Assembly (NCBI RefSeq): GCF_009754915.1
Contig: NZ_WPIK01000018.1
Coordinates: 1-64,000, forward strand
Origin: Mucilaginibacter arboris
Lineage (GTDB): Bacteria; Bacteroidota; Bacteroidia; Sphingobacteriales; Sphingobacteriaceae
DNA: 64,000 nt
Reading direction: 5' to 3'
The notes under the pieces are model-generated. The model saw only the letters and a list, made by a program, of their open reading frames with translations. It was not told the origin of the DNA and ran no database searches. The translations under genes and the position numbers were made by a program. Every line of letters begins with the position of its first letter. Within the stretch, counting starts at the first letter, position 1. Below are positions 1 through 64,000 of the stretch, piece after piece.

Positions 1-69
1 TCTTTATATTTTAAATCTTTTCAAACCTAAAAACCAAAATACATGCCAAAAGAAAACAAACAATCTGCT

Positions 70-115
70 ATTCCGAATTTGTAATCCGGTGTTTTGAACT
101 TTAGATTTTTAATCC
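70..115 (+). repeat. Hairpin repeat family C, copy 1
   Basis: The stretch reads CCGAATTTGTAATCCGG followed by TGTTTTGAAC and TTTAGATTTTTAATC. A closely similar block recurs at 2801-2852 with a better stem. Each copy lies next to a copy of the TTTTTA-N5-TAAAAGAAGCAT element. Nothing coding is visible in the first 244 bases. Confidence 0.6.
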
Positions 116-135
116 CACCATAAAACAAAATCCTA

Positions 136-162
136 TTTTTACCCGGTAGGTAAAAGAAGCAT
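136..162 (+). repeat. Short dispersed element copy (GTAAAAGAAGCAT)
   Basis: TTTTTACCCGG, then a four-base insertion, then TAAAAGAAGCAT. It ends about 83 bases upstream of the likely ATG of the threonine dehydrogenase gene. Confidence 0.8.
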
Positions 163-244
163 TCTAAGCGCCAGGCAATTCGTGCCACAACATCCGTAAT
201 TCCACTTCTTGTTTTTATCTTCGACTAAATTTTCATCCGACAAT

Positions 245-1204
245 ATGAATAAAGATAAAATCCTGATTATCGGCGCTAACGGACAAATCGGTACGGCCTT
301 GCTACCCAAATTACAGAAAATATACGGGGAAGGCCAGGTTATCGCTTCTGATTTACAGCCAGCTATTCATCCAACAGCTGTTTTTGAAATATTGGATGCC
401 AAGCAGTCGGATACCTTACAAAAGGTAATAAAGAAGCATGGCATTACACAGATCTATCATCTCGCCGCCGTTTTATCAGCCAAAGGCGAAAGCAATCCCT
501 TAAGTTCCTGGAACATTAACATGCAAACCTTGCTGAATGTACTGGAAGCTGCAAAAGAACTGCATTTAAAAAAGGTGTTTGTGCCGAGTTCTATTGCTGT
601 TTTTGGCAAAAGCGCGCCGCGCAGGTTTACGCCGCAAAACACCTATTTAGACCCGGCAACCGTTTATGGCATGAGCAAAGTTGCAGCCGAAAACTGGTGC
701 CAATATTACCACTCCCGCTATCAGGTTGATGTGCGCTCGCTGCGTTATCCCGGCGTCATCAGCTACCAATCGATACCTGGCGGCGGCACAACAGACTATG
801 CGGTAGAAATGTATCACAAAGCCGTAGCCGGCCAAAATTACGACTGCTACCTGCAGGAAGATGCCCGCTTGCCCATGATGTATATTGAAGATGCTTTGCG
901 CGCCACTACAGAACTGATGGAAGCGCCTGCCGGTCAGCTAAGCGTTAGAACTTCTTATAACCTGACCGGGATCAGCTTTACCCCTGCCGAGCTTTTTAAA
1001 AATATACAAGAACAGGTTCCTGCTTTTGATTGTACCTTTACCCCGGATTTCAGGCAGTCCATCGCTGAGTCATGGCCCGAATCTATTGATGATACCTTAG
1101 CCCGAAAAGACTGGAATTGGAAACCTGATTTCGACCTGGCACAAATCACAACCGAAATGATTGCCCATTTAACAAGGCAATATATTTCGCATGCAAACCA
1201 TTAA
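245..1204 (+). CDS. NAD-dependent epimerase-type L-threonine 3-dehydrogenase
   Basis: This is a short-chain dehydrogenase/epimerase-fold protein of about 319 residues. The N-terminus carries the NAD-binding GxxGxxG motif as GANGQIG, and the middle carries the catalytic YGMSK (YxxxK) motif. The epimerase-like threonine dehydrogenases oxidise L-threonine to 2-amino-3-ketobutyrate in the cytoplasm. The next gene on the same strand is 2-amino-3-ketobutyrate CoA ligase, which uses that product, so the substrate call rests on context as well as family. The frame opens at 209, but I chose the ATG at 245 because MNKDKILIIGANG fits the usual N-terminus. Other epimerase substrates cannot be excluded from sequence alone. 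Confidence 0.85.
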   Translation: MNKDKILIIGANGQIGTALLPKLQKIYGEGQVIASDLQPAIHPTAVFEILDAKQSDTLQKVIKKHGITQIYHLAAVLSAKGESNPLSSWNINMQTLLNVLEAAKELHLKKVFVPSSIAVFGKSAPRRFTPQNTYLDPATVYGMSKVAAENWCQYYHSRYQVDVRSLRYPGVISYQSIPGGGTTDYAVEMYHKAVAGQNYDCYLQEDARLPMMYIEDALRATTELMEAPAGQLSVRTSYNLTGISFTPAELFKNIQEQVPAFDCTFTPDFRQSIAESWPESIDDTLARKDWNWKPDFDLAQITTEMIAHLTRQYISHANH

Positions 1205-1258
1205 TACTTCTTTTACCGCTATAAAATCGCGATCCGGTTTTCAACTAAAATTCGAAGT

Positions 1259-1281
1259 TTTTTATGCCATAAAAGAAGCAT
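1259..1281 (+). repeat. Short dispersed element copy
   Basis: TTTTTA-TGCCA-TAAAAGAAGCAT, a full match, in the gap between the threonine dehydrogenase and kbl, about 95 bases before the kbl start. Confidence 0.85.
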
Positions 1282-1375
1282 TGATTGGATATAAAATATT
1301 AGAACGGAACGGGTTTTATAACGGCAAGAATGAAGTTTTCAGCATCAATTCAAAGAACATAAATCAAAATTTAAG

Positions 1376-2566
1376 ATGTATCAAACATTAAAACAGGCAT
1401 TAGAAAAAGAACTTGCCGAAATTGAAAAAGCAGGTTTATATAAAAAGGAAAGGATCATCACATCGCCGCAGGGTGCCGACATTACGGTGCAGGGCGGCAG
1501 GCAGGTGATTAATTTTTGTGCCAATAATTACCTCGGCCTGTCTTCGCACCCAGAGGTGATCGAGGCTGCAAAACAAGCAGTTGACAAACATGGTTACGGC
1601 ATGGCTTCTGTGCGTTTTATTTGCGGTACACAGGATATCCACAAGGAACTCGAAAAAAAACTGTCGGCTTTTTTAGGTACTGAAGATACCATTTTATATG
1701 CAGCCGCTTTTGATGCCAACGGCGGCGTATTTGAACCTTTGTTTAATGAGCAGGACGCGATTATTTCGGACGAACTGAACCATGCTTCAATTATTGACGG
1801 CGTACGGTTGTGTAAGGCCCAGCGTTATCGTTACAAGCACGATGATATGGCCGACCTGGAAGAAAAACTGAAAGCCACGCAGAATTTAAGGCATCGTATT
1901 ATTGTTACCGACGGTGCGTTTTCGATGGATGGCACCATCGCCCAGCTGGATAAAATATGCGACCTGGCCGGTCAATACCAGGCCTTAGTGATGATCGATG
2001 ACAGCCATTGCTCTGGTTTTATGGGTAAAACGGGCAGGGGAACGCACGAATACCGCAACGTGATGGGCCGCATTGATATTATTACCGGCACTTTAGGTAA
2101 AGCATTGGGTGGCGCCTCGGGCGGTTTTACGTCCGGGCACAAGGAGATTATTGATCTGTTGCGCCAGCGTTCCAGGCCTTATCTTTTCTCTAATACACTT
2201 GCCCCGGCCATTACCGGCGCTTCCATCAAAGTATTGGATATGCTGAGTGAAACAACCGAACTTAGAGACAAGCTGGAAAACAACACGAAATATTTTAGGG
2301 AGAAGATGACTGCCGCAGGGTTTGACATTAAACCGGGCATACACCCGATCGTGCCGGTAATGCTGTACGATGCAAAGCTTGCACAGGATTTTGCAGCCCG
2401 GATGCTGGAAGAAGGTATTTATGTGATCGGTTTTTATTACCCGGTAGTTCCGCAGGGAAAAGCACGGATACGCGTACAGATATCCGCAGCACATGATACC
2501 GAACATTTAGATAAAGCCATTGCCGCATTTACCAAAGTTGGCAAAGCATTAAAGGTGATTGAATGA
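1376..2566 (+). CDS. kbl: Glycine C-acetyltransferase (2-amino-3-ketobutyrate CoA ligase)
   Basis: This is a 396-residue PLP-dependent alpha-oxoamine synthase that cleaves 2-amino-3-ketobutyrate with CoA to glycine and acetyl-CoA. Visible signatures are [16 protein letters not shown] near the N-terminus, [10 protein letters not shown] in the PLP-binding region, and the PLP-lysine context [14 protein letters not shown]. Length is normal for the family (about 395). It lies 171 bases downstream of the epimerase-type threonine dehydrogenase, and together they form the two-step threonine-to-glycine route. The ATG at 1376 gives [20 protein letters not shown], which matches the family start. Confidence 0.95.
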
Positions 2567-2676
2567 TAAGCAATAATAATTTTTGAATTGTCTTTTTAAA
2601 ACTTAATACTTAAATTGGATTGATAAGAGTTTGGCTTGATCTTGTAAATCCAATTTAAAACTTACAGGAATTTTTG

Positions 2677-2700
2677 ATACTTCTTTTATGCCCTAAAAAT
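2677..2700 (-). repeat. Short dispersed element copy, ATAC variant
   Basis: ATACTTCTTTTA-TGCCC-TAAAAAT on the plus strand, i.e. the element in reverse orientation. Confidence 0.75.
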
Positions 2701-2765
2701 GTTGTTGCTTTTTGTCTTTTATAGATTACAATTCCAAGCCAATAGTATAAAAAATACGATGCCAA

Positions 2766-2788
2766 TTTTTACCTGATAAAAGAAGCAT
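2766..2788 (+). repeat. Short dispersed element copy
   Basis: TTTTTA-CCTGA-TAAAAGAAGCAT, a full match, 113 bases upstream of the DUF1810 gene. Confidence 0.85.
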
Positions 2789-2800
2789 CAGCAACTTGTT

Positions 2801-2852
2801 AGTCCGGATTTGCAATCCGGTGCTTTTGAGCTAAAGATTTTTAATCTCATTA
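2801..2852 (+). repeat. Hairpin repeat family C, copy 2
   Basis: A perfect hairpin CCGGATT-TGC-AATCCGG at 2804-2820, followed by TGCTTTTGAGC and AAAGATTTTTAATC. It is homologous to the block at 70-115. Confidence 0.7.
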
Positions 2853-2901
2853 TAAGCTATATATCCATTTTAATATTACTTAAAGTAGAATCAAAACCAG
2901 T

Positions 2902-3333
2902 ATGCCTAAAGAAACCAGCCTGAAAAGATTTATTGATGCGCAACAAACCGATTATCAAACGGCCTTAACAGAAATTAAAAATGGCCGTAAACGAAGCCAT
3001 TGGATGTGGTATATTTTTCCGCAGATACAAGGTTTAGGTTTTAGCGAAACTTCAAGGTTTTATGCGATAAAAGATGTAGCCGAAGCGGAAGAATTTTTAA
3101 AACATCCGGTTTTAGGAGATAGGTTAATTAGCATTTCCAAAGAATTACTTAAACTTAATACTAACAATGCAAGCCAAATATTCGGGAGCCCGGATGACCT
3201 GAAATTAAAATCCTGCATGACCTTGTTTGCTTCTTTACAAAGCACCAATCCGGTTTTTCAGGCCGTTTTAGAGAAATTTTTTAACGGGTCGAAGGACCAT
3301 AAAACCCTGCAGATAACTTCAGGTAACAAGTGA
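2902..3333 (+). CDS. DUF1810 family protein
   Basis: This 143-residue protein is recognisable as DUF1810 from its N-terminal RFIDAQQTDYQTALTEIKNGRK and the strongly conserved HWMWYIFPQIQGLG block at about residues 33-46. The family is soluble and all-alpha with no established biochemical role. Length is close to the usual 140. It stands alone between repeat-bearing gaps and appears to have its own transcription unit. The ATG at 2902 is the only sensible start. The family assignment is firm; the function is unknown. Confidence 0.85.
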   Translation: MPKETSLKRFIDAQQTDYQTALTEIKNGRKRSHWMWYIFPQIQGLGFSETSRFYAIKDVAEAEEFLKHPVLGDRLISISKELLKLNTNNASQIFGSPDDLKLKSCMTLFASLQSTNPVFQAVLEKFFNGSKDHKTLQITSGNK

Positions 3334-3432
3334 ATATATTTTTACTGAAATTAGCTTTCGTAAACAGAAAGAAAAGCACCAAAGGATTTGTTTGAATTAG
3401 GATTTTTAACCATCCCTCAAATACAACACACA

Positions 3433-3455
3433 TTTTAACCCGGTAAAAGAAGCAT
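3433..3455 (+). repeat. Short dispersed element copy
   Basis: TTTTAACCCGGTAAAAGAAGCAT, about 100 bases upstream of the Wzi-like gene. Confidence 0.8.
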
Positions 3456-3553
3456 TTTAAATACCATTTTTATGCGTAAAAATGCCCATAAAAAATAGTA
3501 TTTTGCTGCAATTAAAAATGTATGTTTTTGCATAAAAGCATTTCCCATCTAAT

Positions 3554-4996
3554 ATGAAGATACTTCTACCTTTTTTTCTTTTTGTTTCAATTGCAGCTAA
3601 TAGCTATTGCCAGTTGCTGGATTCTTTACAGGTAAAGGCAGGTTCTATCGGTACAGTTGCAACAAAAGGTTATCAGCCTTTATGGCTGGTGTCTAACCGT
3701 TGGGGAGCTATTACCAATCAGCAATACGATGCTTCAACTTATGTTGGGTTTACCAACACCAATTGGATTGGTAAAAAACAAAATGACCTTTATGTAAAAT
3801 ACGGGATCAATGTAATTAACAACAACCATTTCCAGGATGTGATTTTTCAGGAAGGCTATATCAAAGCAGGTTTTAAAAAACTTGAAATAAGATACGGGCG
3901 TTTCAAGGATATTCCGGGAGAATCAGATAAAGAGCTTTCCAGCGGCTCATTAGGCGTTAGCGGCAATGCACTGCCTATTCCCAAATTAAGCATTGCCTTG
4001 ACTGATTATGTAGATGTGCCTTTTACAAACGGCTGGTTACAAATAAAAGGGCAGCTGAGCCACGGCTGGCTGGGCAACAACCGTTATTTGAATTCTTATT
4101 ATCACGAAAAAACCTTGTACCTGCGGGCTGGTAAAAAAAAGTTTAAGTTTTTTGTGGGCGCACAGCATTACGCAGAATGGGGCGGCCGGAGAGACAGCAT
4201 CCAGTTAGACCGGTCTTTTAAGGGATTTACGAATGTGCTTTTCTTCCGCAGTAATGTTAATGATGGTTCTGGCATCGACCCGCAAAGTATTCTTACTTAC
4301 GGGAATTACTATGCCGGCGACCAGCGCGGCGTAATTGAATTGGGGTTTGATTTAGAAACTAATAACAACATCATCCATTTTTATCACCAGACGCCTTTCG
4401 ATGGGCCCTGGGGTGTGGATATAAGAAATATAGATAATCTCTCTGGTATCAGCATCGTTCCTAAAAAAGAAAATGCAGTGCTTAAAAAACTACTGGTTGA
4501 GTTTATATACACCAAACAGGCCGAGAATTACGCCCCGCAGCAGCAGCGCCAGGCTTATTATAACAACGGGTATTACAAAACAGGCTGGGAATATGATAAC
4601 CGGATAATTGGCACACCGCTGTTCATCAACCGGTACAGGGCGCAGTTCTATCCTTATTTTCAGCAAAGAGGTATTGCGCCTTTTAATTGGAACAGCAGCA
4701 ACATCCCGGGTAATTCCAATATCATTTACAACCAAATTATCGGTGGCAATATTGGTTTGCTGCTTCAGTTTAATGATAAGTTAGGGGGCAAAACAATGGT
4801 TACTTATACCAACGGAAAGTACCAGAACAGCGGTGCGGGGCTGGGCCAGCTTTATACTCTACAGGAATTGTATTACAGCGTTTCCAACAATTTAAAGCTT
4901 TCAGCAGGATTTGCATTGGATGCCGGTGATTTTACCAATAATTTCGGAGGATTGGTAGGTGTACACTGGCAATTTAGAGATTTTGGAAGGGATTAA
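3554..4996 (+). CDS. Capsule assembly Wzi family-like outer membrane protein
   Basis: This is a 480-residue protein with a cleavable signal peptide (MKILLPFFLFVSIAANSYCQ). The rest is rich in alternating aromatic and polar residues and in N, Y and G, as in an outer-membrane beta-barrel, and it ends in an aromatic-rich strand (GVHWQFRDFGRD). The order of motifs (NRWGAI near the N-terminus, SHGWLGNNRYLNSYYHEKTLYLR in the middle) resembles Bacteroidetes Wzi-family proteins, which are implicated in retaining or assembling surface polysaccharide. No capsule genes are adjacent, so a link to capsule here is inference. A generic barrel protein is the alternative. Confidence 0.65.
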   Translation: MKILLPFFLFVSIAANSYCQLLDSLQVKAGSIGTVATKGYQPLWLVSNRWGAITNQQYDASTYVGFTNTNWIGKKQNDLYVKYGINVINNNHFQDVIFQEGYIKAGFKKLEIRYGRFKDIPGESDKELSSGSLGVSGNALPIPKLSIALTDYVDVPFTNGWLQIKGQLSHGWLGNNRYLNSYYHEKTLYLRAGKKKFKFFVGAQHYAEWGGRRDSIQLDRSFKGFTNVLFFRSNVNDGSGIDPQSILTYGNYYAGDQRGVIELGFDLETNNNIIHFYHQTPFDGPWGVDIRNIDNLSGISIVPKKENAVLKKLLVEFIYTKQAENYAPQQQRQAYYNNGYYKTGWEYDNRIIGTPLFINRYRAQFYPYFQQRGIAPFNWNSSNIPGNSNIIYNQIIGGNIGLLLQFNDKLGGKTMVTYTNGKYQNSGAGLGQLYTLQELYYSVSNNLKLSAGFALDAGDFTNNFGGLVGVHWQFRDFGRD

Positions 4997-5046
4997 AAAT
5001 CAGGTTTAAAACTTGCCAAAAACAAGCCAGTAGTCAACCTTCTAAA

Positions 5047-5069
5047 TTTTTACTTTGTAAAAGAAGCAT
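5047..5069 (+). repeat. Short dispersed element copy
   Basis: TTTTTA-CTTTG-TAAAAGAAGCAT, a full match, 66 bases upstream of the thioesterase start. Confidence 0.85.
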
Positions 5070-5134
5070 CATAAACGCAGCTTCGCTATCAGGGCTAATA
5101 TTTTTCGGTCATATTTGCTGTTTATTCAAAGAGC

Positions 5135-5551
5135 ATGAATATTCCTTACAGCATTTTCGAAACAGATTTTAAGGTAAGGCCAGACGATATCGATATGTTT
5201 CAGCACGTGCACAACAGCAAATATTTCGATTATGTACTGGCTGCCCGTTACGACCAGATGGAGCGTTTTTACGGAATGCCGATGGAAGAATTTATGAGCC
5301 AGGGTTACGGCTGGGTAGTGCGCACGGCTTATGTAGATTATAAACGTGCTTTAACCATGAGCGATGAATTTACGGTTCGTACCGGCATCGAAAGTTTTGC
5401 CGATAAAGGCTGCCGCGTGCAATTTGAGATCATCAACAAAAAAACAAAAAAGGTTTGCTGCGATGGCTGGTTCGATTACACTTTAATTGATACCAAAACC
5501 GGCCGGGGCGTAAAAGTGAGCGAAGAGATGGTTGCGAGATATACGATTTGA
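5135..5551 (+). CDS. Acyl-CoA thioesterase, 4HBT/YbgC-FadM hotdog family
   Basis: This 138-residue single-domain hotdog-fold protein has the 4HBT signature PDDIDMFQHVHNSKYFDYVLAARYDQM at residues 16-42, with the Asp and His-Asn positions typical of YbgC/FadM-type thioesterases. These cytoplasmic enzymes hydrolyse acyl-CoA or related thioesters; the chain length preferred cannot be read from sequence. It converges on ddl with an 81-base gap filled by GC-rich repeats. A second member of the family lies at 9013-9420 in the mltG operon; the two differ clearly in sequence and are not a recent duplication. Confidence 0.85.
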   Translation: MNIPYSIFETDFKVRPDDIDMFQHVHNSKYFDYVLAARYDQMERFYGMPMEEFMSQGYGWVVRTAYVDYKRALTMSDEFTVRTGIESFADKGCRVQFEIINKKTKKVCCDGWFDYTLIDTKTGRGVKVSEEMVARYTI

Positions 5552-5554
5552 GGA

Positions 5555-5655
5555 AAGAGCGGGGTGAGATGAGCGGAGAGTGCAAATCTTGCTGCGCTTC
5601 TGATGGTACGCTCCCCGCTCCTTTCGGCAATTTTACTTCGCTCCCCGCTCCTTCA
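5555..5655. repeat. GAGCGGGG / CGCTCCCCGCTCC repeat cluster
   Basis: The gap between two convergent genes carries GAGCGGGGTGAGATGAGCGG, then two direct copies of CGCTCCCCGCTCCTT at 5609-5623 and 5639-5653. The second copy lies inside the 3' end of ddl. Similar vocabulary (TTCTCCGCTCCTTGCTCC) appears inside lysA near 30411. Confidence 0.6.
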
Positions 5656-6637
5656 ACCCTTCTTCTATCAATCTCCCATAAAATTCGCCAAGGTTCATTC
5701 CTGCTGCGCGGACCTGCTGAGGGATTAAGCTGTTTGCCGATTGGCCCGGCGTGGTGTTGATCTCGATAAAATAAAAATCATCCGTTTCTTCCTGCAAAAT
5801 AAAATCAATACGCGTCATGCCTTTACAGTTTAAAACGCGGTATGCTTCTTTTACAATACTTTTTATGCGTGTGTTTTGGGCTTCGCTTAAATCTGCCGGT
5901 GTAATTTCTTGTGATACGCCTGGCGTATATTTCGCTTCGTAATCAAAAAATTCTTTAGAGCTGATAATTTCTGTTGCCGGCAAAACCATTATTTCTTCAT
6001 CAAACTTCACAATGCCGATGCTAAATTCGCGGCCTTTTATAAATTCTTCCACCAAAACCTGTTCGTCTTCTGCAAAAGCTTTTTCCAATGCTTCGGGCAA
6101 TGCTTCTTTTACGCTTACTTTTGACATGCCAACACTGCTTCCTCCATTATTGGGTTTGGTAAACAACGGAAACTTTAACTGCTGGATACGTTCTGGAACA
6201 GCTTCCTTTTGTCCGCGAAAAACCTGGACAGAACCTGCAACATGCAAACCCAGAATATCTTTTACAATTGCTTTGGTATAAGCTTTGTTCATGGTTAAAG
6301 CCGATGTTGCCGCATCACAATTATTATAAGGAATGCCGATCATATCAAAATAACCCTGCAATTTTCCGTCTTCGCCGGGCGTACCGTGAATGGTGATAAA
6401 AGCAGCATCAAACTTTATTTTTTCTCCGTTTAACGTCAGGCTGAAATCGTTTTTATCAACTTCAATATTTTCTCCCTCTGGGGATGTGTAAAACCAATTA
6501 TTCCGGTTTACCAAAATAGTATAAACCTGATATTTTTCCTTGTCTAAATTTGCAGCAATATTACGTGCGCTGTTGATAGATACTTCATATTCTCCGGTAT
6601 AACCTCCGGCCATCAGGGCAATGTTTCTGGCAGTCAT
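5633..6637 (-). CDS. ddl: D-alanine--D-alanine ligase
   Basis: This ATP-grasp ligase of about 334 residues joins two D-alanines for peptidoglycan precursors in the cytoplasm. Signatures are the N-terminal IALMAGGYTGEYEVS, the glycine-rich ATP loop TKPNNGGSSVGMSKV, and the metal-binding RIDFILQE ... FIEINTTPGQSANSLIPQ near the C-terminus. The frame opens at 6679, but the first residues (MLLLP) are encoded by the short dispersed element, so I chose the internal ATG at 6637 (MTARNIALMAGG). The last codons (KERGAK) are formed by a GC-rich repeat shared with the downstream gap, suggesting a repeat-derived C-terminus. The divergent neighbours are also cell-wall genes. Confidence 0.93.
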   Translation of the reverse strand: MTARNIALMAGGYTGEYEVSINSARNIAANLDKEKYQVYTILVNRNNWFYTSPEGENIEVDKNDFSLTLNGEKIKFDAAFITIHGTPGEDGKLQGYFDMIGIPYNNCDAATSALTMNKAYTKAIVKDILGLHVAGSVQVFRGQKEAVPERIQQLKFPLFTKPNNGGSSVGMSKVSVKEALPEALEKAFAEDEQVLVEEFIKGREFSIGIVKFDEEIMVLPATEIISSKEFFDYEAKYTPGVSQEITPADLSEAQNTRIKSIVKEAYRVLNCKGMTRIDFILQEETDDFYFIEINTTPGQSANSLIPQQVRAAGMNLGEFYGRLIEEGLKERGAK

Positions 6638-6665
6638 AAAGCCAAAGATAATTGAAAAAAGGATT

Positions 6666-6679
6666 GGTAAAAGAAGCAT
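6666..6679 (+). repeat. Short dispersed element, head half only
   Basis: GGTAAAAGAAGCAT without the TTTTTA arm, in the divergent gap between ddl and the PASTA gene. Read on the minus strand it creates a spurious ATG start for ddl. Confidence 0.65.
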
Positions 6680-6840
6680 CGGCAGGAATAGTTTTACCGG
6701 AATTTTTTGAATTTGAAAACGGAAATTTCCCGATCAGCAGTAATTGCCCGGAATTTTATGCAATGCACAAAATTTTAAGCAGTTTTGAGTATGTTTGAAA
6801 GAGTTAACAAAAATAATCGGATGCTTACAACAGCCTGTAA

Positions 6841-7626
6841 ATGAGTTCTTTTTTCGCCTACCTTAAAAGTAAAAGCTTTTTCCAAAACCTGCTGCTGGCA
6901 GCTTTAGCTGTATTATTTGTGGTATTAGCCGCTGTTTTCAGCTTAAATTATTACACCCGCCACGGTAGCGGTATCCCGGTCCCAAAACTTATCGGGATGC
7001 AGATTGACCATGCTTCTGCCCTGCTCGATCAGCAAGGGTTTCAATATAAAATTGACTCTGTTTACCTTCCGGATAAAGATCCTGGAACAGTTGTACAGCA
7101 AGACCCGGACCCGGCAACTAACGTAAAAGAAAACCGTACTATTTACTTAACGGTAATTACCAAACTCGCCCCAAATATCAATTTACCGGATCTGGAAAAT
7201 ATCACTTTCCGCGAAGCAATTGCTACCATTTCTAATTCGGGCCTGAAACTGGGCGATACCACTTACCGTTCTGATATTGCCCGCAACCGCGTGTTAGAAG
7301 TCCGTTTTGCAGGAGAAATAATTAAACCAGGCACAAAACTGCCAAAAGGATCGCGGATTGATTTGGTTCTGGGCGATGGAAAAGGCGCAAGCGAAGTTGA
7401 TATTCCAGATTTAACCAACCAGGAACTGGATGCAGCAAAATTTGTAATCAGCCAATCAGGTTTAACTTTAGGAACGGTTACTTACGAAGGCACCATTACT
7501 GATTCTACGAAAGTGGTGGTTAAATCGCAAATGCCCATGCGCACTGATTCTACGGCTAAAACAAGCATCGGGACCCGGATCAACATAACCGTTACACAGG
7601 GATCAGCTACACCTGGAAATCCTTAA
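6841..7626 (+). CDS. Membrane-anchored PASTA-domain protein
   Basis: This 261-residue protein has one N-terminal transmembrane helix (about residues 18-38, LLLAALAVLFVVLAAVFSL). Three PASTA repeats follow: VPKLIGMQIDHASALLDQQGF, LPDLENITFREAIATISNSG and IPDLTNQELDAAKFVISQSG, each with the Vx(5)ExA-type helix. PASTA domains bind peptidoglycan or muropeptides outside the membrane. No kinase or transpeptidase domain is present. It heads a tight same-strand run with a rhodanese (2-base gap), mltG, a thioesterase and BrkB, and diverges from ddl, which points to a cell-wall role. Confidence 0.85.
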   Translation: MSSFFAYLKSKSFFQNLLLAALAVLFVVLAAVFSLNYYTRHGSGIPVPKLIGMQIDHASALLDQQGFQYKIDSVYLPDKDPGTVVQQDPDPATNVKENRTIYLTVITKLAPNINLPDLENITFREAIATISNSGLKLGDTTYRSDIARNRVLEVRFAGEIIKPGTKLPKGSRIDLVLGDGKGASEVDIPDLTNQELDAAKFVISQSGLTLGTVTYEGTITDSTKVVVKSQMPMRTDSTAKTSIGTRINITVTQGSATPGNP

Positions 7627-7628
7627 TA

Positions 7629-7934
7629 ATGAAAGTTAAAGATATACAGGCAGATGAATTGCTTGACCGATTGCAAAAGGGTGAGCAACTGAATTTGTTG
7701 GATGTACGGGAACCTGTCGAATTTTCAGCACATAATATCGGCGGGACAAATATTCCGTTAAGTAAACTTGAAACTGCCCTAAATAAGCTGGGTTATCATC
7801 AAAACGAAGAAATTATTGTTATTTGTAAAATGGGTTTGCGCAGCGAAACCGGTCAGCATATTTTACAGCAGCACGGCTTTAAAAATGTGCGGAACCTGGA
7901 AGGCGGCCTGTTAGCTTTGTACAAAATCCGTTAA
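7629..7934 (+). CDS. Single-domain rhodanese-like sulfurtransferase
   Basis: This 101-residue protein is one rhodanese domain: LLDVREPVEFSAHNIGGTNIP at about residues 22-42, then the active-site loop VICKMGLRSETG, which contains the catalytic Cys and the Arg that follows it. Such domains carry sulfur as a Cys persulfide or act in redox signalling. The start lies two bases after the PASTA gene stop, implying co-transcription. The specific sulfur acceptor is not evident. Confidence 0.88.
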   Translation: MKVKDIQADELLDRLQKGEQLNLLDVREPVEFSAHNIGGTNIPLSKLETALNKLGYHQNEEIIVICKMGLRSETGQHILQQHGFKNVRNLEGGLLALYKIR

Positions 7935-7946
7935 ATATATTCTGAC

Positions 7947-9011
7947 ATGTCCGAACAAAATAACCAGAAACCACATCTTCTTAAAAAGTTTTTGATTGCA
8001 CTTGGCATCCTGCTGTTGCTATTGCTGGCTTTTACCGGCTTTAATTATTACTTTAAATATTACGGGCCAAACGTAACCGATAACCAGGAATATTTATATA
8101 TTCATACAGGTTCTAATTTTAATGACGTTTTAAAAACTATTGAAAACGAAGGCATTGTAAAAGATACAACTTCTTTTATGCAGGTTGCCTACAGTATGAA
8201 GTATGAAAACCGCGTAAAACCTGGTAAATACCGCCTGTACAAAGGCATGGGCAATAAAAAATTCATCCGGATGCTGTTTTTGGGCGAACAGGAACCTGTT
8301 GATTTAGCCTTTCATTCTTCCAGCAGATTAAGGCTAAAATCTCAGTTTGCCGGATATGTTGCTAAAAAAATAGAACCTGACTCTGCTTCGCTCCTTGCTT
8401 TGCTGGATTCAACCAGTTATTTAACAAAATATGGTTTTACGCCCGATAACGTATATACCATGTTTTTGCCAAACACCTATAAAATGTTCTGGAATACTTC
8501 TGCCGAAAAGTTTTTCAACAGGATGAATGAGGAGTACCAAAAATTCTGGACACCGGAGCGAAAAGAAAAAGCCAAGGCGGCCGGATTAACGCCGATACAG
8601 GTAAGCATTCTGGCTTCGATTGTTGATGCGGAAGCTTTGCACGATGATGAAATGCCAACCATTGCAGGCTTATATCTTAACCGTTTAAACCGGGGCATGA
8701 AACTGGAAGCAGACCCAACTATAATTTTTGCTTTACAGGATTTTACAATAAGAAGGGTGCTTAATAAATATCTGACTTTCAATTCTCCTTATAATACTTA
8801 TTTAAATGTTGGTTTGCCTCCAGGCCCAATCATGATGCCTTCTGTTAATGCGGTTAATGCCGTTTTAAATTACAAAAAGCATAATTACATTTACATGTGC
8901 GCAAAAGAAGATTTTTCCGGCTATCATAATTTTGCTACCAACATGGCAGACCATTTAGTAAATGCACGTAAATTTCAGCAGGCGCTAAACCAAAGAAACA
9001 TCAAACGCTGA
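7947..9011 (+). CDS. mltG: Endolytic transglycosylase MltG
   Basis: This 354-residue inner-membrane protein cleaves nascent peptidoglycan strands. A single N-terminal transmembrane segment lies at about residues 13-32 (FLIALGILLLLLLAFTGF). A LysM-like region follows, and the YceG catalytic domain includes LEADPTIIFAL and GLPPGPIMMPSVNAVNAVLN. The family signature SIVEKE reads SIVDAEA here; the second Glu is kept and the first is replaced by Asp. It follows the rhodanese gene by 12 bases and precedes the thioesterase gene by one base, so the run is an operon. Length is normal. Confidence 0.93.
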   Translation: MSEQNNQKPHLLKKFLIALGILLLLLLAFTGFNYYFKYYGPNVTDNQEYLYIHTGSNFNDVLKTIENEGIVKDTTSFMQVAYSMKYENRVKPGKYRLYKGMGNKKFIRMLFLGEQEPVDLAFHSSSRLRLKSQFAGYVAKKIEPDSASLLALLDSTSYLTKYGFTPDNVYTMFLPNTYKMFWNTSAEKFFNRMNEEYQKFWTPERKEKAKAAGLTPIQVSILASIVDAEALHDDEMPTIAGLYLNRLNRGMKLEADPTIIFALQDFTIRRVLNKYLTFNSPYNTYLNVGLPPGPIMMPSVNAVNAVLNYKKHNYIYMCAKEDFSGYHNFATNMADHLVNARKFQQALNQRNIKR

Positions 9012-9012
9012 T

Positions 9013-9420
9013 ATGTTTACCCACACTACAAAAATACGTGTCCGTTACGGCGAAACCGACCAGATGGGTTACATGTATTACGGCAATTACGCGGAGTTTT
9101 TTGAGGTTGGACGAGTGGAAATGCTGCGAAGTTTAGGCATGACTTACAGTGGAATGGAAGGATCGGGCATAATTATGCCTGTGTTAGAGTTGCATTGCAA
9201 ATACCTGAAACCGGCTTTGTATGATGAAGAAATCAGCATTAAAGTAATTATGGAGAAGATGCCAGGCATCCGCATCCACTTTAAATACGAATTATATAAT
9301 GAAAAGGAAGAACTGATCCATATTGGCGAAACACTGCTTGTTTTTGTAAACCGAAAAACCAACCGCCCGTGTTTGCCTTCCAACGAATTTCTGGAACGTT
9401 TAAAGCCTTTTTTCGTATAG
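9013..9420 (+). CDS. Acyl-CoA thioesterase, YbgC type
   Basis: This 135-residue hotdog thioesterase has the 4HBT signature RYGETDQMGYMYYGNYAEFFEVGRVEMLR at about residues 10-38. That includes the Asp of ETD and the YGNY block typical of the YbgC branch. YbgC proteins act on acyl-CoA or acyl-ACP at the membrane. The start lies one base after the mltG stop, and BrkB follows after 9 bases. The substrate is unknown. Confidence 0.88.
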   Translation: MFTHTTKIRVRYGETDQMGYMYYGNYAEFFEVGRVEMLRSLGMTYSGMEGSGIIMPVLELHCKYLKPALYDEEISIKVIMEKMPGIRIHFKYELYNEKEELIHIGETLLVFVNRKTNRPCLPSNEFLERLKPFFV

Positions 9421-9429
9421 CTTTACTTC

Positions 9430-10440
9430 ATGTTTTGGCTGCATCATTTTCTGCTTCGCTTTAAATTTTACGAATATTTTTTGAACTGGACGAAAGTATT
9501 GATCCTGCCGGGTTTCAATTCGCTGCCGCTATATACAATTGCCGTTTTTTTCCTAAAGGAAGTCAAGAAAGAATCACTGGTAAACAAAGCATCCGGATTA
9601 GCTTATAACCTGATGCTGGCTATTTTTCCCGGAATTATATTTCTGTTCACGCTAATTCCTTACATTCCAATTAAACATTTTCAAGACAAATTGTTGTCCG
9701 TTCTGGCAACCGTAATGCCAACCAATGCTTTTATTGCTTTTAAAGGCACCATCGAGGATATTTTGAATAACCAAAACGGGCAATTGCTATCGTTCGGCTT
9801 TTTATCGGCAGTTTATTTTGCTACAAACGGTGTAATTACGCTGATGAAAGCTTTTAACAAATCAGCATTAGCAACAGAAACCCGGCCATATTTGCGCAGG
9901 CGCTTAGTTGCACTGGTTTTAACGGTGATGATTATTTCTGCTTTTATCGGAGGGATCAGCATTATGATTTTAGGACAGAAATTTATCAGCATCATCCGGC
10001 ATCATTTACATGGTAGCGGCGGTATCTGGATCTTTCTGATCACCGTAACCCGTTGGGTCATGGTTATCCTGCTTTTTTTTGTAACCGTTTCAATCTTATA
10101 TCGTTACGCGCCAACACACGCCCGGAGATGGAAGTTTTTAAGCGCAGGTTCTATTATGGCAACCGCTTTGGCAGTGCTTACTTCGCTTGGTTTCAGTTAT
10201 TACATCAACCACTTTTCTTCCTACAATAAAGTTTATGGCTCTATCGGCACTTTAATTGTAACCATGATTTGGCTTTACCTTAACTCCTTGATTGTTTTGT
10301 TGGGGTTTGAACTGAATGCCAGTATCGATCTGTCTAAACAAAGCATCAAAATCGTACAGCCGAGTTTCAATACTTTAAAACCTAAAAAAGAGGTGGTAAA
10401 AGAAGCACCAAAATCAGGTATGAATTATCGCAGGGAATGA
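9430..10440 (+). CDS. YihY/BrkB family membrane protein
   Basis: This 336-residue polytopic protein has about six hydrophobic segments, at roughly residues 65-85, 130-150, 160-185, 200-225, 235-260 and 270-295. Signatures include ASGLAYNLMLAIFPGIIFLFTLIPYIP and the C-terminal YGSIGTLIVTMIWLYLNSLIVLLGFELNA, both diagnostic of YihY/BrkB. Members are integral inner-membrane proteins of uncertain transport role. It is the last gene of the PASTA-mltG run. Its C-terminal tail (KKEVVKEAPKSG) is coded by GTAAAAGAAGCAC, close to the dispersed element. Confidence 0.88.
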   Translation: MFWLHHFLLRFKFYEYFLNWTKVLILPGFNSLPLYTIAVFFLKEVKKESLVNKASGLAYNLMLAIFPGIIFLFTLIPYIPIKHFQDKLLSVLATVMPTNAFIAFKGTIEDILNNQNGQLLSFGFLSAVYFATNGVITLMKAFNKSALATETRPYLRRRLVALVLTVMIISAFIGGISIMILGQKFISIIRHHLHGSGGIWIFLITVTRWVMVILLFFVTVSILYRYAPTHARRWKFLSAGSIMATALAVLTSLGFSYYINHFSSYNKVYGSIGTLIVTMIWLYLNSLIVLLGFELNASIDLSKQSIKIVQPSFNTLKPKKEVVKEAPKSGMNYRRE

Positions 10441-10446
10441 GTTCCC

Positions 10447-10530
10447 TGTCATTCCGACGATAGGAGGAATCTTCATCAAAGCAGTATGATCCGCATATCC
10501 AAATAAGATCTCTCCCGTTGGTCGGGACAG
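10447..10530 (+). repeat. CATTCCGACGA/GTTGGTCGGGA interrupted inverted repeat (family D)
   Basis: GTCATTCCGACGATAGGAGG begins just after the BrkB stop, and TCTCCCGTTGGTCGGGACAG ends the block. I recall similar CATTCCGACG...GGTCGG arrangements as common intergenic repeats in Bacteroidota, so this is probably a known type. It sits between convergent genes, where it could act in transcription termination. Confidence 0.5.
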
Positions 10531-10546
10531 CAGCGCAAAAAAATCA

Positions 10547-10568
10547 ATGCTTCTTTTATCGCCTAAAT
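10547..10568 (-). repeat. Short dispersed element copy overlapping the desaturase stop codon
   Basis: ATGCTTCTTTTATCGCCTAAAT on the plus strand. On the minus strand the desaturase stop TAG (10563-10565) is the TAG of TTTAGGCGATAAAAGAAGCAT. Confidence 0.8.
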
Positions 10569-11309
10569 CTTAGCAAATGCTAAAGTTGGTTTTAGTTTGA
10601 TAATATGCACGAAATTAAGCAAACGCATCATCTGAAAACCCGAATCAAACTCAAACCATTTGATGGCGTTATTTGCCCTTCCCGGAAATTTGTGGTGGTT
10701 GTTGTGGTACGCTTCTCCCCAGAACAAAAAATCAACCGGAAGGATATTTTTTGAAGTATCTTTTCCATGAAAGTTTTCATAACCAAAACGGTGTGCCCAC
10801 CAGTTTACGGCTAACCCTTGCAAAGCGCCCATTGCAAATGTTAACGGCAGGAAAAGAAACTGCCACCAGGCCGTAGCTAAAAAACAATAAATGGTAAGGT
10901 AAATGGCGCCCCAAAGTACACGCGTAAACCAATTGTGTGCATATTTATCAAAAGAATCCCAAACTGGCAGGTCTTTTTTGTATTTATTTTGAACTTCCGT
11001 ATTTCCTTTAAAAATCCCGTTATAATTGTTTCTGGTTTTTAATAATAACAACCAAACATTTTCTGAGTAATGCGGCGAATGCGGATCCTGTTCCGTATCG
11101 GTATGCGCATGGTGCAAACGGTGCATCATGCCATAAGCTGTAGCGCTGATGTAGGACGAGCCTTGCGTAATAAAACAACATACATAAAATACTTTTTCCC
11201 AGCCTTTACTCATGGTAAACATACCGTGGGCAGCGTAACGATGATGAAAAAAGGATTGAAAAAACAACGAAAAATACCAGTGCAGGACAAAAAAGATGAG
11301 GATAGCCAT
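10563..11309 (-). CDS. Acyl-CoA desaturase (membrane fatty acid desaturase)
   Basis: This 248-residue integral membrane di-iron desaturase has all three histidine boxes: HHRYAAH (about residues 22-28), HRLHHAH (about 64-70) and HNNHH (about 198-202). Hydrophobic spans lie between the boxes. The family introduces a cis double bond, usually delta-9, into long-chain acyl chains and adjusts membrane fluidity. Length is normal for the short bacterial form. The stop codon lies within a dispersed element copy. No electron-transfer partner is adjacent. Regiospecificity cannot be deduced. Confidence 0.92.
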   Translation of the reverse strand: MAILIFFVLHWYFSLFFQSFFHHRYAAHGMFTMSKGWEKVFYVCCFITQGSSYISATAYGMMHRLHHAHTDTEQDPHSPHYSENVWLLLLKTRNNYNGIFKGNTEVQNKYKKDLPVWDSFDKYAHNWFTRVLWGAIYLTIYCFLATAWWQFLFLPLTFAMGALQGLAVNWWAHRFGYENFHGKDTSKNILPVDFLFWGEAYHNNHHKFPGRANNAIKWFEFDSGFQMMRLLNFVHIIKLKPTLAFAKI

Positions 11310-11560
11310 GAGGTGAAGAGCTGAGTAAATAACAAGTAAAAGCAGTATAAATTATTGTAGAAGTAGTAAATCGGAAGCTGCAGGCAGGAAAAATATTGAT
11401 GGCTGGAGGATCAGAAAAACAATATAACGTTATTGCTAACCTTTATATTAACTGATTAACGGATAATCAAAGATTTAAGTTTTAACAAAATGAAGATAAT
11501 CTTACTTAAAAAACATTTCTGTAAAATTGTAAGCAAAACCTATAATAACTATTTCTACCG

Positions 11561-12637
11561 ATGATTAAATTTTTAACAGGCATACTGTTTTTATCAACCT
11601 TTTTTTTGTATGCTAAGGCGCAGGACAAACTAATTTCTTTTGATGATCCGCGGATCACCTATTCCGGGAGAACAGGGTTTAAAGCAGGTGCGGCAGAATT
11701 ATACTGGCCGGGCGCTTCCGTTAAGATCAATTTTACCGGAAGCGGAATTGCGGCTGTTTTAAAAGACCAGGATACATCCAATTATTATCAGGTAATTGTG
11801 GATGAAAATATCATCAGCAAAATCCATCCTGATACTTCTAAAAAAGTTTATCAGCTTGCTGCTGGCTTATCCAACGGAAAACACACTTTAGAATTATTTA
11901 AACGGACCGAATGGGACAAAGGCAAAACCTGGTTCTACGGTTTTTTGCCGGTAAAAGAAGCATCGGTTTTACCGGCACCGGCTTTGCCAAAAAGAAAAAT
12001 TGAGTTCTATGGTAATTCTATTACTTGCGGTTATGCAACAGAAGATTTAAAAGGAGATTCGCCGATTGGCTATTTTGAAAACAACTATGTTAGTTATGCA
12101 GCAATTACCGCCCGACATTTTAATGCCCAATATTCCTGCATTGCAAAAAGCGGGATTGGCGTTTTAGTAAGTTGGTTTCCGCTGATTATGCCCGAAATGT
12201 ACGATCGTTTAGACCCAACAGATTCTACCAGTAAATGGGATTTTTCTAAATATACGCCTGATCTGGTTGTGATTAATCTTTTTCAAAATGATGCCTGGAT
12301 AACGCTTCAACCAAACAATCCCGAATTTAAGCACCGTTTTGGTACGAAAGCACCTTCTGCGGATGACATTGTTGTGGCTTATAAAAACCTGGTTCAAAAT
12401 ATCAGAGATAAATATCCAAAAGCAAAAATTATTTGTGCTTTAGGAAGTATGGATGCTACAAGGGAAGGTTCGCCATGGCCAGGATATATAGAAAAAGCGG
12501 TTAAACAATTAAACGATAAAGCCATTTACACACACTTTTTCCCTTACAAAAATACGCCCGGCCATCCAAAGGTGCCCGAACAACAAAAAATGGCAAATGA
12601 CCTGATTGCTTATATTGATAAAACTATTAAATGGTAG
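11561..12637 (+). CDS. Secreted SGNH/GDSL carbohydrate esterase, CE2-like
   Basis: This is a 358-residue exported protein (signal peptide MIKFLTGILFLSTFFLYAKAQ). The N-terminal beta domain (about residues 25-135, including RITYSGRTGF and WPGASVKINFTGSGI) resembles the jelly-roll of CE2 esterases. The C-terminal SGNH hydrolase has the nucleophile block FYGNSITCGYA, an Asn block LFQNDAW and the histidine block GHPKVPEQQ. CE2 enzymes deacetylate plant polysaccharides. The linker between domains (LPVKEASVLPAPALPK) is coded by a complete copy of the dispersed element at 11941-11963. A second SGNH gene follows. Confidence 0.85.
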   Translation: MIKFLTGILFLSTFFLYAKAQDKLISFDDPRITYSGRTGFKAGAAELYWPGASVKINFTGSGIAAVLKDQDTSNYYQVIVDENIISKIHPDTSKKVYQLAAGLSNGKHTLELFKRTEWDKGKTWFYGFLPVKEASVLPAPALPKRKIEFYGNSITCGYATEDLKGDSPIGYFENNYVSYAAITARHFNAQYSCIAKSGIGVLVSWFPLIMPEMYDRLDPTDSTSKWDFSKYTPDLVVINLFQNDAWITLQPNNPEFKHRFGTKAPSADDIVVAYKNLVQNIRDKYPKAKIICALGSMDATREGSPWPGYIEKAVKQLNDKAIYTHFFPYKNTPGHPKVPEQQKMANDLIAYIDKTIKW

Positions 12638-12639
12638 AT

Positions 12640-12772
12640 TAGTAGTTGGTTTATAGTTGATGGTTCATAGTTGATAGAAAACCGCAACAAACCATGAACA
12701 ACGAACCAATAACCAACTACCATGAACCAATAACCATGAACCATGAACCATGAACCATCAACCATGAACAAA
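12640..12772 (+). repeat. GAACCAT heptamer repeats with imperfect inverted repeat
   Basis: GTAGTTGGTTTATAG at the left faces ATAACCAACTACC further right, forming a long imperfect hairpin. It is followed by tandem ACCATGA units (three or four clear heptamers at about 12734-12768). The repeat contains ATG in successive frames and runs into the frame of the next gene. Confidence 0.7.
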
Positions 12773-12796
12773 AAGATAAACCAAATTAAAAACCGA

Positions 12797-13561
12797 ATGA
12801 TGAACCACCTCACTTCAAGAAGAAATTTTATTAAAGCAGGCTCTATCGCTGGCGTTTCTGCGCTGTCTATTACCGAAATTATTACAACTGCTTTTGCAGA
12901 AGCTAAAGTGGGCAAAATTAGTATCGGACAAAACAACACTGTTCTTTTTCAGGGAGATTCGATCACAGATGCCGGAAGGAACAAAGAAAATATGAACCCG
13001 AATAATCCAAGTGCTTTAGGTTCGGGTTATGCCATGATTGCCGGCTCCGAATTGTTGTTTAAGTATCCCGAAAAAAACCTGAAAGTTTACAACAAAGGCA
13101 TCAGCGGCAACAAAGTTTACCAGTTGGCAGAACGCTGGGACGCAGATTGCCTGGATTTAAAACCTGATGTTTTAAGCATTCTGATCGGCGTGAACGATTA
13201 CTGGCACAAGCACGATGGCAAGTACAACGGTACCATAGAAGTTTACCGGAAAGATTACCAGGCTTTGTTGGAACGCACTAAAAAAGCTTTGCCTAACGTC
13301 AAACTGATTATTGCCGAACCTTTTGCCGTGCCTGAGGTAAAAGCGGTGGACAAAACCTGGTACCCCGAATTCCCCGAATACCAAAAAGCCGCACGCGATA
13401 TGGCCAACCAGTTTGATGCTGCTTTTATCCCCTATCAATCTGTTTTTGATAAAGCGGTTAAATCTGCCCCAGGCAGTTACTGGACACCTGATGGCGTACA
13501 CCCAACTTTGGCAGGCGCGCAGTTAATGGCCCAGGCTTGGATGGAGGTGGTGAAGGGATAG
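12797..13561 (+). CDS. Secreted SGNH/GDSL hydrolase with Tat-like leader
   Basis: This is an SGNH hydrolase of about 254 residues. Blocks visible are LFQGDSITDAGRN (nucleophile Ser), LIGVNDYW (Asn/Asp block) and DGVHPTLAGAQLMAQAW (catalytic Asp-x-x-His). The N-terminus has a twin-arginine style leader, SRRNFIKAGSIAGVSALS. The frame is open from 12743, but its first codons are pure GAACCAT repeat, so I prefer the paired ATGs at 12797/12800 (MMNHLTSRRNF). Probable role is deacetylation of a glycan, together with the preceding esterase; the substrate is not known. Confidence 0.82.
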   Translation: MMNHLTSRRNFIKAGSIAGVSALSITEIITTAFAEAKVGKISIGQNNTVLFQGDSITDAGRNKENMNPNNPSALGSGYAMIAGSELLFKYPEKNLKVYNKGISGNKVYQLAERWDADCLDLKPDVLSILIGVNDYWHKHDGKYNGTIEVYRKDYQALLERTKKALPNVKLIIAEPFAVPEVKAVDKTWYPEFPEYQKAARDMANQFDAAFIPYQSVFDKAVKSAPGSYWTPDGVHPTLAGAQLMAQAWMEVVKG

Positions 13562-13625
13562 GTTTGAGGTGAAAGGATGAAGGATGAAAGGATAAAGGTG
13601 AAAGTGTGAAGGGCGAAAGGAAGAT
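13562..13625 (+). repeat. Purine-rich GGATGAAA-type simple repeat
   Basis: Irregular repeats of AAAGGATGAAGGATGAAAGG and GGTGAAAG fill the gap between the SGNH gene and the nuclease-like gene. The strand is almost free of C. This is a low-complexity spacer with no visible gene. Confidence 0.6.
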
Positions 13626-13647
13626 ATAAACCTCCATTAATGATAAT

Positions 13648-14667
13648 ATGGCTACTGAAATTAAAACTTGGCAAATAGTAAACGGTACATTAACACATGT
13701 AAAAACAAGCTTAACAGAAAACAATAGGAAAGAGCGTGAGCATTTAGAAGTATGGATCAAAAGTAATCCAGAAATTCTTGGCTCTGATATTGCAATAATT
13801 GGCGAACAGGTTCAAACAAAATCCGGACCATTAGATTTCTTAGGAATTGACGAGAATGGAAACATTGTAATTATAGAACTTAAAAGAGACAAATTAGCGA
13901 GAGAAGTATTAGCACAAGCTATTGATTATGCTTCTGATGCTGCTTCTTGGGATGTTAATCGCTTAAATGAAATTTGTGATAAGTTTTCAGGCCAATCTCT
14001 AATAGACTATTTTACTGGAAAGTTTCCCATAAAACAGATTGAGGATTTAGCAATAAATCAATCTCAAAGATTAATTTTAGTTGGATTTGCAGTTGAAGAA
14101 CCTTTAAGTAGAATGCTTGAATGGCTTTCTACAAATTATAATTTAGGTATTAATGCAATTATTCTAAATTATGTAATAACATCAAGCGGTGATGAACTTC
14201 TTTCACGTACAGTTATTATTCCAGAAGAAGTTGAAAGAGAAAAATCAAACAAAAAGAAGTTCACTATTGAGATGTCAAATGAACAAGGGAATTATGACAT
14301 AGAAACTTTAAAAAATCAACTTATGTTTTATTTATCAAAACCAAATATTTCTCGTCAAAGAATGCGTGATTTTTTTCTTCCAACGCTAATAACCAAAGGT
14401 ATGGTATCACGCGTACAAATGAGAAAAGAATTTGTTAAATTGGGAGCAGCTGCAGATGAAAGCTTGGCTGGTTATTATTTATCGCTAATATCTGTACAAC
14501 TTGGTCTTAAAAGAAATGATTATTTGAGACAAATTATAAGTTATGACTTTCCTAATAATGATTGGGAAAAGGACAATTTTAAAATTGGGGAAAGATATTT
14601 AGAATTAGTAAAAGAAGTGCTTCAAAAATTAAAAACTAATAAAGTGCAAAGTGAGGTAATAAATTAA
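13648..14667 (+). CDS. NucS/DUF91-like endonuclease (PD-(D/E)XK fold)
   Basis: This 339-residue protein has an N-terminal nuclease-like domain with LEVWIKSNPEILG, then GPLDFLGIDENGNIVIIELKRDK at about residues 56-79. That gives the Asp ... Glu-x-Lys arrangement of PD-(D/E)XK nucleases, followed by QAIDYAS. This matches the C-terminal domain of NucS and DUF91 proteins. The C-terminal half (about 200-339) is unassigned, charged and helical. The gene is more A+T-rich than its neighbours and is followed directly by a decayed toxin-antitoxin pair, so horizontal acquisition is plausible. Whether it acts in repair or defence is open. Confidence 0.75.
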   Translation: MATEIKTWQIVNGTLTHVKTSLTENNRKEREHLEVWIKSNPEILGSDIAIIGEQVQTKSGPLDFLGIDENGNIVIIELKRDKLAREVLAQAIDYASDAASWDVNRLNEICDKFSGQSLIDYFTGKFPIKQIEDLAINQSQRLILVGFAVEEPLSRMLEWLSTNYNLGINAIILNYVITSSGDELLSRTVIIPEEVEREKSNKKKFTIEMSNEQGNYDIETLKNQLMFYLSKPNISRQRMRDFFLPTLITKGMVSRVQMRKEFVKLGAAADESLAGYYLSLISVQLGLKRNDYLRQIISYDFPNNDWEKDNFKIGERYLELVKEVLQKLKTNKVQSEVIN

Positions 14668-14711
14668 TTATGAAAGTTTATATAAGAATAAAAACTGATT
14701 AAGTTTTAAAT

Positions 14712-15008
14712 ATGATTTCTTCAAAAAAACAAAACCAAATCATTGATATTGCATCAAAATTCAATCCTAAACTAATTGGCATTTTTGGTTCTTATGCACG
14801 TGGATAAAACAATCAAAACAGCGATTTAGATATTTTAATTGATTTTGAACAAGAATTAAACCTTTTAGAAATCATTGGTTTGGAACAAGAGCTAACAGAA
14901 ATACTTGGCATCCAAGTGGATTTAATCACTTTAAAATCTTTAAATCCACGGCTTAAAGAATATGTAGAAAAAGATTTAACTTTATTACAACCTGGTGTTC
15001 TGAAATAA
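14712..15008 (+). pseudogene. MNT-type nucleotidyltransferase antitoxin, nonsense mutant
   Basis: The frame from ATG 14712 reads MISSKKQNQIIDIASKFNPK, then LIGIFGSYARG, a TAA stop at 14805-14807, then NNQNSDLDILIDF and on to TAA at 15006. The GSYARG...SDLDI motif is that of minimal nucleotidyltransferases (MNT antitoxins), where the interrupted position is commonly Glu. A single G-to-T change (GAA to TAA) would explain the break. The stop overlaps the ATG of the HEPN remnant, the usual layout of HEPN/MNT modules. The remainder is intact, which suggests recent decay. Confidence 0.8.
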
Positions 15009-15362
15009 TGAGGAAAAATCCAATTATTTATATAAACCATATTTTAGATGTATTGATAAAATTCAGGATTACACTTCTGGTATTGATAAAGATGAATTTC
15101 TAAACAAATCACTTATACAAAATGCTGTAATTAGAAACCTGGAAATTATTGGTAAAGCAACCAAACAATTAGATCAGGAATTTAGATTAAAATATCCGGA
15201 AATTGAATGGAAAAAGATAGCTTGTATGAGAGAGACAAATTAATTTATGACTATATTGGTGTTAATCTTTATGGTATCTTGGGCGTAATCGAAGAAATCA
15301 TTCCAAAATTTCATAATGAAATAATAAAAATTATAAAAACAGAAAAGGATAAAGGTTTATAG
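15008..15362 (+). pseudogene. HEPN (DUF86) toxin, frameshifted twice
   Basis: Starting from ATG 15008 the product reads MRKNPIIYINHILD. A one-base loss near 15051 shifts the frame; the next frame continues as CIDKIQDYTSGIDKDEFLNK through NLEIIGKATKQLDQEF and WKKIACM. A two-base AG duplication near 15231-15236 (AGAGAGACAAA) shifts it again, after which DKLIYDYIGVNLYGILGVIEE continues to a TAG at 15360. In this family the motif normally reads R-x4-H; here the His position is Tyr (RDKLIY), so the RNase motif is also lost. Together with the upstream MNT remnant this is a dead toxin-antitoxin module. Confidence 0.78.
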
Positions 15363-15386
15363 CAAACGTACTGCTTATGATTCAGC

Positions 15387-16673
15387 TCAAGCCTCCACTC
15401 CCGCCTTAAAAACCGCTTTACGCTGCGAAGAATAAATTCCACTTTTCCCACTAAAATAATACGCCGTAAAACAAGCAATGGCATAATACAACAAGTTTCC
15501 GCCCCCAAAAAGCTCCACGCCCATTAAAGTGCAGGCTAAAGGTGTGTTGGTTGCGCCGGCAAAAACGGCAATAAAACCTAAACCAGCCAGCAGATCAACC
15601 GGGACACCAAAAAGAACTGCTATAATGTTGCCTAAAGTTGCGCCGATAAAAAACAAAGGTGTTACTTCTCCGCCTTTAAAACCAGTGCCCAAGGTAACGG
15701 CTGTGAACAATATTTTCCAGAACCAGCTCCAGTTGGTTGCGCCTCCGGCATGAAAAGCGGCAACTAAGGAAACACCGTTTGGATGATCTGATACAATTCC
15801 AATACCGAGATAATCTCTTGTTCCTAATAAATAAGTGAGCGCAATAATGAGAATGCCGCCCGCAACCGGAACCAGCCATGCTGTTTTTATCAGCTTAAAA
15901 CCTAAATGCTTTACCTGTTCTGTAAGCGTTGCAAATAACCTGCTGGCCAACCCGAATGCAATTCCGGCTATAATTACTTTGATAATTAATAAAATATCAA
16001 CCTTAAAAAAAGGAATTTTATGCGCTTCCGGCAAATTAGCAATCCGGTATTGCGTATGATGAATTCCCCAGGCTGCACAAGTTACATCTGCAATAATACT
16101 GGCCATTAAACAAGGCAGCAAAGCATTGTATTTTACCTGACCGATTGCCAAAACTTCCATGGCAAAAACAGCACCGGTTAAAGGCGTACCAAATACGGCA
16201 CCAAAACCGGCTGCAATTCCGGCGGTTAAAATTACGCTGATGTCTTCTTCGTTAAATTTTGCTTTTTTGGCTAATAACCCGGCAAAGCTTCCGCCAATTT
16301 GTACGGCTGTGCCTTCCCTTCCGGCTGAACCGCCAAATAAATGGGTAATGATGGTGGTAAGTAATACCAACGGTGCCATACGCAAAGGCACGCCTCCGCC
16401 TGGTTCGTGTATTTCATCTATAATGAGGTTGTTTCCGGCAGAAGCATTTTTTCCTGATAATTTATACAAAAAATAAATGAGCACGCCAGAAAATGGCAGT
16501 AAAAACAGTATCCAGGGATGCAGGAAACGAAATTTTGTTGCCCAATCTAACAGCCATAAAAATAGCGCAATTACAGAACCGATGACAACAGCTAAGGGTA
16601 CAATCCACAAAGTCCATTTTAATAAATGGCGAAAGATAAAATACGGAGAAGTAATTTTTTTAAACGTAAACAT
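15387..16673 (-). CDS. ClC-family chloride/fluoride channel or antiporter
   Basis: This is a 428-residue polytopic protein. The ClC selectivity signatures are visible: [20 protein letters not shown] at about residues 113-132 (with the gating Glu in GREG) and [19 protein letters not shown] near residue 315. Ten or more hydrophobic helices span the length. The GREGT form and GGEVTP in place of GxFxP differ from classical Cl-/H+ exchangers, and fluoride-exporting or other ClC branches are possible. No riboswitch (crcB-like) is apparent upstream. A copy of the dispersed element lies just upstream of the start. Confidence 0.88.
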
Positions 16674-16686
16674 GCCTGCATATCAA

Positions 16687-16709
16687 TTTTTGCCCCATAA
16701 AAGAAGCAT
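16687..16709 (+). repeat. Short dispersed element copy
   Basis: TTTTTG-CCCCA-TAAAAGAAGCAT, beginning 14 bases upstream of the ClC gene ATG (which is on the minus strand). Confidence 0.82.
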
Positions 16710-16826
16710 TGTTTGCAGGCGCCATCAGCCACTATTGGCGGTTGTGTTCAGGAAGACACCATTTCCTGTTTGATTTGCACAAATATAAAAGAAAGTTTTT
16801 AAAATTAATTTTATCAGATTTTTTTG

Positions 16827-16849
16827 ATGCTTCTTTTATCAGGCAAAAA
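16827..16849 (-). repeat. Short dispersed element copy
   Basis: ATGCTTCTTTTA-TCAGG-CAAAAA in reverse orientation, in the gap between the ClC gene and the T9SS gene. Confidence 0.82.
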
Positions 16850-16892
16850 CCTTACTTTTTTGTTTGGCTTATCCATTAAAATACAATGCCAA

Positions 16893-16915
16893 TTTTACAG
16901 GCATAAAAGAAGCAT
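16893..16915 (+). repeat. Short dispersed element copy
   Basis: TTTTA-CAGGC-ATAAAAGAAGCAT, opposed to the copy at 16827-16849 and downstream of the T9SS gene. Confidence 0.82.
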
Positions 16916-16970
16916 TGCCATTTTCAGAAGGAATTTACCGCTTGCTACCTGTTTCAACCTAAACTAATTT

Positions 16971-19133
16971 TTACCTGATCAAAGTAATAGAGCCTGATTT
17001 TACAACCCTTTCTTTCCGGTAGCTGTCCGACCCTTCCAAAACCCAGTAATACGCGCCTACCGGTGCTTTGCTTCCGTTAAAAGTACCGTCCCAATAATCG
17101 GTAAGCTGTTTGGTTTCAAAAACCTGTTGCCCGTACCGGTTGTAAATTTTCAGATAATTCAATTGCAAAACACCTTCAAAACTGAATTTAAAAAAATCAT
17201 TTGTACCATCTCCATTAGGCGTGAACACATTCGGTGCAATAATTTTAACTACCGGAGGTGGATTAATTATTACCGAAACAGGCAAAATAAGTGTACACCC
17301 GGCAGCAGTTGCAGCTTTAATATAATAAATACCGCTTTTTTGAACTGCATCCGGATTATCTACAGCCATCTTTGCTGCAGTGTCTTTCCAATAGGTATAA
17401 GTTAAGTTATTGCTGCCGGTGTAGGTAACTGTTAAATCTACTGTAGCCGGGAAAACAACAGGCAAAGGATTGGTAATTTTAAACGCAGGAAGTGGAAATA
17501 TTTGCGCCACTACAGGGGAAATGGAAGAACAGCCTGCAGCATTGGCAGCTTTAATATAATAAGTACCGCTTGTTGTAATTTGATCTGGCGAAGGTAAAGG
17601 GTTAGTTGCAGCCGCGTCTGTCCAATAAGAATAAGTTAAATTAGGATCGCTTCCTGTTGTTACAGAAGCCGAAGTTAAGCTAAGGACTGCACAGCTTGAA
17701 ACATTGTTTACAACTAACACTGGTTTTTGCCCGATAACCACGTTTACCGGTACAACCGTAGAGCAACCTATTGTATTTACGCCTTTAATATAATACGTTC
17801 CTGCCGAATCTATCGCTTGCGGAGATGTTAAAGGTACAGTTGCATTTTTATCCTTCCAATAAGTATAAGTTAATGCAGAATTGCTTCCGGCAGTAATTTT
17901 ACTTTGGGTAAGATCAACTTTATCCGGCGCACAAACCGGACCGGGATTAGTGATGAGGATAGAAGGTGCTTTATTTAGGATGACTTTGATGGGTTTAATA
18001 TCAGAACAGCCTGCTGCATTAACAGCCTGGATATAATAAGTACCACTGACAATTACATGTTCTGCATCCGGGACGTAATTTTGTGCATCAGGATCTGTAA
18101 AATAGGAATAGGTTAAGTTTGAACTGCTTCCGGCAGTTATATCCTTCCCTTTCAAACTAACGCCTGATTCGCATCCCGAAATAGAATCCTGCACGTTAAG
18201 TGTTAAAATATCCGGAGATGCATTTACGGTGGTATATAAAGTATCTTCACAGCCTAAACCCGGAAAAGGGACAATCCTTAAAGCATAATGTGTTTGATCT
18301 GGCGGTGCAGGCGAAATAGTTAAAGTATTGCTTGTGCCCAGCACTTTAGAAAAATCGTCATTGTACCAGTAATATTCTTTGAAACCGGCCGGCGCACTCA
18401 TTTTTAAAAAGGAATTACCGGCACAATAAGTATTACCTGTAATGGGCGATGCACAATTTTCGTTCACATCTACATAAGCATAACCAAAATGGCCGCCGAG
18501 AGTACAATCATTGGTAGTAAATTCAAGGCGTAAAGTTTTGCCTGAGTATCCGAATAAATTGATTGTAATAGGCGCCCAAGGTTTGTAAACAACGCCGTTT
18601 CCAAAACTGGATTGCTGAAATCCTGGCAAGCCGGAAGATGCAACAAATTCAAAAGAACCACAATTTACATATTGATTAGATGCAACATCAAAAACACGGG
18701 CAGTAAATTTAGGTTGCTCATAACTTGCATGATTTGGGTTTTGAAATACAACAGCATAGTTGTAAATAATACTATAGTTTGCCTGATTATTGGGAACGGT
18801 AAACGTATAACTTACTCTTTCTGCCTGGGCACCTGTTTGATCATTACCTAATTTTAACGAATACAAACTTCCATTTGGGCAGGTAACCGGAAATTGTCCG
18901 TAAGGATCGAGTTGGTTGTTCTGATATTTCAACACAGTATGCCTTCCGGGAACAGGTGAAGAAGGATTAACTGTAATATTACCTGCTCTGTCAATATTAC
19001 CAATATAACATTGCCAGTTTTGCAGGTCTCCAGTTTCAAAACCAATATTTTGCGGACATTGAGAAGCCTGACCAAACACATGATTAGTCAAAAACAAAAT
19101 TAAACACCCTATAAAAGCACTATAAAATTTCAT
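16971..19133 (-). CDS. Secreted protein with T9SS type B (gliding motility, CHU_C) C-terminal domain
   Basis: This is a 720-residue exported protein (signal peptide ending TNHVFGQ). The N-terminal region (about 25-230) is a carbohydrate-binding-like domain with GFETGDLQNWQCYIG. It is followed by four tandem modules of about 75-80 residues, each with LTYxYWxD, SGTYYIKAxNxxGCS and a proline-rich end. The C-terminus has VFTPNGDGTNDFFKF, YNRYGQQVFE and YWDGTFNGSKAPVGAYYWVL, the CHU_C/type B sorting signal for type IX secretion. Repeated modules suggest an adhesin or surface protein. No partner gene is adjacent. Confidence 0.88.
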   Translation of the reverse strand: MKFYSAFIGCLILFLTNHVFGQASQCPQNIGFETGDLQNWQCYIGNIDRAGNITVNPSSPVPGRHTVLKYQNNQLDPYGQFPVTCPNGSLYSLKLGNDQTGAQAERVSYTFTVPNNQANYSIIYNYAVVFQNPNHASYEQPKFTARVFDVASNQYVNCGSFEFVASSGLPGFQQSSFGNGVVYKPWAPITINLFGYSGKTLRLEFTTNDCTLGGHFGYAYVDVNENCASPITGNTYCAGNSFLKMSAPAGFKEYYWYNDDFSKVLGTSNTLTISPAPPDQTHYALRIVPFPGLGCEDTLYTTVNASPDILTLNVQDSISGCESGVSLKGKDITAGSSSNLTYSYFTDPDAQNYVPDAEHVIVSGTYYIQAVNAAGCSDIKPIKVILNKAPSILITNPGPVCAPDKVDLTQSKITAGSNSALTYTYWKDKNATVPLTSPQAIDSAGTYYIKGVNTIGCSTVVPVNVVIGQKPVLVVNNVSSCAVLSLTSASVTTGSDPNLTYSYWTDAAATNPLPSPDQITTSGTYYIKAANAAGCSSISPVVAQIFPLPAFKITNPLPVVFPATVDLTVTYTGSNNLTYTYWKDTAAKMAVDNPDAVQKSGIYYIKAATAAGCTLILPVSVIINPPPVVKIIAPNVFTPNGDGTNDFFKFSFEGVLQLNYLKIYNRYGQQVFETKQLTDYWDGTFNGSKAPVGAYYWVLEGSDSYRKERVVKSGSITLIR

Positions 19134-19232
19134 TTATATAAGAGGTATATTGCGCTAAAGGAGGCTAGTCTTAAATAGGTTAAGTGTACTGATAAATCTA
19201 ACAGTATTTACTGGAAAATGAAACTAAATTTA

Positions 19233-19289
19233 TTTTTATAAATGATAAAAGGAGCACCATTTCTGATACTCCTTTTATGCACTTAAAAT
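19233..19289. repeat. Opposed pair of divergent dispersed-element copies
   Basis: GATAAAAGGAGCACC (19243-19257) faces GATACTCCTTTTATGCAC (19265-19282). Both carry GGAG instead of GAAG, and the pair can form a stem. It lies 3' of the RND permease gene, so it could serve as a terminator. Confidence 0.6.
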
Positions 19290-19298
19290 CATTAACTA

Positions 19299-22200
19299 TC
19301 AGTGTTGCCCCTCGGCATCAGGTTTGTAATTGGCTTTCATTTCTTCCAGCTTCTTTTTGCCATAAGCAAACTTGGTGATGATTACATATAGTACAGGAAC
19401 AATAAAAATTGCTAGTAATGTTGCAGCAAGCATTCCTCCCAAAACCGTAAAACCAATGGTTTGCCTTGATTGTGCACCTGCACCTGATGCAAACACCAGC
19501 GGTAAAACACCCAGCATAAAAGCCATAGACGTCATTACAATTGGCCGTAAACGAAGCCTTACTGCTTCTAGTGTTGATTTTTCTACGTCCATTCCTTTAT
19601 CCACCCTTTCTTTGGCAAACTCTACAATCAGAATAGCATTTTTGGCTGCCAGGCCAATCAGCGTTATCAATCCGATCTGGGCATAAATATTATTATCAAT
19701 ATGTGGCACAAAGGTTAAAAACAGGATCGCACCAAACGCACCGATCGGTACAGCCAAAAGCACAGAGAAAGGAACAGACCAACTTTCGTATAATGCAGCC
19801 AGGAACAAAAACACAAACATGATGGATAAACCAAAAATGTAAATTGTTTTAGAACCAGATGCCAGCTCTTCCCGGCTTAAACCCGAGAACTCATAGCCGT
19901 AACCCTGAGGCAACGTTTGTGCCGCTACTTCTTTTAAGGCATTTAAAGCATCGCCGCTACTATAACCCGGCGCCTGGCCACCATCAATTTCTGATGACCT
20001 AAACAAATTATAGTGAGAAATAAGCGGCGCACTTTCTATAACTTTATAAGAAGTAAGCGTACTTAAAGGCACCATGGTACCGGCCTGGTTTCTTACATAA
20101 TATTGTCCCAAATTTTTAATGTCGGTACGATAAGAAGAATCAGCCTGTTCTAATACGCGGAAGTTGCGGCCATAAATGGTAAAATCATTTACATAAGTAC
20201 TTCCGAGGTAAGTTCCTAAAGCACTGAAAACATCAGACACCAGTACACCTAATTTTTTAGCTTTTTCACGGTCAACCTCTAACTGATAACTTGGTGTACG
20301 AGCTGTAAAAAAGGTAAATGCCCTTGAAATTTCCGGCCGTTTGTTAGCTGCTGCTACAAAATTCTGGATAACATTTTCAAAACCTTTAATATCTGTACTG
20401 GGCTCTCTTTGTTCGATAATAAAGGAGAAACCGGCCGTATTACCCAATCCCGGAATAGCCGGCGGCGGAATAACAACGATACTTGCTTCTTTTATCACCG
20501 ATAATTTTTTTTGTATCGTACCGATCATTGCCTGCAACTGCAGCGATTTGTCTTTCCGCTGGTCCCAAGGCTTCAGCGAACAAAAAATAGTACCGCTGTT
20601 TGATTTATTGGCAAAAGTAACCGCGTTCAATCCTCCAAGCGCCGCATAATGCCCTACGCCGGGAATGCTGTCCAGAATCCCCATCATTTGCTTTAACACA
20701 GTGACTGCCCTTGTTGTTGAAGAGGCTTCAGGCAAATCAAAAGTGATGTAAAGCCTTCCTTCATCTTCCGTAGGAATAAAACCAGAAGGTTTATTTTTAA
20801 ACAACAGAATGGTTCCGACAATTATGCAAACCAATATTATGACTATGAATTTAGCGTGATGAATACCTTTGTCTACACCGTTACGGTATTTATTGGTGAT
20901 CTTTTCAAACCTGCTATTAAACCAGGCGAAAAATCGATCTAATAAAGAGTGCGGTTTTTTTCCTTCTTTATCTTTTTCTGTAGGCTTTAAAATTAGTGTA
21001 CATAACGCAGGTGTTAAAGATAAAGCCACAAAAGCAGAGATTAGTACGGATATGGCAATCGTAATAGCAAACTGCTGATACAATCGGCCTACAATACCCG
21101 GAATAAAGCCAACCGGAACAAATACCGCTGCCAAAATTAAAGCAATAGCAATTACCGGAGCAGAGATATCACTCATGGCATGCATAGTAGCATCTTTCGG
21201 CGACATGCCCTGCTCGTCCATATAATGCTGTACAGCCTCTACCACTACAATGGCATCATCCACCACAATACCTATCGCTAATACAAAGCCAAATAAGGTT
21301 AAGGTGTTAATAGTAAACCCGAGCGGAATGAAAAATATAAATGTACCAATAATGGATACCGGGATAGCCAGCACCGGAATTAAAGTTGCACGCCAGCTTT
21401 GCAGAAACAAGTACACAACAACAATTACCAGGAGTAATGCAATAACAAGTGTTTCAACTACTTCGTGAACTGATACTTGTACAACGGTTACAGATTCAAA
21501 TGGTACAACATAATCAACATCGGCAGGAAACTGCTTTTTCAACTGGTCCATCATGTTATAAACACCTTCTGCTGTAGAAAGCGCATTACTTCCGGGTGCC
21601 TGATAAACTAACAGGTATGATGCCCTTTTACCGTCAACAAACGAATTACCGGTATAGTTAAATTTACCAAGTTCAATACGGGCAACATCTTTTAAATAAG
21701 TGATTGAACCTGTTGTCGGATCGGTTTTAACGATTACTTTTCCAAATTCTTCAGGTTCAACCAATCGGCCTTTTACAAATACGGTATATTCAAATACTTG
21801 AGAATTTTTCTGCGGAGGCGCACCTACTGTTCCGGCTGCTACCTGTACATTCTGCTCCTGTAAAGCTGCTGTAACCTGTGCCGGTGTAATACGCAGTTCC
21901 GCTAATTTATCCGGTTTAAGCCAGACACGCATACTAAAATCATCCGCACGGGTAAAAATATCACCTACGCCCTTAGTCCTGCCTAATGCATCTTTAACAT
22001 AGATATTGGTATAATTATCTAAAAAAGTAACGTTATGCGTTCCTTTTGGAGAATACAAAGCAACCAGCATCAGGATGCTCGGGTTTCTTTTACGTACGGT
22101 AATGCCTAAACGCTGCACTTCCTGCGGCAAAGTAGGTGTAGCAATACTTACCCTGTTTTGCACGTCTAAGGTAGCAATGTCAATATTAGTACCGACTTCA

Positions 22201-22484
22201 AAATTTGCAGTCATGCTCATTTGTCCGTTACTGGTACTGTTGCTGGTCAGATAAGTCATGCCCGGTGTTCCGTTAACCTGCACTTCCACAGGTGTCGCTA
22301 CGGTTTGCTCAACTGTTTGGGCGTCTGCTCCGGTATAAGTACTGGTAATATTTACGGTAGGCGGTGTAATTTCGGGATATTGCCCGATAGATAAAGAACT
22401 CATGGCCAATAAACCAACTATTACGATAACCAATGAGATAACGATAGCGGTAACCGGCCTGCGTATAAAAGTTTCTGCAATCAT
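19299..22484 (-). CDS. RND multidrug efflux permease, AcrB/HAE1 family
   Basis: This 1061-residue inner-membrane proton-drug antiporter has the N-terminus MIAETFIRRPVTAIVISLVIV (first transmembrane helix). The proton-relay Asp pair is in GIVVDDAIVVVEAVQ, and the conserved Lys of the relay is in IGLAAKNAILIVEFAKE. Two large periplasmic loops lie between helices 1-2 and 7-8. The frame extends to 22559, but MIAETFIRRP is the conserved start, so the ATG at 22484 is used; it leaves a 28-base gap after the adaptor gene. It is the third gene of a TolC-AcrA-AcrB order operon. Confidence 0.95.
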   Translation of the reverse strand: MIAETFIRRPVTAIVISLVIVIVGLLAMSSLSIGQYPEITPPTVNITSTYTGADAQTVEQTVATPVEVQVNGTPGMTYLTSNSTSNGQMSMTANFEVGTNIDIATLDVQNRVSIATPTLPQEVQRLGITVRKRNPSILMLVALYSPKGTHNVTFLDNYTNIYVKDALGRTKGVGDIFTRADDFSMRVWLKPDKLAELRITPAQVTAALQEQNVQVAAGTVGAPPQKNSQVFEYTVFVKGRLVEPEEFGKVIVKTDPTTGSITYLKDVARIELGKFNYTGNSFVDGKRASYLLVYQAPGSNALSTAEGVYNMMDQLKKQFPADVDYVVPFESVTVVQVSVHEVVETLVIALLLVIVVVYLFLQSWRATLIPVLAIPVSIIGTFIFFIPLGFTINTLTLFGFVLAIGIVVDDAIVVVEAVQHYMDEQGMSPKDATMHAMSDISAPVIAIALILAAVFVPVGFIPGIVGRLYQQFAITIAISVLISAFVALSLTPALCTLILKPTEKDKEGKKPHSLLDRFFAWFNSRFEKITNKYRNGVDKGIHHAKFIVIILVCIIVGTILLFKNKPSGFIPTEDEGRLYITFDLPEASSTTRAVTVLKQMMGILDSIPGVGHYAALGGLNAVTFANKSNSGTIFCSLKPWDQRKDKSLQLQAMIGTIQKKLSVIKEASIVVIPPPAIPGLGNTAGFSFIIEQREPSTDIKGFENVIQNFVAAANKRPEISRAFTFFTARTPSYQLEVDREKAKKLGVLVSDVFSALGTYLGSTYVNDFTIYGRNFRVLEQADSSYRTDIKNLGQYYVRNQAGTMVPLSTLTSYKVIESAPLISHYNLFRSSEIDGGQAPGYSSGDALNALKEVAAQTLPQGYGYEFSGLSREELASGSKTIYIFGLSIMFVFLFLAALYESWSVPFSVLLAVPIGAFGAILFLTFVPHIDNNIYAQIGLITLIGLAAKNAILIVEFAKERVDKGMDVEKSTLEAVRLRLRPIVMTSMAFMLGVLPLVFASGAGAQSRQTIGFTVLGGMLAATLLAIFIVPVLYVIITKFAYGKKKLEEMKANYKPDAEGQH

Positions 22485-22512
22485 ATTGATGCTTTCCTTA
22501 TGTCTTAAAAAA

Positions 22513-23649
22513 TTATTTTCCTGCTTGTTGCTGACTTTGCGGTGCTTGTTTTGGGGCACCTAAAGTAATATGTCCGCCATCACGAAGCTTCTGTAAACCT
22601 TCTGTAATGATTTGATCGCCTTCTTTTATGCCACCTAAAACAACTACATTGCTTTTTACCTTGGGGCCTATTTTTATCTTGTGCTGTTTGGCAATTGTAT
22701 CTTGCGCCACAAAAACAAAGAATTCACCCATCTGCTCAACCACTGCTTTATATGGGATAACTAATTGGTTTCCGGAAGCAGTATTTAAAACATTCAATAC
22801 ACAGCTCATTCCATCAACCAATTCGTTTTGAGGGTTTGGAAACCGAATTCTTACCCTCATTGTTCCAGTTTGATTATTTACCCCCCTGTCAATAACTGCT
22901 ATTTTTCCAGGATGATTATACGCTTGTCCATCTGATAGCTGTAATTTAAAAGTTGAATCTTGCTTTAGGGCTTTGTTTTGCAGTTTAACAAATCGGTCTA
23001 TATTGCTTTCATCTACCACAAAATCAACCGCAATAGGGTTTTCTGAGGAAATAGTGTTTAACAAGGTACTGCCGGGGGTAACTTGAGCGCCTAACCTTAC
23101 CTGTGAAATACCAATACGGCCGGTAAAAGGTGCTTTAATAATTGCATAACTTAAATTTGCCTGTGCGGATTTGACAGCAGCGGCAGAAGCTGCCACCTGG
23201 CTCCTGCTGGTTTCTAACGTGGCTATAGCGTTATCTACAATTTGACGTGCAACCGCATCTTGTTTTAACAACTGTGTATAACGATCAGCATCTTTTTGAG
23301 CACGAACAAGACTAGCCTGTGAACTCGCTAAGTTTGCCTTAGCCTGCTGGTAAGTGGCTTCATAAAGCCTTCGGTCAATTTCATATAAAACTTTTCCTTT
23401 CGGGACCACTTCTCCTTCCTTAAAATAAATACCGGTTATAAAACCGGTAACTTGTGAGCGAAGTTCAACACTGTTCAGGGCAACCACAGTGCCCGGAAAC
23501 TGGTCATAATAGGTTGCATCCGTTTTTTCAACTGCCTGTACATTTACCGGTGTTGGAGGTAAGGCTGTATTCTTTTTTTGAGATTTTGAACAAGACACCC
23601 AGGTTGCAGAACTTATGAAAAGAATAAGAGGAATATATTTATATTTCAT
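22513..23649 (-). CDS. RND efflux periplasmic adaptor lipoprotein, AcrA/MexE family
   Basis: This 378-residue membrane fusion protein has an N-terminal lipoprotein signal with lipobox-like ATWVSC at about residue 20. The lipoyl half-motifs are GFITGIYFKEGEVVPKGKVLYEID and IIKAPFTGRIGISQVRLGAQVTPG, flanking a long alpha-hairpin (about 95-160). A beta-barrel and membrane-proximal domain follow. It links the AcrB-like pump to the TolC-like channel. Spacing to the upstream channel gene is 14 bases. The C-terminus (PKQAPQSQQQAGK) is a low-complexity tail. Confidence 0.94.
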   Translation of the reverse strand: MKYKYIPLILFISSATWVSCSKSQKKNTALPPTPVNVQAVEKTDATYYDQFPGTVVALNSVELRSQVTGFITGIYFKEGEVVPKGKVLYEIDRRLYEATYQQAKANLASSQASLVRAQKDADRYTQLLKQDAVARQIVDNAIATLETSRSQVAASAAAVKSAQANLSYAIIKAPFTGRIGISQVRLGAQVTPGSTLLNTISSENPIAVDFVVDESNIDRFVKLQNKALKQDSTFKLQLSDGQAYNHPGKIAVIDRGVNNQTGTMRVRIRFPNPQNELVDGMSCVLNVLNTASGNQLVIPYKAVVEQMGEFFVFVAQDTIAKQHKIKIGPKVKSNVVVLGGIKEGDQIITEGLQKLRDGGHITLGAPKQAPQSQQQAGK

Positions 23650-23663
23650 ATTGTGTTTAAAAT

Positions 23664-25013
23664 TTAATAATTAACCGGAAGGGAACCTAACGCTCTTTGC
23701 AGATCTACTTTACTGGAAAGCACCATAAACAAAGCATTGTTATAATTAATTTGGGAAGTACGAAGGTCTGACTGCGCCACAATTACATCCAGATAAGTTT
23801 TAATACCTTCTCTATATTGAAGAAAAACCACATTGTAAACTTCATTGGCCAGATCAACATTTTCTTTCTGCGTAGTCAATTCTACATAATTGCTTTTGTA
23901 ACTGGCCAAAGCCTGCGTTACCTCTGTACTGATAACATTCCGGCTGTTAACCAAATCAAGGTCGGCACGGTCTACTACCAGTTTCGCCCTTCTTAAATTT
24001 TGCAACCGCCTGTTTCCCTGAAAAATTGGGATAGTTAAAGTAAGTCCTGCATAAGCATTAGGATAACTTTGATTATATAGCGTGGAAAACTGATTGCTTA
24101 AATAAGAAAGATTATAGTTACCAAAGGCAGAAACGGAAGGAAGATAACCATAACGATAATAACTGACGTTTAGGTTTTGTAAAGATTTTGTAGTTTCCAG
24201 CAATTGATATTCTATCCTGTTTCCTGCATTGGCAACCACATTGGTATCGATAGCAATTTCCCTTGATAAAGCTATACTATCATAAACCGGATTGATGGGG
24301 CGGTTATCTGCATTGCCCATTAATTCTTTTAAAGTTGCCGTATTTGCTTTAACAGTTTCCTGTGTTTGCTTATGCGATGCCAATTCATTGTTTAAGGCAA
24401 TAGTTGCCTGCTTATAATCAATTTTATCTACAACCCCTGCCTGATATTGCTGGTAAGCATCTTTTAAAGCCCGCCGTAACCTTACAATATTGGCATTAAT
24501 AATTTCCAGTTGCTTTTCTGAAAGCAATAAACTATAAAATGCTTTGCTAACATCAGATACAACATTAATCTGGCTGCTTAACGTATTTTGCTTGTAATAC
24601 TGCCGCGAAAACCTTGCTGTACGGGAAGCTAATAAAACATCATTATTATAAATTGTTTGATTGCCGGAGAAACCAATAGCCGACGTATTGTTTACACCAA
24701 CCTGGGTAATAATAGGCGCGCCTGCACCATTAATAACTGTTTGCGACGGAAGTTGAAAATAATGCTGATAAGAGCCTGTAGCGCCTACTTGCGGGAGCCA
24801 CGCTGATAAAGCAATGCTGATGTTCCGCTCATTAATTTCTTCATCAAGTGTTGCCTGTTTTAAAACCGGCTGGTTTTTTAATGCATAACGGATACATTCC
24901 TGTAAAGAAACAACGGGTGGAAGGGAATCTCTGGAAGCTTGTGCGTGCAGAAAAAACGGACAACAGAACAGGAAGAATATAACGTAGTAAATTTTAATGT
25001 AACTAAAACACAT
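23664..25013 (-). CDS. TolC family outer membrane efflux protein
   Basis: This 449-residue outer-membrane factor is exported (hydrophobic leader, FFLFCCPFFLHAQA). The mature part begins with PPVVSLQECIRYALKNQPVLKQATLDEEI, the first of two repeated TolC helical-hairpin halves. YAGLTLTIPIFQGNRRLQNLRRAK marks the second half, and the end LDVIVAQSDLRTSQINYNNALF is typical. It is the first gene of the efflux operon. Upstream is the tandem repeat block, so any regulator or promoter must lie in the 185-base AT-rich stretch at 25014-25198. No TetR-type regulator is present nearby. Confidence 0.93.
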   Translation of the reverse strand: MCFSYIKIYYVIFFLFCCPFFLHAQASRDSLPPVVSLQECIRYALKNQPVLKQATLDEEINERNISIALSAWLPQVGATGSYQHYFQLPSQTVINGAGAPIITQVGVNNTSAIGFSGNQTIYNNDVLLASRTARFSRQYYKQNTLSSQINVVSDVSKAFYSLLLSEKQLEIINANIVRLRRALKDAYQQYQAGVVDKIDYKQATIALNNELASHKQTQETVKANTATLKELMGNADNRPINPVYDSIALSREIAIDTNVVANAGNRIEYQLLETTKSLQNLNVSYYRYGYLPSVSAFGNYNLSYLSNQFSTLYNQSYPNAYAGLTLTIPIFQGNRRLQNLRRAKLVVDRADLDLVNSRNVISTEVTQALASYKSNYVELTTQKENVDLANEVYNVVFLQYREGIKTYLDVIVAQSDLRTSQINYNNALFMVLSSKVDLQRALGSLPVNY

Positions 25014-25198
25014 AGAATTTTGATGTTGCTTATATTAATCTACAAAATAACCTATATGTTTTACAAAAGTTAATCATTTGATTAACATATTACCGTAGGA
25101 GGCTAAAAATCAGGTCATTAAGAATTTTTGTAATTTAATTTTTACATAAACAAAAATTTATGCTGAGGAAAATAGTGGTATAAATAGCATTTTTATTG
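25014..25198. other. AT-rich upstream region of the efflux operon
   Basis: This is a gene-free stretch between the efflux operon and the repeat block. I see no clear operator or hairpin; the operon promoter should be here. Confidence 0.4.
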
Positions 25199-25862
25199 AA
25201 GTTGTTTAAACTTTTTTCCTGGTTTTCTTTTTTTAGGCTAATGCTTCTTTTATCACCTAAAAATTTAAGCATCGTTTCTTTTGATTTAGAAATGGTTTAA
25301 ACTTTTTTCTGGTTTTCTTTTTTAGGCTGATACTTCTTTTATCACCTAAAAAACTTGATCACCGTATCTTTTGATTTAGAAATGGTTTAAACTTTTTTCC
25401 TGGTTTTCTTTTTTGGGTCGATGCTTCTTTTATCACCTAAAAAATTTGACCATCGTTTCTTTTGATTTAGAAATGGTTTAAACTTTTTTTCCTGGTTTTC
25501 TTTTTTGGGCCGATGCTTCTTTTATCACCTAAAAATTTAAGCATCGTTTTTTTTGATTTAGAAGTGGTTTAAACTTTTTTTTCTGGCTTTCTTTTTTTAG
25601 GCGGATGCTTCTTTTATCACCTAAAAATTTGAACATCGTTCTTTTTGATCTGTTTAAATAAATGCAACACCAGTTTTTACCCGGTAAAAGAAGCATTAAT
25701 TGATTGTTGATCGGGAAAAGTTTAAACAAGTACATTGCTAAAAATTTGAACATCGTTTTTTTTGATCTGTTTAAATAAACGCAACACCAGTTTTTACCCG
25801 GTAAAAGAAGCATTAACTAATTGATTGTTGATCGGGAAAAGTTTAAACAAGTACATTGCTAA
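25199..25862 (+). repeat. Tandemly amplified composite element (five left units, two right units)
   Basis: Five units of 90-91 bases start at GTTTAAAC positions 25204, 25295, 25385, 25476 and 25567. Each continues with a T-rich stretch, TTTTCTTTTTTAGG or a variant, ATGCTTCTTTTATCACCTAAAAA, and in units 1-4 TTTTGATTTAGAAATGG or a close variant. They are followed by two units of about 117-121 bases (from 25621 and 25738), each with GATCTGTTTAAATAAA, TTTTTACCCGGTAAAAGAAGCAT in opposite orientation, and GGGAAAAGTTTAAACAAG. The block ends inside the 3' end of the macro-domain gene. Open frames inside it are repeat artefacts. Confidence 0.9.
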
Positions 25863-26389
25863 AAATAATCCAGGTACTTTCTTATCAGATTAAAGTTTTC
25901 CTCATCATAACAAACAAAAATTACTTGCATAATTTCATTACTGCCTTGCATGAAATTTCGAACTGCTTGTACAGCAATACGTGAGGCTTTTTCTTTTGGA
26001 AAACGATAAACGCCCGTACTGATATTGGGAAAAGCAATGCTGGTTAACCGATGTGCCGCTGCTAATTTTAAAGAATTGGTGTAACAATCTGCTAATTTTT
26101 CTTCCTCCTGTTTTTTGCCGCCATTCCAAACAGGCCCAACCGTATGGATAACATATTTTGCAGGAAGATTGCCACCAGTGGTAATTACAGCTTCACCGGT
26201 TGGGCAACGGCCTAGCCTGGCTACAATTGCTTTACACTCTTCCAGAATTGTTTTACCACCAGCACGATGGATTGCGCCATCAACTCCTCCTCCGCCTAAT
26301 AACGATGAATTAGCGGCATTTATAATTGCATCTGCCGCAATTTTTGTAATATCGCCCTGAACAACTTGCATGTCTTGCTTATCTGGCAT
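25859..26389 (-). CDS. Macro domain ADP-ribose-binding protein (YmdB-like deacetylase)
   Basis: This 176-residue single macro domain has QGDITKIAADAIINAANSSLLGGGGVDGAIHRAGG at about residues 11-45, the catalytic/ADP-ribose loop of O-acetyl-ADP-ribose deacetylases, and FPNISTGVYRFPKEKASRIAV at about 120-140. Such enzymes hydrolyse O-acetyl-ADP-ribose or remove ADP-ribose from proteins or nucleic acids. The stop codon lies at the very edge of the tandem repeat block, so the C-terminal residues (YLDYF) border repeat DNA. It is separated from the glcD-like gene by 40 bases. An internal Met at residue 7 is an alternative start. Confidence 0.9.
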   Translation of the reverse strand: MPDKQDMQVVQGDITKIAADAIINAANSSLLGGGGVDGAIHRAGGKTILEECKAIVARLGRCPTGEAVITTGGNLPAKYVIHTVGPVWNGGKKQEEEKLADCYTNSLKLAAAHRLTSIAFPNISTGVYRFPKEKASRIAVQAVRNFMQGSNEIMQVIFVCYDEENFNLIRKYLDYF

Positions 26390-26413
26390 AATATATTAAG
26401 CAGCCAAAGCAGC

Positions 26414-26438
26414 ATACTGTTTTTATGCACTAAAAAAT
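26414..26438 (-). repeat. Short dispersed element, ACAG variant, overlapping the glcD-like stop
   Basis: ATACTGTTTTTA-TGCAC-TAAAAAA. The stop codon TAG of the oxidase gene (26430-26432, minus strand) is the TAG of TTTTTTAGTGCATAAAAACAG. Confidence 0.75.
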
Positions 26439-27827
26439 CTTGCCCGGATTTAAAATGCCGTTTGGGTCGAAAACTTTTTTAATACCGCGCATCAGGTTTA
26501 AATGGATTTCAGAAAATTTAAGCGGCATGTAACCCTTCTGCACCAAGCCAATTCCATGTTCGCCAGATAAAGTTCCGCCTAAAGAAATGGTTAATTCAAA
26601 AATTTCGCGGATACCGTTTTTAAGATTATTGTTCCAGTCGTCATCGCTCATATTTGCTTTGATGATGTTTACATGCAAATTGCCATCGCCCGCGTGTCCG
26701 TAGCAAACCGATTCAAAACCATATTTTGCACCAATTGCTTTAATACCTTTCATCAGTTGCGGTAAAGCTGCACGCGGGACTACCGTATCTTCTTCTTTAT
26801 AAACTGAATTTGATTTGACCGATACAGCCATTGTTCGGCGTAAACGCCAAAGTTCTTCTTTTTGTGCCGATGAACCTGCAAACAATACCTCTGTACAATG
26901 ATGCTGTTCTAAAACTTCGTTGATCTTTTCACAATCAGAAAATAAAACATCCTGATTATTACCATCTACTTCAATCAACAAAAAAGAAGAAACTTCGGGT
27001 TTTAGGTCAAAGCTGATGGCATCATGTTCCATTACCCACTCTACCCCTTTCCGTTCCATAAATTCTAATGCCGAAGGAATTACACCGGCACGGAAAATTG
27101 CAGAAACAGCAGAACAGGCATCTTCATCCGTTTGAAAAGAAGCCAGCAACAGCATATCTTGTGTTGGTTTTGGCACTAATTTAACTACAATTTTAGTGAT
27201 GATACCCAATGTCCCTTCCGAACCGATCATCAGTTGCGTAAGGTTATAACCGGAAGCAAATTTCAAAGTATTAGCACCCGTCCAGATGATTTCTCCTGTT
27301 GGCAAAACCACTTGCAGATTTAAAATATATTCCCGTATTGTTCCGTATTTTACAACTCTTGGTCCACCGGAACCGTGCGAAACATTTCCGCCAATAAAAC
27401 AAGAACCTTTACTGGCCGGATCAACCGGATAAAGCAGCCCTTTCTCTGCCGCTGCATCCATAAAAACTTCGGTAATTACACCGGGTTCTACTGTAGCCTG
27501 CAAGTTATCTTCATCAATTTCCAGGATGTGGTTAAATTTTTCCATTGCCAGCAGCAAACCACCATTTACCGGTAAAGCACCACCACTTAAACCAGTACCT
27601 GCGCCGCGGGGCGTAACCGGAATTTGATTTTGATTAGCCAGTTTCAACAATTCAGAAACCTGCTCCGGCGTTTGCGGCTTTACTACTACCTGCGGATAAA
27701 AATGCAAGTCTTCCGTTTCATCGTGACTGTAATTTTCCAGATCATTTTGATCGGTAAAAACAGCATCAGTGCCAGCAATAACTTTGATTTGCTGCAGGAT
27801 ATCTTCGTTAATTAAATTAAAACTCAT
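26430..27827 (-). CDS. FAD-linked oxidase, glycolate oxidase/D-lactate dehydrogenase type (GlcD-like)
   Basis: This 465-residue FAD-binding oxidoreductase has the PP-loop FAD motif TPRGAGTGLSGGALPVNGG at about residues 75-95, then GGNVSHGSGGPRVVKYGTIREYI and the C-terminal substrate domain with CYGHAGDGNLHVNI and SGEHGIGLVQKGYM. The family oxidises 2-hydroxy acids such as glycolate or D-lactate; the actual substrate is not determined by sequence. Length is normal. The ATG overlaps the folB stop (ATGA), so the two genes are translationally coupled. The start codon lies within a dispersed element (GATAAAAGAAGTATGA). Confidence 0.9.
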   Translation of the reverse strand: MSFNLINEDILQQIKVIAGTDAVFTDQNDLENYSHDETEDLHFYPQVVVKPQTPEQVSELLKLANQNQIPVTPRGAGTGLSGGALPVNGGLLLAMEKFNHILEIDEDNLQATVEPGVITEVFMDAAAEKGLLYPVDPASKGSCFIGGNVSHGSGGPRVVKYGTIREYILNLQVVLPTGEIIWTGANTLKFASGYNLTQLMIGSEGTLGIITKIVVKLVPKPTQDMLLLASFQTDEDACSAVSAIFRAGVIPSALEFMERKGVEWVMEHDAISFDLKPEVSSFLLIEVDGNNQDVLFSDCEKINEVLEQHHCTEVLFAGSSAQKEELWRLRRTMAVSVKSNSVYKEEDTVVPRAALPQLMKGIKAIGAKYGFESVCYGHAGDGNLHVNIIKANMSDDDWNNNLKNGIREIFELTISLGGTLSGEHGIGLVQKGYMPLKFSEIHLNLMRGIKKVFDPNGILNPGKIF

Positions 27828-28183
27828 ACTTCTTTTATCCAGGTAATTTCTACAAGCGAATATTTTACTTCGCCGGGCAATGGCGGATTTAGTTTTTTAA
27901 TACCAACTTTAACTGTTTCTAAAAATCGAAACTCAGAACGAATTTTTACGATCATTTCCTGTACCAGCGTTTCTAACAATTTTCTTGGCTTTTTCATTTC
28001 ATCCGCCAAAATAGAATGCAGTTTTTCATAATTTACGGTGTTGGCAATTTCATCATCTCCAATACTTTCACTTCTAAACCCTACTTCCGCATCTACTAAA
28101 AATTGGTTTCCCAAAATTTGTTCTTCCGGATAAAAACCGTGGTAAGCAAAGAATTTAACTTCGTGGAGGGCAACTTTAATCAT
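27824..28183 (-). CDS. folB: Dihydroneopterin aldolase
   Basis: This 119-residue protein makes 6-hydroxymethyl-dihydropterin for folate synthesis. Visible are the N-terminal HEVKFFAYHGFYPEEQILGNQFLVD (catalytic Glu and the Tyr-His-Gly block) and the C-terminal region VGIKKLNPPLPGEVKYSLVEI, both classic for FolB. Length is usual. Its last codons (WIKEV) are written by a dispersed element copy, and the TGA stop overlaps the start of the glcD-like gene by 4 bases. No other folate genes are adjacent. Confidence 0.93.
   Translation of the reverse strand: MIKVALHEVKFFAYHGFYPEEQILGNQFLVDAEVGFRSESIGDDEIANTVNYEKLHSILADEMKKPRKLLETLVQEMIVKIRSEFRFLETVKVGIKKLNPPLPGEVKYSLVEITWIKEV
27826..27848 (-). repeat. 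Short dispersed element copy spanning the folB end and glcD-like start
   Basis: ATACTTCTTTTATCCAGGTAAT on the plus strand. It supplies the last folB codons, its stop, and the ATG of the next gene. Confidence 0.7.
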
Positions 28184-28249
28184 GCGGATAAAGTTATGGA
28201 ATTAATAGAATTTTTAATTTTATGACTTTGCTGCTGACTTTAATTAGCA

Positions 28250-28924
28250 TTAAATATTTTCTAATCTTGCAATCCAATCATTAAAGCGCGGACATTTACT
28301 TCTTATTTTTTGCAGGCCAATATCATGTGCTATCGTTGAACCATAAAATGCCTTATTATTTTCTTTATCAGAATAATAACCCTTAATAATTTTTTCTAAC
28401 CTTTTAGATGGTGCTGTTTCTAAACCATTGTTAATCATTTCCGGATTACTGTTTTTGCTGATGGTTTCCACCAGATAATCATAATCCAGAAATTCTTGTT
28501 TTTCAAAGCTGTTATCAAACACTTCTATTTCACTAAATAATAATGCTTCAAACTCATGCAATTGAATATAGGGTATAAATCTTTTTTGTAAACCAGCTTC
28601 AATATCCAGAAGCATGGTATCTTCCAGCTTTTTCATTCTACTGTTTTTATCAACTAATTTTTCTGCTTCTTCCCAATCCGGATATTGATGATAACTGTAC
28701 AAACCATAATAATCGATTAGTGTAGTTACAAAAGCAGTTTTATCTTGCATCAGATGCATTTCAATCTGATGTTTTAAGGCTTGCCAATTAACAATTCCTC
28801 CTCAGGTTTTCCTAATTACAGGATTTTGTATGTAAATCCCTTTCGAACTAAAGTATGGCTGCAAAACATCATTACAAAAGGATTGCTCTGTTTGCCCTTC
28901 TCCAATAACAATTATTCTTTTCAT
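28250..28924 (-). pseudogene. DUF4276 protein (putative Toprim-like defence effector), nonsense mutant
   Basis: From ATG 28924 the frame reads MKRIIVIGEGQTEQSF, then PVIRKT, a TGA at 28802-28804 (codon 41), then GGIVNWQALKHQIEMHLMQDKTAFVTTLIDYYGLYSY through to the stop at 28250, 224 residues in all. GEGQTE and the following LIDYYG Asp match the acidic residues of Toprim-like DUF4276 proteins. The stop replaces a Gly (KTGGG is usual), one G-to-T change. The start is one base after the stop of the AAA ATPase gene, a coupled pair. Without readthrough or internal initiation the effector is dead. Confidence 0.82.
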
Positions 28925-28925
28925 G

Positions 28926-30029
28926 TTATTTGGTAAAAGGTTGGGCCGAATTGATTATGTTTCTTTCCCACAAGTCGCCAAGTGTAAATTCTTGAAGCCA
29001 TATATTTAAAGATTCTGAATTTAGCCGGTTAAAAACAGTTTGTTTTTGTTCCTCACTTTTATCGATTACAATAATATCTTCGGGAGAAAAATTGCTGATA
29101 AGCCCTGGGGATTGGGTAGCTGCAATAATCTGAGATTTACCGGAAGCACTTTGAATCATTCCGGCCAATTTTCCAATTGCAAAAGGATGCAAACCTAATT
29201 CCGGTTCATCAATAATTATAACTGCGGGAGGTTCCGGCTGCATTAATAATGTAGCCAAAGCAATAAAACGCAATGTTCCATCAGAAAGCTGATAGGCAGA
29301 AAAATTAGATTCGGGATCGCCATAATCTATCCAACGTAATTCTATTTCTTTTTCGTTTAGCCGGTTTGGTTCTAAAATGAACTTATCAATATATGGTGCA
29401 ACAGATTGAATTGTTTTTTCTATCCGGTTGAAAACTTTTGGATGTTTTATTTTTAATATATATAAGAAAGCAGGTAAATTTCTTCCATCCTGTTTTAAAT
29501 ATAAATTATCGTTCAAATCACATTCTCTTCTTAAAAGCGAAGTAGAAGAGGTATCATGAAAATGAAAAATTTGAAGATTTTTTAGATGTTTTCTAAGATA
29601 ATTATTTCTAAATGAGCTATATTTGAATATGTTACTTTCTAATAAATTGTAATCAATAAAATAATTACTTGACTCACTTTCTCTGTTTACATTGTACCCA
29701 GAACCTTCTCTTTCAATATATATCTCGCCATTTACTGTTTGCTCAAGTTGAAAATAGTAAGCGTTATTATTTCCTTTTCCACTGTCGAAAATCAATTTAC
29801 CAAAGAGATTTTTAGTTGTTTTTCTTCCAAAATATAGTAAATTATCAACCTTTTCTTCCAATACAAACTTTTGCAAACGTTTATTAAAAATGGCATTAAT
29901 CAGTTTAAAAAATGAGATAAAATTACTTTTACCACTTCCGTTGCTGCCAATTAAAATATTAATTGATTTTAGTTCCATCTCCATTTTTTTGATGGATTTA
30001 AAACCTTCTATTTCAATATATCCAATCAT
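28926..30029 (-). CDS. AAA_21/OLD-like ATPase, partner of DUF4276
   Basis: This 367-residue ATPase of the SMC/ABC-like AAA_21 group has Walker A GSNGSGKSN at about residues 28-36 and Walker B with the following D-loop IIIDEPELGLHP at about 275-286, preceded by a signature-like YQLSDGTLRFIALATLL. The N-terminal MIGYIEIEGFKSIKKMEM is typical of RecF/OLD-like proteins. These ATPases pair with nuclease or Toprim partners in anti-phage systems. Here the partner gene immediately downstream is interrupted. The gene is AT-rich relative to its neighbours, consistent with acquisition. Confidence 0.88.
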   Translation of the reverse strand: MIGYIEIEGFKSIKKMEMELKSINILIGSNGSGKSNFISFFKLINAIFNKRLQKFVLEEKVDNLLYFGRKTTKNLFGKLIFDSGKGNNNAYYFQLEQTVNGEIYIEREGSGYNVNRESESSNYFIDYNLLESNIFKYSSFRNNYLRKHLKNLQIFHFHDTSSTSLLRRECDLNDNLYLKQDGRNLPAFLYILKIKHPKVFNRIEKTIQSVAPYIDKFILEPNRLNEKEIELRWIDYGDPESNFSAYQLSDGTLRFIALATLLMQPEPPAVIIIDEPELGLHPFAIGKLAGMIQSASGKSQIIAATQSPGLISNFSPEDIIVIDKSEEQKQTVFNRLNSESLNIWLQEFTLGDLWERNIINSAQPFTK

Positions 30030-30115
30030 AATTAAATTTATGACATTTTAGCTAATTAAGCTGTTAGTGATATTCTTACAAATTTAAATCCATCCTCTAA
30101 TTGGCTTATACTTAA

Positions 30116-30137
30116 TTTTTGCCGGTAAAAACAGCAT
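30116..30137 (+). repeat. Short dispersed element, ACAG variant, at the lysA end
   Basis: TTTTTG-CCGG-TAAAAACAGCAT. It touches the lysA stop codon (30137-30139 on the minus strand). Confidence 0.72.
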
Positions 30138-31387
30138 CACTCTTCCGAATAAACCGATTGTACCCGGTCGCGCAGGTTATAACCCGAAGCCATTACTTCG
30201 CCATAAGCGCCGGCTGTACGGATGGCAATTAAATCACCTCTTTTTGATTCCGGTAGTTCTACATCTGTCCGGAAACAATCTGTGCTTTCACAAATGGGGC
30301 CCACAACGTCGTAGGAAGTAATAAGGTGCGGGGTTTGAGTTGCGAGGTGCGAATTGCTGCTGCCTGATAGCTGATTGCTACTACCTGACTGCTGATTGCT
30401 AATTGCTTCTTCGTTCTCCGCTCCTTGCTCCCAGCTCAGATTTTCTATCTGATGATATGCCTGGTACAACATTGGCCGGATCAGTTCGGTCATGCCGGCA
30501 TCCAGAATGAGAAAGTTTTTTTTGATGCCGTTTTTAACATATAAAACCCTTGAAATTAAAGATGCACATTGTGCAACCAAAGCGCGGCCCAATTCAAAAT
30601 GCACTTCCTGATTTGGATTAACATGCAGAAAATCTTTAAAAACTTTAAAGTAACTTTCAAAATCAACAATGCTGTTTTTATCGGGCAAAAAATAATCTAC
30701 GCCTAAACCGCCGCCAACATTTAAAACTTTAACTTCAAATCCTTCTTCCTGAAACCACAATTGCATCTCGTTCACTTTTAAACACAGGTTTTGGAAAACG
30801 CTGAGATCGTTAATTTGAGAACCAACATGAAAATGAATGCCCAGAAATTTCAGGTTTTTACATTGGCGTAATTTTTCTGCAACGGCAGGCAATTCCCACG
30901 TATTGATGCCAAACTTGTTTTCCTCCAACCCGGTTGTAATAAAATGATGTGTGTGTGCATCTACATTTGGATTGATGCGGATAGCAATGCTTGCAGTTTT
31001 ATTTTTTGCAGCAGCCAGATCGTTTATTACCTGCAATTCCTGAACAGACTCAACATTGAAACAAAAAATATTTTGGTCTAATGCCAGGTTAATTTCTTTA
31101 TCGGATTTGCCAACGCCTGCAAAAACTATCTTTTCCCGTTTAAAACCATGATTTACGGCAGCAAGCACTTCGTTTCCGCTTACGCAATCGGCACCAAAAC
31201 CAAAGCTTTGAATGGTATCTAAAACGCGAGGGTTAAAGTTTGCTTTCATGGCATAATGCACCTGAAAATGGTACTTAAAAGAAGCATCGGCACAAGCTTT
31301 TAAAGTAGCTTTTAAGCTTTGCAGATCGTAATAATAAAAAGGTGTTTCTAATTGATGGAAACGGTTTACAAGCGCAGAATTGAACAT
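30137..31387 (-). CDS. lysA: Diaminopimelate decarboxylase with an in-frame repeat insertion
   Basis: This 416-residue fold-type III PLP enzyme converts meso-diaminopimelate to lysine. The PLP lysine is K48 (VHYAMKANFNP). Other signatures are GADCVSGNEVLAA, GIHFHVGSQI, NVGGGLGVDY and the catalytic-Cys block GPICESTDCFRTDVELPE. Between residues of about 318 and 354, just before GPICESTD, sits a low-complexity stretch (NQQSGSSNQLSGSSNSHL) coded by tandem 22-base CTGATTGC-type repeats. It is absent from what I know of the family. The active site is otherwise intact, so the enzyme is probably functional with an added loop. Confidence 0.92.
   Translation of the reverse strand: MFNSALVNRFHQLETPFYYYDLQSLKATLKACADASFKYHFQVHYAMKANFNPRVLDTIQSFGFGADCVSGNEVLAAVNHGFKREKIVFAGVGKSDKEINLALDQNIFCFNVESVQELQVINDLAAAKNKTASIAIRINPNVDAHTHHFITTGLEENKFGINTWELPAVAEKLRQCKNLKFLGIHFHVGSQINDLSVFQNLCLKVNEMQLWFQEEGFEVKVLNVGGGLGVDYFLPDKNSIVDFESYFKVFKDFLHVNPNQEVHFELGRALVAQCASLISRVLYVKNGIKKNFLILDAGMTELIRPMLYQAYHQIENLSWEQGAENEEAISNQQSGSSNQLSGSSNSHLATQTPHLITSYDVVGPICESTDCFRTDVELPESKRGDLIAIRTAGAYGEVMASGYNLRDRVQSVYSEE
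30320..30435 (-). repeat. CTGATTGC-type tandem repeat inside lysA
   Basis: Two imperfect tandem units of about 22 bases (CTGCTGCCTGATAGCTGATTG and CTACTACCTGACTGCTGATTG) lie between GAGGTGCGAATTGC and TTCTCCGCTCCTTGCTCC. They are translated in frame as a Ser/Asn/Gln-rich stretch. Confidence 0.7.
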
Positions 31388-31518
31388 AACAGTATTTTAT
31401 CCGGCAGTTGAAGCAGTATTTTTTATTCTGACAGAAAACCGGACGGCAAAAATAAAATTTTAAGCTTGTAATTGTTGTTCAGGAAATAATATTTCAAACT
31501 TAAAACAAGAGAAAATGA

Positions 31519-31541
31519 TTTTTACTTGCTAAAAGAAGCAT
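31519..31541 (+). repeat. Short dispersed element copy
   Basis: TTTTTA-CTTGC-TAAAAGAAGCAT, a full match, between the barrel-protein stop and lysA. A weaker variant lies near 31391-31415. Confidence 0.85.
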
Positions 31542-31553
31542 TAGCCGTTTCGA

Positions 31554-32801
31554 TTAAAAAACCTCGCCTAAGTTTACAAATAAACCATGTGAACCATTAA
31601 TGCCGAAACCATAATCGATACAAATATTTGTAGCAGAGCGTTTGTTAAATTTGATCCGTAAACCTGGCCCGTACCCAGGTATTACTTTTTGAAAACGATT
31701 GTTTGGATAATCAGAAAAAGTTTCTCCGTTTACAAATAAAACTCCTCCGAAAAATCCATTATTTGTTAAATCAAACCTATACTCAGTTTCAGCATATAAC
31801 ATGTTTTTCCCTCGAAACCTGCCTTGTGCGTAACCTCTTCCTGTGTTTCCCGCCATATCCCAACCCGTACTTGGTAAATCAAAATAAGGCGGCTGGCCGC
31901 TTAAAGTAAAGTTTTCCAGTGTCCAAAAAGCCAGAACGCTTTTACCGGATGTGGTTAGCGGAATGTATTTTCTGAAATCGAAAGATAACAATTGCCAGTT
32001 AGTATCGCTGCCAAGTAATTTTAAATCAGGGCGATAAATCAGGTTTACATAAGTGCCGTTACGTGCATTGATAGAATTTTTGCGGTTATCATACAATAAA
32101 TTAAAAGCGATACCTGATGATACAGATGTAGTTGTTTTACCATAAATCTGGTAATCTGTAACGGACTGATTTGGTTTTCCGTTTTCCATAATATCATAAT
32201 GATAATCCAGGTTGTAACCTAAACCACCGTAAAAGTTTTTTTCCAGCTTCTTTAAAACAGTTTCATAAAACCGGACAAAATTATATTTCATGGGGTTTAA
32301 CTCATCCAAAGAAGTTAAACTGCCTAAACCATAAGTGTTCTCAGGAAATTTATACAAGCGAAAATCTCCTACAAAATTGTAATCATTGTCTTTAGACCAA
32401 ACGTTGGAAATAATCCGGAAAGTAAGCTGACTCTTTTGATTATAGGATAAAATAGAAATTACAGACGATAAATTCTCATGCTGTAATGGTTCTGCAAACC
32501 AGGCAACATTACCGGTTAAACTTGCTGCTAAACCGGTAGAAAGTGTATAACCAGCGGATGGAACAACGGAATAATTAAACCGTTTTGTAATTGGATTTAT
32601 AGGTTGCGAGCCCTTTTTATGAAATAATTTATGAAGATAATCAATTATATCTCGTTGAGATGCAAGGCTGTCCTGCTGTTTACGAAGCGTATCTGAAACG
32701 GCAGGATTTGCAGGAAGAGCTTGCTCTGATTGTGCAAATAGTTTTGCTGAGAAACTGAAAAGAAAAATACAATACAGGATAAATTTATTTTTATTCGTCA
32801 T
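31554..32801 (-). CDS. BamA/TamA (surface antigen D15) family outer membrane protein
   Basis: This 415-residue protein has a signal peptide (MTNKNKFILYCIFLFSFSAKLFAQ) followed by a short linker and one large beta-barrel domain: PSAGYTLSTGLAASLTGNVAWF, NLLYDNRKNSINARNGTYVNLIYRPD, and the strand RGYAQGRFRGKNMLYAETEYRF. These features match the bacterial surface antigen/BamA barrel. POTRA domains are absent, so it is not the essential BamA itself. It probably serves as a stand-alone barrel in export or lipid-linked work. It ends FVNLGEVF, with a C-terminal Phe as usual for outer-membrane proteins. Confidence 0.78.
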   Translation of the reverse strand: MTNKNKFILYCIFLFSFSAKLFAQSEQALPANPAVSDTLRKQQDSLASQRDIIDYLHKLFHKKGSQPINPITKRFNYSVVPSAGYTLSTGLAASLTGNVAWFAEPLQHENLSSVISILSYNQKSQLTFRIISNVWSKDNDYNFVGDFRLYKFPENTYGLGSLTSLDELNPMKYNFVRFYETVLKKLEKNFYGGLGYNLDYHYDIMENGKPNQSVTDYQIYGKTTTSVSSGIAFNLLYDNRKNSINARNGTYVNLIYRPDLKLLGSDTNWQLLSFDFRKYIPLTTSGKSVLAFWTLENFTLSGQPPYFDLPSTGWDMAGNTGRGYAQGRFRGKNMLYAETEYRFDLTNNGFFGGVLFVNGETFSDYPNNRFQKVIPGYGPGLRIKFNKRSATNICIDYGFGINGSHGLFVNLGEVF

Positions 32802-32806
32802 CCTGA

Positions 32807-32829
32807 TTTTTGTTGATTAAAAGAAGCAT
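32807..32829 (+). repeat. Short dispersed element copy
   Basis: TTTTTG-TTGAT-TAAAAGAAGCAT, 5 bases upstream of the barrel-protein start codon (minus strand). Confidence 0.82.
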
Positions 32830-32875
32830 TTCAGTAAGACGAAAAAACAACAAAAAAAGTTTAATATAATTCTAA

Positions 32876-33253
32876 TCAGGAGAAAAATTCTTCCAGCGAA
32901 CCAAAATATGCTGTATTCCAGCCTTCTACAATATCTTCATAATCCTCATCTGGAATGTTGGTATGTTTTAACTCTGCCGAAGTACCGTGTTTATCAGGAT
33001 GAAGCTTAATGGTTACAATAGATTCTGCTTCCTGATCGCCAAAATACCATTGTTGAACAATCTTTTTTCCTTCTATAAATTCTATATTTCTTCCTTGTAT
33101 GCTGCCTTCCCATAAAGAAAATTCAGAATCTGGTTTGGCCGTCATTTCTGCCTGTTCGCCAGTCCAGATTTCAATACTAACCGGATTAGTTAAGGCCATA
33201 TAAACATCTTCAGGTTCTGCCGGGAGCAAATAATACTTTTTGTAATCTTTCAT
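32876..33253 (-). CDS. START/SRPBCC (AHSA1-type) domain protein
   Basis: This 125-residue single-domain protein opens with KYYLLPAEPEDVYMALTNPVSIEIWTGEQAEM, and the middle FSLWEGSIQGRNIEFIEGKKIVQQWYFGD followed by SIVTIKLHPDKHGTSAELKHTNIP is the AHSA1/SRPBCC pattern. The fold binds hydrophobic ligands or, in Aha1 relatives, contacts Hsp90; neither can be claimed here. It stands 43 bases downstream of the PAS-domain gene and may be co-transcribed. Confidence 0.82.
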   Translation of the reverse strand: MKDYKKYYLLPAEPEDVYMALTNPVSIEIWTGEQAEMTAKPDSEFSLWEGSIQGRNIEFIEGKKIVQQWYFGDQEAESIVTIKLHPDKHGTSAELKHTNIPDEDYEDIVEGWNTAYFGSLEEFFS

Positions 33254-33295
33254 TTAGTTTTATAATCCGGACCTAACTATTTGTTTAATTATTTT

Positions 33296-33946
33296 TTAAG
33301 TTAACAGCTCAGGGTCAGTATTTTTAATCAACTCGTCCAGTTCGTTGCTGCATTCCCTTAAAAACTCTATCGCTTCTGATAAAGTCTGGTCAGGACTGAT
33401 AGATTGATCCAATACAGATTGGTCTAAAACATTTACCAGCCCTAAGATATTAGCAAGTGGTTTTCTGGCCAGATGAAAATTAAAATAAGCTAAATTTTTA
33501 AGTTGTTTGTTTTTTGATTTCAGGCCGATCTCTTCCTCCATCGCATCTTCCAGCATTGAACGGTAAAGCTTTTTTTCTGTTATGTCTGTCATGGTAAAAA
33601 TCCTTGCTTCTTTACCTTGATAAATAATAGCCGATACACAGGCCTCCACATAAATTATTTTCCCTGTACGGCTTACTAAACTGATTTCTTTTTTTAGCGG
33701 TTGCTGTGCAAAACTGCTTTCTGATATTAATTTTAGTAATTTCTGATGCTCTTTTTGAGGTATAAATTCCTGTATAGATTGTGCCGTAACCTCTTCTCTG
33801 CTATAGCCAAAAGCTCTAACTGCTGCATCATTAACTTCCAGTATAGCCTTTAATTCTATATCAGTTATCCACATGAACTGATTACTGTAAAAGAAAAAAT
33901 TTTTCAGGCTTTTATCTTTAAAATTTAATAAAGGTGTTATCAACAT
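33296..33946 (-). CDS. PAS-domain protein with DHp-like segment but no kinase ATPase domain
   Basis: This is a 216-residue protein. A PAS domain spans about residues 20-130 (MWITDIELKAILEVNDAAVRAFGYSREEV, then FTMTDITEKK). A coiled helix follows, then NFHLARKPLANILGLVNVLDQ at about 156-176. This resembles the SHxxRxPLANILGL phosphoacceptor helix of Bacteroidetes histidine kinases, with His158 aligned to the phosphorylated His. No N, G1, F or G2 box follows; the protein simply ends. It could be a phosphotransfer or regulatory partner, or a truncated kinase. The frame is intact. Confidence 0.75.
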   Translation of the reverse strand: MLITPLLNFKDKSLKNFFFYSNQFMWITDIELKAILEVNDAAVRAFGYSREEVTAQSIQEFIPQKEHQKLLKLISESSFAQQPLKKEISLVSRTGKIIYVEACVSAIIYQGKEARIFTMTDITEKKLYRSMLEDAMEEEIGLKSKNKQLKNLAYFNFHLARKPLANILGLVNVLDQSVLDQSISPDQTLSEAIEFLRECSNELDELIKNTDPELLT

Positions 33947-34207
33947 GCTGAAATTTTTACAAAAATTAGAAATTTATCTTAAACAACGTTCAATTTTTAT
34001 AATAAATATTCCGGTTAAAAAATTATTGTTTCGGTTATTAGTAGTTTACTTAATGCCCTACTTACTATTTTTACAGCTTAAAACTATACACCAATAGTAA
34101 TACAAATTATCCTGATTATTTATAACTGATAACATCTTTACAATTTCCGCGCCAATAGCTATTAGCCGGTTTTCAACAAATTTTTAAAACATTGAATATT
34201 AAAAGTT
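33947..34207. other. AT-rich gene-free region
   Basis: About 260 bases between the PAS gene and the composite element at 34208. No reading frame or hairpin of note. It may contain the PAS gene promoter. Confidence 0.4.
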
Positions 34208-34273
34208 GAGGTTGTTTAAACTTTTTGGTACCAATTTCAATTTGGTCCTCCAATATGCCCAGGTTTGGTGCCC

Positions 34274-34297
34274 ATGCTTCTTTTACCGGGTAAAATT
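34274..34297 (-). repeat. Short dispersed element copy within composite element
   Basis: ATGCTTCTTTTA-CCGGG-TAAAATT followed by GGTGTTTG, the same context as at 57821 (reverse strand) and 59080. Confidence 0.85.
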
Positions 34298-34310
34298 GGT
34301 GTTTGTATTT

Positions 34311-34361
34311 AATCACTAAAGACCTATAAGGTTTTGAAAACCTTATAGGTCTTTAGTGATT
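34311..34361 (+). repeat. 25-base perfect palindrome (ACCTATAAGGTTTT arms)
   Basis: Left arm 34311-34335 (AATCACTAAAG then ACCTATAAGGTTTT), one central base, and an exact complementary right arm 34337-34361. The copy at 57767-57806 keeps the left arm but has lost the outer part of the right arm. As RNA this would be a very stable hairpin. I recall ACCTATAAGGTTTT-type palindromes as frequent in Bacteroidota. Confidence 0.85.
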
Positions 34362-34370
34362 GGTTAATAT

Positions 34371-34393
34371 TTTTTAGCTGATAAAAGAAGCAT
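34371..34393 (+). repeat. Short dispersed element copy within composite element
   Basis: TTTTTA-GCTGA-TAAAAGAAGCAT followed by GGGCACC, which complements GGTGCCC in front of the copy at 34274. Confidence 0.85.
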
Positions 34394-34424
34394 GGGCACC
34401 AAAAAACAAACCTAACGACCAACA

Positions 34425-34447
34425 TTTTTAGGCGATAAAAGAAGCAT
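34425..34447 (+). repeat. Short dispersed element copy within composite element
   Basis: TTTTTA-GGCGA-TAAAAGAAGCAT followed by CGGCCC and an A-rich stretch leading to the right terminus. Confidence 0.85.
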
Positions 34448-34627
34448 CGGCCCAAAAAAAGAGGGCCAGAAAAAAAGTTTAAACAACTTCGTTTTTAGTA
34501 TTTTATCTTTTCGCTAACAAAAAAAATTATTTAAAAACAGAACCAGGAAAAAGAGCGTATAAAATACCCCATTTTGTAGAAAAGATGTAAATATAAAAAC
34601 GGCTAAAGTTATTACGATTAAAAATAT

Positions 34628-34635
34628 TACCTTTG
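34628..34635 (+). promoter_or_regulatory. Candidate Bacteroidota -7 element for guaB
   Basis: TACCTTTG matches the Bacteroidota -7 consensus TAnnTTTG exactly and lies 33 bases before the guaB ATG. A convincing -33 TTTG is not seen; AAAGTT near 34605 is the closest. Confidence 0.45.
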
Positions 34636-34668
34636 CCCGGCAAATAATTAACCTATAAATTGTTTGCT

Positions 34669-36138
34669 ATGCAATTTGATCCCGCCAAGTTTGTTGCTGA
34701 AGGTTTAACTTATGATGATGTATTGCTGGTACCGGCATACTCCGAAGTTCTGCCCCGCGAAGTTGATACCAGGTCTTTTTTAACGCGTAAAATAAAGTTA
34801 AACGTTCCCATTGTTTCTGCTGCGATGGACACCGTTACCGAAGCTGCTTTGGCAATTGCTATTGCACAGGCAGGCGGAATTGGTATGTTACACAAAAACC
34901 TCAGCATACAGCTCCAGGCTGATGAAGTGCGTAAAGTAAAACGATCTGAAAGCGGCATGATCCAGGACCCAGTTACTTTAAAGAATGATGCCGTAATAGC
35001 AGATGCTGTAAAAATTATGAAGGAGTTTCGCATTGGCGGGATTCCGGTTGTAGATGCGGGCCATCGGCTAACCGGCATTATTACCAACCGCGACCTTCGT
35101 TTTCAAAAAGAAATGGGAAAGCCGGTACGCGAAGTAATGACGAAAGAAAACCTGATTACCGCGCCGCTTGGTACAACTCTTTTAGAAGCAGAAGAAATTT
35201 TACAGCAACATAAAATAGAAAAACTTCCGGTAGTTGATGCAGAAGGCTGTTTATCTGGCTTGATCACTTTTAAGGATATTCAAAAATTTAAAAACTTTCC
35301 GGATGCTTGTAAGGATGAGCATGGCCGTTTACGTGTTGGTGCTGCCGTTGGCGTTACTGCCGATACTTTGGAACGTGTAGATGCGCTGGTAAAAGCAGGT
35401 GTGGATGTAATTACGATTGATACGGCGCACGGCCACTCAAAAGGTGTAATTGACCGCTTAAAAGAAGTAAAAGCAAAATTTCCGGATTTGCAGGTAATCG
35501 TAGGAAACGTGGCAACCGGCGAAGCAGCAATCGCGTTAGCAACTGCCGGAGCTGATGCTGTAAAAGTAGGCATTGGCCCGGGTTCAATCTGTACAACACG
35601 CATTATTGCTGGTGTTGGCGTTCCTCAATTGTATGCCGTTTACGAATGTGCAAAAGCTTTAGAAGGAAGCGGCGTTCCGGTTATTGCAGATGGTGGCATT
35701 AAACATACCGGCGATATCCCGAAAGCAATTGCTGCAGGTGCAAGTTCTATCATGGCTGGTTCTTTGTTTGCTGGCGTAGAAGAATCTCCGGGAGAAATTA
35801 TTATTTATGAAGGCCGCCGTTTTAAATCCTACCGCGGAATGGGTTCTATTGAAGCGATGGAACAAGGCTCAAAAGACCGTTATTTTCAGGATGTGGAAGA
35901 TGATATTAAAAAATTAGTACCCGAAGGAATTGTTGGCCGAGTGCCTGTAAAAGGAACGCTTGCCGAAGTAATGTACCAGTATGTTGGCGGCTTACGTGCA
36001 AGTATGGGTTATTGCGGCGCTGCTAATATTGAAGCTTTGCAAAAAGCAAAATTTGTACGGATCACTTCTGCCGGTATCCGCGAATCGCATCCGCACGATA
36101 TTACCATTACCAAAGAAGCGCCTAATTATACGCGTTAA
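34669..36138 (+). CDS. guaB: Inosine-5'-monophosphate dehydrogenase
   Basis: This 489-residue TIM-barrel enzyme oxidises IMP to XMP with NAD, the first step to GMP. Seen are [20 protein letters not shown] at the N-terminus, a pair of CBS domains (about residues 95-210), the catalytic loop [20 protein letters not shown] with the active Cys, and the flap [16 protein letters not shown]. Length is normal. The frame can be opened at a TTG at 34660, but the ATG at 34669 (MQFDPAKFV) is preferred. Two opposed dispersed-element copies follow the stop. Confidence 0.97.
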
Positions 36139-36143
36139 CTATA

Positions 36144-36167
36144 ATGCTTCTTTTATCAGGTAAAAAT
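36144..36167 (-). repeat. Short dispersed element copy
   Basis: ATGCTTCTTTTA-TCAGG-TAAAAAT, 5 bases after the guaB stop; pairs with the copy at 36192-36214. Confidence 0.85.
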
Positions 36168-36191
36168 ATGTGCCTTTATTTTTGGTATAAT

Positions 36192-36214
36192 TTTTTAGGT
36201 GGTAAAAGAAGCAT
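36192..36214 (+). repeat. Short dispersed element copy
   Basis: TTTTTA-GGTGG-TAAAAGAAGCAT, opposed to the preceding copy, so the two can form a stem of about 22 pairs around a 24-base loop between guaB and the convergent DUF421 gene. Confidence 0.85.
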
Positions 36215-36252
36215 GCAAGATTTTAAAAGTTGTTGTAATCTTGAATATAATA

Positions 36253-36942
36253 TTATTCTACAGCTTCCGTCCAGTTTTTATCTCCGCAATTCGGGCATTT
36301 ATTTTTGACATCGAAACCTGAACCTTGTGTAAGCCCACAAGTCTGACAAACTTGTATCTCATCATGTTTTTTAAACTGTGATTGAAAATCTTTATCCCAA
36401 TGTGGAATGATCGATAAACCGGGTTTTGGTTTTTCTTCTTCTATCAAAGTAAAAGAACCGCTGGCTTCCATATAAAAACGCTTTACACTGCCCAACTGCT
36501 TAATGTTTTTTGATCGAAGCTGGGCTACCAAACGCTCGCGTGTTAATCTGGATTTTTTCATCGTTTCCAAATCCATCACCGAATCTTTAACCAGCATACC
36601 AACATTTCCCTGAGAAAACTTTTCAAATTTCTGGTCTTTAAAAGATTTTGCTGCAATCCAGCGTGCCACAACTACTACTATCAAAGCAATAATTACTGCC
36701 GGTAAAATACCTCTGTCTGGCGCCTGCAATGGAACACCAATCGCCGCAGCAAGCGAAACCATTGCAGCCAAATCATTACGACTTAATTGCGATGACATCC
36801 GTTTGCCCATTAAACGTATGGCAACGAGCAATAACAAGTAAAATACAATTGCCCTGATTACTACCTCAACATAAAAACTTCCCGGTACATCGCCTACCAA
36901 TATCCTTGCCCAATCGGTTAAGTGCATTTCACTTGGTTTCAT
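36253..36942 (-). CDS. DUF421 (YetF-like) membrane protein with C-terminal zinc ribbon, paralogue 2
   Basis: This is a 229-residue protein. Three hydrophobic segments lie in the first 90 residues (VVIRAIVFYLLLLVAIRLMGKR, LAAMVSLAAAIGVPL, LPAVIIALIVVVVARWI). The cytoplasmic YetF domain follows (GNVGMLVKDSVMDLETMKKSRLTRERLVAQLR, VKRFYMEASGSFTLI). At the C-terminus CQTCG...CPNCGDKNW is a CxxC...CxxC zinc ribbon, not part of the basic DUF421 fold. The function of the family is unknown. It starts 7 bases after the stop of a paralogue, so the two form an operon. Confidence 0.85.
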   Translation of the reverse strand: MKPSEMHLTDWARILVGDVPGSFYVEVVIRAIVFYLLLLVAIRLMGKRMSSQLSRNDLAAMVSLAAAIGVPLQAPDRGILPAVIIALIVVVVARWIAAKSFKDQKFEKFSQGNVGMLVKDSVMDLETMKKSRLTRERLVAQLRSKNIKQLGSVKRFYMEASGSFTLIEEEKPKPGLSIIPHWDKDFQSQFKKHDEIQVCQTCGLTQGSGFDVKNKCPNCGDKNWTEAVE

Positions 36943-36949
36943 CAGTTTT

Positions 36950-37651
36950 TTAGTTTATAGCGTTTATCCACTCTTTATGTCCGCAATCTGCACAGGGTTC
37001 GTTATTGTTATTGGGCTTAACATAACCACAATTAATACATGCTAATAATTCTATAGGTTCTTTACTCTTGATAGCAGGCTTTTGCGCCGCCACAATTTCT
37101 TTATCATCAGGCGGATAAATAGGCAAACCGGGTTTAGGCGTTGCTGATTGAAAAATACTAAAGATACCGCAAGCTTCCAGATAAACCCGATCTACTATAC
37201 CTAAGTTAAATACATTTTCCTGCCTTAACTCTGCATAAAGCTGTTGGTGCGACACCCTTACTTTTTTCATTTCTGTTAACTGCAAAATCCCATCTTTTAC
37301 CAGCATACTTGCCTTTCCCTGCGTTAAATCTTCAATCTTACCACTTTTAAAACCCAGCAAACTAATACCTCTCTGAAAAAAAGCAATGCAAATTAACAAT
37401 ATGCCGCCTTGCAAAAGTCCACGGTCTGGCACTTGCATCGGCACAGATACAATTGCACCAATTGTTAGCATTACGGCCATTTCCATTAAAGTTAGCTGTC
37501 CGCTCATCCGCTTGCCCATCCATCTTACGATAAAAAGCAAACCGATGTAAATGATAATGGTGCGAAAAAAAACTTCGATTAAAAATTCAGGAGGCGCCAG
37601 GCCAAACAAAATCCGTTTTATATCCTCCAGGTGGATTTCATCCTTTTTCAT
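36950..37651 (-). CDS. DUF421 (YetF-like) membrane protein with C-terminal zinc ribbon, paralogue 1
   Basis: This 233-residue protein has the same plan as its downstream neighbour: MKKDEIHLEDIKRILFGLAPPEFLIEVFFR, three membrane spans with VRWMGKRMSGQLTLMEMAVMLTIGAIVSVPMQ, a YetF domain (GKASMLVKDGILQLTEMKKVRVSHQQLYAELR), and a terminal CINCG...CADCGHKEW zinc ribbon. The paralogues share the domain order but are well diverged, so the duplication is old. Membrane-bound heteromers are plausible. The role is unknown. Confidence 0.85.
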   Translation of the reverse strand: MKKDEIHLEDIKRILFGLAPPEFLIEVFFRTIIIYIGLLFIVRWMGKRMSGQLTLMEMAVMLTIGAIVSVPMQVPDRGLLQGGILLICIAFFQRGISLLGFKSGKIEDLTQGKASMLVKDGILQLTEMKKVRVSHQQLYAELRQENVFNLGIVDRVYLEACGIFSIFQSATPKPGLPIYPPDDKEIVAAQKPAIKSKEPIELLACINCGYVKPNNNNEPCADCGHKEWINAIN

Positions 37652-37698
37652 AAATTTTTACACTACTGATTTTAAAAAAATCATACAAATATTGTTTT

Positions 37699-37953
37699 TT
37701 AATAACTGGCTTTGCCTTTATTGTCCCAATGGTCTTTTAGTATTTCGCCACTGCTGCCCTCTTTTAATCTCCTGGCAAAACGTTCTCCCTTTATTTTTCC
37801 GTTTTCGTCTTTTTGTCCCATAAATAATAAAATTGGACGGCCGGCTTCATCTGTTTTAAACACCAGGTCGTAACGCTTAAACCTGGTTTCTACCATTGTT
37901 AACGGTTCATAAGTTTTATTCAGTACCTTCAAAATTTCATTACCTAATTCCAT
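37699..37953 (-). CDS. Small conserved-looking hypothetical protein
   Basis: This is an 84-residue soluble protein, MELGNEILKVLNKTYEPLTMVETRFKRYDLVFKTDEAGRP at the N-terminus, with no signal peptide or membrane segment. The composition (charged, with alternating hydrophobics, LLFMGQKDENGKIKGERFARRL) looks like a real small domain. I cannot assign a family. It precedes the DUF421 pair on the same strand by 47 bases and may belong to the same transcript. Confidence 0.6.
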   Translation of the reverse strand: MELGNEILKVLNKTYEPLTMVETRFKRYDLVFKTDEAGRPILLFMGQKDENGKIKGERFARRLKEGSSGEILKDHWDNKGKASY

Positions 37954-38200
37954 CTGCTTTACAAAATTTGTGTTGATGTTTTTGATAATTGATTTAATGC
38001 TATTGTCGGTTGACTTTGTAAATAAATGACAAAAGTTGCAAATTATGCTTTTTCTGCCGATTCAATAAAAAATCCACAAGAAGTAATGTTTTGTATTTTT
38101 ATCAGAATCTTTGTTTGATATACAATTGTTACTCAAACCGGCGGGACTTCCTTTTAAAGATTAACTACTTATTTAACAAAAGCAATATTATTTTAAACCG

Positions 38201-38662
38201 ATGACAAAAAGAGAAATTTACTTGGTTGTAGCTACAGTTTTAGTAATGTGCATCCCAATGTCCATTTTAGCTTATCAATCCAAACAGTTCAGCAATTTGC
38301 CTTCTTCAGTTTTTGATTGGAACTCCATCAAAGCAGTTAAAACAAAAACCGGGGAAAAGCGGCAGTTTTTCGATTCGCCAACTGCTACCTTGGATAACTT
38401 GGAATGCCATGTTTCTACCTTAAATCCCGGCGAAACTGCTCATCCGCCGCATCAGCATCCCGAAGAAGAATTAACGATTGTAAAAGAAGGTACTGTTGAA
38501 GTTTTGGTTAACGGCGAGTTGAAAAAAGTTGGAACAGGTTCTATCATATTTTCGGCAGCAAACCAATTGCACAATATTAAAAATGCAGGCACAACGCCTG
38601 CAACTTATTATGCTATTAAATGGAAATCGGCTAAAACAACAAACGCCGTTAAAACTAATTAA
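38201..38662 (+). CDS. Exported cupin-domain protein
   Basis: This 153-residue protein has an N-terminal hydrophobic segment (about residues 7-23) that may be a signal anchor. The cupin motif 1 follows as HPPHQHPEEELTIVKEGTVEVLVNG (two His, Glu, then the downstream Gly), with a second half GTGSIIFSAANQLHNIKNAG giving the third His. Cupins bind a metal through these residues; substrate unknown. A strong hairpin overlaps its stop codon. It faces the sugar-catabolism operon in convergent orientation and may be functionally related to it. Confidence 0.85.
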   Translation: MTKREIYLVVATVLVMCIPMSILAYQSKQFSNLPSSVFDWNSIKAVKTKTGEKRQFFDSPTATLDNLECHVSTLNPGETAHPPHQHPEEELTIVKEGTVEVLVNGELKKVGTGSIIFSAANQLHNIKNAGTTPATYYAIKWKSAKTTNAVKTN

Positions 38663-38670
38663 CGGCGTTT
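38641..38670 (+). terminator. Hairpin terminator at the cupin gene end
   Basis: Arms AAACGCCGTTAA (38641-38652) and TTAACGGCGTTT (38659-38670) form a perfect 12-base stem around a 6-base loop, followed by TTTAATTT. The cupin stop codon is inside the right arm. Confidence 0.7.
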
Positions 38671-38681
38671 AATTTCTGTTG

Positions 38682-38703
38682 ATGCTTCTTTTACCACTAC
38701 TTT
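38682..38703 (-). repeat. Short dispersed element copy at a stop codon
   Basis: ATGCTTCTTTTA-CCACTAC. On the minus strand the TAG stop of the DUF6807 gene (38697-38699) lies in AGTAGTGGTAAAAGAAGCAT. Confidence 0.75.
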
Positions 38704-39746
38704 TTTTGTGCGAAATCCGCAGCAAACTTTTTAATTTGATCGTTGGAAATGGAACGAACGCCTTCATCTACCACAATCCGGTAACGAAAAGTAATACTTT
38801 CACCTTTGTTAAGCTTTAGGTTTTTTGCAGATTTTCCATTTGTAAAAATCTTTTCGCCCAAAGGGTTTGCCGCAAATAATCCATATCCGCGGGCGTGCCA
38901 AAAAGTTGGATAATTTGGATTCTGCGGATGATCGATCATTACGATACTTACCGAATCACTGCCCATTTTACCATAAACTTTACACCAGTTACCTCTCGTG
39001 CTCCAGGCATCGTTTCCGGTTTTCCCTTCGCTGGTGATGTAATTTCCGTTTGCAACCTGGTCTGTTCCGCCTTTTACAATGGTTACATTTCCTTTATCAT
39101 CAGTAAATTTCTGGTCTTCCGGATTTGGCATTTGCAGTTGATGCGCCAGCCTCAATCCTAATAAACCATCTTTTGCATCGTTAAAATTAACTTCGGTTTT
39201 TGCTTTTAAAGTCGTGGTGCGGTCAATAATTCGTTTGTGTCCAACCTGGCTAAATTCAAACTGTGTTATTTCTTCCAGCAGAATATCATTTTTCTGGTTC
39301 ACCCAATTGGCATGATAAGTTAATACTCCTTTTGCACCACTTTTTATGTTGAGGATTTTATCGGTTTTAACCCAGCCGTACTGGCTTTTTTTCTCCTTTG
39401 GGATAGCGTAAGAATTGTTCCAGAAATCAAGTCCGTTTACATTTTCATAATTAAACCAGATACCGATATGGTGCGGATGATCTGTAGGATCTCCGGGTTT
39501 AGGATTTAACGGAAAACCTCTTGTAACATCTGTTCCTTCTACTGTATAAACCGGATACAAAACTGGTTTTTCTAAAGTATCGGGATATAAAAAACTGGTA
39601 AAAGGCTTTGAGCCGATAAAAACATCAATCTTATTTTTGCCAACTTCTTTTACAACTTTAACCACATCATAAGTTTGTGCAAAAGATGCAGAAGAGCCCA
39701 TCATACTCAATACAAAAACGGTAACAAACTTAAATGAATTTTTCAT
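38697..39746 (-). CDS. DUF6807 (PmoA-like) secreted protein
   Basis: This 349-residue protein has a signal peptide (FVLSMMGSSASFAQ). The conserved block DHPHHIGIWFNYENVNGLDFWNNS at about residues 90-112 and the later HARGYGLFAANPLG are characteristic of DUF6807, often annotated as methane oxygenase PmoA, a name without biochemical basis. It is the third gene of the operon with an oxidoreductase and a DUF1080 hydrolase (18 bases after the oxidoreductase stop), which suggests a role in sugar breakdown. Exact activity unknown. Confidence 0.82.
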   Translation of the reverse strand: MKNSFKFVTVFVLSMMGSSASFAQTYDVVKVVKEVGKNKIDVFIGSKPFTSFLYPDTLEKPVLYPVYTVEGTDVTRGFPLNPKPGDPTDHPHHIGIWFNYENVNGLDFWNNSYAIPKEKKSQYGWVKTDKILNIKSGAKGVLTYHANWVNQKNDILLEEITQFEFSQVGHKRIIDRTTTLKAKTEVNFNDAKDGLLGLRLAHQLQMPNPEDQKFTDDKGNVTIVKGGTDQVANGNYITSEGKTGNDAWSTRGNWCKVYGKMGSDSVSIVMIDHPQNPNYPTFWHARGYGLFAANPLGEKIFTNGKSAKNLKLNKGESITFRYRIVVDEGVRSISNDQIKKFAADFAQKK

Positions 39747-39748
39747 GA

Positions 39749-39772
39749 ATACTTCTTTTACCGGTTAAAATT
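39749..39772 (-). repeat. Short dispersed element copy, GTAT variant
   Basis: ATACTTCTTTTA-CCGGT-TAAAATT. On the minus strand AAAAGAAGTAT ends 2 bases before the DUF6807 ATG and reaches into the 3' end of the oxidoreductase gene. Confidence 0.75.
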
Positions 39773-41120
39773 TAAACACTTTGCCTCCGGCCATTACTTC
39801 CTGCGTTTTTTCGTCGAAAGTAACTTTTTGTCCCGTATGAACAGCAGCATTTGTCATGATGGTAGCGATAGAATGGCTATAACCAGCTTCAACAGGCGCA
39901 TGAGGTTGTTTACGGCTTCGTACGCATTCCATCCAGTTTCTAACGTGTGCAGAAGTAAGTTTATCGCCGCCAGTATTTGCCGAAGCGATCACAGGTTCTG
40001 CTTCAGATAAACTTAATTCTGGTAGTAAGTTTGCCTGCATTCCCATTTCTGCTGCGTGTGCTTTGGTTAATCCGCCTTTTGGAGAAACTTTGTTGGTATT
40101 TAGATTGAGTTCGCCACCATTGGAATAATAAATTTCGGCAGGATTTTCATCTCCATTATGCATTCTGGAAGAGAAAGTAACCTGAAAACCAGTTGCAGGA
40201 TCATTCATCGGGCCATAATCAAAAACGGCAGAAATCGTGTCCCAGTTTTTCCGTCCATCTTTCCAGGCATAAATTCCGCCATTAGCAACCACACTTCTTG
40301 GATGCTGCAAACCGCTGAACCAATGCACCGTATCAATCTGATGGCTCATCCATTGTCCAGGCAAACCTGAAGAGTACGGCCAGAACAAACGAAACTCCAG
40401 ATACTTTCTGGCATCGAAAGTATCGTGCGGACGGTTCATTAAATAACGCTTCCAGTCTGTATCTTCTTCTTTTAACAAAGGCACATCTTTTGGCCGCCGC
40501 CATCTTCCCGGCTGGTTTACGTTCCAGGTTAATTCTACCATCGTTATCGGACCGAATTTCCCGGATTTTATAAAATTTTCTGCTGCCTGGTAGTTACTTC
40601 CGCTTCTTCTTTGCGAACCAATCTGTACAATTTTATTCGATGCTTTAATTGCTTTTAAAGCCGCGCGGTTATCTTCCATCGTTTCCGCAAATGGTTTTTC
40701 GCAATAAACATCACAGCCAGCTTTTACGGCTTCTATCGCATGTAATGCATGCTGAAAATCGGCTGTGCTTACAAAAACAGCATCCACCAGTTTTTTATCA
40801 TACATTTCCTCATTGTTCCGGCAGGCTATCACGTCATGCCCCATTTTCTCTTTCCACAGCGCAGCGCCTGCTTCTCTCCTTTTATTCCAGATATCGGATA
40901 CCGCAACCAAATCAAAATTCAGTTCTTTATAATGGTTCATAAAGCTGGGCACATGCGAACTTCTGTGCCTGTCGGAAAAACCAACCACGCCAACCCTTAC
41001 CCGATCATTGGCACCGATAATCCTTTTGTAGCTTTTTGCACTCCAACTAACTTTAGAAACCATAACACCAGCACCGGCCAGCGCCGCTTGTTTAATAAAA
41101 GTACGTCGTGAATTTTTCAT
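39765..41120 (-). CDS. Gfo/Idh/MocA family oxidoreductase with Tat leader
   Basis: This is a 451-residue protein. The leader NSRRTFIKQAALAGAGVMVSK is twin-arginine style. The NAD(P)-binding Rossmann part follows (VGVVGFSDRH, ADFQHALHAIEAVKAGCDVYCEKPFAETMEDNRAALKA), including the EKP motif typical of the family. The C-terminal alpha/beta domain includes WMSHQIDTVHWF. Exported members with neighbouring DUF1080 proteins act on sugars, for example glycoside 3-oxidation. It lies between the DUF1080 and DUF6807 genes (14 and 18 base gaps). Confidence 0.88.
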   Translation of the reverse strand: MKNSRRTFIKQAALAGAGVMVSKVSWSAKSYKRIIGANDRVRVGVVGFSDRHRSSHVPSFMNHYKELNFDLVAVSDIWNKRREAGAALWKEKMGHDVIACRNNEEMYDKKLVDAVFVSTADFQHALHAIEAVKAGCDVYCEKPFAETMEDNRAALKAIKASNKIVQIGSQRRSGSNYQAAENFIKSGKFGPITMVELTWNVNQPGRWRRPKDVPLLKEEDTDWKRYLMNRPHDTFDARKYLEFRLFWPYSSGLPGQWMSHQIDTVHWFSGLQHPRSVVANGGIYAWKDGRKNWDTISAVFDYGPMNDPATGFQVTFSSRMHNGDENPAEIYYSNGGELNLNTNKVSPKGGLTKAHAAEMGMQANLLPELSLSEAEPVIASANTGGDKLTSAHVRNWMECVRSRKQPHAPVEAGYSHSIATIMTNAAVHTGQKVTFDEKTQEVMAGGKVFKF

Positions 41121-41134
41121 GTAATAGATTTGGT

Positions 41135-42502
41135 TTATAGTAATTCTTTGATTTTAATACTGCGGAAAGAAACCTGGTTGCCGTGGTCCTGTAAAAGCAA
41201 ATGTCCGGCTTTTGCCTCGCCAAAGTTTGGCCAAACTTTATATTTGCTCATCGCTACTAAATCTTTAAACTCTTTTGACCCGCGTACATATTCCAGCACT
41301 TTTAGGCCGTTTAAATAATGTTCAACACGGTTATCAGGATAAACCACAACGCGGCCAATATTCCAGGCACCGATGGGATGGATAAAACGTTTTTGTTTAT
41401 TTGCCGGAATCAGGTCATATAAAGAAGCTAAAGTCCGGTCTCCGTTTCTCCCAAGTTTTGCATCGGGATGAAGTTCATCATCCAAAACCTGGTACTCCAG
41501 ACCGATGGCAGAACCTTCTGTTTTTTCATCCAGCGTTACAAAATACTTTACACCGCTGTTAGCACCGGGCGTTAAATTAAATTCGAAAGAAAGATCAAAA
41601 GCAGCATATTCTTTATGGGTAACAATATCACCTCCGTTTGCGGCTTCTTTTCCTTCGGAAGATAAAACTGTGATTAACCCGTTTGCTATTTTCCAGCCTT
41701 TTGTTGGAAAATAGCCGCCTTTTGCACTTTCCCATCCGGCAGAAGTTTTTCCATCAAACAAGAGTTTCCACCCGTGCTGCTGCTCATAAGCAGTTAAAAA
41801 ATTAGGTACAAGGTTTGCTACATAAATATCCGCTGGAAAAGCACTTGGTTTAAGGTTAGAAGCCTGGATGCGGATATTTTTAAAATACACTTTTTTACCC
41901 GCGTTTTCTTTGGAAGTAACGGCGTGCACCTGCAAGCCGATAAAACCTTCGCGGTCCAAAGTATCAACAACATAAGCAACCGGAATATTATTGATCCAGG
42001 TTTTTGTTTCGTTGCCAATACACTCTACTTTAAAGTGATTGTATTGCCCGATTTTAAAAACTGTTTTAGCTTTTGGGTTTAAATCTAACGGATACAGCCA
42101 TCCCCGCCTGTCTTCATCATAAATTCCACCCGACCAGCCTCTGGCGGAAGGATCAATTTCTACCTGTTTGCCAAAAACTTTTCCCTTGTGGCCTTCTGTA
42201 TCAAAATGACTTCTGACCTGAATGCCCGAATTGCTTTCGGTGCTTTCAATTTTTGCGTCAAGCTCCAGTATAAAATCTTTATATGCTTCTTTTGTCACCA
42301 AAAAACTGTTACCTGAATTGGCAACGCTTGTACCAACGATTGCACCGTTTTCAACTTTAAAATCAGCAGTTCCGGCAGTTCTTTTCCAGCCGTTTAAAGT
42401 TTTGCCATCAAAAAGACTAATGGTTTGCGCTTTTAAAGGTTTTGGTATGATAAAAACAGCAACCAAAATTAACAAAGTTATCAAAATACATTTTCTCATC
42501 AC
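41135..42502 (-). CDS. Secreted protein with two DUF1080 (3-keto-disaccharide hydrolase) domains
   Basis: This is a 455-residue protein with a signal peptide (LITLLILVAVFIIPKPLKAQ). The first DUF1080 domain (about 25-215) begins SLFDGKTLNGWKR. The second (about 240-455) begins KLLFDGKTSAGWES and contains the usual SGVKYFV and HPIGAWNIGRVVVY. DUF1080 proteins are 3-ketoglycoside hydrolases or related concanavalin-like enzymes. It heads the three-gene operon. The stretch LVTKEAYKD is coded by a near-complete dispersed element at 42283-42306. Confidence 0.87.
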   Translation of the reverse strand: MMRKCILITLLILVAVFIIPKPLKAQTISLFDGKTLNGWKRTAGTADFKVENGAIVGTSVANSGNSFLVTKEAYKDFILELDAKIESTESNSGIQVRSHFDTEGHKGKVFGKQVEIDPSARGWSGGIYDEDRRGWLYPLDLNPKAKTVFKIGQYNHFKVECIGNETKTWINNIPVAYVVDTLDREGFIGLQVHAVTSKENAGKKVYFKNIRIQASNLKPSAFPADIYVANLVPNFLTAYEQQHGWKLLFDGKTSAGWESAKGGYFPTKGWKIANGLITVLSSEGKEAANGGDIVTHKEYAAFDLSFEFNLTPGANSGVKYFVTLDEKTEGSAIGLEYQVLDDELHPDAKLGRNGDRTLASLYDLIPANKQKRFIHPIGAWNIGRVVVYPDNRVEHYLNGLKVLEYVRGSKEFKDLVAMSKYKVWPNFGEAKAGHLLLQDHGNQVSFRSIKIKELL

Positions 42503-42811
42503 AGTAAAGCAACAGCCCTTTGTTTAGCCTCTATTCATGCAGAGGTTATTCTGTTATTAAAATTAAGGCTAAACAAAACGGCATTGGCAAAAGGTTAATT
42601 TGCCTTTTAGGTTTATAATTGGTTTGGCAAAATAAATTACAAAACAATGCTAACAATTTTTATTGCTTATAGAAAGAAAAAATTTATTTTAATTTTTGCT
42701 GCCGGCCATGCTTCTTTTACCAACTAAAAATCTGAGAATAGATTTCAGGTTATTCCGTTAAAATCTTTCAAATTAGTTTATCTTGAACCCGTTAAATTCC
42801 ATCATCTGCTT
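42503..42811. other. Divergent intergenic region
   Basis: This 309-base region between the DUF1080 operon and the SpmA/B-like gene is AT-rich. It carries one dispersed element (42708-42731) and should contain both divergent promoters. No regulator site was recognised. Confidence 0.45.
42708..42731 (-). repeat. Short dispersed element copy
   Basis: ATGCTTCTTTTA-CCAAC-TAAAAAT, about 80 bases upstream of the SpmA/B-like gene. Confidence 0.85.
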
Positions 42812-44050
42812 ATGGCGCTGAATTACGTTTGGGTTGCTTTTTTTATCATTGCTTTTTTCATCGCTTTAGTTAAGCTGATTTTTTTTGGTGATACCGAAAT
42901 TTTTAAACTTTTGGTTGATGGCATTTTTGATTCTACCAAATCTTCCGTAATGGATATTGCTTTGCCGTTGATTGGTACAATGGCTTTTTGGCTGGGCATT
43001 ATGAATATCGGAGAAAAAGCAGGAGCAATCAACTTTTTATCACGTTTGGTTGGTCCGTTTTTTCATCGTCTTTTTCCTGAAGTTCCTAAAAATCATCCGG
43101 CAAACGGAGCCATGATGATGAATTTTTCTGCCAATTTATTAGGCCTGGATAATGCAGCAACGCCACTTGGTTTAAAAGCAATGGAAAGTTTGCACGAACT
43201 AAACCCGCAAAAAGATACAGCTTCCAATGCCGAAATTATGTTCCTGGTTTTGCACGCTTCCGGTTTAACTATTTTGCCGATTTCGATTATCGCGCAACGA
43301 GCAATTTTGGGCGCCCATGACCCTACCGATATTTTTATTCCTTGTATATTAGCAACTTATGTTGCCACACTTGCTGGTTTACTTACGGTTGCGTATAAAC
43401 AGAAACTGAAACTTTTAGATCCGGTTGTGATTGGCTGGCTGGGCGGGATTACCCTGGTTTTAGCTGCTTTGGTGGCTTATTTTAAGCTTTATCTCGATAA
43501 ACAGCAAATCAGCGAAGTATCAAAAGTAGCCAGTAACCTTATTCTGCTGGCCATCCCGGTGCTGTTTATTCTGGGCGCGCTCCGAAAAAAAATCAATGTA
43601 TTTGAAGTTTTTATTGAAGGCGCAAAAGGCGGGTTGGAAACTTCCTTTCGGATCATCCCTTACCTGGTTGCCATGCTGGCTGCTATCAGTGTTTTTCGTG
43701 CTTCGGGCGCTTTGGGTTATCTGGTTGATGTTTTTAAATGGGGGTTTGGCCATCTGAACATGGATACCAGTTTTACCGAAGTGCTGCCTATCGGTTTTAT
43801 GCGGCCTTTAAGCGGCGCAGGTTCGCGGGCAATGATGCTGGACAACATGAGGCATTTTGGTACAGATAGTTTTATTGGCCACTTATCCAGCGTTTTATAT
43901 GGTTCTGCCGATACTACTTTTTACATTGTCGCTTTGTATTTTGGCTCTGTCGGGATCAAAAAAACACGCTACGCCATACCAGCCGGATTGATTGCAGATT
44001 TTGCAGGTGTGGTAGCCGCAATCCTACTTTCCTATTTATTTTTTGGTTGA
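42812..44050 (+). CDS. SpmA-SpmB fusion, nucleoside recognition (Gate) domain membrane protein
   Basis: This is a 412-residue polytopic protein with about eight hydrophobic segments. The first half matches spore maturation protein A (SSVMDIALPLIGTMAFWLGIMNIGEKAG, then NHPANGAMMMNFSANLLGLDNAATPLGLKAM). The second half matches SpmB (EGAKGGLETSFRIIPYLVAMLAAISVFRASGAL, then RPLSGAGSRAMMLDNMRHFGTDSFIGHLSSVLYGSADTTFYI). In non-sporulating Bacteroidota the two are commonly fused. The transported molecule is unknown, so a nucleoside role is family inference. Confidence 0.9.
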   Translation: MALNYVWVAFFIIAFFIALVKLIFFGDTEIFKLLVDGIFDSTKSSVMDIALPLIGTMAFWLGIMNIGEKAGAINFLSRLVGPFFHRLFPEVPKNHPANGAMMMNFSANLLGLDNAATPLGLKAMESLHELNPQKDTASNAEIMFLVLHASGLTILPISIIAQRAILGAHDPTDIFIPCILATYVATLAGLLTVAYKQKLKLLDPVVIGWLGGITLVLAALVAYFKLYLDKQQISEVSKVASNLILLAIPVLFILGALRKKINVFEVFIEGAKGGLETSFRIIPYLVAMLAAISVFRASGALGYLVDVFKWGFGHLNMDTSFTEVLPIGFMRPLSGAGSRAMMLDNMRHFGTDSFIGHLSSVLYGSADTTFYIVALYFGSVGIKKTRYAIPAGLIADFAGVVAAILLSYLFFG

Positions 44051-44052
44051 TG

Positions 44053-44076
44053 ATGCTGTTTTTATCCCTGTAATTT
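44053..44076 (-). repeat. Divergent short dispersed element, ACAG variant
   Basis: ATGCTGTTTTTATCCCTGTAATTT directly after the SpmA/B stop. Weak match in the TAAAAA arm. Confidence 0.45.
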
Positions 44077-44151
44077 AGGTAACCATTCTTTCCTTCTGTC
44101 GTACAAAATAATGCCAGCCATAACTGGTTTTTTTGTTCCTCAGTAAGAAAA

Positions 44152-45183
44152 ATGAAAAAGACAGGAATACTTCTTTTACTGTGTATTTTTTTAAATCACT
44201 TAAAAACCAATGCACAAGATCACATGTATTCCGAGTTTTTCAACTCGCCGTTGTACTTAAACCCAGCGTTAACAGGGCAAATGGAGGGCGATTTCAGGAT
44301 GAACCTGATTTATCGTAACCAGTGGGCTTCGCTTCCGGGAACCTTATCTTATTTAACTGCTTCGCTTGATTATAATGTGCCACGTTTTGGCGGCGGTTTG
44401 GGTTTGATGTTTACCCGTTCTGCGGAAGGTTCTGCTTATCTCACCAAAAACAATGTTTCCGGTTTATATTCTTACAGTGTTGGATCAGATAATTTTGTGT
44501 TATCGTTTGGTTTACAAGGAGGTATAACTAACCGGGTGATTGACTGGAGCAAGCTTATTTTTGATGATCAGCTTGATCAGAATATTGGTATTATCCCCGG
44601 CCAAAGTACTTCTGCCGAAGCACCAGCCTTTAACAACAAGTATTATTTTGATTCTGGCGCTGGTGTTTCTTTAACTTTAAACCGCTTATTGGTGGGTGCC
44701 GCTTTGCAGCATATTAACCGGCCAAACGAATCGCTGACCGGCTCAAAAGCTATTTTGCCCATGCGTACCGATATGCACATTAGCTATCGTTTGCCTTTAG
44801 ACAGTTATGGCAATGATGATGATCAGGATGGTTCGTACATTATTCCTTCTGTTGTCGTTTACAACCAGGCAAAAGTGAGTTCGTACAATGCCGGGATCCA
44901 ATATAAAAGGCGTAATATCAATGCCGGGCTTTGGTATCGTTCCAGCGGAAGTACCGGCCAGGAAGCCTTTGTGCTGACTTTGATTTTCGATTTGTTTATT
45001 AACCGGGAAGGTGGCGAGAAAGTCCGTTTTGGTGTGAGCCATGACGCCAATTATTCTAAAACCAATTACACCAATTCGGCAGGTACAACCGAAGGAAGTA
45101 TTGGTTATGAAACAACGGTTCCTTCCCGCGATCAGGGTTCCAAAAAATTTCCGGGAGCCCGCAGGTGTTACGATTTTTATTAG
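44152..45183 (+). CDS. Type IX secretion system membrane protein, PorP/SprF family
   Basis: This 343-residue outer-membrane barrel has signal peptide LLLLCIFLNHLKTNAQ. The family signature follows at once: DHMYSEFFNSPLYLNPALTGQMEGDFRMNLIYRNQWASLPGTLSYLTASLDYNVP. PorP/SprF proteins anchor T9SS cargo or gliding adhesins such as SprB. A usual partner is a large adhesin with a type B C-terminal domain; such a protein is at 16971-19133 but not adjacent. The neighbour downstream is an Oar-like receptor. A CTCTCC hairpin follows its stop. Confidence 0.9.
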   Translation: MKKTGILLLLCIFLNHLKTNAQDHMYSEFFNSPLYLNPALTGQMEGDFRMNLIYRNQWASLPGTLSYLTASLDYNVPRFGGGLGLMFTRSAEGSAYLTKNNVSGLYSYSVGSDNFVLSFGLQGGITNRVIDWSKLIFDDQLDQNIGIIPGQSTSAEAPAFNNKYYFDSGAGVSLTLNRLLVGAALQHINRPNESLTGSKAILPMRTDMHISYRLPLDSYGNDDDQDGSYIIPSVVVYNQAKVSSYNAGIQYKRRNINAGLWYRSSGSTGQEAFVLTLIFDLFINREGGEKVRFGVSHDANYSKTNYTNSAGTTEGSIGYETTVPSRDQGSKKFPGARRCYDFY

Positions 45184-45225
45184 CCTCACCCCAAAACCCT
45201 CTCCAAAAGGAGAGGGAGCAAGACA
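45184..45225 (+). repeat. CCCTCTCC-GGAGAGGG hairpin repeat
   Basis: CCTCACCCC then CCCTCTCC (45197-45204), loop AAAA, GGAGAGGG (45209-45216). Begins at the porP-like stop. I recall this type of hairpin as common between genes in Bacteroidota; it may terminate transcription. Confidence 0.6.
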
Positions 45226-45334
45226 GATATAATCATCAAGTTCTCTCCTGAAGAAGATTTAGATAATGTTTTTGTAAGATATTAAGGATAAACTTATCTT
45301 TTTATCACTACTATCCCCTTTCTTTTTAAACTAA

Positions 45335-45378
45335 ATGCTTCTTTTATCACCTAAATTTTTACGTTGTAAAAGAAGCAT
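45335..45378. repeat. Head-to-head pair of short dispersed elements (minimal inverted repeat)
   Basis: ATGCTTCTTTTA-TCACC-TAAATTT (45335-45357) overlaps TTTTTA-CGTTG-TAAAAGAAGCAT (45356-45378). The outer arms ATGCTTCTTTTA and TAAAAGAAGCAT are perfectly complementary, so the pair makes a hairpin. It lies 120 bases upstream of the Oar-like gene start. Confidence 0.85.
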
Positions 45379-45498
45379 TTGCCGTTTGTTTATCTAAGTT
45401 CCTTCACATTAAATTAACATCCTCATAACCTCAATGTAACCTAATAATAACATTCAAGTAATGTTATAAAGCAACCTTTGTGTCAAAACACAGACACA

Positions 45499-48400
45499 AT
45501 GAAAAAATTGTACCTACTCTTTTTTTCCTGCTACTTACTCTTCTCCGCAGGAAAAATACATGCACAAATTACCAGTGCCCAGATCAGTGGTAAAGTTACC
45601 GATCCGAAAGGCGTTACTTTGCCCGGCGTTTCTGTAATTGCTGTAAATACCAGTACCGGAACACGTTACGGAACGCAAACTAATCCGGATGGCCGTTACA
45701 CTTTACCTAACATAAATGCTGGCGGCCCTTACACCATTACATTAACTTACATCGGGTTTAAGAAAACCGAACGTACCGGCCTCACCCTAAGCCTCGGTAA
45801 TGCTACTTATAATTTTACGATGGCTGATGAAGCTACCACCTTAAAAGAAGTAACCGTAAGATCAACTGCAGGCGCACCAAAAACAGGTGCAGGAACAAGG
45901 ATCAGCCAGAGCCAGATCCGTAATTTACCTACAGTAAGCCGGAGTTTGCAGGATTTAACGCGTACTACGCCGCAAAGCAGCAACAACTCTTTCCAGGGAA
46001 CAAACTTTCGGTATAATAACGTAACGATTGATGGCGCGATCAATAATGATGCGATCGGTTTTAGTCCTTCTTTAGGTGGACAAACCAATCAATCCGGACA
46101 AGTTGGAAGCTCTACCCGAACCAATCCGGTTTCTATTGATGCCATTCAGGATATTCAGGTTTATGTTGCCCCTTACGATATTAAAATTGGCAACGTTCTA
46201 GGCGGAAGTATCAATGCGGTTACGCGCAGTGGAACCAATACTGTTACAGGTTCTGTTTATGGTTTTGGCAGAAATGCTTCTTTAATCGGTAAAAATAATA
46301 TTCCGGCTAATGTTGGCGGAGACGGTGCAAAAGAACCAGGCGACTTCCATGAATATCAAACTGGTTTCCGTGTTGGTTTTCCCATCATCAAAAATAAATT
46401 GTTCTTCTTTACTAACGAAGAAATTACCCGTCGCCAGGACCCTGTAATTTTTGGTGCCGGGAGTGCTGGTTCGTCCAATATTCTTTCTTTACAGGATGCG
46501 CAAAACCTTACTGCTGCCTTTACAAAATATACGGGCGGTATTAGTCCGGGAACTTATGATAACACCTCCATCTATTCCCGTTCAAACAAATTCTTTAACC
46601 GTTTAGACTGGAACATCAACGATAATAATCAGTTAACCATCCGCAATAATTTTATCACTTCGGTTGCAACCAATTTAGAGCGCGATAACTTTAATTTTCG
46701 TTTTGGTGGGATTGATTATACTTCGCACAATAACTCCTCTTCTACTGTTGCCGAGTTAAAATCCAAGATTTCAACTTTTGCCAATAACAGCTTGGTTTTC
46801 GGTTATTCCAGTGTGCATGATTACCGTGACCCGAACTCTAATCCTGCCCTTCCGCAAATTGAAATTGCCGGCAATTCGCCTGGCACAACCATTTTTATGG
46901 GAACAGACAGAGAAGCTGCTATTTTTGATATGCAACAAAAAACAACAGAGTTTACCGATAACTTTACATTAACTACCGGAAAAAACACTTTCACTTTTGG
47001 TACGCACAACGAATTTTACAACATTACTTACAACTTTGTAAACTCCTGGAACGGCCGTGACAGTTACAGCAGTATTGCTAATTTCTTAGCCAATCAGCCA
47101 ACACGTGTCCGTAATAATTATAATTATACTGATAATACACGCGATTACATTTTAGCTAATCCTTCAGCAAAATTTAATGTGAATTTATTGAGTTTGTACG
47201 GACAGGATGAAATCAATTTAACAGATAATTTTAAACTGACTGCAGGTGTTCGTTTAGATTATGCCGGTGTTCCTAATAAACAGCCTTTAAGCGATAAAAC
47301 CACCAATGCACCGGTTGATCCAAATTATGGCACCACTTATACTTATACCAAGCCTAAAGATATTAAAAACCAATATTTGAACAATGTGGAGTTTAACCCG
47401 CGTTTATCTTTTAATTATGATATCAAAGGCGACCAAAGTTTAATTTTAAGAGGCGGCAGCGGTACGTTTACCGGCCGTATTCCTTTTGCCTGGTTTGGTT
47501 ATGCTTTTTATAATAACGGTGTTACTTACGGTGCTTACGATAAAAACAACATCAACACTTCAACCAATGAAATTACACCCGGAACAAATCCAACTCAGGC
47601 TCCTGCAAATGGTGGTTTAGGTTTTGTAAATCAACAGAAAGACGCTAACGGAAATCCTCCTAACACAACAGCAAGTGGGCCAACACAAGTGGACTTAATT
47701 GACAATAATTTTAAAATGCCGCAGGTTTGGAGAAGCAGTTTGGCTTTGGATTACAAAACGGATGACCAGTGGAAATTTACGGTAGAAGGTATTTACACCA
47801 AAGTAATTCATGACCTGGTATTTAAACAGGTAAATATTGTTGATAATGTAGCTTACTATCCTTACGATACACAACATCAGCAACCAATTTTTGAATCTGC
47901 TCCTGCGCCAACAACTACAAATCCGGCTAACAGAACACAAGCTATTAATCCTTTATATACTAATGCTTACGAATTATCAAACACCAGCCAGGGTTTCCGT
48001 TACAGTTTAACTGGTCAGATTGAAAAATCTTTCCCTTTTGGTTTCACAGCTAATGTGGCTTATACTTACGGAAAATCGAAAGATGTAACCAACGGCATAC
48101 GTAATTCGATGGAATCCAACTGGCAGTTAAACCAGGCTTTAAACCCGAACAATCCGCAGGCTGCTTATTCTAACTTTGATATCCGCCAACATATTGTTTC
48201 TACTTTAAATTACCGTTTGGTTTCTGGTGCTGCTAAAAACTTTGTTTCTAACTTTTCCATCTTCTTTAGCGCACAGTCCGGAACGCCTTATACTTTTGGT
48301 TTTTACAATACGGCCATCAACGGAACAGGTCAGCAGGTTAACTTAGCTTACATTCCTAACGTTGGCGAAACCATTAATTTCTTCAGTGCTACGCCTGCCA

Positions 48401-48831
48401 ATCCTACTGCTACACAGTTAGCACAGGCAAATGCTTTTGATGCTTTTATCAACAGTAATGATTATTTAAGTTCACGCCGTGGTCAGTTTACAGAACGTAA
48501 CGCAGCACGTACACCATGGAATACACAAGCAGATTTTCGTTTTGCCCAGGATTTTAATTTCGGAACGAAACACAAACAAACCATTACTTTCACTTATGAT
48601 ATCATTAACCTCACTGCTTTGCTGAACAAAAACTGGGGACATTATTACTTCTCTCCAAACACGTTCAATTCAACATCCAGTGTTGGTTTATCTAAAGCCA
48701 CTACGCCAACTTATGCAACGGCTGCAACTACTTATCCAACTTATACTTTTAAAGATCCCGGTGTACCTTATGCTGTTGATCCTTTTCTATCCCGTTGGCA
48801 AATGCAGTTCGGCTTACGCTACAGCTTCTAA
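45499..48831 (+). CDS. Oar-like TonB-dependent outer membrane receptor
   Basis: This is a receptor of about 1110 residues. A signal peptide (MKKLYLLFFSCYLLFSAGKIHAQ) is followed by a carboxypeptidase regulatory-like domain (ISGKVTDPKGVTLPGVSVIAVNTSTGT), a plug (RISQSQIRNLPTVSRSLQDL, then IDAIQDIQVYVAPYDIKIGNVLGGSINAVTRSGTN), and a barrel ending WQMQFGLRYSF with terminal Phe. NVTIDGAINNDAIG resembles Oar rather than SusC. Oar-type proteins have been linked to protein export and adhesion; substrate is unknown. The frame can start at a TTG (45478), but the ATG at 45499 precedes the leader. No SusD follows. Confidence 0.88.
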   Translation: MKKLYLLFFSCYLLFSAGKIHAQITSAQISGKVTDPKGVTLPGVSVIAVNTSTGTRYGTQTNPDGRYTLPNINAGGPYTITLTYIGFKKTERTGLTLSLGNATYNFTMADEATTLKEVTVRSTAGAPKTGAGTRISQSQIRNLPTVSRSLQDLTRTTPQSSNNSFQGTNFRYNNVTIDGAINNDAIGFSPSLGGQTNQSGQVGSSTRTNPVSIDAIQDIQVYVAPYDIKIGNVLGGSINAVTRSGTNTVTGSVYGFGRNASLIGKNNIPANVGGDGAKEPGDFHEYQTGFRVGFPIIKNKLFFFTNEEITRRQDPVIFGAGSAGSSNILSLQDAQNLTAAFTKYTGGISPGTYDNTSIYSRSNKFFNRLDWNINDNNQLTIRNNFITSVATNLERDNFNFRFGGIDYTSHNNSSSTVAELKSKISTFANNSLVFGYSSVHDYRDPNSNPALPQIEIAGNSPGTTIFMGTDREAAIFDMQQKTTEFTDNFTLTTGKNTFTFGTHNEFYNITYNFVNSWNGRDSYSSIANFLANQPTRVRNNYNYTDNTRDYILANPSAKFNVNLLSLYGQDEINLTDNFKLTAGVRLDYAGVPNKQPLSDKTTNAPVDPNYGTTYTYTKPKDIKNQYLNNVEFNPRLSFNYDIKGDQSLILRGGSGTFTGRIPFAWFGYAFYNNGVTYGAYDKNNINTSTNEITPGTNPTQAPANGGLGFVNQQKDANGNPPNTTASGPTQVDLIDNNFKMPQVWRSSLALDYKTDDQWKFTVEGIYTKVIHDLVFKQVNIVDNVAYYPYDTQHQQPIFESAPAPTTTNPANRTQAINPLYTNAYELSNTSQGFRYSLTGQIEKSFPFGFTANVAYTYGKSKDVTNGIRNSMESNWQLNQALNPNNPQAAYSNFDIRQHIVSTLNYRLVSGAAKNFVSNFSIFFSAQSGTPYTFGFYNTAINGTGQQVNLAYIPNVGETINFFSATPANPTATQLAQANAFDAFINSNDYLSSRRGQFTERNAARTPWNTQADFRFAQDFNFGTKHKQTITFTYDIINLTALLNKNWGHYYFSPNTFNSTSSVGLSKATTPTYATAATTYPTYTFKDPGVPYAVDPFLSRWQMQFGLRYSF

Positions 48832-48855
48832 TGCTACTTTTACGGCATAAAAAAT
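48831..48855 (-). repeat. Short dispersed element, GTAG variant, touching the receptor stop
   Basis: ATGCTACTTTTA-CGGCA-TAAAAAA. Its first base is the last base of the receptor TAA, and its right end runs into the terminator hairpin. Confidence 0.75.
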
Positions 48856-48883
48856 CCGGCAGATTAACTCTGCCGGATTTTTT
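48849..48883 (+). terminator. Rho-independent terminator of the Oar-like gene
   Basis: Stem CCGGCAGA (48856-48863) and TCTGCCGG (48869-48876) with a 5-base loop, flanked by AAAAAAT and ATTTTTT, so it works in both directions. Confidence 0.9.
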
Positions 48884-48981
48884 GTTTTGAAAGTGAAGGC
48901 TTTTAAAGTTATATTGAACGAAGTAGAAAAATCTTACAAAGTATGCTATTTTAAAAAGGATAGTAAAAAAGCTCTAAAAGC

Positions 48982-49015
48982 AAAAATCCCTTAACATTTC
49001 TGTTAAGGGATTTTT
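48982..49015 (-). terminator. Rho-independent terminator of tRNA-His (bidirectional)
   Basis: Arms AAAAATCCCTTAACA (48982-48996) and TGTTAAGGGATTTTT (49001-49015) with a 4-base loop, just after the tRNA 3' end on the minus strand. Confidence 0.9.
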
Positions 49016-49019
49016 TTCG

Positions 49020-49094
49020 GGTGGGCGATGGGGCTCGAACCCACGACCCTCGGCACCACAAACCAATACTCTAACCAACTGAGCTACGCCCACC
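49020..49094 (-). tRNA. tRNA-His (anticodon GTG)
   Basis: The minus strand reads GTGGGCGTAGCTCAGTTGG at the 5' end and closes with CGCCCAC plus discriminator C. An extra G precedes position 1 (49094), as expected for G-1 of tRNA-His. The anticodon arm is TTGGT-TTGTGGT-GCCGA, with GTG at positions 34-36. The T arm contains GGTTCGAGCC. CCA is not encoded. A terminator follows directly. Confidence 0.95.
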
Positions 49095-49194
49095 GTTTTG
49101 CTGGTACAAAAGTATAAATCTTCTGGTAATTGTCAAGTGATTTTATGCTGAAAATTTTCATGCTGTTTTTAACACTAAAAACTTCAGTAAAATC

Positions 49195-49202
49195 TACTTT
49201 TG
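49195..49202 (+). promoter_or_regulatory. Candidate Bacteroidota -7 element for rnhA
   Basis: TACTTTTG fits TAnnTTTG and ends only 6 bases before the ATG at 49209, implying a very short leader. TGCTGTTTTT about 25 bases upstream is a possible -33 region. Confidence 0.35.
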
Positions 49203-49208
49203 TTGAGT

Positions 49209-49679
49209 ATGATTGAAATTTTTACAGATGGTGCTTCCAGCGGAAACCCTGGTCCCGGCGGGTATGGTGCAATATTAAAGGCAGGCAGCCATTACAAAGA
49301 ACTTTCGGGTGGTTTTAGAAAAACAACTAACAACCGAATGGAACTGTTAGCGGTGATAAAAGCTCTGGAAGCGATTAAAAAGCCTAATCAAACTATTACC
49401 ATTTATTCTGATTCAAAGTACATTATTGATGCCATTGAGAAAAAATGGGTGTATGGCTGGATTAAAAAAGGTTTTAAAGACAAAAAAAACAAAGATTTAT
49501 GGCTGCAACTGATGGAATATTTTAAGCTGCATCAAATCCGTTTGGTCTGGGTAAAAGGACATGCCGGGCATCCGGAAAACGAACGTTGTGATGAACTTGC
49601 CGTAGCCGCAGCAAAACAACCGGCTTTACCGGCCGATTTATTTTTTGAGGCCGAAGCTGCCAGAGAAAAACTATTTTAG
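49209..49679 (+). CDS. rnhA: Ribonuclease HI
   Basis: This enzyme of about 156 residues cleaves RNA in RNA-DNA hybrids. The four acidic catalytic positions are visible: Asp in FTDGASSGNPGPGG, Glu in TTNNRMELLAVIKAL, Asp in IYSDSKYII, and Asp in NERCDELAV; HAGHPENE carries the conserved His. Length is normal. The frame opens at TTG 49200, but the ATG at 49209 (MIEIFTDGAS) fits. The stop codon TAG is part of the dispersed element at 49674-49696. Confidence 0.95.
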   Translation: MIEIFTDGASSGNPGPGGYGAILKAGSHYKELSGGFRKTTNNRMELLAVIKALEAIKKPNQTITIYSDSKYIIDAIEKKWVYGWIKKGFKDKKNKDLWLQLMEYFKLHQIRLVWVKGHAGHPENERCDELAVAAAKQPALPADLFFEAEAAREKLF

Positions 49680-49717
49680 GCGGATAAAAGAAGCATGCTG
49701 TTTTTACCCACCTAAAA
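49674..49717. repeat. Nested opposed pair of dispersed elements between rnhA and fbp
   Basis: TTTTA-GGCGGA-TAAAAGAAGCAT (49674-49696) overlaps ATGCTGTTTTTA-CCCAC-CTAAAAT (49695-49717), sharing AT of GCATGC. The rnhA TAG is at 49677-49679. The pair lies between two convergent genes and could form a hairpin with head sequences at the loop. Confidence 0.8.
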
Positions 49718-49724
49718 TTACTGG

Positions 49725-50774
49725 TTATTGAATATGCACCACGCCTTCAGCAGATTTTTTTGTTTTCTGCGGAGAAAACATCTGCATCATTTCTTCTGCT
49801 TTTTTTACCATATTTTCCGATCCGATAAAGATCGCAGAACGCTGGTGAAGCTCTTTTACATCTAAAGTTAAAATACGTTCGTAACCGTTTGTTGCCTTTC
49901 CGCCTGCCTGCTCAATAATAAAAGCCATAGGGTTGCACTCGTAAACCAAACGCAGCTTTCCGTTTGGCGCCTGTGCCGTAACCGGATAAATAAAAATTCC
50001 ACCTTTGATCATGTTGCGGTGCAGATCGCCCACCATCGAACCAATATAACGTGAGGTGTATGGACGGTTGGTGGTTTTATCTTCTACCTGGCAGTATTTG
50101 ATGAACTTTTTCACACCATCGGGAAAGTGCGTATAGTAACCTTCATTGATAGAATAAATGGTTCCGTCTTTTGGGATCTTCATTTCCGGGTGCGACAAAC
50201 AAAACTCGCCGATAGAAGGGTCCAAAGTAAATCCGTTCACACCTTTTCCCGTAGTATAAACCAGCATCGTGGATGAACCGTAAATAATATAACCTGCGGC
50301 AACCTGTTCTGTTCCGCCTTGTAAAATATCATCAATTGTTGCATTTCCATCAGTTGATTTTCGCCTGTAAATAGAGAAAATCGTTCCTACAGCTACATTT
50401 ACATCTATGTTGGAAGAACCATCCAAAGGATCAATGGCCACAATATACTTTGCGTTTTTAGAAATGTCAGAATTGATGGTAATATATTCATCATTTTCTT
50501 CTGAAATTACCGTGCAACACTCGCCGCCACTTTGCAAAGCACCAATAAACTGGTCATTAGCGTAAACATCGAGCAGCTTCTGCCCTTCGCCCTGAACATT
50601 TGTGGTTCCGGCTTCCCCCAAAATATTAACTAAACCTGCTTTATTTACTTCGCGGTTTACAATTTTGGCAGCGATACCAATATCGCGCAGCAAACGGGAA
50701 AGCTCTCCTTTTGCGTAAGGAAAATCTGCTTGCTTCTCAATGATGAACTGTCCTAAAGTTTTAATTTTTGACAT
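49725..50774 (-). CDS. fbp: Fructose-1,6-bisphosphatase, class I
   Basis: This 349-residue gluconeogenic enzyme hydrolyses fructose 1,6-bisphosphate. Signatures are the metal-binding [23 protein letters not shown] (about residues 115-137), upstream SEENDE, and the substrate-binding [26 protein letters not shown] near residue 240. Length is normal. It converges on rnhA and lies 21 bases downstream of the phosphoesterase gene on the same strand. Confidence 0.96.
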
Positions 50775-50795
50775 AGGCTTAGTGTATTTAGTACG

Positions 50796-51290
50796 TTAAG
50801 GGTTTATAATTTCGATTGCCTCTAAATTATAAATTTTTTTTTCAGAAATACAAAATCTAAGTAAAGTTTGTATCCTGTGCCATCCTTGTTTGCCTGCTGC
50901 TCCGGGGTTTAGGTGCAAACAATTGATCTTTTTATCGAACATCACTTTTAAAATATGCGAATGGCCGCAGATAAATAATGCAGGAGGATTAGTGTAAATT
51001 TCTGGTTTTATGGCAAGATTGTATTTTCCCGGATACCCGCCAATATGCGTCATCCAAACATCCACTTCTTCACAAAAAAAACGAAGGTTTTTCGGGTAAA
51101 CAATCCGCACGTCTTTTCCATCAATATTGCCATAAACACCACGCAAAGGTTTAAAAGCAGCAAGCTGATCGGCCAGTTCGATATTGCCAAAATCCCCCGC
51201 GTGCCAGATCTCATCAACAGAATCAAAATGTTTAAAAACGGCAGGGTCTAAGTAGCCGTGTGTATCAGAAATCAATCCGATTTTTTTCAT
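50796..51290 (-). CDS. YfcE/MJ0936-type metallophosphoesterase
   Basis: This 164-residue calcineurin-like phosphoesterase has the motifs GLISDTHGY (metal Asp/His), WHAGDFGN (Asp), VYGNIDGKD (the GN[CD] Asn) and CGHSHILK (His pair). The family acts on phosphodiesters with two metal ions; the physiological substrate is unknown. The ATG is framed by a dispersed-element copy (TTTTTCATGGTAAAAGAAG on the plus strand). It is probably co-transcribed with fbp. Confidence 0.9.
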   Translation of the reverse strand: MKKIGLISDTHGYLDPAVFKHFDSVDEIWHAGDFGNIELADQLAAFKPLRGVYGNIDGKDVRIVYPKNLRFFCEEVDVWMTHIGGYPGKYNLAIKPEIYTNPPALFICGHSHILKVMFDKKINCLHLNPGAAGKQGWHRIQTLLRFCISEKKIYNLEAIEIINP

Positions 51291-51304
51291 GGTAAAAGAA
51301 GTAT
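51283..51304 (+). repeat. Short dispersed element covering a start codon
   Basis: TTTTTCATGGTAAAAGAAGTAT. The phosphoesterase start (CAT, 51288-51290) lies in its variable centre. Confidence 0.7.
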
Positions 51305-51359
51305 GGGTTGAAGTTAATGGATGATGGTTTATAGTTCATAGCTTAAAACCAAAACCAAA

Positions 51360-52070
51360 TCAAAAGATTGTTAAGAAATCTTTTAACAGGTTTTGATAAG
51401 CTAAACTATAAACTTTTTGATCCTGATAAATGATAAAAGAAGCCTGTTCTGTTTTAGTTTGTTTTAAGCCGAAAGAAAGCAGGTAACGATGCGGAAGATC
51501 GTTTGCAAATGAAGAAACTGCAATTTCCTTCTGCAGAAATAAACTATTTTGTGCTAATCCTTTAACAACAGAAGCCGTTTTTGGAGGAAGGATGAGCCAA
51601 AAGCTGCCAGTTGATGCAAGAAATTTAGGAATGGTTTTGATCAGATTTTCAAAAAATTCAGGAACAGCATGTTTGGACAGCGTTTTGTTTTCCTTCGGGG
51701 AAGTTAAAGTATCCAGATAAAAAGGCGGATTAGAAACAATCAGATCGTATTGCTGATGCTTCTTTTGCTGCCAAAAATCTTCTATAGAAGTTTGATGTAA
51801 AGTAAGCCGGCCTGAAAAATTTGAATTTCTAAAATTTTTTTCAGCAGTTCTGGCTGAAGGCAGATCAATTTCTACCGCGTCAATTTGAGCATCAGGAAAA
51901 CGTTGCGCTAACATTAAAGCAATTACACCAGTTCCGGTTCCGATGTCTAAAATTGTTTTGGGATTTTCTGCAGATGCAGTTGCGCCCAATAAAACGCCAT
52001 CGGTATTGATCTTCATGGCACAATCTGACTGATCAACCAAGAACTGCTTAAACCGAAAAACAGGACCCAT
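51360..52070 (-). CDS. trmN6: tRNA1(Val) (adenine(37)-N6)-methyltransferase
   Basis: This 236-residue SAM-dependent Rossmann methyltransferase has motif I ILDIGTGTGVIALMLAQRFP (about residues 40-59), the acidic VEIDLPSA, and the N6-adenine methylase signature IVSNPPFYLDTL. The pattern and length match TrmN6 (YfiC), which modifies A37 of tRNA-Val. FWQQKKHQQYD is coded across a dispersed-element-like sequence at 51756-51779. The target RNA is inferred from the family. Confidence 0.9.
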   Translation of the reverse strand: MGPVFRFKQFLVDQSDCAMKINTDGVLLGATASAENPKTILDIGTGTGVIALMLAQRFPDAQIDAVEIDLPSARTAEKNFRNSNFSGRLTLHQTSIEDFWQQKKHQQYDLIVSNPPFYLDTLTSPKENKTLSKHAVPEFFENLIKTIPKFLASTGSFWLILPPKTASVVKGLAQNSLFLQKEIAVSSFANDLPHRYLLSFGLKQTKTEQASFIIYQDQKVYSLAYQNLLKDFLTIF

Positions 52071-52073
52071 TAT

Positions 52074-52094
52074 TTTTTAGGATAAAACAACATC
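52074..52094 (+). repeat. Divergent short dispersed element
   Basis: TTTTTTAGGATAAAACAACAT, just upstream of the trmN6 start. Head sequence differs (ACAACAT). Confidence 0.45.
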
Positions 52095-52215
52095 AATTTT
52101 GCATTATTAAACGATAAATAAAGTCAATTGCCAATCCTGTAATACCTTTACCTTTAAAAAAGCCAATTGCTGTTTTCATTCAGCAACAATTATAACCTAA
52201 TTTATAAACCATTAT

Positions 52216-53319
52216 ATGAATTTTAATACTTTAAAAATCGGAGTTTTATGCTTCACGTCGCTGCTTACATTTTTCGGTTGCGGAAAAGGAGCAGATTCAA
52301 CTGTTGCTCCAACTACTACCACAACCACTACTACTACCACAACAACCACAACTACTACGCAAAGCAGTTTTAACATCAACACATCCTTAGTTACGGCTAA
52401 CCCTACTTTTGAAGCTAATGCTTTGTATCAATTTATACGAAACAATTACGGTAAGAAAATCATCTCTGGCGTGATGACTTTAAATAGTTTTGATGAAACA
52501 GACTGGCTGTTACAAAATACTGGAAAGCAACCTGCCATAGTTGGATTGGACTTTATGCATTGCAACCGTGGTTATACCTGGTACAACAATAGCCAGCCAG
52601 CTAATGATGCCAAAACCTGGTGGGCAAAAAACGGCATTCCGATTTTTGTTTGGCATTGGCGCGACCCTTCCCGCGCAACAGAATCTTTTTATACCAAAAA
52701 CACAACCGACCATACCGATGGGACTACTTTTGATATTACCCAGATAAACGATCCAAATTCTGCAGGTTACAAAGCAATGTTGAGCGACATTGATTTTGTA
52801 GCTACCCAGTTTAAAGTTTTACAAGATCAGAAAGTTCCGGTTTTATTTCGCCCTTTGCACGAAGCTGCAGGAGGCTGGTTTTGGTGGGGAAAAGATGCTG
52901 CCTCCTGCAAAAAATTATATCAGATTATGTTTGATAGACTAGTGAATTACTGGGGATTAAAAAACATCATCTGGGTTTGGACCCGGGAACCAAACGACGA
53001 TGCTTTTTATCCGGGAGATGCTTATGTTGATATTGTAGGACGCGATATTTATAAAGATGGCGATCACACTTCCCAAATCTCAGAATTTACTACTTTAAAT
53101 GCTTTGTATGGCACTAAAAAAATGATCACGCTTAGCGAAACTGGCTCTTTTCCTGATCCTGATAATTTAGTTAAAGATAAGGCTTCCTGGTCCTGGTTTA
53201 TGCCCTGGTATGGCGATTATACCCGGAACAGTAAATACAATTCGCTTGATTTATGGAAGAAAACTTTTGCAAGTGATTATGTAATTACTTTGGATAAAAT
53301 GCCTTCGTTGAAACAGTAA
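52216..53319 (+). CDS. GH26 beta-mannanase-like lipoprotein
   Basis: This is a 367-residue glycoside hydrolase. Lipoprotein signal with lipobox-like LTFFGC at about residue 22. Next comes a run of about seventeen Thr (residues 33-49), then the GH26 catalytic domain. The general acid/base Glu is in FRPLHEAAGGWFWWG and the nucleophile Glu in ITLSETGSFPD. GH26 enzymes hydrolyse beta-mannan. The Thr run is coded by mixed ACT/ACA/ACC codons and is probably a flexible, possibly O-glycosylated, linker to the cell surface. No SusCD pair is nearby, so it is not in a classical PUL. Confidence 0.9.
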   Translation: MNFNTLKIGVLCFTSLLTFFGCGKGADSTVAPTTTTTTTTTTTTTTTTQSSFNINTSLVTANPTFEANALYQFIRNNYGKKIISGVMTLNSFDETDWLLQNTGKQPAIVGLDFMHCNRGYTWYNNSQPANDAKTWWAKNGIPIFVWHWRDPSRATESFYTKNTTDHTDGTTFDITQINDPNSAGYKAMLSDIDFVATQFKVLQDQKVPVLFRPLHEAAGGWFWWGKDAASCKKLYQIMFDRLVNYWGLKNIIWVWTREPNDDAFYPGDAYVDIVGRDIYKDGDHTSQISEFTTLNALYGTKKMITLSETGSFPDPDNLVKDKASWSWFMPWYGDYTRNSKYNSLDLWKKTFASDYVITLDKMPSLKQ

Positions 53320-53338
53320 AACTTGTTGGATGAATTAG

Positions 53339-53377
53339 AAAAAGGCTTGACTGGAGAAAAACCGGCCAAGCCTTTTT
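53339..53377 (+). terminator. Rho-independent terminator of the GH26 gene
   Basis: Arms AAAAAGGCTTG (53339-53349) and CAAGCCTTTTT (53367-53377) form an 11-base stem with a 17-base loop that has its own short stem. Confidence 0.8.
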
Positions 53378-53386
53378 AGTTTACTG

Positions 53387-53410
53387 ATACTGTTTTTATC
53401 GCCTATATTT
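53387..53410 (-). repeat. Short dispersed element, ACAG variant, supplying a stop codon
   Basis: ATACTGTTTTTA-TCGCC-TATATTT. On the minus strand the VOC gene ends GAAATATAG and continues GCGATAAAAACAG. Confidence 0.72.
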
Positions 53411-53792
53411 CATACAATTCCAACGGCAAACCATCCGGATCAGCAAAAAAAGTAAAACGTTTTCCGGTAAATTCATCTACCCGGATCGGTTCTGTTTGTA
53501 CATTTTTTGCCGATAAAAACAGTATCGCTCCCTCTATATTTGTTACTTCAAAAGCCAGATGCCGCAAACCAGCCGCTTCGGGCCGCGAAGGACGAGCTGC
53601 AGGATCAGGAAAAGAGAAAAGCTCGATCTGGTATTTCCCGGCAACTTTTAAATCCAGCTTCCAGGAATTCCTGGCTTCTCTAAAAACTTCATGTTCTACT
53701 TCAAAACCTAAAACTTCTGTGTAGAATTGTTTGGAAACCTGGTAATCGGAACAAATGATGGCTACATGATGGATGCTATTTATTTTCAGCAT
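53403..53792 (-). CDS. VOC superfamily (glyoxalase-like, YaeR type) protein
   Basis: This is a 129-residue VOC-fold protein of two beta-alpha-beta-beta-beta units. Metal-ligand positions fit the family: HHVAIICSDYQVSKQFYTEVLGF at the N-terminus, QIELFSFPD, GLRHLAFEVTNIEGA, and the terminal DPDGLPLELYE with the last Glu. Closest in pattern to the YaeR/GloA2 group, whose substrate is unsettled. The stretch LFLSAKNVQ is coded by an ACAG-variant element at 53503-53525. Confidence 0.88.
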   Translation of the reverse strand: MLKINSIHHVAIICSDYQVSKQFYTEVLGFEVEHEVFREARNSWKLDLKVAGKYQIELFSFPDPAARPSRPEAAGLRHLAFEVTNIEGAILFLSAKNVQTEPIRVDEFTGKRFTFFADPDGLPLELYEI

Positions 53793-53831
53793 AAATTAAA
53801 ACTCTTTTAATTTCATTTGAACCTGACTTGA

Positions 53832-53856
53832 ATGCTACTTTTATGCCCTAAAATTT
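53832..53856 (-). repeat. Short dispersed element, GTAG variant
   Basis: ATGCTACTTTTA-TGCCC-TAAAATTT, 40 bases upstream of the VOC gene start and next to repeat family B. Confidence 0.7.
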
Positions 53857-53865
53857 TGCATTTGG

Positions 53866-54058
53866 TTTTTGGCTAAAGCCTGTTGCTTGTTGTCCTTTGT
53901 CCACGGCCTTCAGGCCGTGGCAATTCAATTACTAACGGCCATTCAATTTGTTCTAATTAAAGCCAATAAACTTAAAAGTTTCGATAAAAAATATTTCAAT
54001 TGCAACGGCCTATAGGCCGTGGGTTGATAAAAATATAGCTATTGGCTTTAGCCAAAAT
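53866..54058 (+). repeat. Repeat family B (GGCTAAAGCC ends, CCACGGCC palindromes), copy 1
   Basis: TTTTTGGCTAAAGCC (53866-53880) and GGCTTTAGCCAAAAT (54044-54058) are terminal inverted repeats. Inside are a palindrome CCACGGCCTTCAGGCCGTGG (53901-53920) and ACGGCCTATAGGCCGT (54005-54020). No coding capacity. Homologous to 59235-59447, which lies in the opposite orientation. It behaves like a small non-autonomous element. Confidence 0.75.
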
Positions 54059-54071
54059 GTTTTTTTGAATT

Positions 54072-56294
54072 TTAATCGCCTAAAATATCATGCAGCACAT
54101 TATCGTAAACGGATGATGCTTCTTTTATCGACCCAAAATCAGTATCATCAACCTGCAAACTTCCAGAAGTTACCGTTCCTAAAAAGCTAAATTCCGTTTC
54201 AGAAGTTGCCATCAATTCTACCAAAGCTTCCTGGTTTTCCGGTTTGATGGAAACCACTACCCTGCCTTGCGCTTCGCCAAACAGGAAAGCATCTTTGCGG
54301 ATTTCTGCATCGCTTTCTATCGCAAAACCCAACTCGTTTGGCATTGCTGATTCTAATAAAGCAATGTATAAACCGCCATCCGAAACATCATGTGCAGAAA
54401 CCAGCAGCTTTTCTTTAATTAATTGTTTGATTACCTGATGCAGAGCATACTCTTTTTCCAGATCGAAATACGGTGCTGGAGAAGCAGAAATTTTGTGGAA
54501 AGAAGCCAGATACTGAGAAGAAGCAATATCATTTTTAGATTCGCCGATGAGATAGATCAAGTCGCCTTCATTACGGAAATCAGAACGGGTTAAAGTTGAA
54601 AGATCATCCATTACGCCTAACATGCCAATGGTTGGCGTTGGAAAAACCGGGCCTTCATCGCTGGATTGATTGTAAAAGCTCACATTTCCACCGGTAACAG
54701 GTGTCTGAAATTTTTCGCAAGCTAAAGTCATTCCTTTAATCGCGCCAACAAATTGCCAGTAAACTTCAGGAACATAAGGATTACCAAAGTTTAAACAATT
54801 GGTAATAGCAACCGGCTCGCCGCCGGCACAGGTAATGTTTCGTGCAGCTTCTGCAACTGCAATTTCGCAACCTATTTCCGGATCAGCATAAACATATCTG
54901 GAGTTGCAATCTAACGTTAAAACGATTGCTTTATCAGTTCCTTTTACGGCAACAACGGCAGCATCGCTTGGTTGATTTGTGGTTACGGTTGAAGTACCAA
55001 CCATAGAATCATATTGATCGGTAACCCAACGTTTAGAAGCAATGTTCGGATGCGAAATTAAATGATCTGCAACTGCTTTTAAATCTTCCGGTTCCGCAAC
55101 TTGCTCAATCTTAAATTTTTTGTTTTCAGCAAAATAAGCTGGCTCCCGGTATTCACGCTGGTAAACCGGCGCACCTCCGCCTAAAACCAGATCGTCGGCA
55201 GGAACGTCGGCTACCATTTCTCCGTGACGGTAATAAACCAGGCGTTTGGTATCCGTTACCTCGCCAATTTGTACGCAGTTTAAATCCCATTTATCAAAAA
55301 CAGCCTGCACTTCTTTTTCCCGGCCTTTTTCAACTACGATCAGCATCCGTTCCTGTGATTCTGATAAAAGGATTTCAAAAGGCTGCATGTTTTCCTGGCG
55401 TGTAGGAACTTTATCCAGATCGATGATCATTCCGTGTTCGCCTTTTGCCGACATTTCTGAATTGGAACAAATAATTCCTGCCGCGCCCATATCCTGCATT
55501 CCGATTACGGCTCCGGTTTTAATCACTTCCAGCGAAGCTTCTAACAATAATTTTTCCTGAAAAGGATCGCCAACCTGAACGGCAGGCAGATCATTCACAG
55601 AATCTTCTGTAATATTTTTAGAGGCAAAAGCAGCGCCATGAATACCATCCTTACCGGTTGAAGAACCGACAATGTAAACCGGGTTGCCTACGCCGTAAGA
55701 AGTTGCAGAAACGGTTTCGCCGGCTTTTACAATTCCTGCGGAGAAAGCATTAACCAGCGGGTTTACCTGGAAACATTCGTCAAAAAACAACTCGCCGCCA
55801 ACGGTTGGAATACCAAAAGCATTGCCATAATCGCCGATACCTTTTACTACGCCTTTGATCAGCCATTTTGTCCGGTCATTTTTTAAATCACCAAAACGAA
55901 GCGAATTTAACTGCGCAATCGGACGTGCGCCCATTGTAAAAATATCGCGGTTAATGCCGCCAACGCCTGTTGCCGCGCCCTGATAAGGTTCTAAAGCTGA
56001 CGGGTGATTATGCGATTCTATTTTGAAAGCACAACCGATTCCGTCGCCTAAATCTACTAATCCGGCATTTTCCTCTCCGGCTTTGGCGAGCATCCGCGGA
56101 CCATCTTTCGGAAGTTTTTTCAGCCAGGTGATGGAATTTTTGTAAGAACAGTGCTCGCTCCACATCACCGAAAAAATAGAAAGTTCGGTAAAGTTAGGTG
56201 TGCGGCCTAATATTTCTTTAATGCGTTCAAATTCTTCGGGTAGTAAGCCTAAATCTTTGGCAGTTTGTACGGTGGTTAAATTTTGCGGCTCCAA
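54072..56294 (-). CDS. purL: Phosphoribosylformylglycinamidine synthase, PurL
   Basis: This is a 740-residue ATP-dependent ligase of purine synthesis (FGAR to FGAM), of the small PurL type that works with PurQ and PurS. Signatures are [62 protein letters not shown] and [19 protein letters not shown]. No in-frame ATG precedes the conserved start, so TTG at 56294 (TTGGAGCCGCAA) is taken as initiator. Near the C-terminus [11 protein letters not shown] is coded by a full dispersed-element copy (54116-54139). Confidence 0.96.
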
Positions 56295-56402
56295 TTTTTT
56301 TGAGTTTGATGGAAGCCCAAAATTATAAATTTATAGGGAAGCTGGCGAAGTTAATATGAATTGAAAGGCAAATATGATTTATAACGTATCCTATTTTTAA
56401 AA

Positions 56403-56428
56403 ATTGCTGTTTTTATCAGCATAAAAAA
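56403..56428 (-). repeat. Divergent short dispersed element, ACAG variant
   Basis: ATTGCTGTTTTTATCAGCATAAAAAA, in the gap between purL and the MoeB-like gene. Confidence 0.5.
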
Positions 56429-56445
56429 GAGGCTTTAATAAAACG

Positions 56446-56469
56446 ATGCTTCTTTTACCAGGTAAAAAT
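56446..56469 (-). repeat. Short dispersed element copy
   Basis: ATGCTTCTTTTA-CCAGG-TAAAAAT followed by TGGTGTTTA, the same flank as in the composite elements. Confidence 0.85.
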
Positions 56470-56502
56470 TGGTGTTTACTTTACCTTTTTTCCGGGTAAT
56501 GA

Positions 56503-56525
56503 TTTTATGCCGGTAAAAGAAGCAT
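56503..56525 (+). repeat. Short dispersed element copy next to a stop codon
   Basis: TTTTA-TGCCGG-TAAAAGAAGCAT, opposed to 56446-56469. On the minus strand the MoeB-like TAA overlaps its ATGC (TAATGCTTC). Confidence 0.82.
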
Positions 56526-57577
56526 TAGTAAATACCGTTTTTGAGGTTATACATTGCTCCTTTAAAAGCCGGTTGTAATAAGGCTACTGCCATTTTGCTC
56601 CGCTGGCCGCTGCGGCAGCAAAACACTATTTTTTTATTTTGAGGAAGGGCATCTAACTTATCAGCGAGTTCATCAAACGGGATATTGATGCCGCCGATGT
56701 TATAATCCTCAAACTCGTACTCTTCCCGAACATCAACCAAATAAACTTCTTCCGGTGTTTTTTCCAGCCAGTTTTCTAATTCTTTTAGGCTGATTTCCTG
56801 ATTATTATCTTCTTTAACCTGAACCTTTTGTTTTTCTGTTACTGGTTTTGCATGAGCTTGTTTTCCGAACTTAAATACACTGACGGAGTTATCCAAAGCA
56901 TTAACCGTCATCAGTTTTCCTGAAAGTATTTCTCCGGTTTCACAAATAATTTTGATGGCTTCGTTTGCCATATATAAACCCACTATTCCGGGAAGAACGC
57001 CTAAAACGCCAATCTCAGCGCAATTAGGAACATCGTTATCAGCAGGAGCTTCGGGGAAAATATCGCGGTATTGAGGCCCGTTTTGATAGTTAAAAACGGA
57101 AACGTTTCCTTCAAACTTAAAAATCGAACCAAAAACCAAGGGTTTGTTTAGCTGAACACAAGTATCGTTTACGAGATAACGTGTTGGGAAATTATCAGAA
57201 CCATCAATAATTAAATGATATGCCCCGATTAACATTTCTGCATTTTCTGGTTTTAAACGTTCATGATATGCCTTTAATTCAACAAAAGGGTTCATGATCC
57301 TTAGCTTTTCAGCCGCAACCATTGCTTTGGCTTTTCCAACATCTGCTGGGGAATACAAAACTTGCCGGTGCAAATTGCTTTCATCTACCACATCGTCATC
57401 TACAACTCCAATTTCGCTTACGCCTGCAGCAGCCAGATATTGCAAAACCGGACAGCCTAAGCCGCCTGCGCCAATCATCAGCACTTTGGCTGCTTTTAGC
57501 TTTTGCTGGCCTGATAATCCTATTTCCGGTAAGATCATCTGGCGGTGATACCGTTTCAATTCTTCGCGTGTTAACAT
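56525..57577 (-). CDS. MoeB/ThiF-family adenylyltransferase fused to rhodanese
   Basis: This is an enzyme of about 350 residues. The N-terminal E1-like domain has GAGGLGCPVLQYLAAAGV (nucleotide loop), NLHRQVLYSPADVGKAKA and the PNCAEIGVLGVLPGIVG Cys block. The C-terminal rhodanese (about 255-350) has active-site CRSGQRSK. Such proteins adenylate and sulfurate ubiquitin-like carriers (MoaD or ThiS). No CxxC zinc pairs are evident between the domains. The frame extends upstream to 57625; the ATG at 57577 (MLTREELKRYHRQMILPEIG) is the conserved start. No MoaD/ThiS gene is nearby, so the pathway is undecided. Confidence 0.9.
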   Translation of the reverse strand: MLTREELKRYHRQMILPEIGLSGQQKLKAAKVLMIGAGGLGCPVLQYLAAAGVSEIGVVDDDVVDESNLHRQVLYSPADVGKAKAMVAAEKLRIMNPFVELKAYHERLKPENAEMLIGAYHLIIDGSDNFPTRYLVNDTCVQLNKPLVFGSIFKFEGNVSVFNYQNGPQYRDIFPEAPADNDVPNCAEIGVLGVLPGIVGLYMANEAIKIICETGEILSGKLMTVNALDNSVSVFKFGKQAHAKPVTEKQKVQVKEDNNQEISLKELENWLEKTPEEVYLVDVREEYEFEDYNIGGINIPFDELADKLDALPQNKKIVFCCRSGQRSKMAVALLQPAFKGAMYNLKNGIY

Positions 57578-57671
57578 CCTGTTGATTATGCTTGATAAGC
57601 AAAGTTTAGGATAAAAACTGAACATAAAAAAACAGCTTTAATACAATTTGCTTAAAGCTGTCTTTTAGGGT
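57578..57671. other. Short gap before the composite element
   Basis: Contains the rest of the upstream-extended frame of the MoeB-like gene and AAACAGCTTTAAT facing GCTTAAAGCTGTCTTTT (57621-57665), an imperfect hairpin. No gene. Confidence 0.35.
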
Positions 57672-57714
57672 GAAGTTGTTTAAACTTTTTTTCTGACCCT
57701 CTTTTTTAGGGCCG

Positions 57715-57738
57715 ATGCTTCTTTTATCACCTAAAAAA
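57715..57738 (-). repeat. Short dispersed element copy within composite element
   Basis: ATGCTTCTTTTA-TCACC-TAAAAAA preceded by AGGGCCG. Confidence 0.85.
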
Positions 57739-57820
57739 TGTTAACCATTATTTTTTTGATCGATTTAATCACTAAAGACCTATAAGGTTTTCAAAACCTT
57801 ATAGGTTATGTAAACACCAA

Positions 57821-57843
57821 TTTTTACCCGGTAAAAGAAGCAT
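57821..57843 (+). repeat. Short dispersed element copy within composite element
   Basis: TTTTTA-CCCGG-TAAAAGAAGCAT preceded by AAACACCAA. Confidence 0.88.
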
Positions 57844-57907
57844 GGCACTAAACTTGGGCATGCCGTAGGATCAAATTTAATTGGCACCAAAAGTTTAAAC
57901 AACCTTG

Positions 57908-57922
57908 CAATAAAAGAAGTAT
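57908..57922 (+). repeat. Partial short dispersed element at the tonB end
   Basis: CAATAAAAGAAGTAT, the head half only, 2 bases from the TonB stop codon (minus strand). Confidence 0.5.
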
Positions 57923-57923
57923 G

Positions 57924-58757
57924 TTAGTCGGAAATAGTAAAATTAATAGGAATGGTATAACGGACCCGAACAGGGCGGCCGTTTTGAATGCCCGGGTTCC
58001 ATTGCGGCGCCATCTTTAAAACACGCTTGGCTTCTTCGTCAAAACCGTAACCTGCTGCTCTTAACACTTGTATATCCGTAATCCGGCCATCTTTTTCAAC
58101 AATAAAACTCATATAAACACGTCCGGAAACACCTGCACTGGAAGCCTGTTCCGGGTAACGTAAATTCTTGCTTAAGAACTTTGTCCATGCATCCATTCCG
58201 CCCGGAAATTCGGGTAGTTTTTCTAACATCGTTATTGGTTTTACGCCATTATCGGGCTTGTCCGTTCCAGTTGCGGTGCCGTTGCCACCATTGGCAGGTG
58301 TGTTTAGCGCAGGAATATCTCCCGGAATATCCTGTAAACCGGTTGTAGCATTTTGTGCTGTAATGGGTTTAGGATCAACTTTTACTAAATTATCTGCTAC
58401 CACTTTCATGGTTTGTGCAGGTGCTGCAACTGCTTTTTGTGTTGCGCCAGATGCTGGTAAAACACTTTTTTTAATGGTTTGCTTTTGATGTACAACTTCC
58501 GGAGGTGTAATATCCGTCAGGTTAATTACTGTTTCCGCATCGTGTTTAATAACTGCAATCGGGTCATGATGTTGTTTGATGAGTACAGAGATGGTAAAAA
58601 GCCCGGCGGCAAAAAGTGTTGCCGTAAAAAACAACGACTTTAAAAGGTTACTGTTATAATGCTTCCGAAGATCGTAAGCACCATAATTTTTGTTTCTTTC
58701 TGAAAATACAAGATCGAGCCACTCGGTGTTGTACAAATTAAATTTTGATTTGAACAT
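57924..58757 (-). CDS. tonB: Energy transducer TonB
   Basis: This is a 277-residue protein. The N-terminus FKSKFNLYNTEWLDLVFSERNKNYGAYDLRKHY is the typical cytoplasmic piece of Bacteroidetes TonB proteins. One transmembrane helix follows (about residues 42-62). A periplasmic linker rich in A, P, T and N covers about 70-175. The TonB C-terminal domain is at about 185-277 (EFPGGMDAWTKFLSKNLRYPEQASSAGVSGRVYMSFIVEKDG). It couples ExbBD energy to TonB receptors such as the Oar-like protein. ExbB/D genes are not in the window. Confidence 0.93.
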   Translation of the reverse strand: MFKSKFNLYNTEWLDLVFSERNKNYGAYDLRKHYNSNLLKSLFFTATLFAAGLFTISVLIKQHHDPIAVIKHDAETVINLTDITPPEVVHQKQTIKKSVLPASGATQKAVAAPAQTMKVVADNLVKVDPKPITAQNATTGLQDIPGDIPALNTPANGGNGTATGTDKPDNGVKPITMLEKLPEFPGGMDAWTKFLSKNLRYPEQASSAGVSGRVYMSFIVEKDGRITDIQVLRAAGYGFDEEAKRVLKMAPQWNPGIQNGRPVRVRYTIPINFTISD

Positions 58758-59009
58758 AAGTAGTGAAATTAAATTTTATGGTAGAACGTAAGTAAAAACA
58801 TAAAATTGTAACATTGGTGTTACTTATTTCAATTTTTTCTAATATATTTTCCTTTAATTGTTATTTAAAAAAGTTTAGTGCTGAATTAAATTTCCATTTA
58901 GTTTATAACCCAAGTTTATTTGGGGCTTCTTTAAAATTAGGGTTGATAGATTTTTTACCGGTAAAAGAAGCATCAGCAACAGGAACAATGTTTTTGCCTT
59001 CCTGTAATA
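58758..59009. other. Gene-free region upstream of tonB
   Basis: AT-rich, contains one full short dispersed element (58951-58973). No reading frame that I would accept. Confidence 0.45.
58951..58973 (+). repeat. Short dispersed element copy
   Basis: TTTTTTA-CCGG-TAAAAGAAGCAT (4-base centre). Confidence 0.85.
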
Positions 59010-59079
59010 GAAGTTGTTTAAACTTTTAGGCTCCGTTTAAATAGGTACAAGGCCCTTCGATAGGTTCAGGACCGTGCCA

Positions 59080-59103
59080 ATGCTTCTTTTACCGGATAAA
59101 AAT
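59080..59103 (-). repeat. Short dispersed element copy within composite element
   Basis: ATGCTTCTTTTA-CCGGA-TAAAAATT followed by GGTGTTTG. Confidence 0.85.
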
Positions 59104-59148
59104 TGGTGTTTGCTCGCATTTAAATAATCAAAAAAACAATGGTCAACA

Positions 59149-59171
59149 TTTTTAGCTGATAAAAGAAGCAT
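59149..59171 (+). repeat. Short dispersed element copy within composite element
   Basis: TTTTTA-GCTGA-TAAAAGAAGCAT preceded by GGTCAACA, as in the copy at 34425 (ACCAACA). Confidence 0.85.
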
Positions 59172-59234
59172 CAACCTAAAAATCAAAAAAACAAGGCCTG
59201 CTTAAAATTTATTCCCTAATTTTTTGTATGCTTC

Positions 59235-59447
59235 TTTTTTTGGCTAAAGCCGCTGCCTGTGTTTCTACCACCCACGGCCTAAAGGCCGTGGCAATTTTAA
59301 AGCGTAGTTTTTAAGACAACCTTTGTTTACCAATGCTAAATTGCGCTGTGCGGACAGGACGTCCGGGCCAGGTTTTAATTACTGGCCGTTGCCACGGCCT
59401 TCAGGCCGTGGACAAAGGATAAGCGGCAACAGGCTTTAGCCAAAAAA
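59235..59447 (-). repeat. Repeat family B, copy 2, nested in composite element
   Basis: Ends TTTTTTGGCTAAAGCC and GGCTTTAGCCAAAAAA. Internal palindromes are CCACGGCCTAAAGGCCGTGG (59272-59291) and CCACGGCCTTCAGGCCGTGG (59392-59411). Its reverse complement matches the left half of the copy at 53866 (AAAGCCTGTTGC ... CCTTTGTCCACGGCC). A further hairpin GGACAGGACGTCCGG is at 59352-59366. Confidence 0.75.
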
Positions 59448-59526
59448 CCAAAACCACCAAACATTTAAAAAATCATGGCATAAAAGGGGCATCAAACAAA
59501 AGGACAAAATTTAAACAGGCCCTAAC

Positions 59527-59549
59527 ATTTTATGTGATAAAAGAAGCAT
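59527..59549 (+). repeat. Short dispersed element copy within composite element
   Basis: ATTTTA-TGTGA-TAAAAGAAGCAT. Confidence 0.82.
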
Positions 59550-59581
59550 CAACTATAGAAATTAAAAACCAGCGGTTAATA

Positions 59582-59604
59582 TTTTTAAGCGATAAAAGAA
59601 GTAT
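59582..59604 (+). repeat. Short dispersed element copy within composite element, GTAT variant
   Basis: TTTTTA-AGCGA-TAAAAGAAGTAT, before the G-run and the right terminus. Confidence 0.8.
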
Positions 59605-59663
59605 CAACCCCAAAAAAAAGGGGGGGGGGAGAAAAAAAGTTTAAACAACTTCATATTCAAAAA

Positions 59664-59705
59664 AATGAGGTAATACAGGGAATTATTTCCCTGTATTACC
59701 TCATT
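59664..59705 (-). terminator. 19-base perfect hairpin downstream of the porin gene
   Basis: Arms AATGAGGTAATACAGGGAA (59664-59682) and its exact complement (59687-59705) with a 4-base loop, 26 bases past the porin stop on the minus strand and followed there by T-rich sequence (TTTTTGAATATG). It could terminate the porin transcript or be another palindromic repeat. Confidence 0.6.
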
Positions 59706-59731
59706 CAAATATTTATCCGCTTATAAACCTG

Positions 59732-60817
59732 CTAAAAGGAATAAACAGCGGCCATTACAAACTGCGAAGCTGATTGAGTTGGACTAAGGCTATGGTTTAG
59801 AAACATTGCTTTAGAACCATTATCCAAACGTACTTCCGGGATAAAAGTGAAAGGACCTGTTTTGATGTTTGCAGTAGCGGTAAGGTCTGTAACAGAACTG
59901 CCGGGCGCAGCGCCAACAGCCGGGCCAACACTTCCTGATTTTGATTTAAAATATTCGCCTCTTAAACCTAAAGTTACCATTTTAGACACTGCTAACTGCG
60001 GATATAAAGCAACACCGCTAAAGCCTCCCGTTGGTAAGTATTTTGTTGAAGAAAAATCGGCAGCATTTAAACCTAATTTAAAAGCCTCTGTAATTTGGTA
60101 GGTTGTTGTTAAGTCAACTTCTGTACCCGAGGCATAACCTGTTAATAAATTTAAATAAGCTGTCCAGCCTTTTACAGGTGATACCATTAACTGAGCGCCG
60201 AAAGTAGAAACATCATTAACAGACTGATAAACGTTCCAGTAATCGTTAAAAATACCGGCCATCAAACTAACCTTATCCGAAAAGGCATAAGTAGCTTTTA
60301 AACCTGCATTTTGGAATGGCCCGTTTGTAAACAAATAGGAAGTAGAATAATTGAAGTTTCCGGTTGGCAAAATTACTTCATAGCCAACAAAAGTGGACAT
60401 ATAACCTGCAGTAACATTTAGTTTGGGGGTAAGATCGTAACTAACATACAGGTTTTGTATATGAAAACTGGAACTCGAAAAGAAGGTAGTACCGCTAACC
60501 GGAGCTGTTGCTGCATCAGGAATTGATTGTGACTGGCCACGCGGACCGAAAGACAGTTCTCCCACAAAAGCCACTTTACCAACTTTCTTTTTTAAACCCA
60601 GGTCTATCATTCCGATAGAAACAGAATTTTGTTCGTTGGCAAAACTAGTTCCGATGTTGCTGCTTCCGTTTGAAAATTTTCTGCCCGAAAAATCATACTT
60701 ATAATATGTATCCACAGAACCTGTAATTACCAGCGGATTTGTAGCGGTAGAATCTTGTGCACGGGCCGCAACAGCAGAGAAAAATAAAGCACTGAAAAAT
60801 AAAAATGCATTCTTCAT
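59732..60817 (-). CDS. Outer membrane beta-barrel porin (BBP2/OmpL-like)
   Basis: This 361-residue protein has signal peptide FLFFSALFFSAVAARAQ, then VITGSVDTYYKYDFSGRKFSN and the block FHIQNLYVSYDLTPKLNVTAGYMSTFVGYEVILPTGNFNYSTSYLFTNGPFQNAGLKATYAF, as in putative beta-barrel porin-2 proteins. It ends FVMAAVYSF with terminal Phe. It follows the ammonium transporter gene on the same strand (189-base gap with dispersed elements). It may serve as its outer-membrane partner for ammonium or small solutes; that role is inference. Confidence 0.82.
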   Translation of the reverse strand: MKNAFLFFSALFFSAVAARAQDSTATNPLVITGSVDTYYKYDFSGRKFSNGSSNIGTSFANEQNSVSIGMIDLGLKKKVGKVAFVGELSFGPRGQSQSIPDAATAPVSGTTFFSSSSFHIQNLYVSYDLTPKLNVTAGYMSTFVGYEVILPTGNFNYSTSYLFTNGPFQNAGLKATYAFSDKVSLMAGIFNDYWNVYQSVNDVSTFGAQLMVSPVKGWTAYLNLLTGYASGTEVDLTTTYQITEAFKLGLNAADFSSTKYLPTGGFSGVALYPQLAVSKMVTLGLRGEYFKSKSGSVGPAVGAAPGSSVTDLTATANIKTGPFTFIPEVRLDNGSKAMFLNHSLSPTQSASQFVMAAVYSF

Positions 60818-60926
60818 ATCAATAATGATTTAATGATGGATTATTAAGATTAGATAGGTTAAAAATTTATACTGAAAAAAGCAGGACCATAATTTACGGC
60901 AGCATATAGCATGCACATCAAACCAA

Positions 60927-60999
60927 TACTATTTTTATCAGGTAAAAAAAGGCAGGTAAAAGAAGCATGACGGGCCATGCTTCTTTTATAATAGAAATT
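60927..60999. repeat. Cluster of three dispersed-element copies between porin and amt
   Basis: A variant ATACTATTTTTATCAGGTAA (60927-), a forward head GGCAGGTAAAAGAAGCAT (60951-60968), and a reverse copy ATGCTTCTTTTATAATAG (60977-). The last two face each other as GAAGCATG-ACGGGC-CATGCTTC, a perfect 12-base-arm hairpin. Confidence 0.8.
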
Positions 61000-61006
61000 A
61001 TTTCTG

Positions 61007-62521
61007 TTAAGAGTAAGCTTCGATGCCGTGTTCGTAAACATCCAGCCCGCCAACGTTGGTTTCCGCTTCTGCCGGAACACGCAATGCCCAGGGATGAGGT
61101 AATTTACTTACTACAAACATTACAATATAGGTAATAACAAAGGTTGCAACTGTAATGATAAAACTACCAATAAATTGTGCTTCCAGGATTTGCGCCCCTC
61201 CTCCATAAAATAAACCAGTTACAGGAGCAGAATTATCTGCACCTAAAGGACCGGTTGCACCATATTGGCCGCAGGCAAAAAGCCCTAATGATAAAGTTCC
61301 CCAAATACCATTTATACCATGTACGGCAACAGCGCCAACAGGATCGTCAATACGTAACCATTCAATAAAGTTCATGCCTAAATAAACAAGGACCCCTGCA
61401 ATTAAACCTATCCATAAAGCTCCTCCCGGACTAACCCAGTAGCATGGACAAGTAATGGCAACTAATCCGGCAAGGAAACCATTTAAGGTAAGGCCCAGAT
61501 CAAATTTTCCTTTTGTGTTACCAAACCAAAGTGCCATAAACATGGCTGCCATGCCACCGGTACAAGCAGCAAGGGTAGTATTTGTAGCAACACGGCCAAT
61601 TCCCTGAGTATCCATGGCAGATAAGGTGCTACCGGGATTAAAACCATACCAGCCAAACCATAATAAAAACCCGCCGACAGCAGCAACTGTTAAGTTATGG
61701 GCTGGCGGCATTCCGCCTTCCAGTTTGTTATCACGGGCAAAAATACGGCCTAAACGCGGCCCCAATACAATACCGCCTGTTAATGACGCAATCCCTCCTA
61801 TGGTATGTACAACTGTTGATCCGGCAAAATCGCGGAAACCCGTGCCAAGCGAAGGCAAGAAATGGCCGGGAGTTCCCATTAAAGCCAGAAAGCCGTCCGG
61901 ACCCCAGGCCCAATGTCCGATAATAGGATAAATAAACCCTGTAACACAAATACTGTAAAGAATATCTCCGCGGAAACTGGTGCGGCCAATCATGGCACCA
62001 GAAACAATGGTTGAAGTTGTATCAGCAAAAGCGAACTGAAAAATCCAGTGAGCTAGTACAGGAATACCTGTTGTTCCGTATGTTGCAGGAATACCGGCAA
62101 GGAAAAACCAATGCATACCTATAAACCCATTCCCTTCGCTAAACATAAAGGCATAACCAATAGCCCAGAAAGCAACACCACAAAGGCAAGTATCAAAAAT
62201 ACATTCCATTAATACGTTTACGGTTTCTGTTTTTCGGGCAAAACCTGCCTCCAGCATTACAAAACCTGCCTGCATACCAAATACTAAAAAAGCGGCAACT
62301 AAGGTCCAAACAGTATTAACTGTGTTAATCACTGCTGTTTCATGTGCCGTATAAGTATCGGCAGCAAAAACGGTAGAACTTAAAATTCCGGGTAAAGAAA
62401 CCATTGCCAACATTACAATTAGCAGGCCCATTACTTTGCCCGAAAAGATAGCTAAGCCTAATTTCCATTTTTCACGAGGTAAAGAATTAAATAATTTTTT
62501 TAGATAAAGTTTAAAGTTCAT
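61007..62521 (-). CDS. amt: Ammonium transporter
   Basis: This is a 504-residue Amt/Rh channel. A long N-terminal leader with a hydrophobic segment (about residues 22-52) precedes the first core helix (TVWTLVAAFLVFGMQAGFVMLEAGFARKTETVN). The twin pore histidines are in DFAGSTVVHTIGGIASLTGGIVLGPR and GAVAVHGINGIWGTLSLGLFA. About eleven core helices follow the usual order. It diverges from glnN over a 354-base AT-rich region, so uptake and assimilation are probably co-regulated by nitrogen. No glnK is adjacent. Confidence 0.96.
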   Translation of the reverse strand: MNFKLYLKKLFNSLPREKWKLGLAIFSGKVMGLLIVMLAMVSLPGILSSTVFAADTYTAHETAVINTVNTVWTLVAAFLVFGMQAGFVMLEAGFARKTETVNVLMECIFDTCLCGVAFWAIGYAFMFSEGNGFIGMHWFFLAGIPATYGTTGIPVLAHWIFQFAFADTTSTIVSGAMIGRTSFRGDILYSICVTGFIYPIIGHWAWGPDGFLALMGTPGHFLPSLGTGFRDFAGSTVVHTIGGIASLTGGIVLGPRLGRIFARDNKLEGGMPPAHNLTVAAVGGFLLWFGWYGFNPGSTLSAMDTQGIGRVATNTTLAACTGGMAAMFMALWFGNTKGKFDLGLTLNGFLAGLVAITCPCYWVSPGGALWIGLIAGVLVYLGMNFIEWLRIDDPVGAVAVHGINGIWGTLSLGLFACGQYGATGPLGADNSAPVTGLFYGGGAQILEAQFIGSFIITVATFVITYIVMFVVSKLPHPWALRVPAEAETNVGGLDVYEHGIEAYS

Positions 62522-62875
62522 AGTTTTAGGGTTTAAAAAACACTGTTTAAATTACATTTATGATAAAATTTATATTTATTTTAAGATATTAAGCTAATTT
62601 TCTTGTAACTATGGCAATTCATTTTGATTTTAAAGTTTTAATGAAGCTTATAATTATGTATTTTAATGAAAATGATAGATTCATCAACAAATTGTATTTA
62701 GAAATAGTAAACATCTGCAATTAATTAATTTTTTATCTTTTTTACAATTATATTGAAAAAAATAATGCTTTATCTATTTTTTTTTATCAAAATAAATAAA
62801 ACATCAACAAAAAAATGATTTATATATAAAATTAGTCCAATAAATATCTTTAACTATAAAAAACAATAAAAAAAC
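62522..62875. promoter_or_regulatory. AT-rich divergent regulatory region between amt and glnN
   Basis: A 354-base gene-free stretch, extremely A+T-rich, with no dispersed-element copy, unusual among gaps of this size here. TATCTTTA (near 62847) is a one-mismatch TAnnTTTG candidate about 25 bases before the glnN ATG. Promoters for both genes must lie here. I could not identify a specific operator. Confidence 0.5.
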
Positions 62876-64000
62876 ATGTCTAACATCCGATTTCAGGCGC
62901 TACAGTCTGTTTTTACAAGAACAATCCCGGAAGTAAAAGCACCTTCTACCAGAATTTCCGATTATTTCGGGTCAAATGTTTTCGATAAAAAGAAAATGAA
63001 AGAATATTTATCAAAAGAAGCTTACCAAAGCATTATAGATTCTATTGATAAAGGCGTTCCGGTTGACAGGGAAATTGCCGAACATATTGCATCAGCATTA
63101 AAAACCTGGGCAGTTAGCAAGGGTGTTACACATTATACGCACTGGTTTCAACCTTTAACCGGCACAACAGCAGAAAAACATGATTCTTTTTTTGAACCAG
63201 GCGGAGACGGAAGCGGCATAGAAAAATTTAGCGGCGATGCATTGGCACAACAAGAGCCTGATGCTTCGAGTTTTCCAAATGGTGGTATCCGTAACACATT
63301 TGAAGCAAGAGGTTATACAGCCTGGGACCCATCTTCCCCGGCGTTTATTATCAACCAAACGCTTTGTATTCCAACCGTATTTGTTTCATACACCGGTGAA
63401 GCGCTGGATTATAAAGTGCCATTGTTAAAAGCGCTGGTTGCTTTGGATAAAGCTGCAGTTGATGTTTGCCATTATTTTGATAAAGGCATTGAAAAAGTAA
63501 ATGCTTCACTGGGCATCGAGCAGGAATATTTTCTGGTAGATTTGGCTTTGTTTAACGCACGTCCGGATTTGCTTCTAACCGGCCGTACACTGTTCGGACA
63601 CATGTCTGCCAAGAGCCAGCAATTGGAAGACCATTATTTTGGTTCTATTCCAGACCGTGTTTTAGCTTACATGCAGGATTTTGAAACGGAAGCGTTAAAA
63701 TTAGGTATCCCTTTAAAAACACGCCATAATGAGGTTGCCCCTTCACAATTTGAGTGTGCGCCTATTTATGAAGAAATTAACCTGGCCATCGATCATAACC
63801 AATTGCTAATGGATTTGATGGATAAAGTTGCCCTTCGCCATAATTTTAAAGTGTTGCTGCACGAAAAACCTTATGCCGGTGTTAACGGTTCTGGCAAGCA
63901 CAACAACTGGTCTTTAATTACCAACACTGGTAAAAACCTGCTTTCTCCGGGCAAAACGCCTAAAAACAACCTGATGTTCTTAACGTTTTTTGTAAACGTT
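62876..64000 (+). CDS. glnN: Glutamine synthetase type III (3'-truncated by the window end)
   Basis: The first 375 codons of a GSIII gene, which should be about 730 codons long. It begins [20 protein letters not shown]. Seen are [51 protein letters not shown], the metal-binding [45 protein letters not shown], and the ATP-loop [23 protein letters not shown] makes glutamine from glutamate and ammonium and is the typical Bacteroidota form. Divergent to amt. Reads open to the last base. Confidence 0.97.

Follow-up and report, generated by a model that had tools for sequence, protein, structure and literature searches.

The stretch analyzed here (hereafter the window) comprises 64,000 nucleotides from a draft genome of Mucilaginibacter arboris (G000), which totals 4.16 Mb in 83 contigs. 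A block of repeated DNA runs as far as the stop codon of an adjacent gene with a macro domain (ORF 25859-26389, minus strand; Pfam Macro match, E 3.2e-49), and about 185 bp past its opposite end lie TolC-like, HlyD-like and AcrB-like genes that point away from it. In the window, TRF resolves the block into two abutting tandem arrays, one at 25204-25649 (period 91, 4.9 copies, 90% match, score 677) and one at 25621-25866 (period 117, 2.1 copies, 95% match, score 446), with 29 bp (25621-25649) common to both. Unit alignment yields five left copies of 90-91 bp and two right copies of 117-121 bp. The left units, which are headed by GTTTAAAC and start at 25204, 25295, 25385, 25476 and 25567, are 78-93% identical to one another, U3 and U4 being the most alike (93%), and between the right units R1 and R2 there are two substitutions and one 4-bp indel. 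Each unit carries one copy of a short element, the word TAAAA(GA|AC)AG[CT]AT preceded by an A/T tract at -11..-8, so that the block holds seven words in about 650 bp. The features of the block are as follows.

25195..25197, unstranded: left target-site duplication ATT, with ATT also after the right end
25198..25215, plus: left terminal inverted repeat GAAGTTGTTTAAACTTTT
25204..25294, plus: left unit U1, 1 mismatch in 79 against the sibling element
25241..25252, minus: uptake-like word in U1, reading ATGCTTCTTTTA on the plus strand
25295..25384, plus: left unit U2 (TRF, unit alignment)
25330..25341, minus: uptake-like word in U2, GTAT form
25385..25475, plus: left unit U3, 93% identical to U4
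25421..25432, minus: uptake-like word in U3
25476..25566, plus: left unit U4 (TRF, unit alignment)
25513..25524, minus: uptake-like word in U4
25567..25649, plus: left unit U5, which retains the continuation into the right half
25605..25616, minus: uptake-like word in U5
25621..25737, plus: right unit R1, with host-derived ATTG at its end (25734-25737)
25685..25696, plus: uptake-like word in R1
25738..25858, plus: right unit R2 (unit alignment)
25802..25813, plus: uptake-like word in R2
25837..25854, minus: right terminal inverted repeat, with the end AAGTAC, as in the sibling
25855..25857, unstranded: right target-site duplication ATT
25859..25866, unstranded: host CTAAAAAT, which covers the macro-domain stop codon and is one of the two repeats joined in the right duplication

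A preliminary description made from the letters of this DNA had recognized five left and two right tandem units abutting the macro-domain gene; TRF and the unit alignment bear this out, and the right array does reach the stop codon. It had also let the halves meet once, at about 25621. The right unit indeed starts there, inside left unit 5 and directly past its short element, but the junction is not a clean point, as the arrays overlap by 29 bp. CRISPR, which that description had already dismissed, is rejected here too, since whole units follow one another head to tail with no unique spacers between them. Given a draft assembly in 83 contigs, the block might be thought an assembly artefact. 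However, its units diverge by 7-22%, and another locus of the same genome (L053) likewise has repeated left ends; with left units 78-93% identical and right units that differ, it is unlikely that the assembler multiplied identical reads, and we regard an artefact as highly improbable. Elsewhere, the window contains a 21-bp tandem array at 12690-12769 (AACCATCAACCATGAACCAAT, 3.8 copies) and, on the minus strand at 16709-16775, a fluoride riboswitch (Rfam RF01734, 52.6 bits).

The block stems from a single insertion and belongs to a dispersed, MITE-like family with 18-bp terminal inverted repeats. Three more members lie in the window.

34208..34490, unstranded: second family member, with one left and one right end and the target duplication GTT
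57672..57906, unstranded: third family member, again with one end of each kind, target duplication not matching
59010..59652, unstranded: fourth family member, target duplication ATA

A 17-bp part of GAAGTTGTTTAAACTTTT has 55 + 56 copies in the genome at no more than one mismatch, against none for the reversed control, and in two other genomes of the genus, G001 and G002, this end pattern was counted 21 and 10 times (reversed controls 1 and 0). Among the fetched loci of G000, a non-exhaustive set, there are at least 58 clusters of ends, 37 of which are simple left-right pairs. Matching 3-bp target duplications flank 27 of the 39 clusters used from these 58 (the 37 simple pairs, the present block and L053), compared with a mean of 4.8 and a maximum of 12 in 2,000 shuffled pairings; this result is the best of 12 length-offset settings tried, and two LRLR clusters, one LL cluster and 16 single ends (L and R denoting left and right ends) were left out. 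AAT and ATT together account for 15 of the 27 matching duplications. The present block has ATT on either side, which marks it as a single insertion. Thus, the two features by which MITEs are recognized, terminal inverted repeats and a target-site duplication, are both found. This also speaks against the suggestion in the preliminary description that the halves are separate units of mobilization: the element inserts as a whole, with inverted repeats at its borders and the 3-bp duplication in 27 of 39 cases, and separate mobility of the halves is rejected for a block that ATT flanks on both sides.

Forty-two clusters are longer than 100 bp; both ends are present in 41, which measure 152 to 1,464 bp. 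The 42 contain 117 copies of the word, with at least two in 41 of the 42 and one to eight per element. Ends are repeated in other members as well, as LLLR in L053, LL in L082 and LRLR in L077 and L083, the last two of which may be neighboring elements. We know of no element that combines the family ends with a transposase of its own, 15 single-end loci having been examined within their fetched flanks, and L081, a 1.1-kb candidate for an autonomous element, spans an unrelated small ORF. No DNA similar to the block was found in phage and plasmid collections. Beside the right end of the long element, at 59620-59629 of the window, there is a run of ten G in an otherwise A/T-rich genome. In G001, a 94-bp unit consisting of two inverted words and a related middle occurs in at least about 25 places among the matches listed, at 73-83% identity, and might represent this element in a reduced size.

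The origin of the tandem units can be read in part from a single-copy sibling in the same genome (C12:211622-211794, locus L003). Among the members in the fetched loci, it gives all seven units their best bit score, although shorter matches to other members show similar identity. U1 differs from it by 1 mismatch in 79, and U2-U5 by 3-6 mismatches plus gaps; with U1 nearly identical to the sibling and the other left units not, the sibling could be a later deletion product of the block. At the right side, host-derived ATTG sits between the two right units and is followed by CTAAAAAT, an octamer found both at the start of R1 and in the host DNA at 25859-25866. Host bases within the right duplication, together with the joining of two CTAAAAAT octamers, indicate that the right unit was copied at this site once the element had inserted, with slippage or recombination at short homologies as the probable mechanism. 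At the left junction the sequence is GATTTAGAAATG or GATTTAGAAGTG, which may include host flank too. The two copies of TGTTTAAA in the sibling are 86 bp apart, near the unit length of 90-91 bp, and lack the junction bases; the left junction is not the clean product of nearby TGTTTAAA repeats.

We suggest that a MITE-like element with GAAGTTGTTTAAACTTTT terminal inverted repeats inserted downstream of the macro-domain gene, and that its left and right parts would then have undergone duplication at the site, through slippage or through unequal exchange between short direct repeats. Insertion of such an element followed by duplications in place is very probably correct as an account of the block, while the recombination mechanism and the order of events are what we infer from junctions and unit similarities. 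The distinct left and right arrays agree with the earlier view that the halves expanded separately, and the joined CTAAAAAT octamers with their host bases, as well as the single-copy sibling, with its proposal of a slippage-like origin. As for its proposal to order the duplications by unit divergence, U3 and U4 are the closest pair (93%) and U1 is nearest the sibling, but this does not fix the order. The orthologous site in G001 holds one degenerate, different, single-copy element in the opposite orientation, and G002 has no element there. The macro-domain gene is absent at this place in G001, and in G002 both it and the adjacent oxidase-like gene (26430-27827) are absent.

The block alone is fairly ordinary, a MITE with tandem duplications in place; the real find is the word it carries. 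In its 14-bp form (GRTAAAAGAAGCAT) the word has 667 + 690 = 1,357 exact copies on the two strands of G000, against none for the reversed control; the counts are 1,479 and 711 for two congeners and 0-1 for 38 other relatives. Likewise, the wider GRTAAAARMAGCAT occurs 1,638 times in G000 and 1,761 times in G001, with no more than 10 copies in any of the other 298 genomes searched. Across the other genera covered by the searches, the frequency of the word is close to what chance would give. The four-word motif was counted with the block masked and amounts to 196 copies in 280.8 kb of G000, 50 in 55.2 kb of G001 and 159 in 200 kb of G002 (0.70, 0.91 and 0.80 copies per kb); the reversed control gave none in any of the three. 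With the block likewise masked, TAAAAGAAGCAT is the top-scoring 12-mer in the G001 and G002 samples; in G000 its score is below that of GGTAAAAGAAGC, but by count it comes first among those listed. A second form in this ranking is TAAAAACAGCAT. Over the three sets there are 195 copies of TAAAAGAAGCAT, 53 of TAAAAACAGCAT, 45 of TAAAAGAAGTAT and 42 of TAAAAACAGTAT, and 8 and 7 of the single-step intermediates TAAAAAAAGCAT and TAAAAGCAGCAT. The consensus is sharp: the exact word (195, block masked) outnumbers its one-mismatch variants (120, of which 45 are the GTAT form), while 21 control words average 0.19 and 5.3, respectively.

The word is not confined to the family, as 48 of the 64 four-word copies in the window lie outside the four elements. 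In the G000 samples, 88% of which are called ORF (mechanical calls of at least 90 aa, longest first), 108 copies are non-coding, 73 genic and 15 at edges; sites are intergenic, intragenic and, as close inverted pairs, at the 3' ends of genes. Genic copies, analyzed with the block set apart, translate as VKEA or KRS in the mechanical ORFs. A 'desert' of words on contig C1 disappeared once the AC and GTAT forms were added. No comparable word was found in five other genera, sampled at 20-80 kb each, and the top words of one of these samples (G005) resemble tRNA sequence. A 23-bp form gave no match in viral contigs, and among genome contigs a 26-bp form matched only those of an uncultured Mucilaginibacter assembly and of Sphingobacteriaceae bacterium Lichen_MAGs_lobaria3.

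The word has two further properties. The first is the A/T tract: positions -11..-8 are all A/T in 64 of 73 genic copies in G000, 17 of 21 in G001 and 66 of 74 in G002 (block masked), where composition would give 14%. It contains A as well as T, which a requirement of structure would explain more readily than descent from a single copied element. The second is the way in which sites change. Orthologous sites in alignable DNA differ mainly by substitution, not by insertion. Among 122 word comparisons in alignments with G001 and G002, which count each common site from both genomes and favor conserved regions, 62 retain a word (52 TAAAAGAAGCAT, 10 TAAAAACAGCAT) and 10 show an exchange between GA and AC; gaps remove at least 6 word bases in one comparison and 1-5 in ten, and the other genome has 1-17 extra bases in five. 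For these counts the block was masked, alignments of fewer than 300 columns and two paralogous L105-L151 alignments were dropped, and words within 20 bp of an alignment end (25 bp in an earlier alignment pass) were excluded.

These properties can be set against the idea that the word is a mobile repeat of the REP/REPIN type, spread by a Y1 (IS200/RAYT-like) transposase, and that the block is a REP cluster. Pfam finds two Y1 transposase genes in the genome. One is an IS200-like gene (L086:1200-2030, gene at 1417-1851) whose ends have a REP-like repeat around CCACGGCCTAAAGGCCGTGGCAATTG; a repeat similar to the latter lies inside the long element, at 59240-59440 of the window. The other, which we take to be RAYT-like, is situated between GGGATTTGCAATCCCGA repeats (L087:1230-2230) and has a piece of its own 3' end duplicated downstream. 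Two words lie within 200 bp of the L086 gene on either side, an arrangement seen in just 1 of the 229 ORFs of the G000 samples (33 of 229 have at least one per side), and this flanking favors a link between word and transposase. The frequency of inverted pairs and the 94-bp unit of G001, bounded by two words and present in at least about 25 places among the matches listed, point the same way. However, each Y1 gene has other, palindromic repeats of its own nearer its ends, and the L087 gene has no word within 300 bp. A repeat of this type arises by insertion, but the alignable sites differ by substitution, with only 1 of 122 comparisons lacking six or more word bases. Moreover, genic copies read as protein (VKEA, KRS), the A/T tract swaps A for T, and the word is sharp. 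The REP/REPIN reading is disfavored, and we regard it as unlikely.

A role in transcription termination is suggested by the close inverted pairs, which were analyzed with the block set apart. There are nine such pairs, none of them in the 55 kb of G001, and the midpoints of all nine lie 3-67 bp from the 3' end of an ORF, compared with 25% of random intergenic positions within 67 bp in the G000 samples. Three pairs were folded and proved stable (-23.8 to -28.4 kcal/mol), each better than 200 of 200 shuffles. Neisserial DUS are said to act as terminators, and the pairs found here could do so as well. That the word is mainly a part of a terminator and multiplied for that reason is hard to believe, as 73 of the 196 copies in the G000 samples are inside ORFs, the samples contain only nine close pairs, and a terminator does not need one fixed word.

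A more serious competitor is that the word is a site for a chromosome-organizing, recombination (Chi-like) or other intracellular DNA-binding protein, which the element carries by descent. A word combined with an A/T tract at a fixed distance resembles the recognition site of a protein, and a type IV pilus was not detected with the T2SSE and N_methyl models. Furthermore, all 117 words in the family elements are of the GA type (GA-only and both-type patterns alike give 117), as simple descent would give. Against this reading, polar sites have unbalanced strand counts, whereas those of the word are balanced over all contigs (667/690), the orientation of contigs being arbitrary. Exact copies also exceed one-mismatch copies (195 versus 120), which the available portion of PMC1626085 describes as typical of uptake sequences and unlike the sites of regulatory proteins. 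We regard an intracellular binding site as a real possibility, although a less than probable one.

The reading that we prefer is that the word functions in DNA uptake. According to this idea, cells that import free DNA would prefer word-bearing fragments, and biased transformation would accumulate the word. In the portion of PMC1626085 available to us, USS and DUS are characterized by about one copy per kb, unbiased orientation, somewhat regular spacing, close opposite pairs, a preference for non-coding DNA, although many copies are genic, and an excess of perfect over one-mismatch copies, with A/T-rich flanks in USS. All of these are found here except regular spacing, which was seen in G002 only: spacing variation no greater than observed arose in 18 of 500 simulations for G002, 380 of 500 for G000 and 454 of 500 for G001. 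As with USS, which the same source in its available part shows to be non-insertional by the same kind of test, a comparison of proteins, sites in alignable DNA change mainly by substitution; copy number is high, close opposite pairs occur, orientation is unbiased, and the flank is A/T-rich. DUS, as far as the available text of PMC2397512 goes, are absent from recently acquired genes; here, word density is 0.37 per kb in genes shared with relatives and 0.29 in unshared ones, a weak test with 27 and 11 copies, in which the block was left out of the intergenic count only. Both known uptake-word systems use type IV pili in the account of PMC12616744 at hand, and for such a pilus two profile models gave T2SSE only below the cut-off (22.9 versus 24.9 bits) and no N_methyl match. 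ComEC is present, as it is in 10 of 14 control genomes. Some other route of uptake is conceivable.

Taken by itself, a function of the word in uptake has in our view about an even chance, and it is called putative here. We lean, somewhat beyond even, toward the combined statement that the block is a MITE-like insertion and that its genus-specific word likely works like a DNA uptake sequence. The element itself might benefit from carrying the word. It would be tempting to go further and propose a third independent code for uptake of self DNA, in Bacteroidota, with interchangeable GA and AC words, an A/T tract, no recognizable type IV pilus and MITEs that have acquired the words and ride transformation between cells, the present block having raised them to seven. 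This proposal is speculative, and we consider it quite possible but short of probable. In the accessible part of PMC12616744, the use of such words is said to be known from two families only, Neisseriaceae and Pasteurellaceae, and the open-license literature yielded no uptake sequence described for Sphingobacteriaceae. A preference for its own DNA has been reported for one member of Bacteroidota, Riemerella columbina, with A/T-rich k-mers as candidates whose function was left open in the available text (PMC7965970). If the proposal is true, this third case, which comes from a different phylum, uses a word unrelated to the other two and apparently works without a type IV pilus, would mean that such codes evolve repeatedly. 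It would also indicate an unknown DNA receptor, render the origin of uptake words testable, and make these MITEs mobile elements that bear the uptake tag of their own host.

Among known systems, MITEs resemble the family in being short and dispersed, with terminal inverted repeats and a target duplication. The family differs in its several uptake-like words and in having no known autonomous partner, and in the present copy the left and right parts have been amplified separately. REP/REPIN sequences with RAYT are similar in that the repeats are short, abundant and often in inverted pairs, with words on both sides of one Y1 gene, but the alignable sites here change by substitution and the Y1 genes are closer to other repeats. 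We do not file the word as a member of DUS or USS. With the USS of Pasteurellaceae (AAGTGCGGT, with A/T-rich flanks), as described in the text available to us, it shares a density of about one per kb, a sharp consensus, an A/T tract at a fixed distance, the lack of insertion gaps, opposite pairs and two word types in a family. However, the word is unrelated, belongs to another phylum and has a single tract, upstream as written; a type IV pilus was not detected here, and uptake is putative. The DUS of Neisseriaceae, in the available parts of PMC2397512 and PMC3630211, likewise have several word types ('dialects') and are mostly intergenic with some genic copies, whereas the word here is unrelated to them and the pilin signal was not found. 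Finally, DUS have no flanking motif according to the available portion of PMC1626085, while the word described here has its A/T tract.
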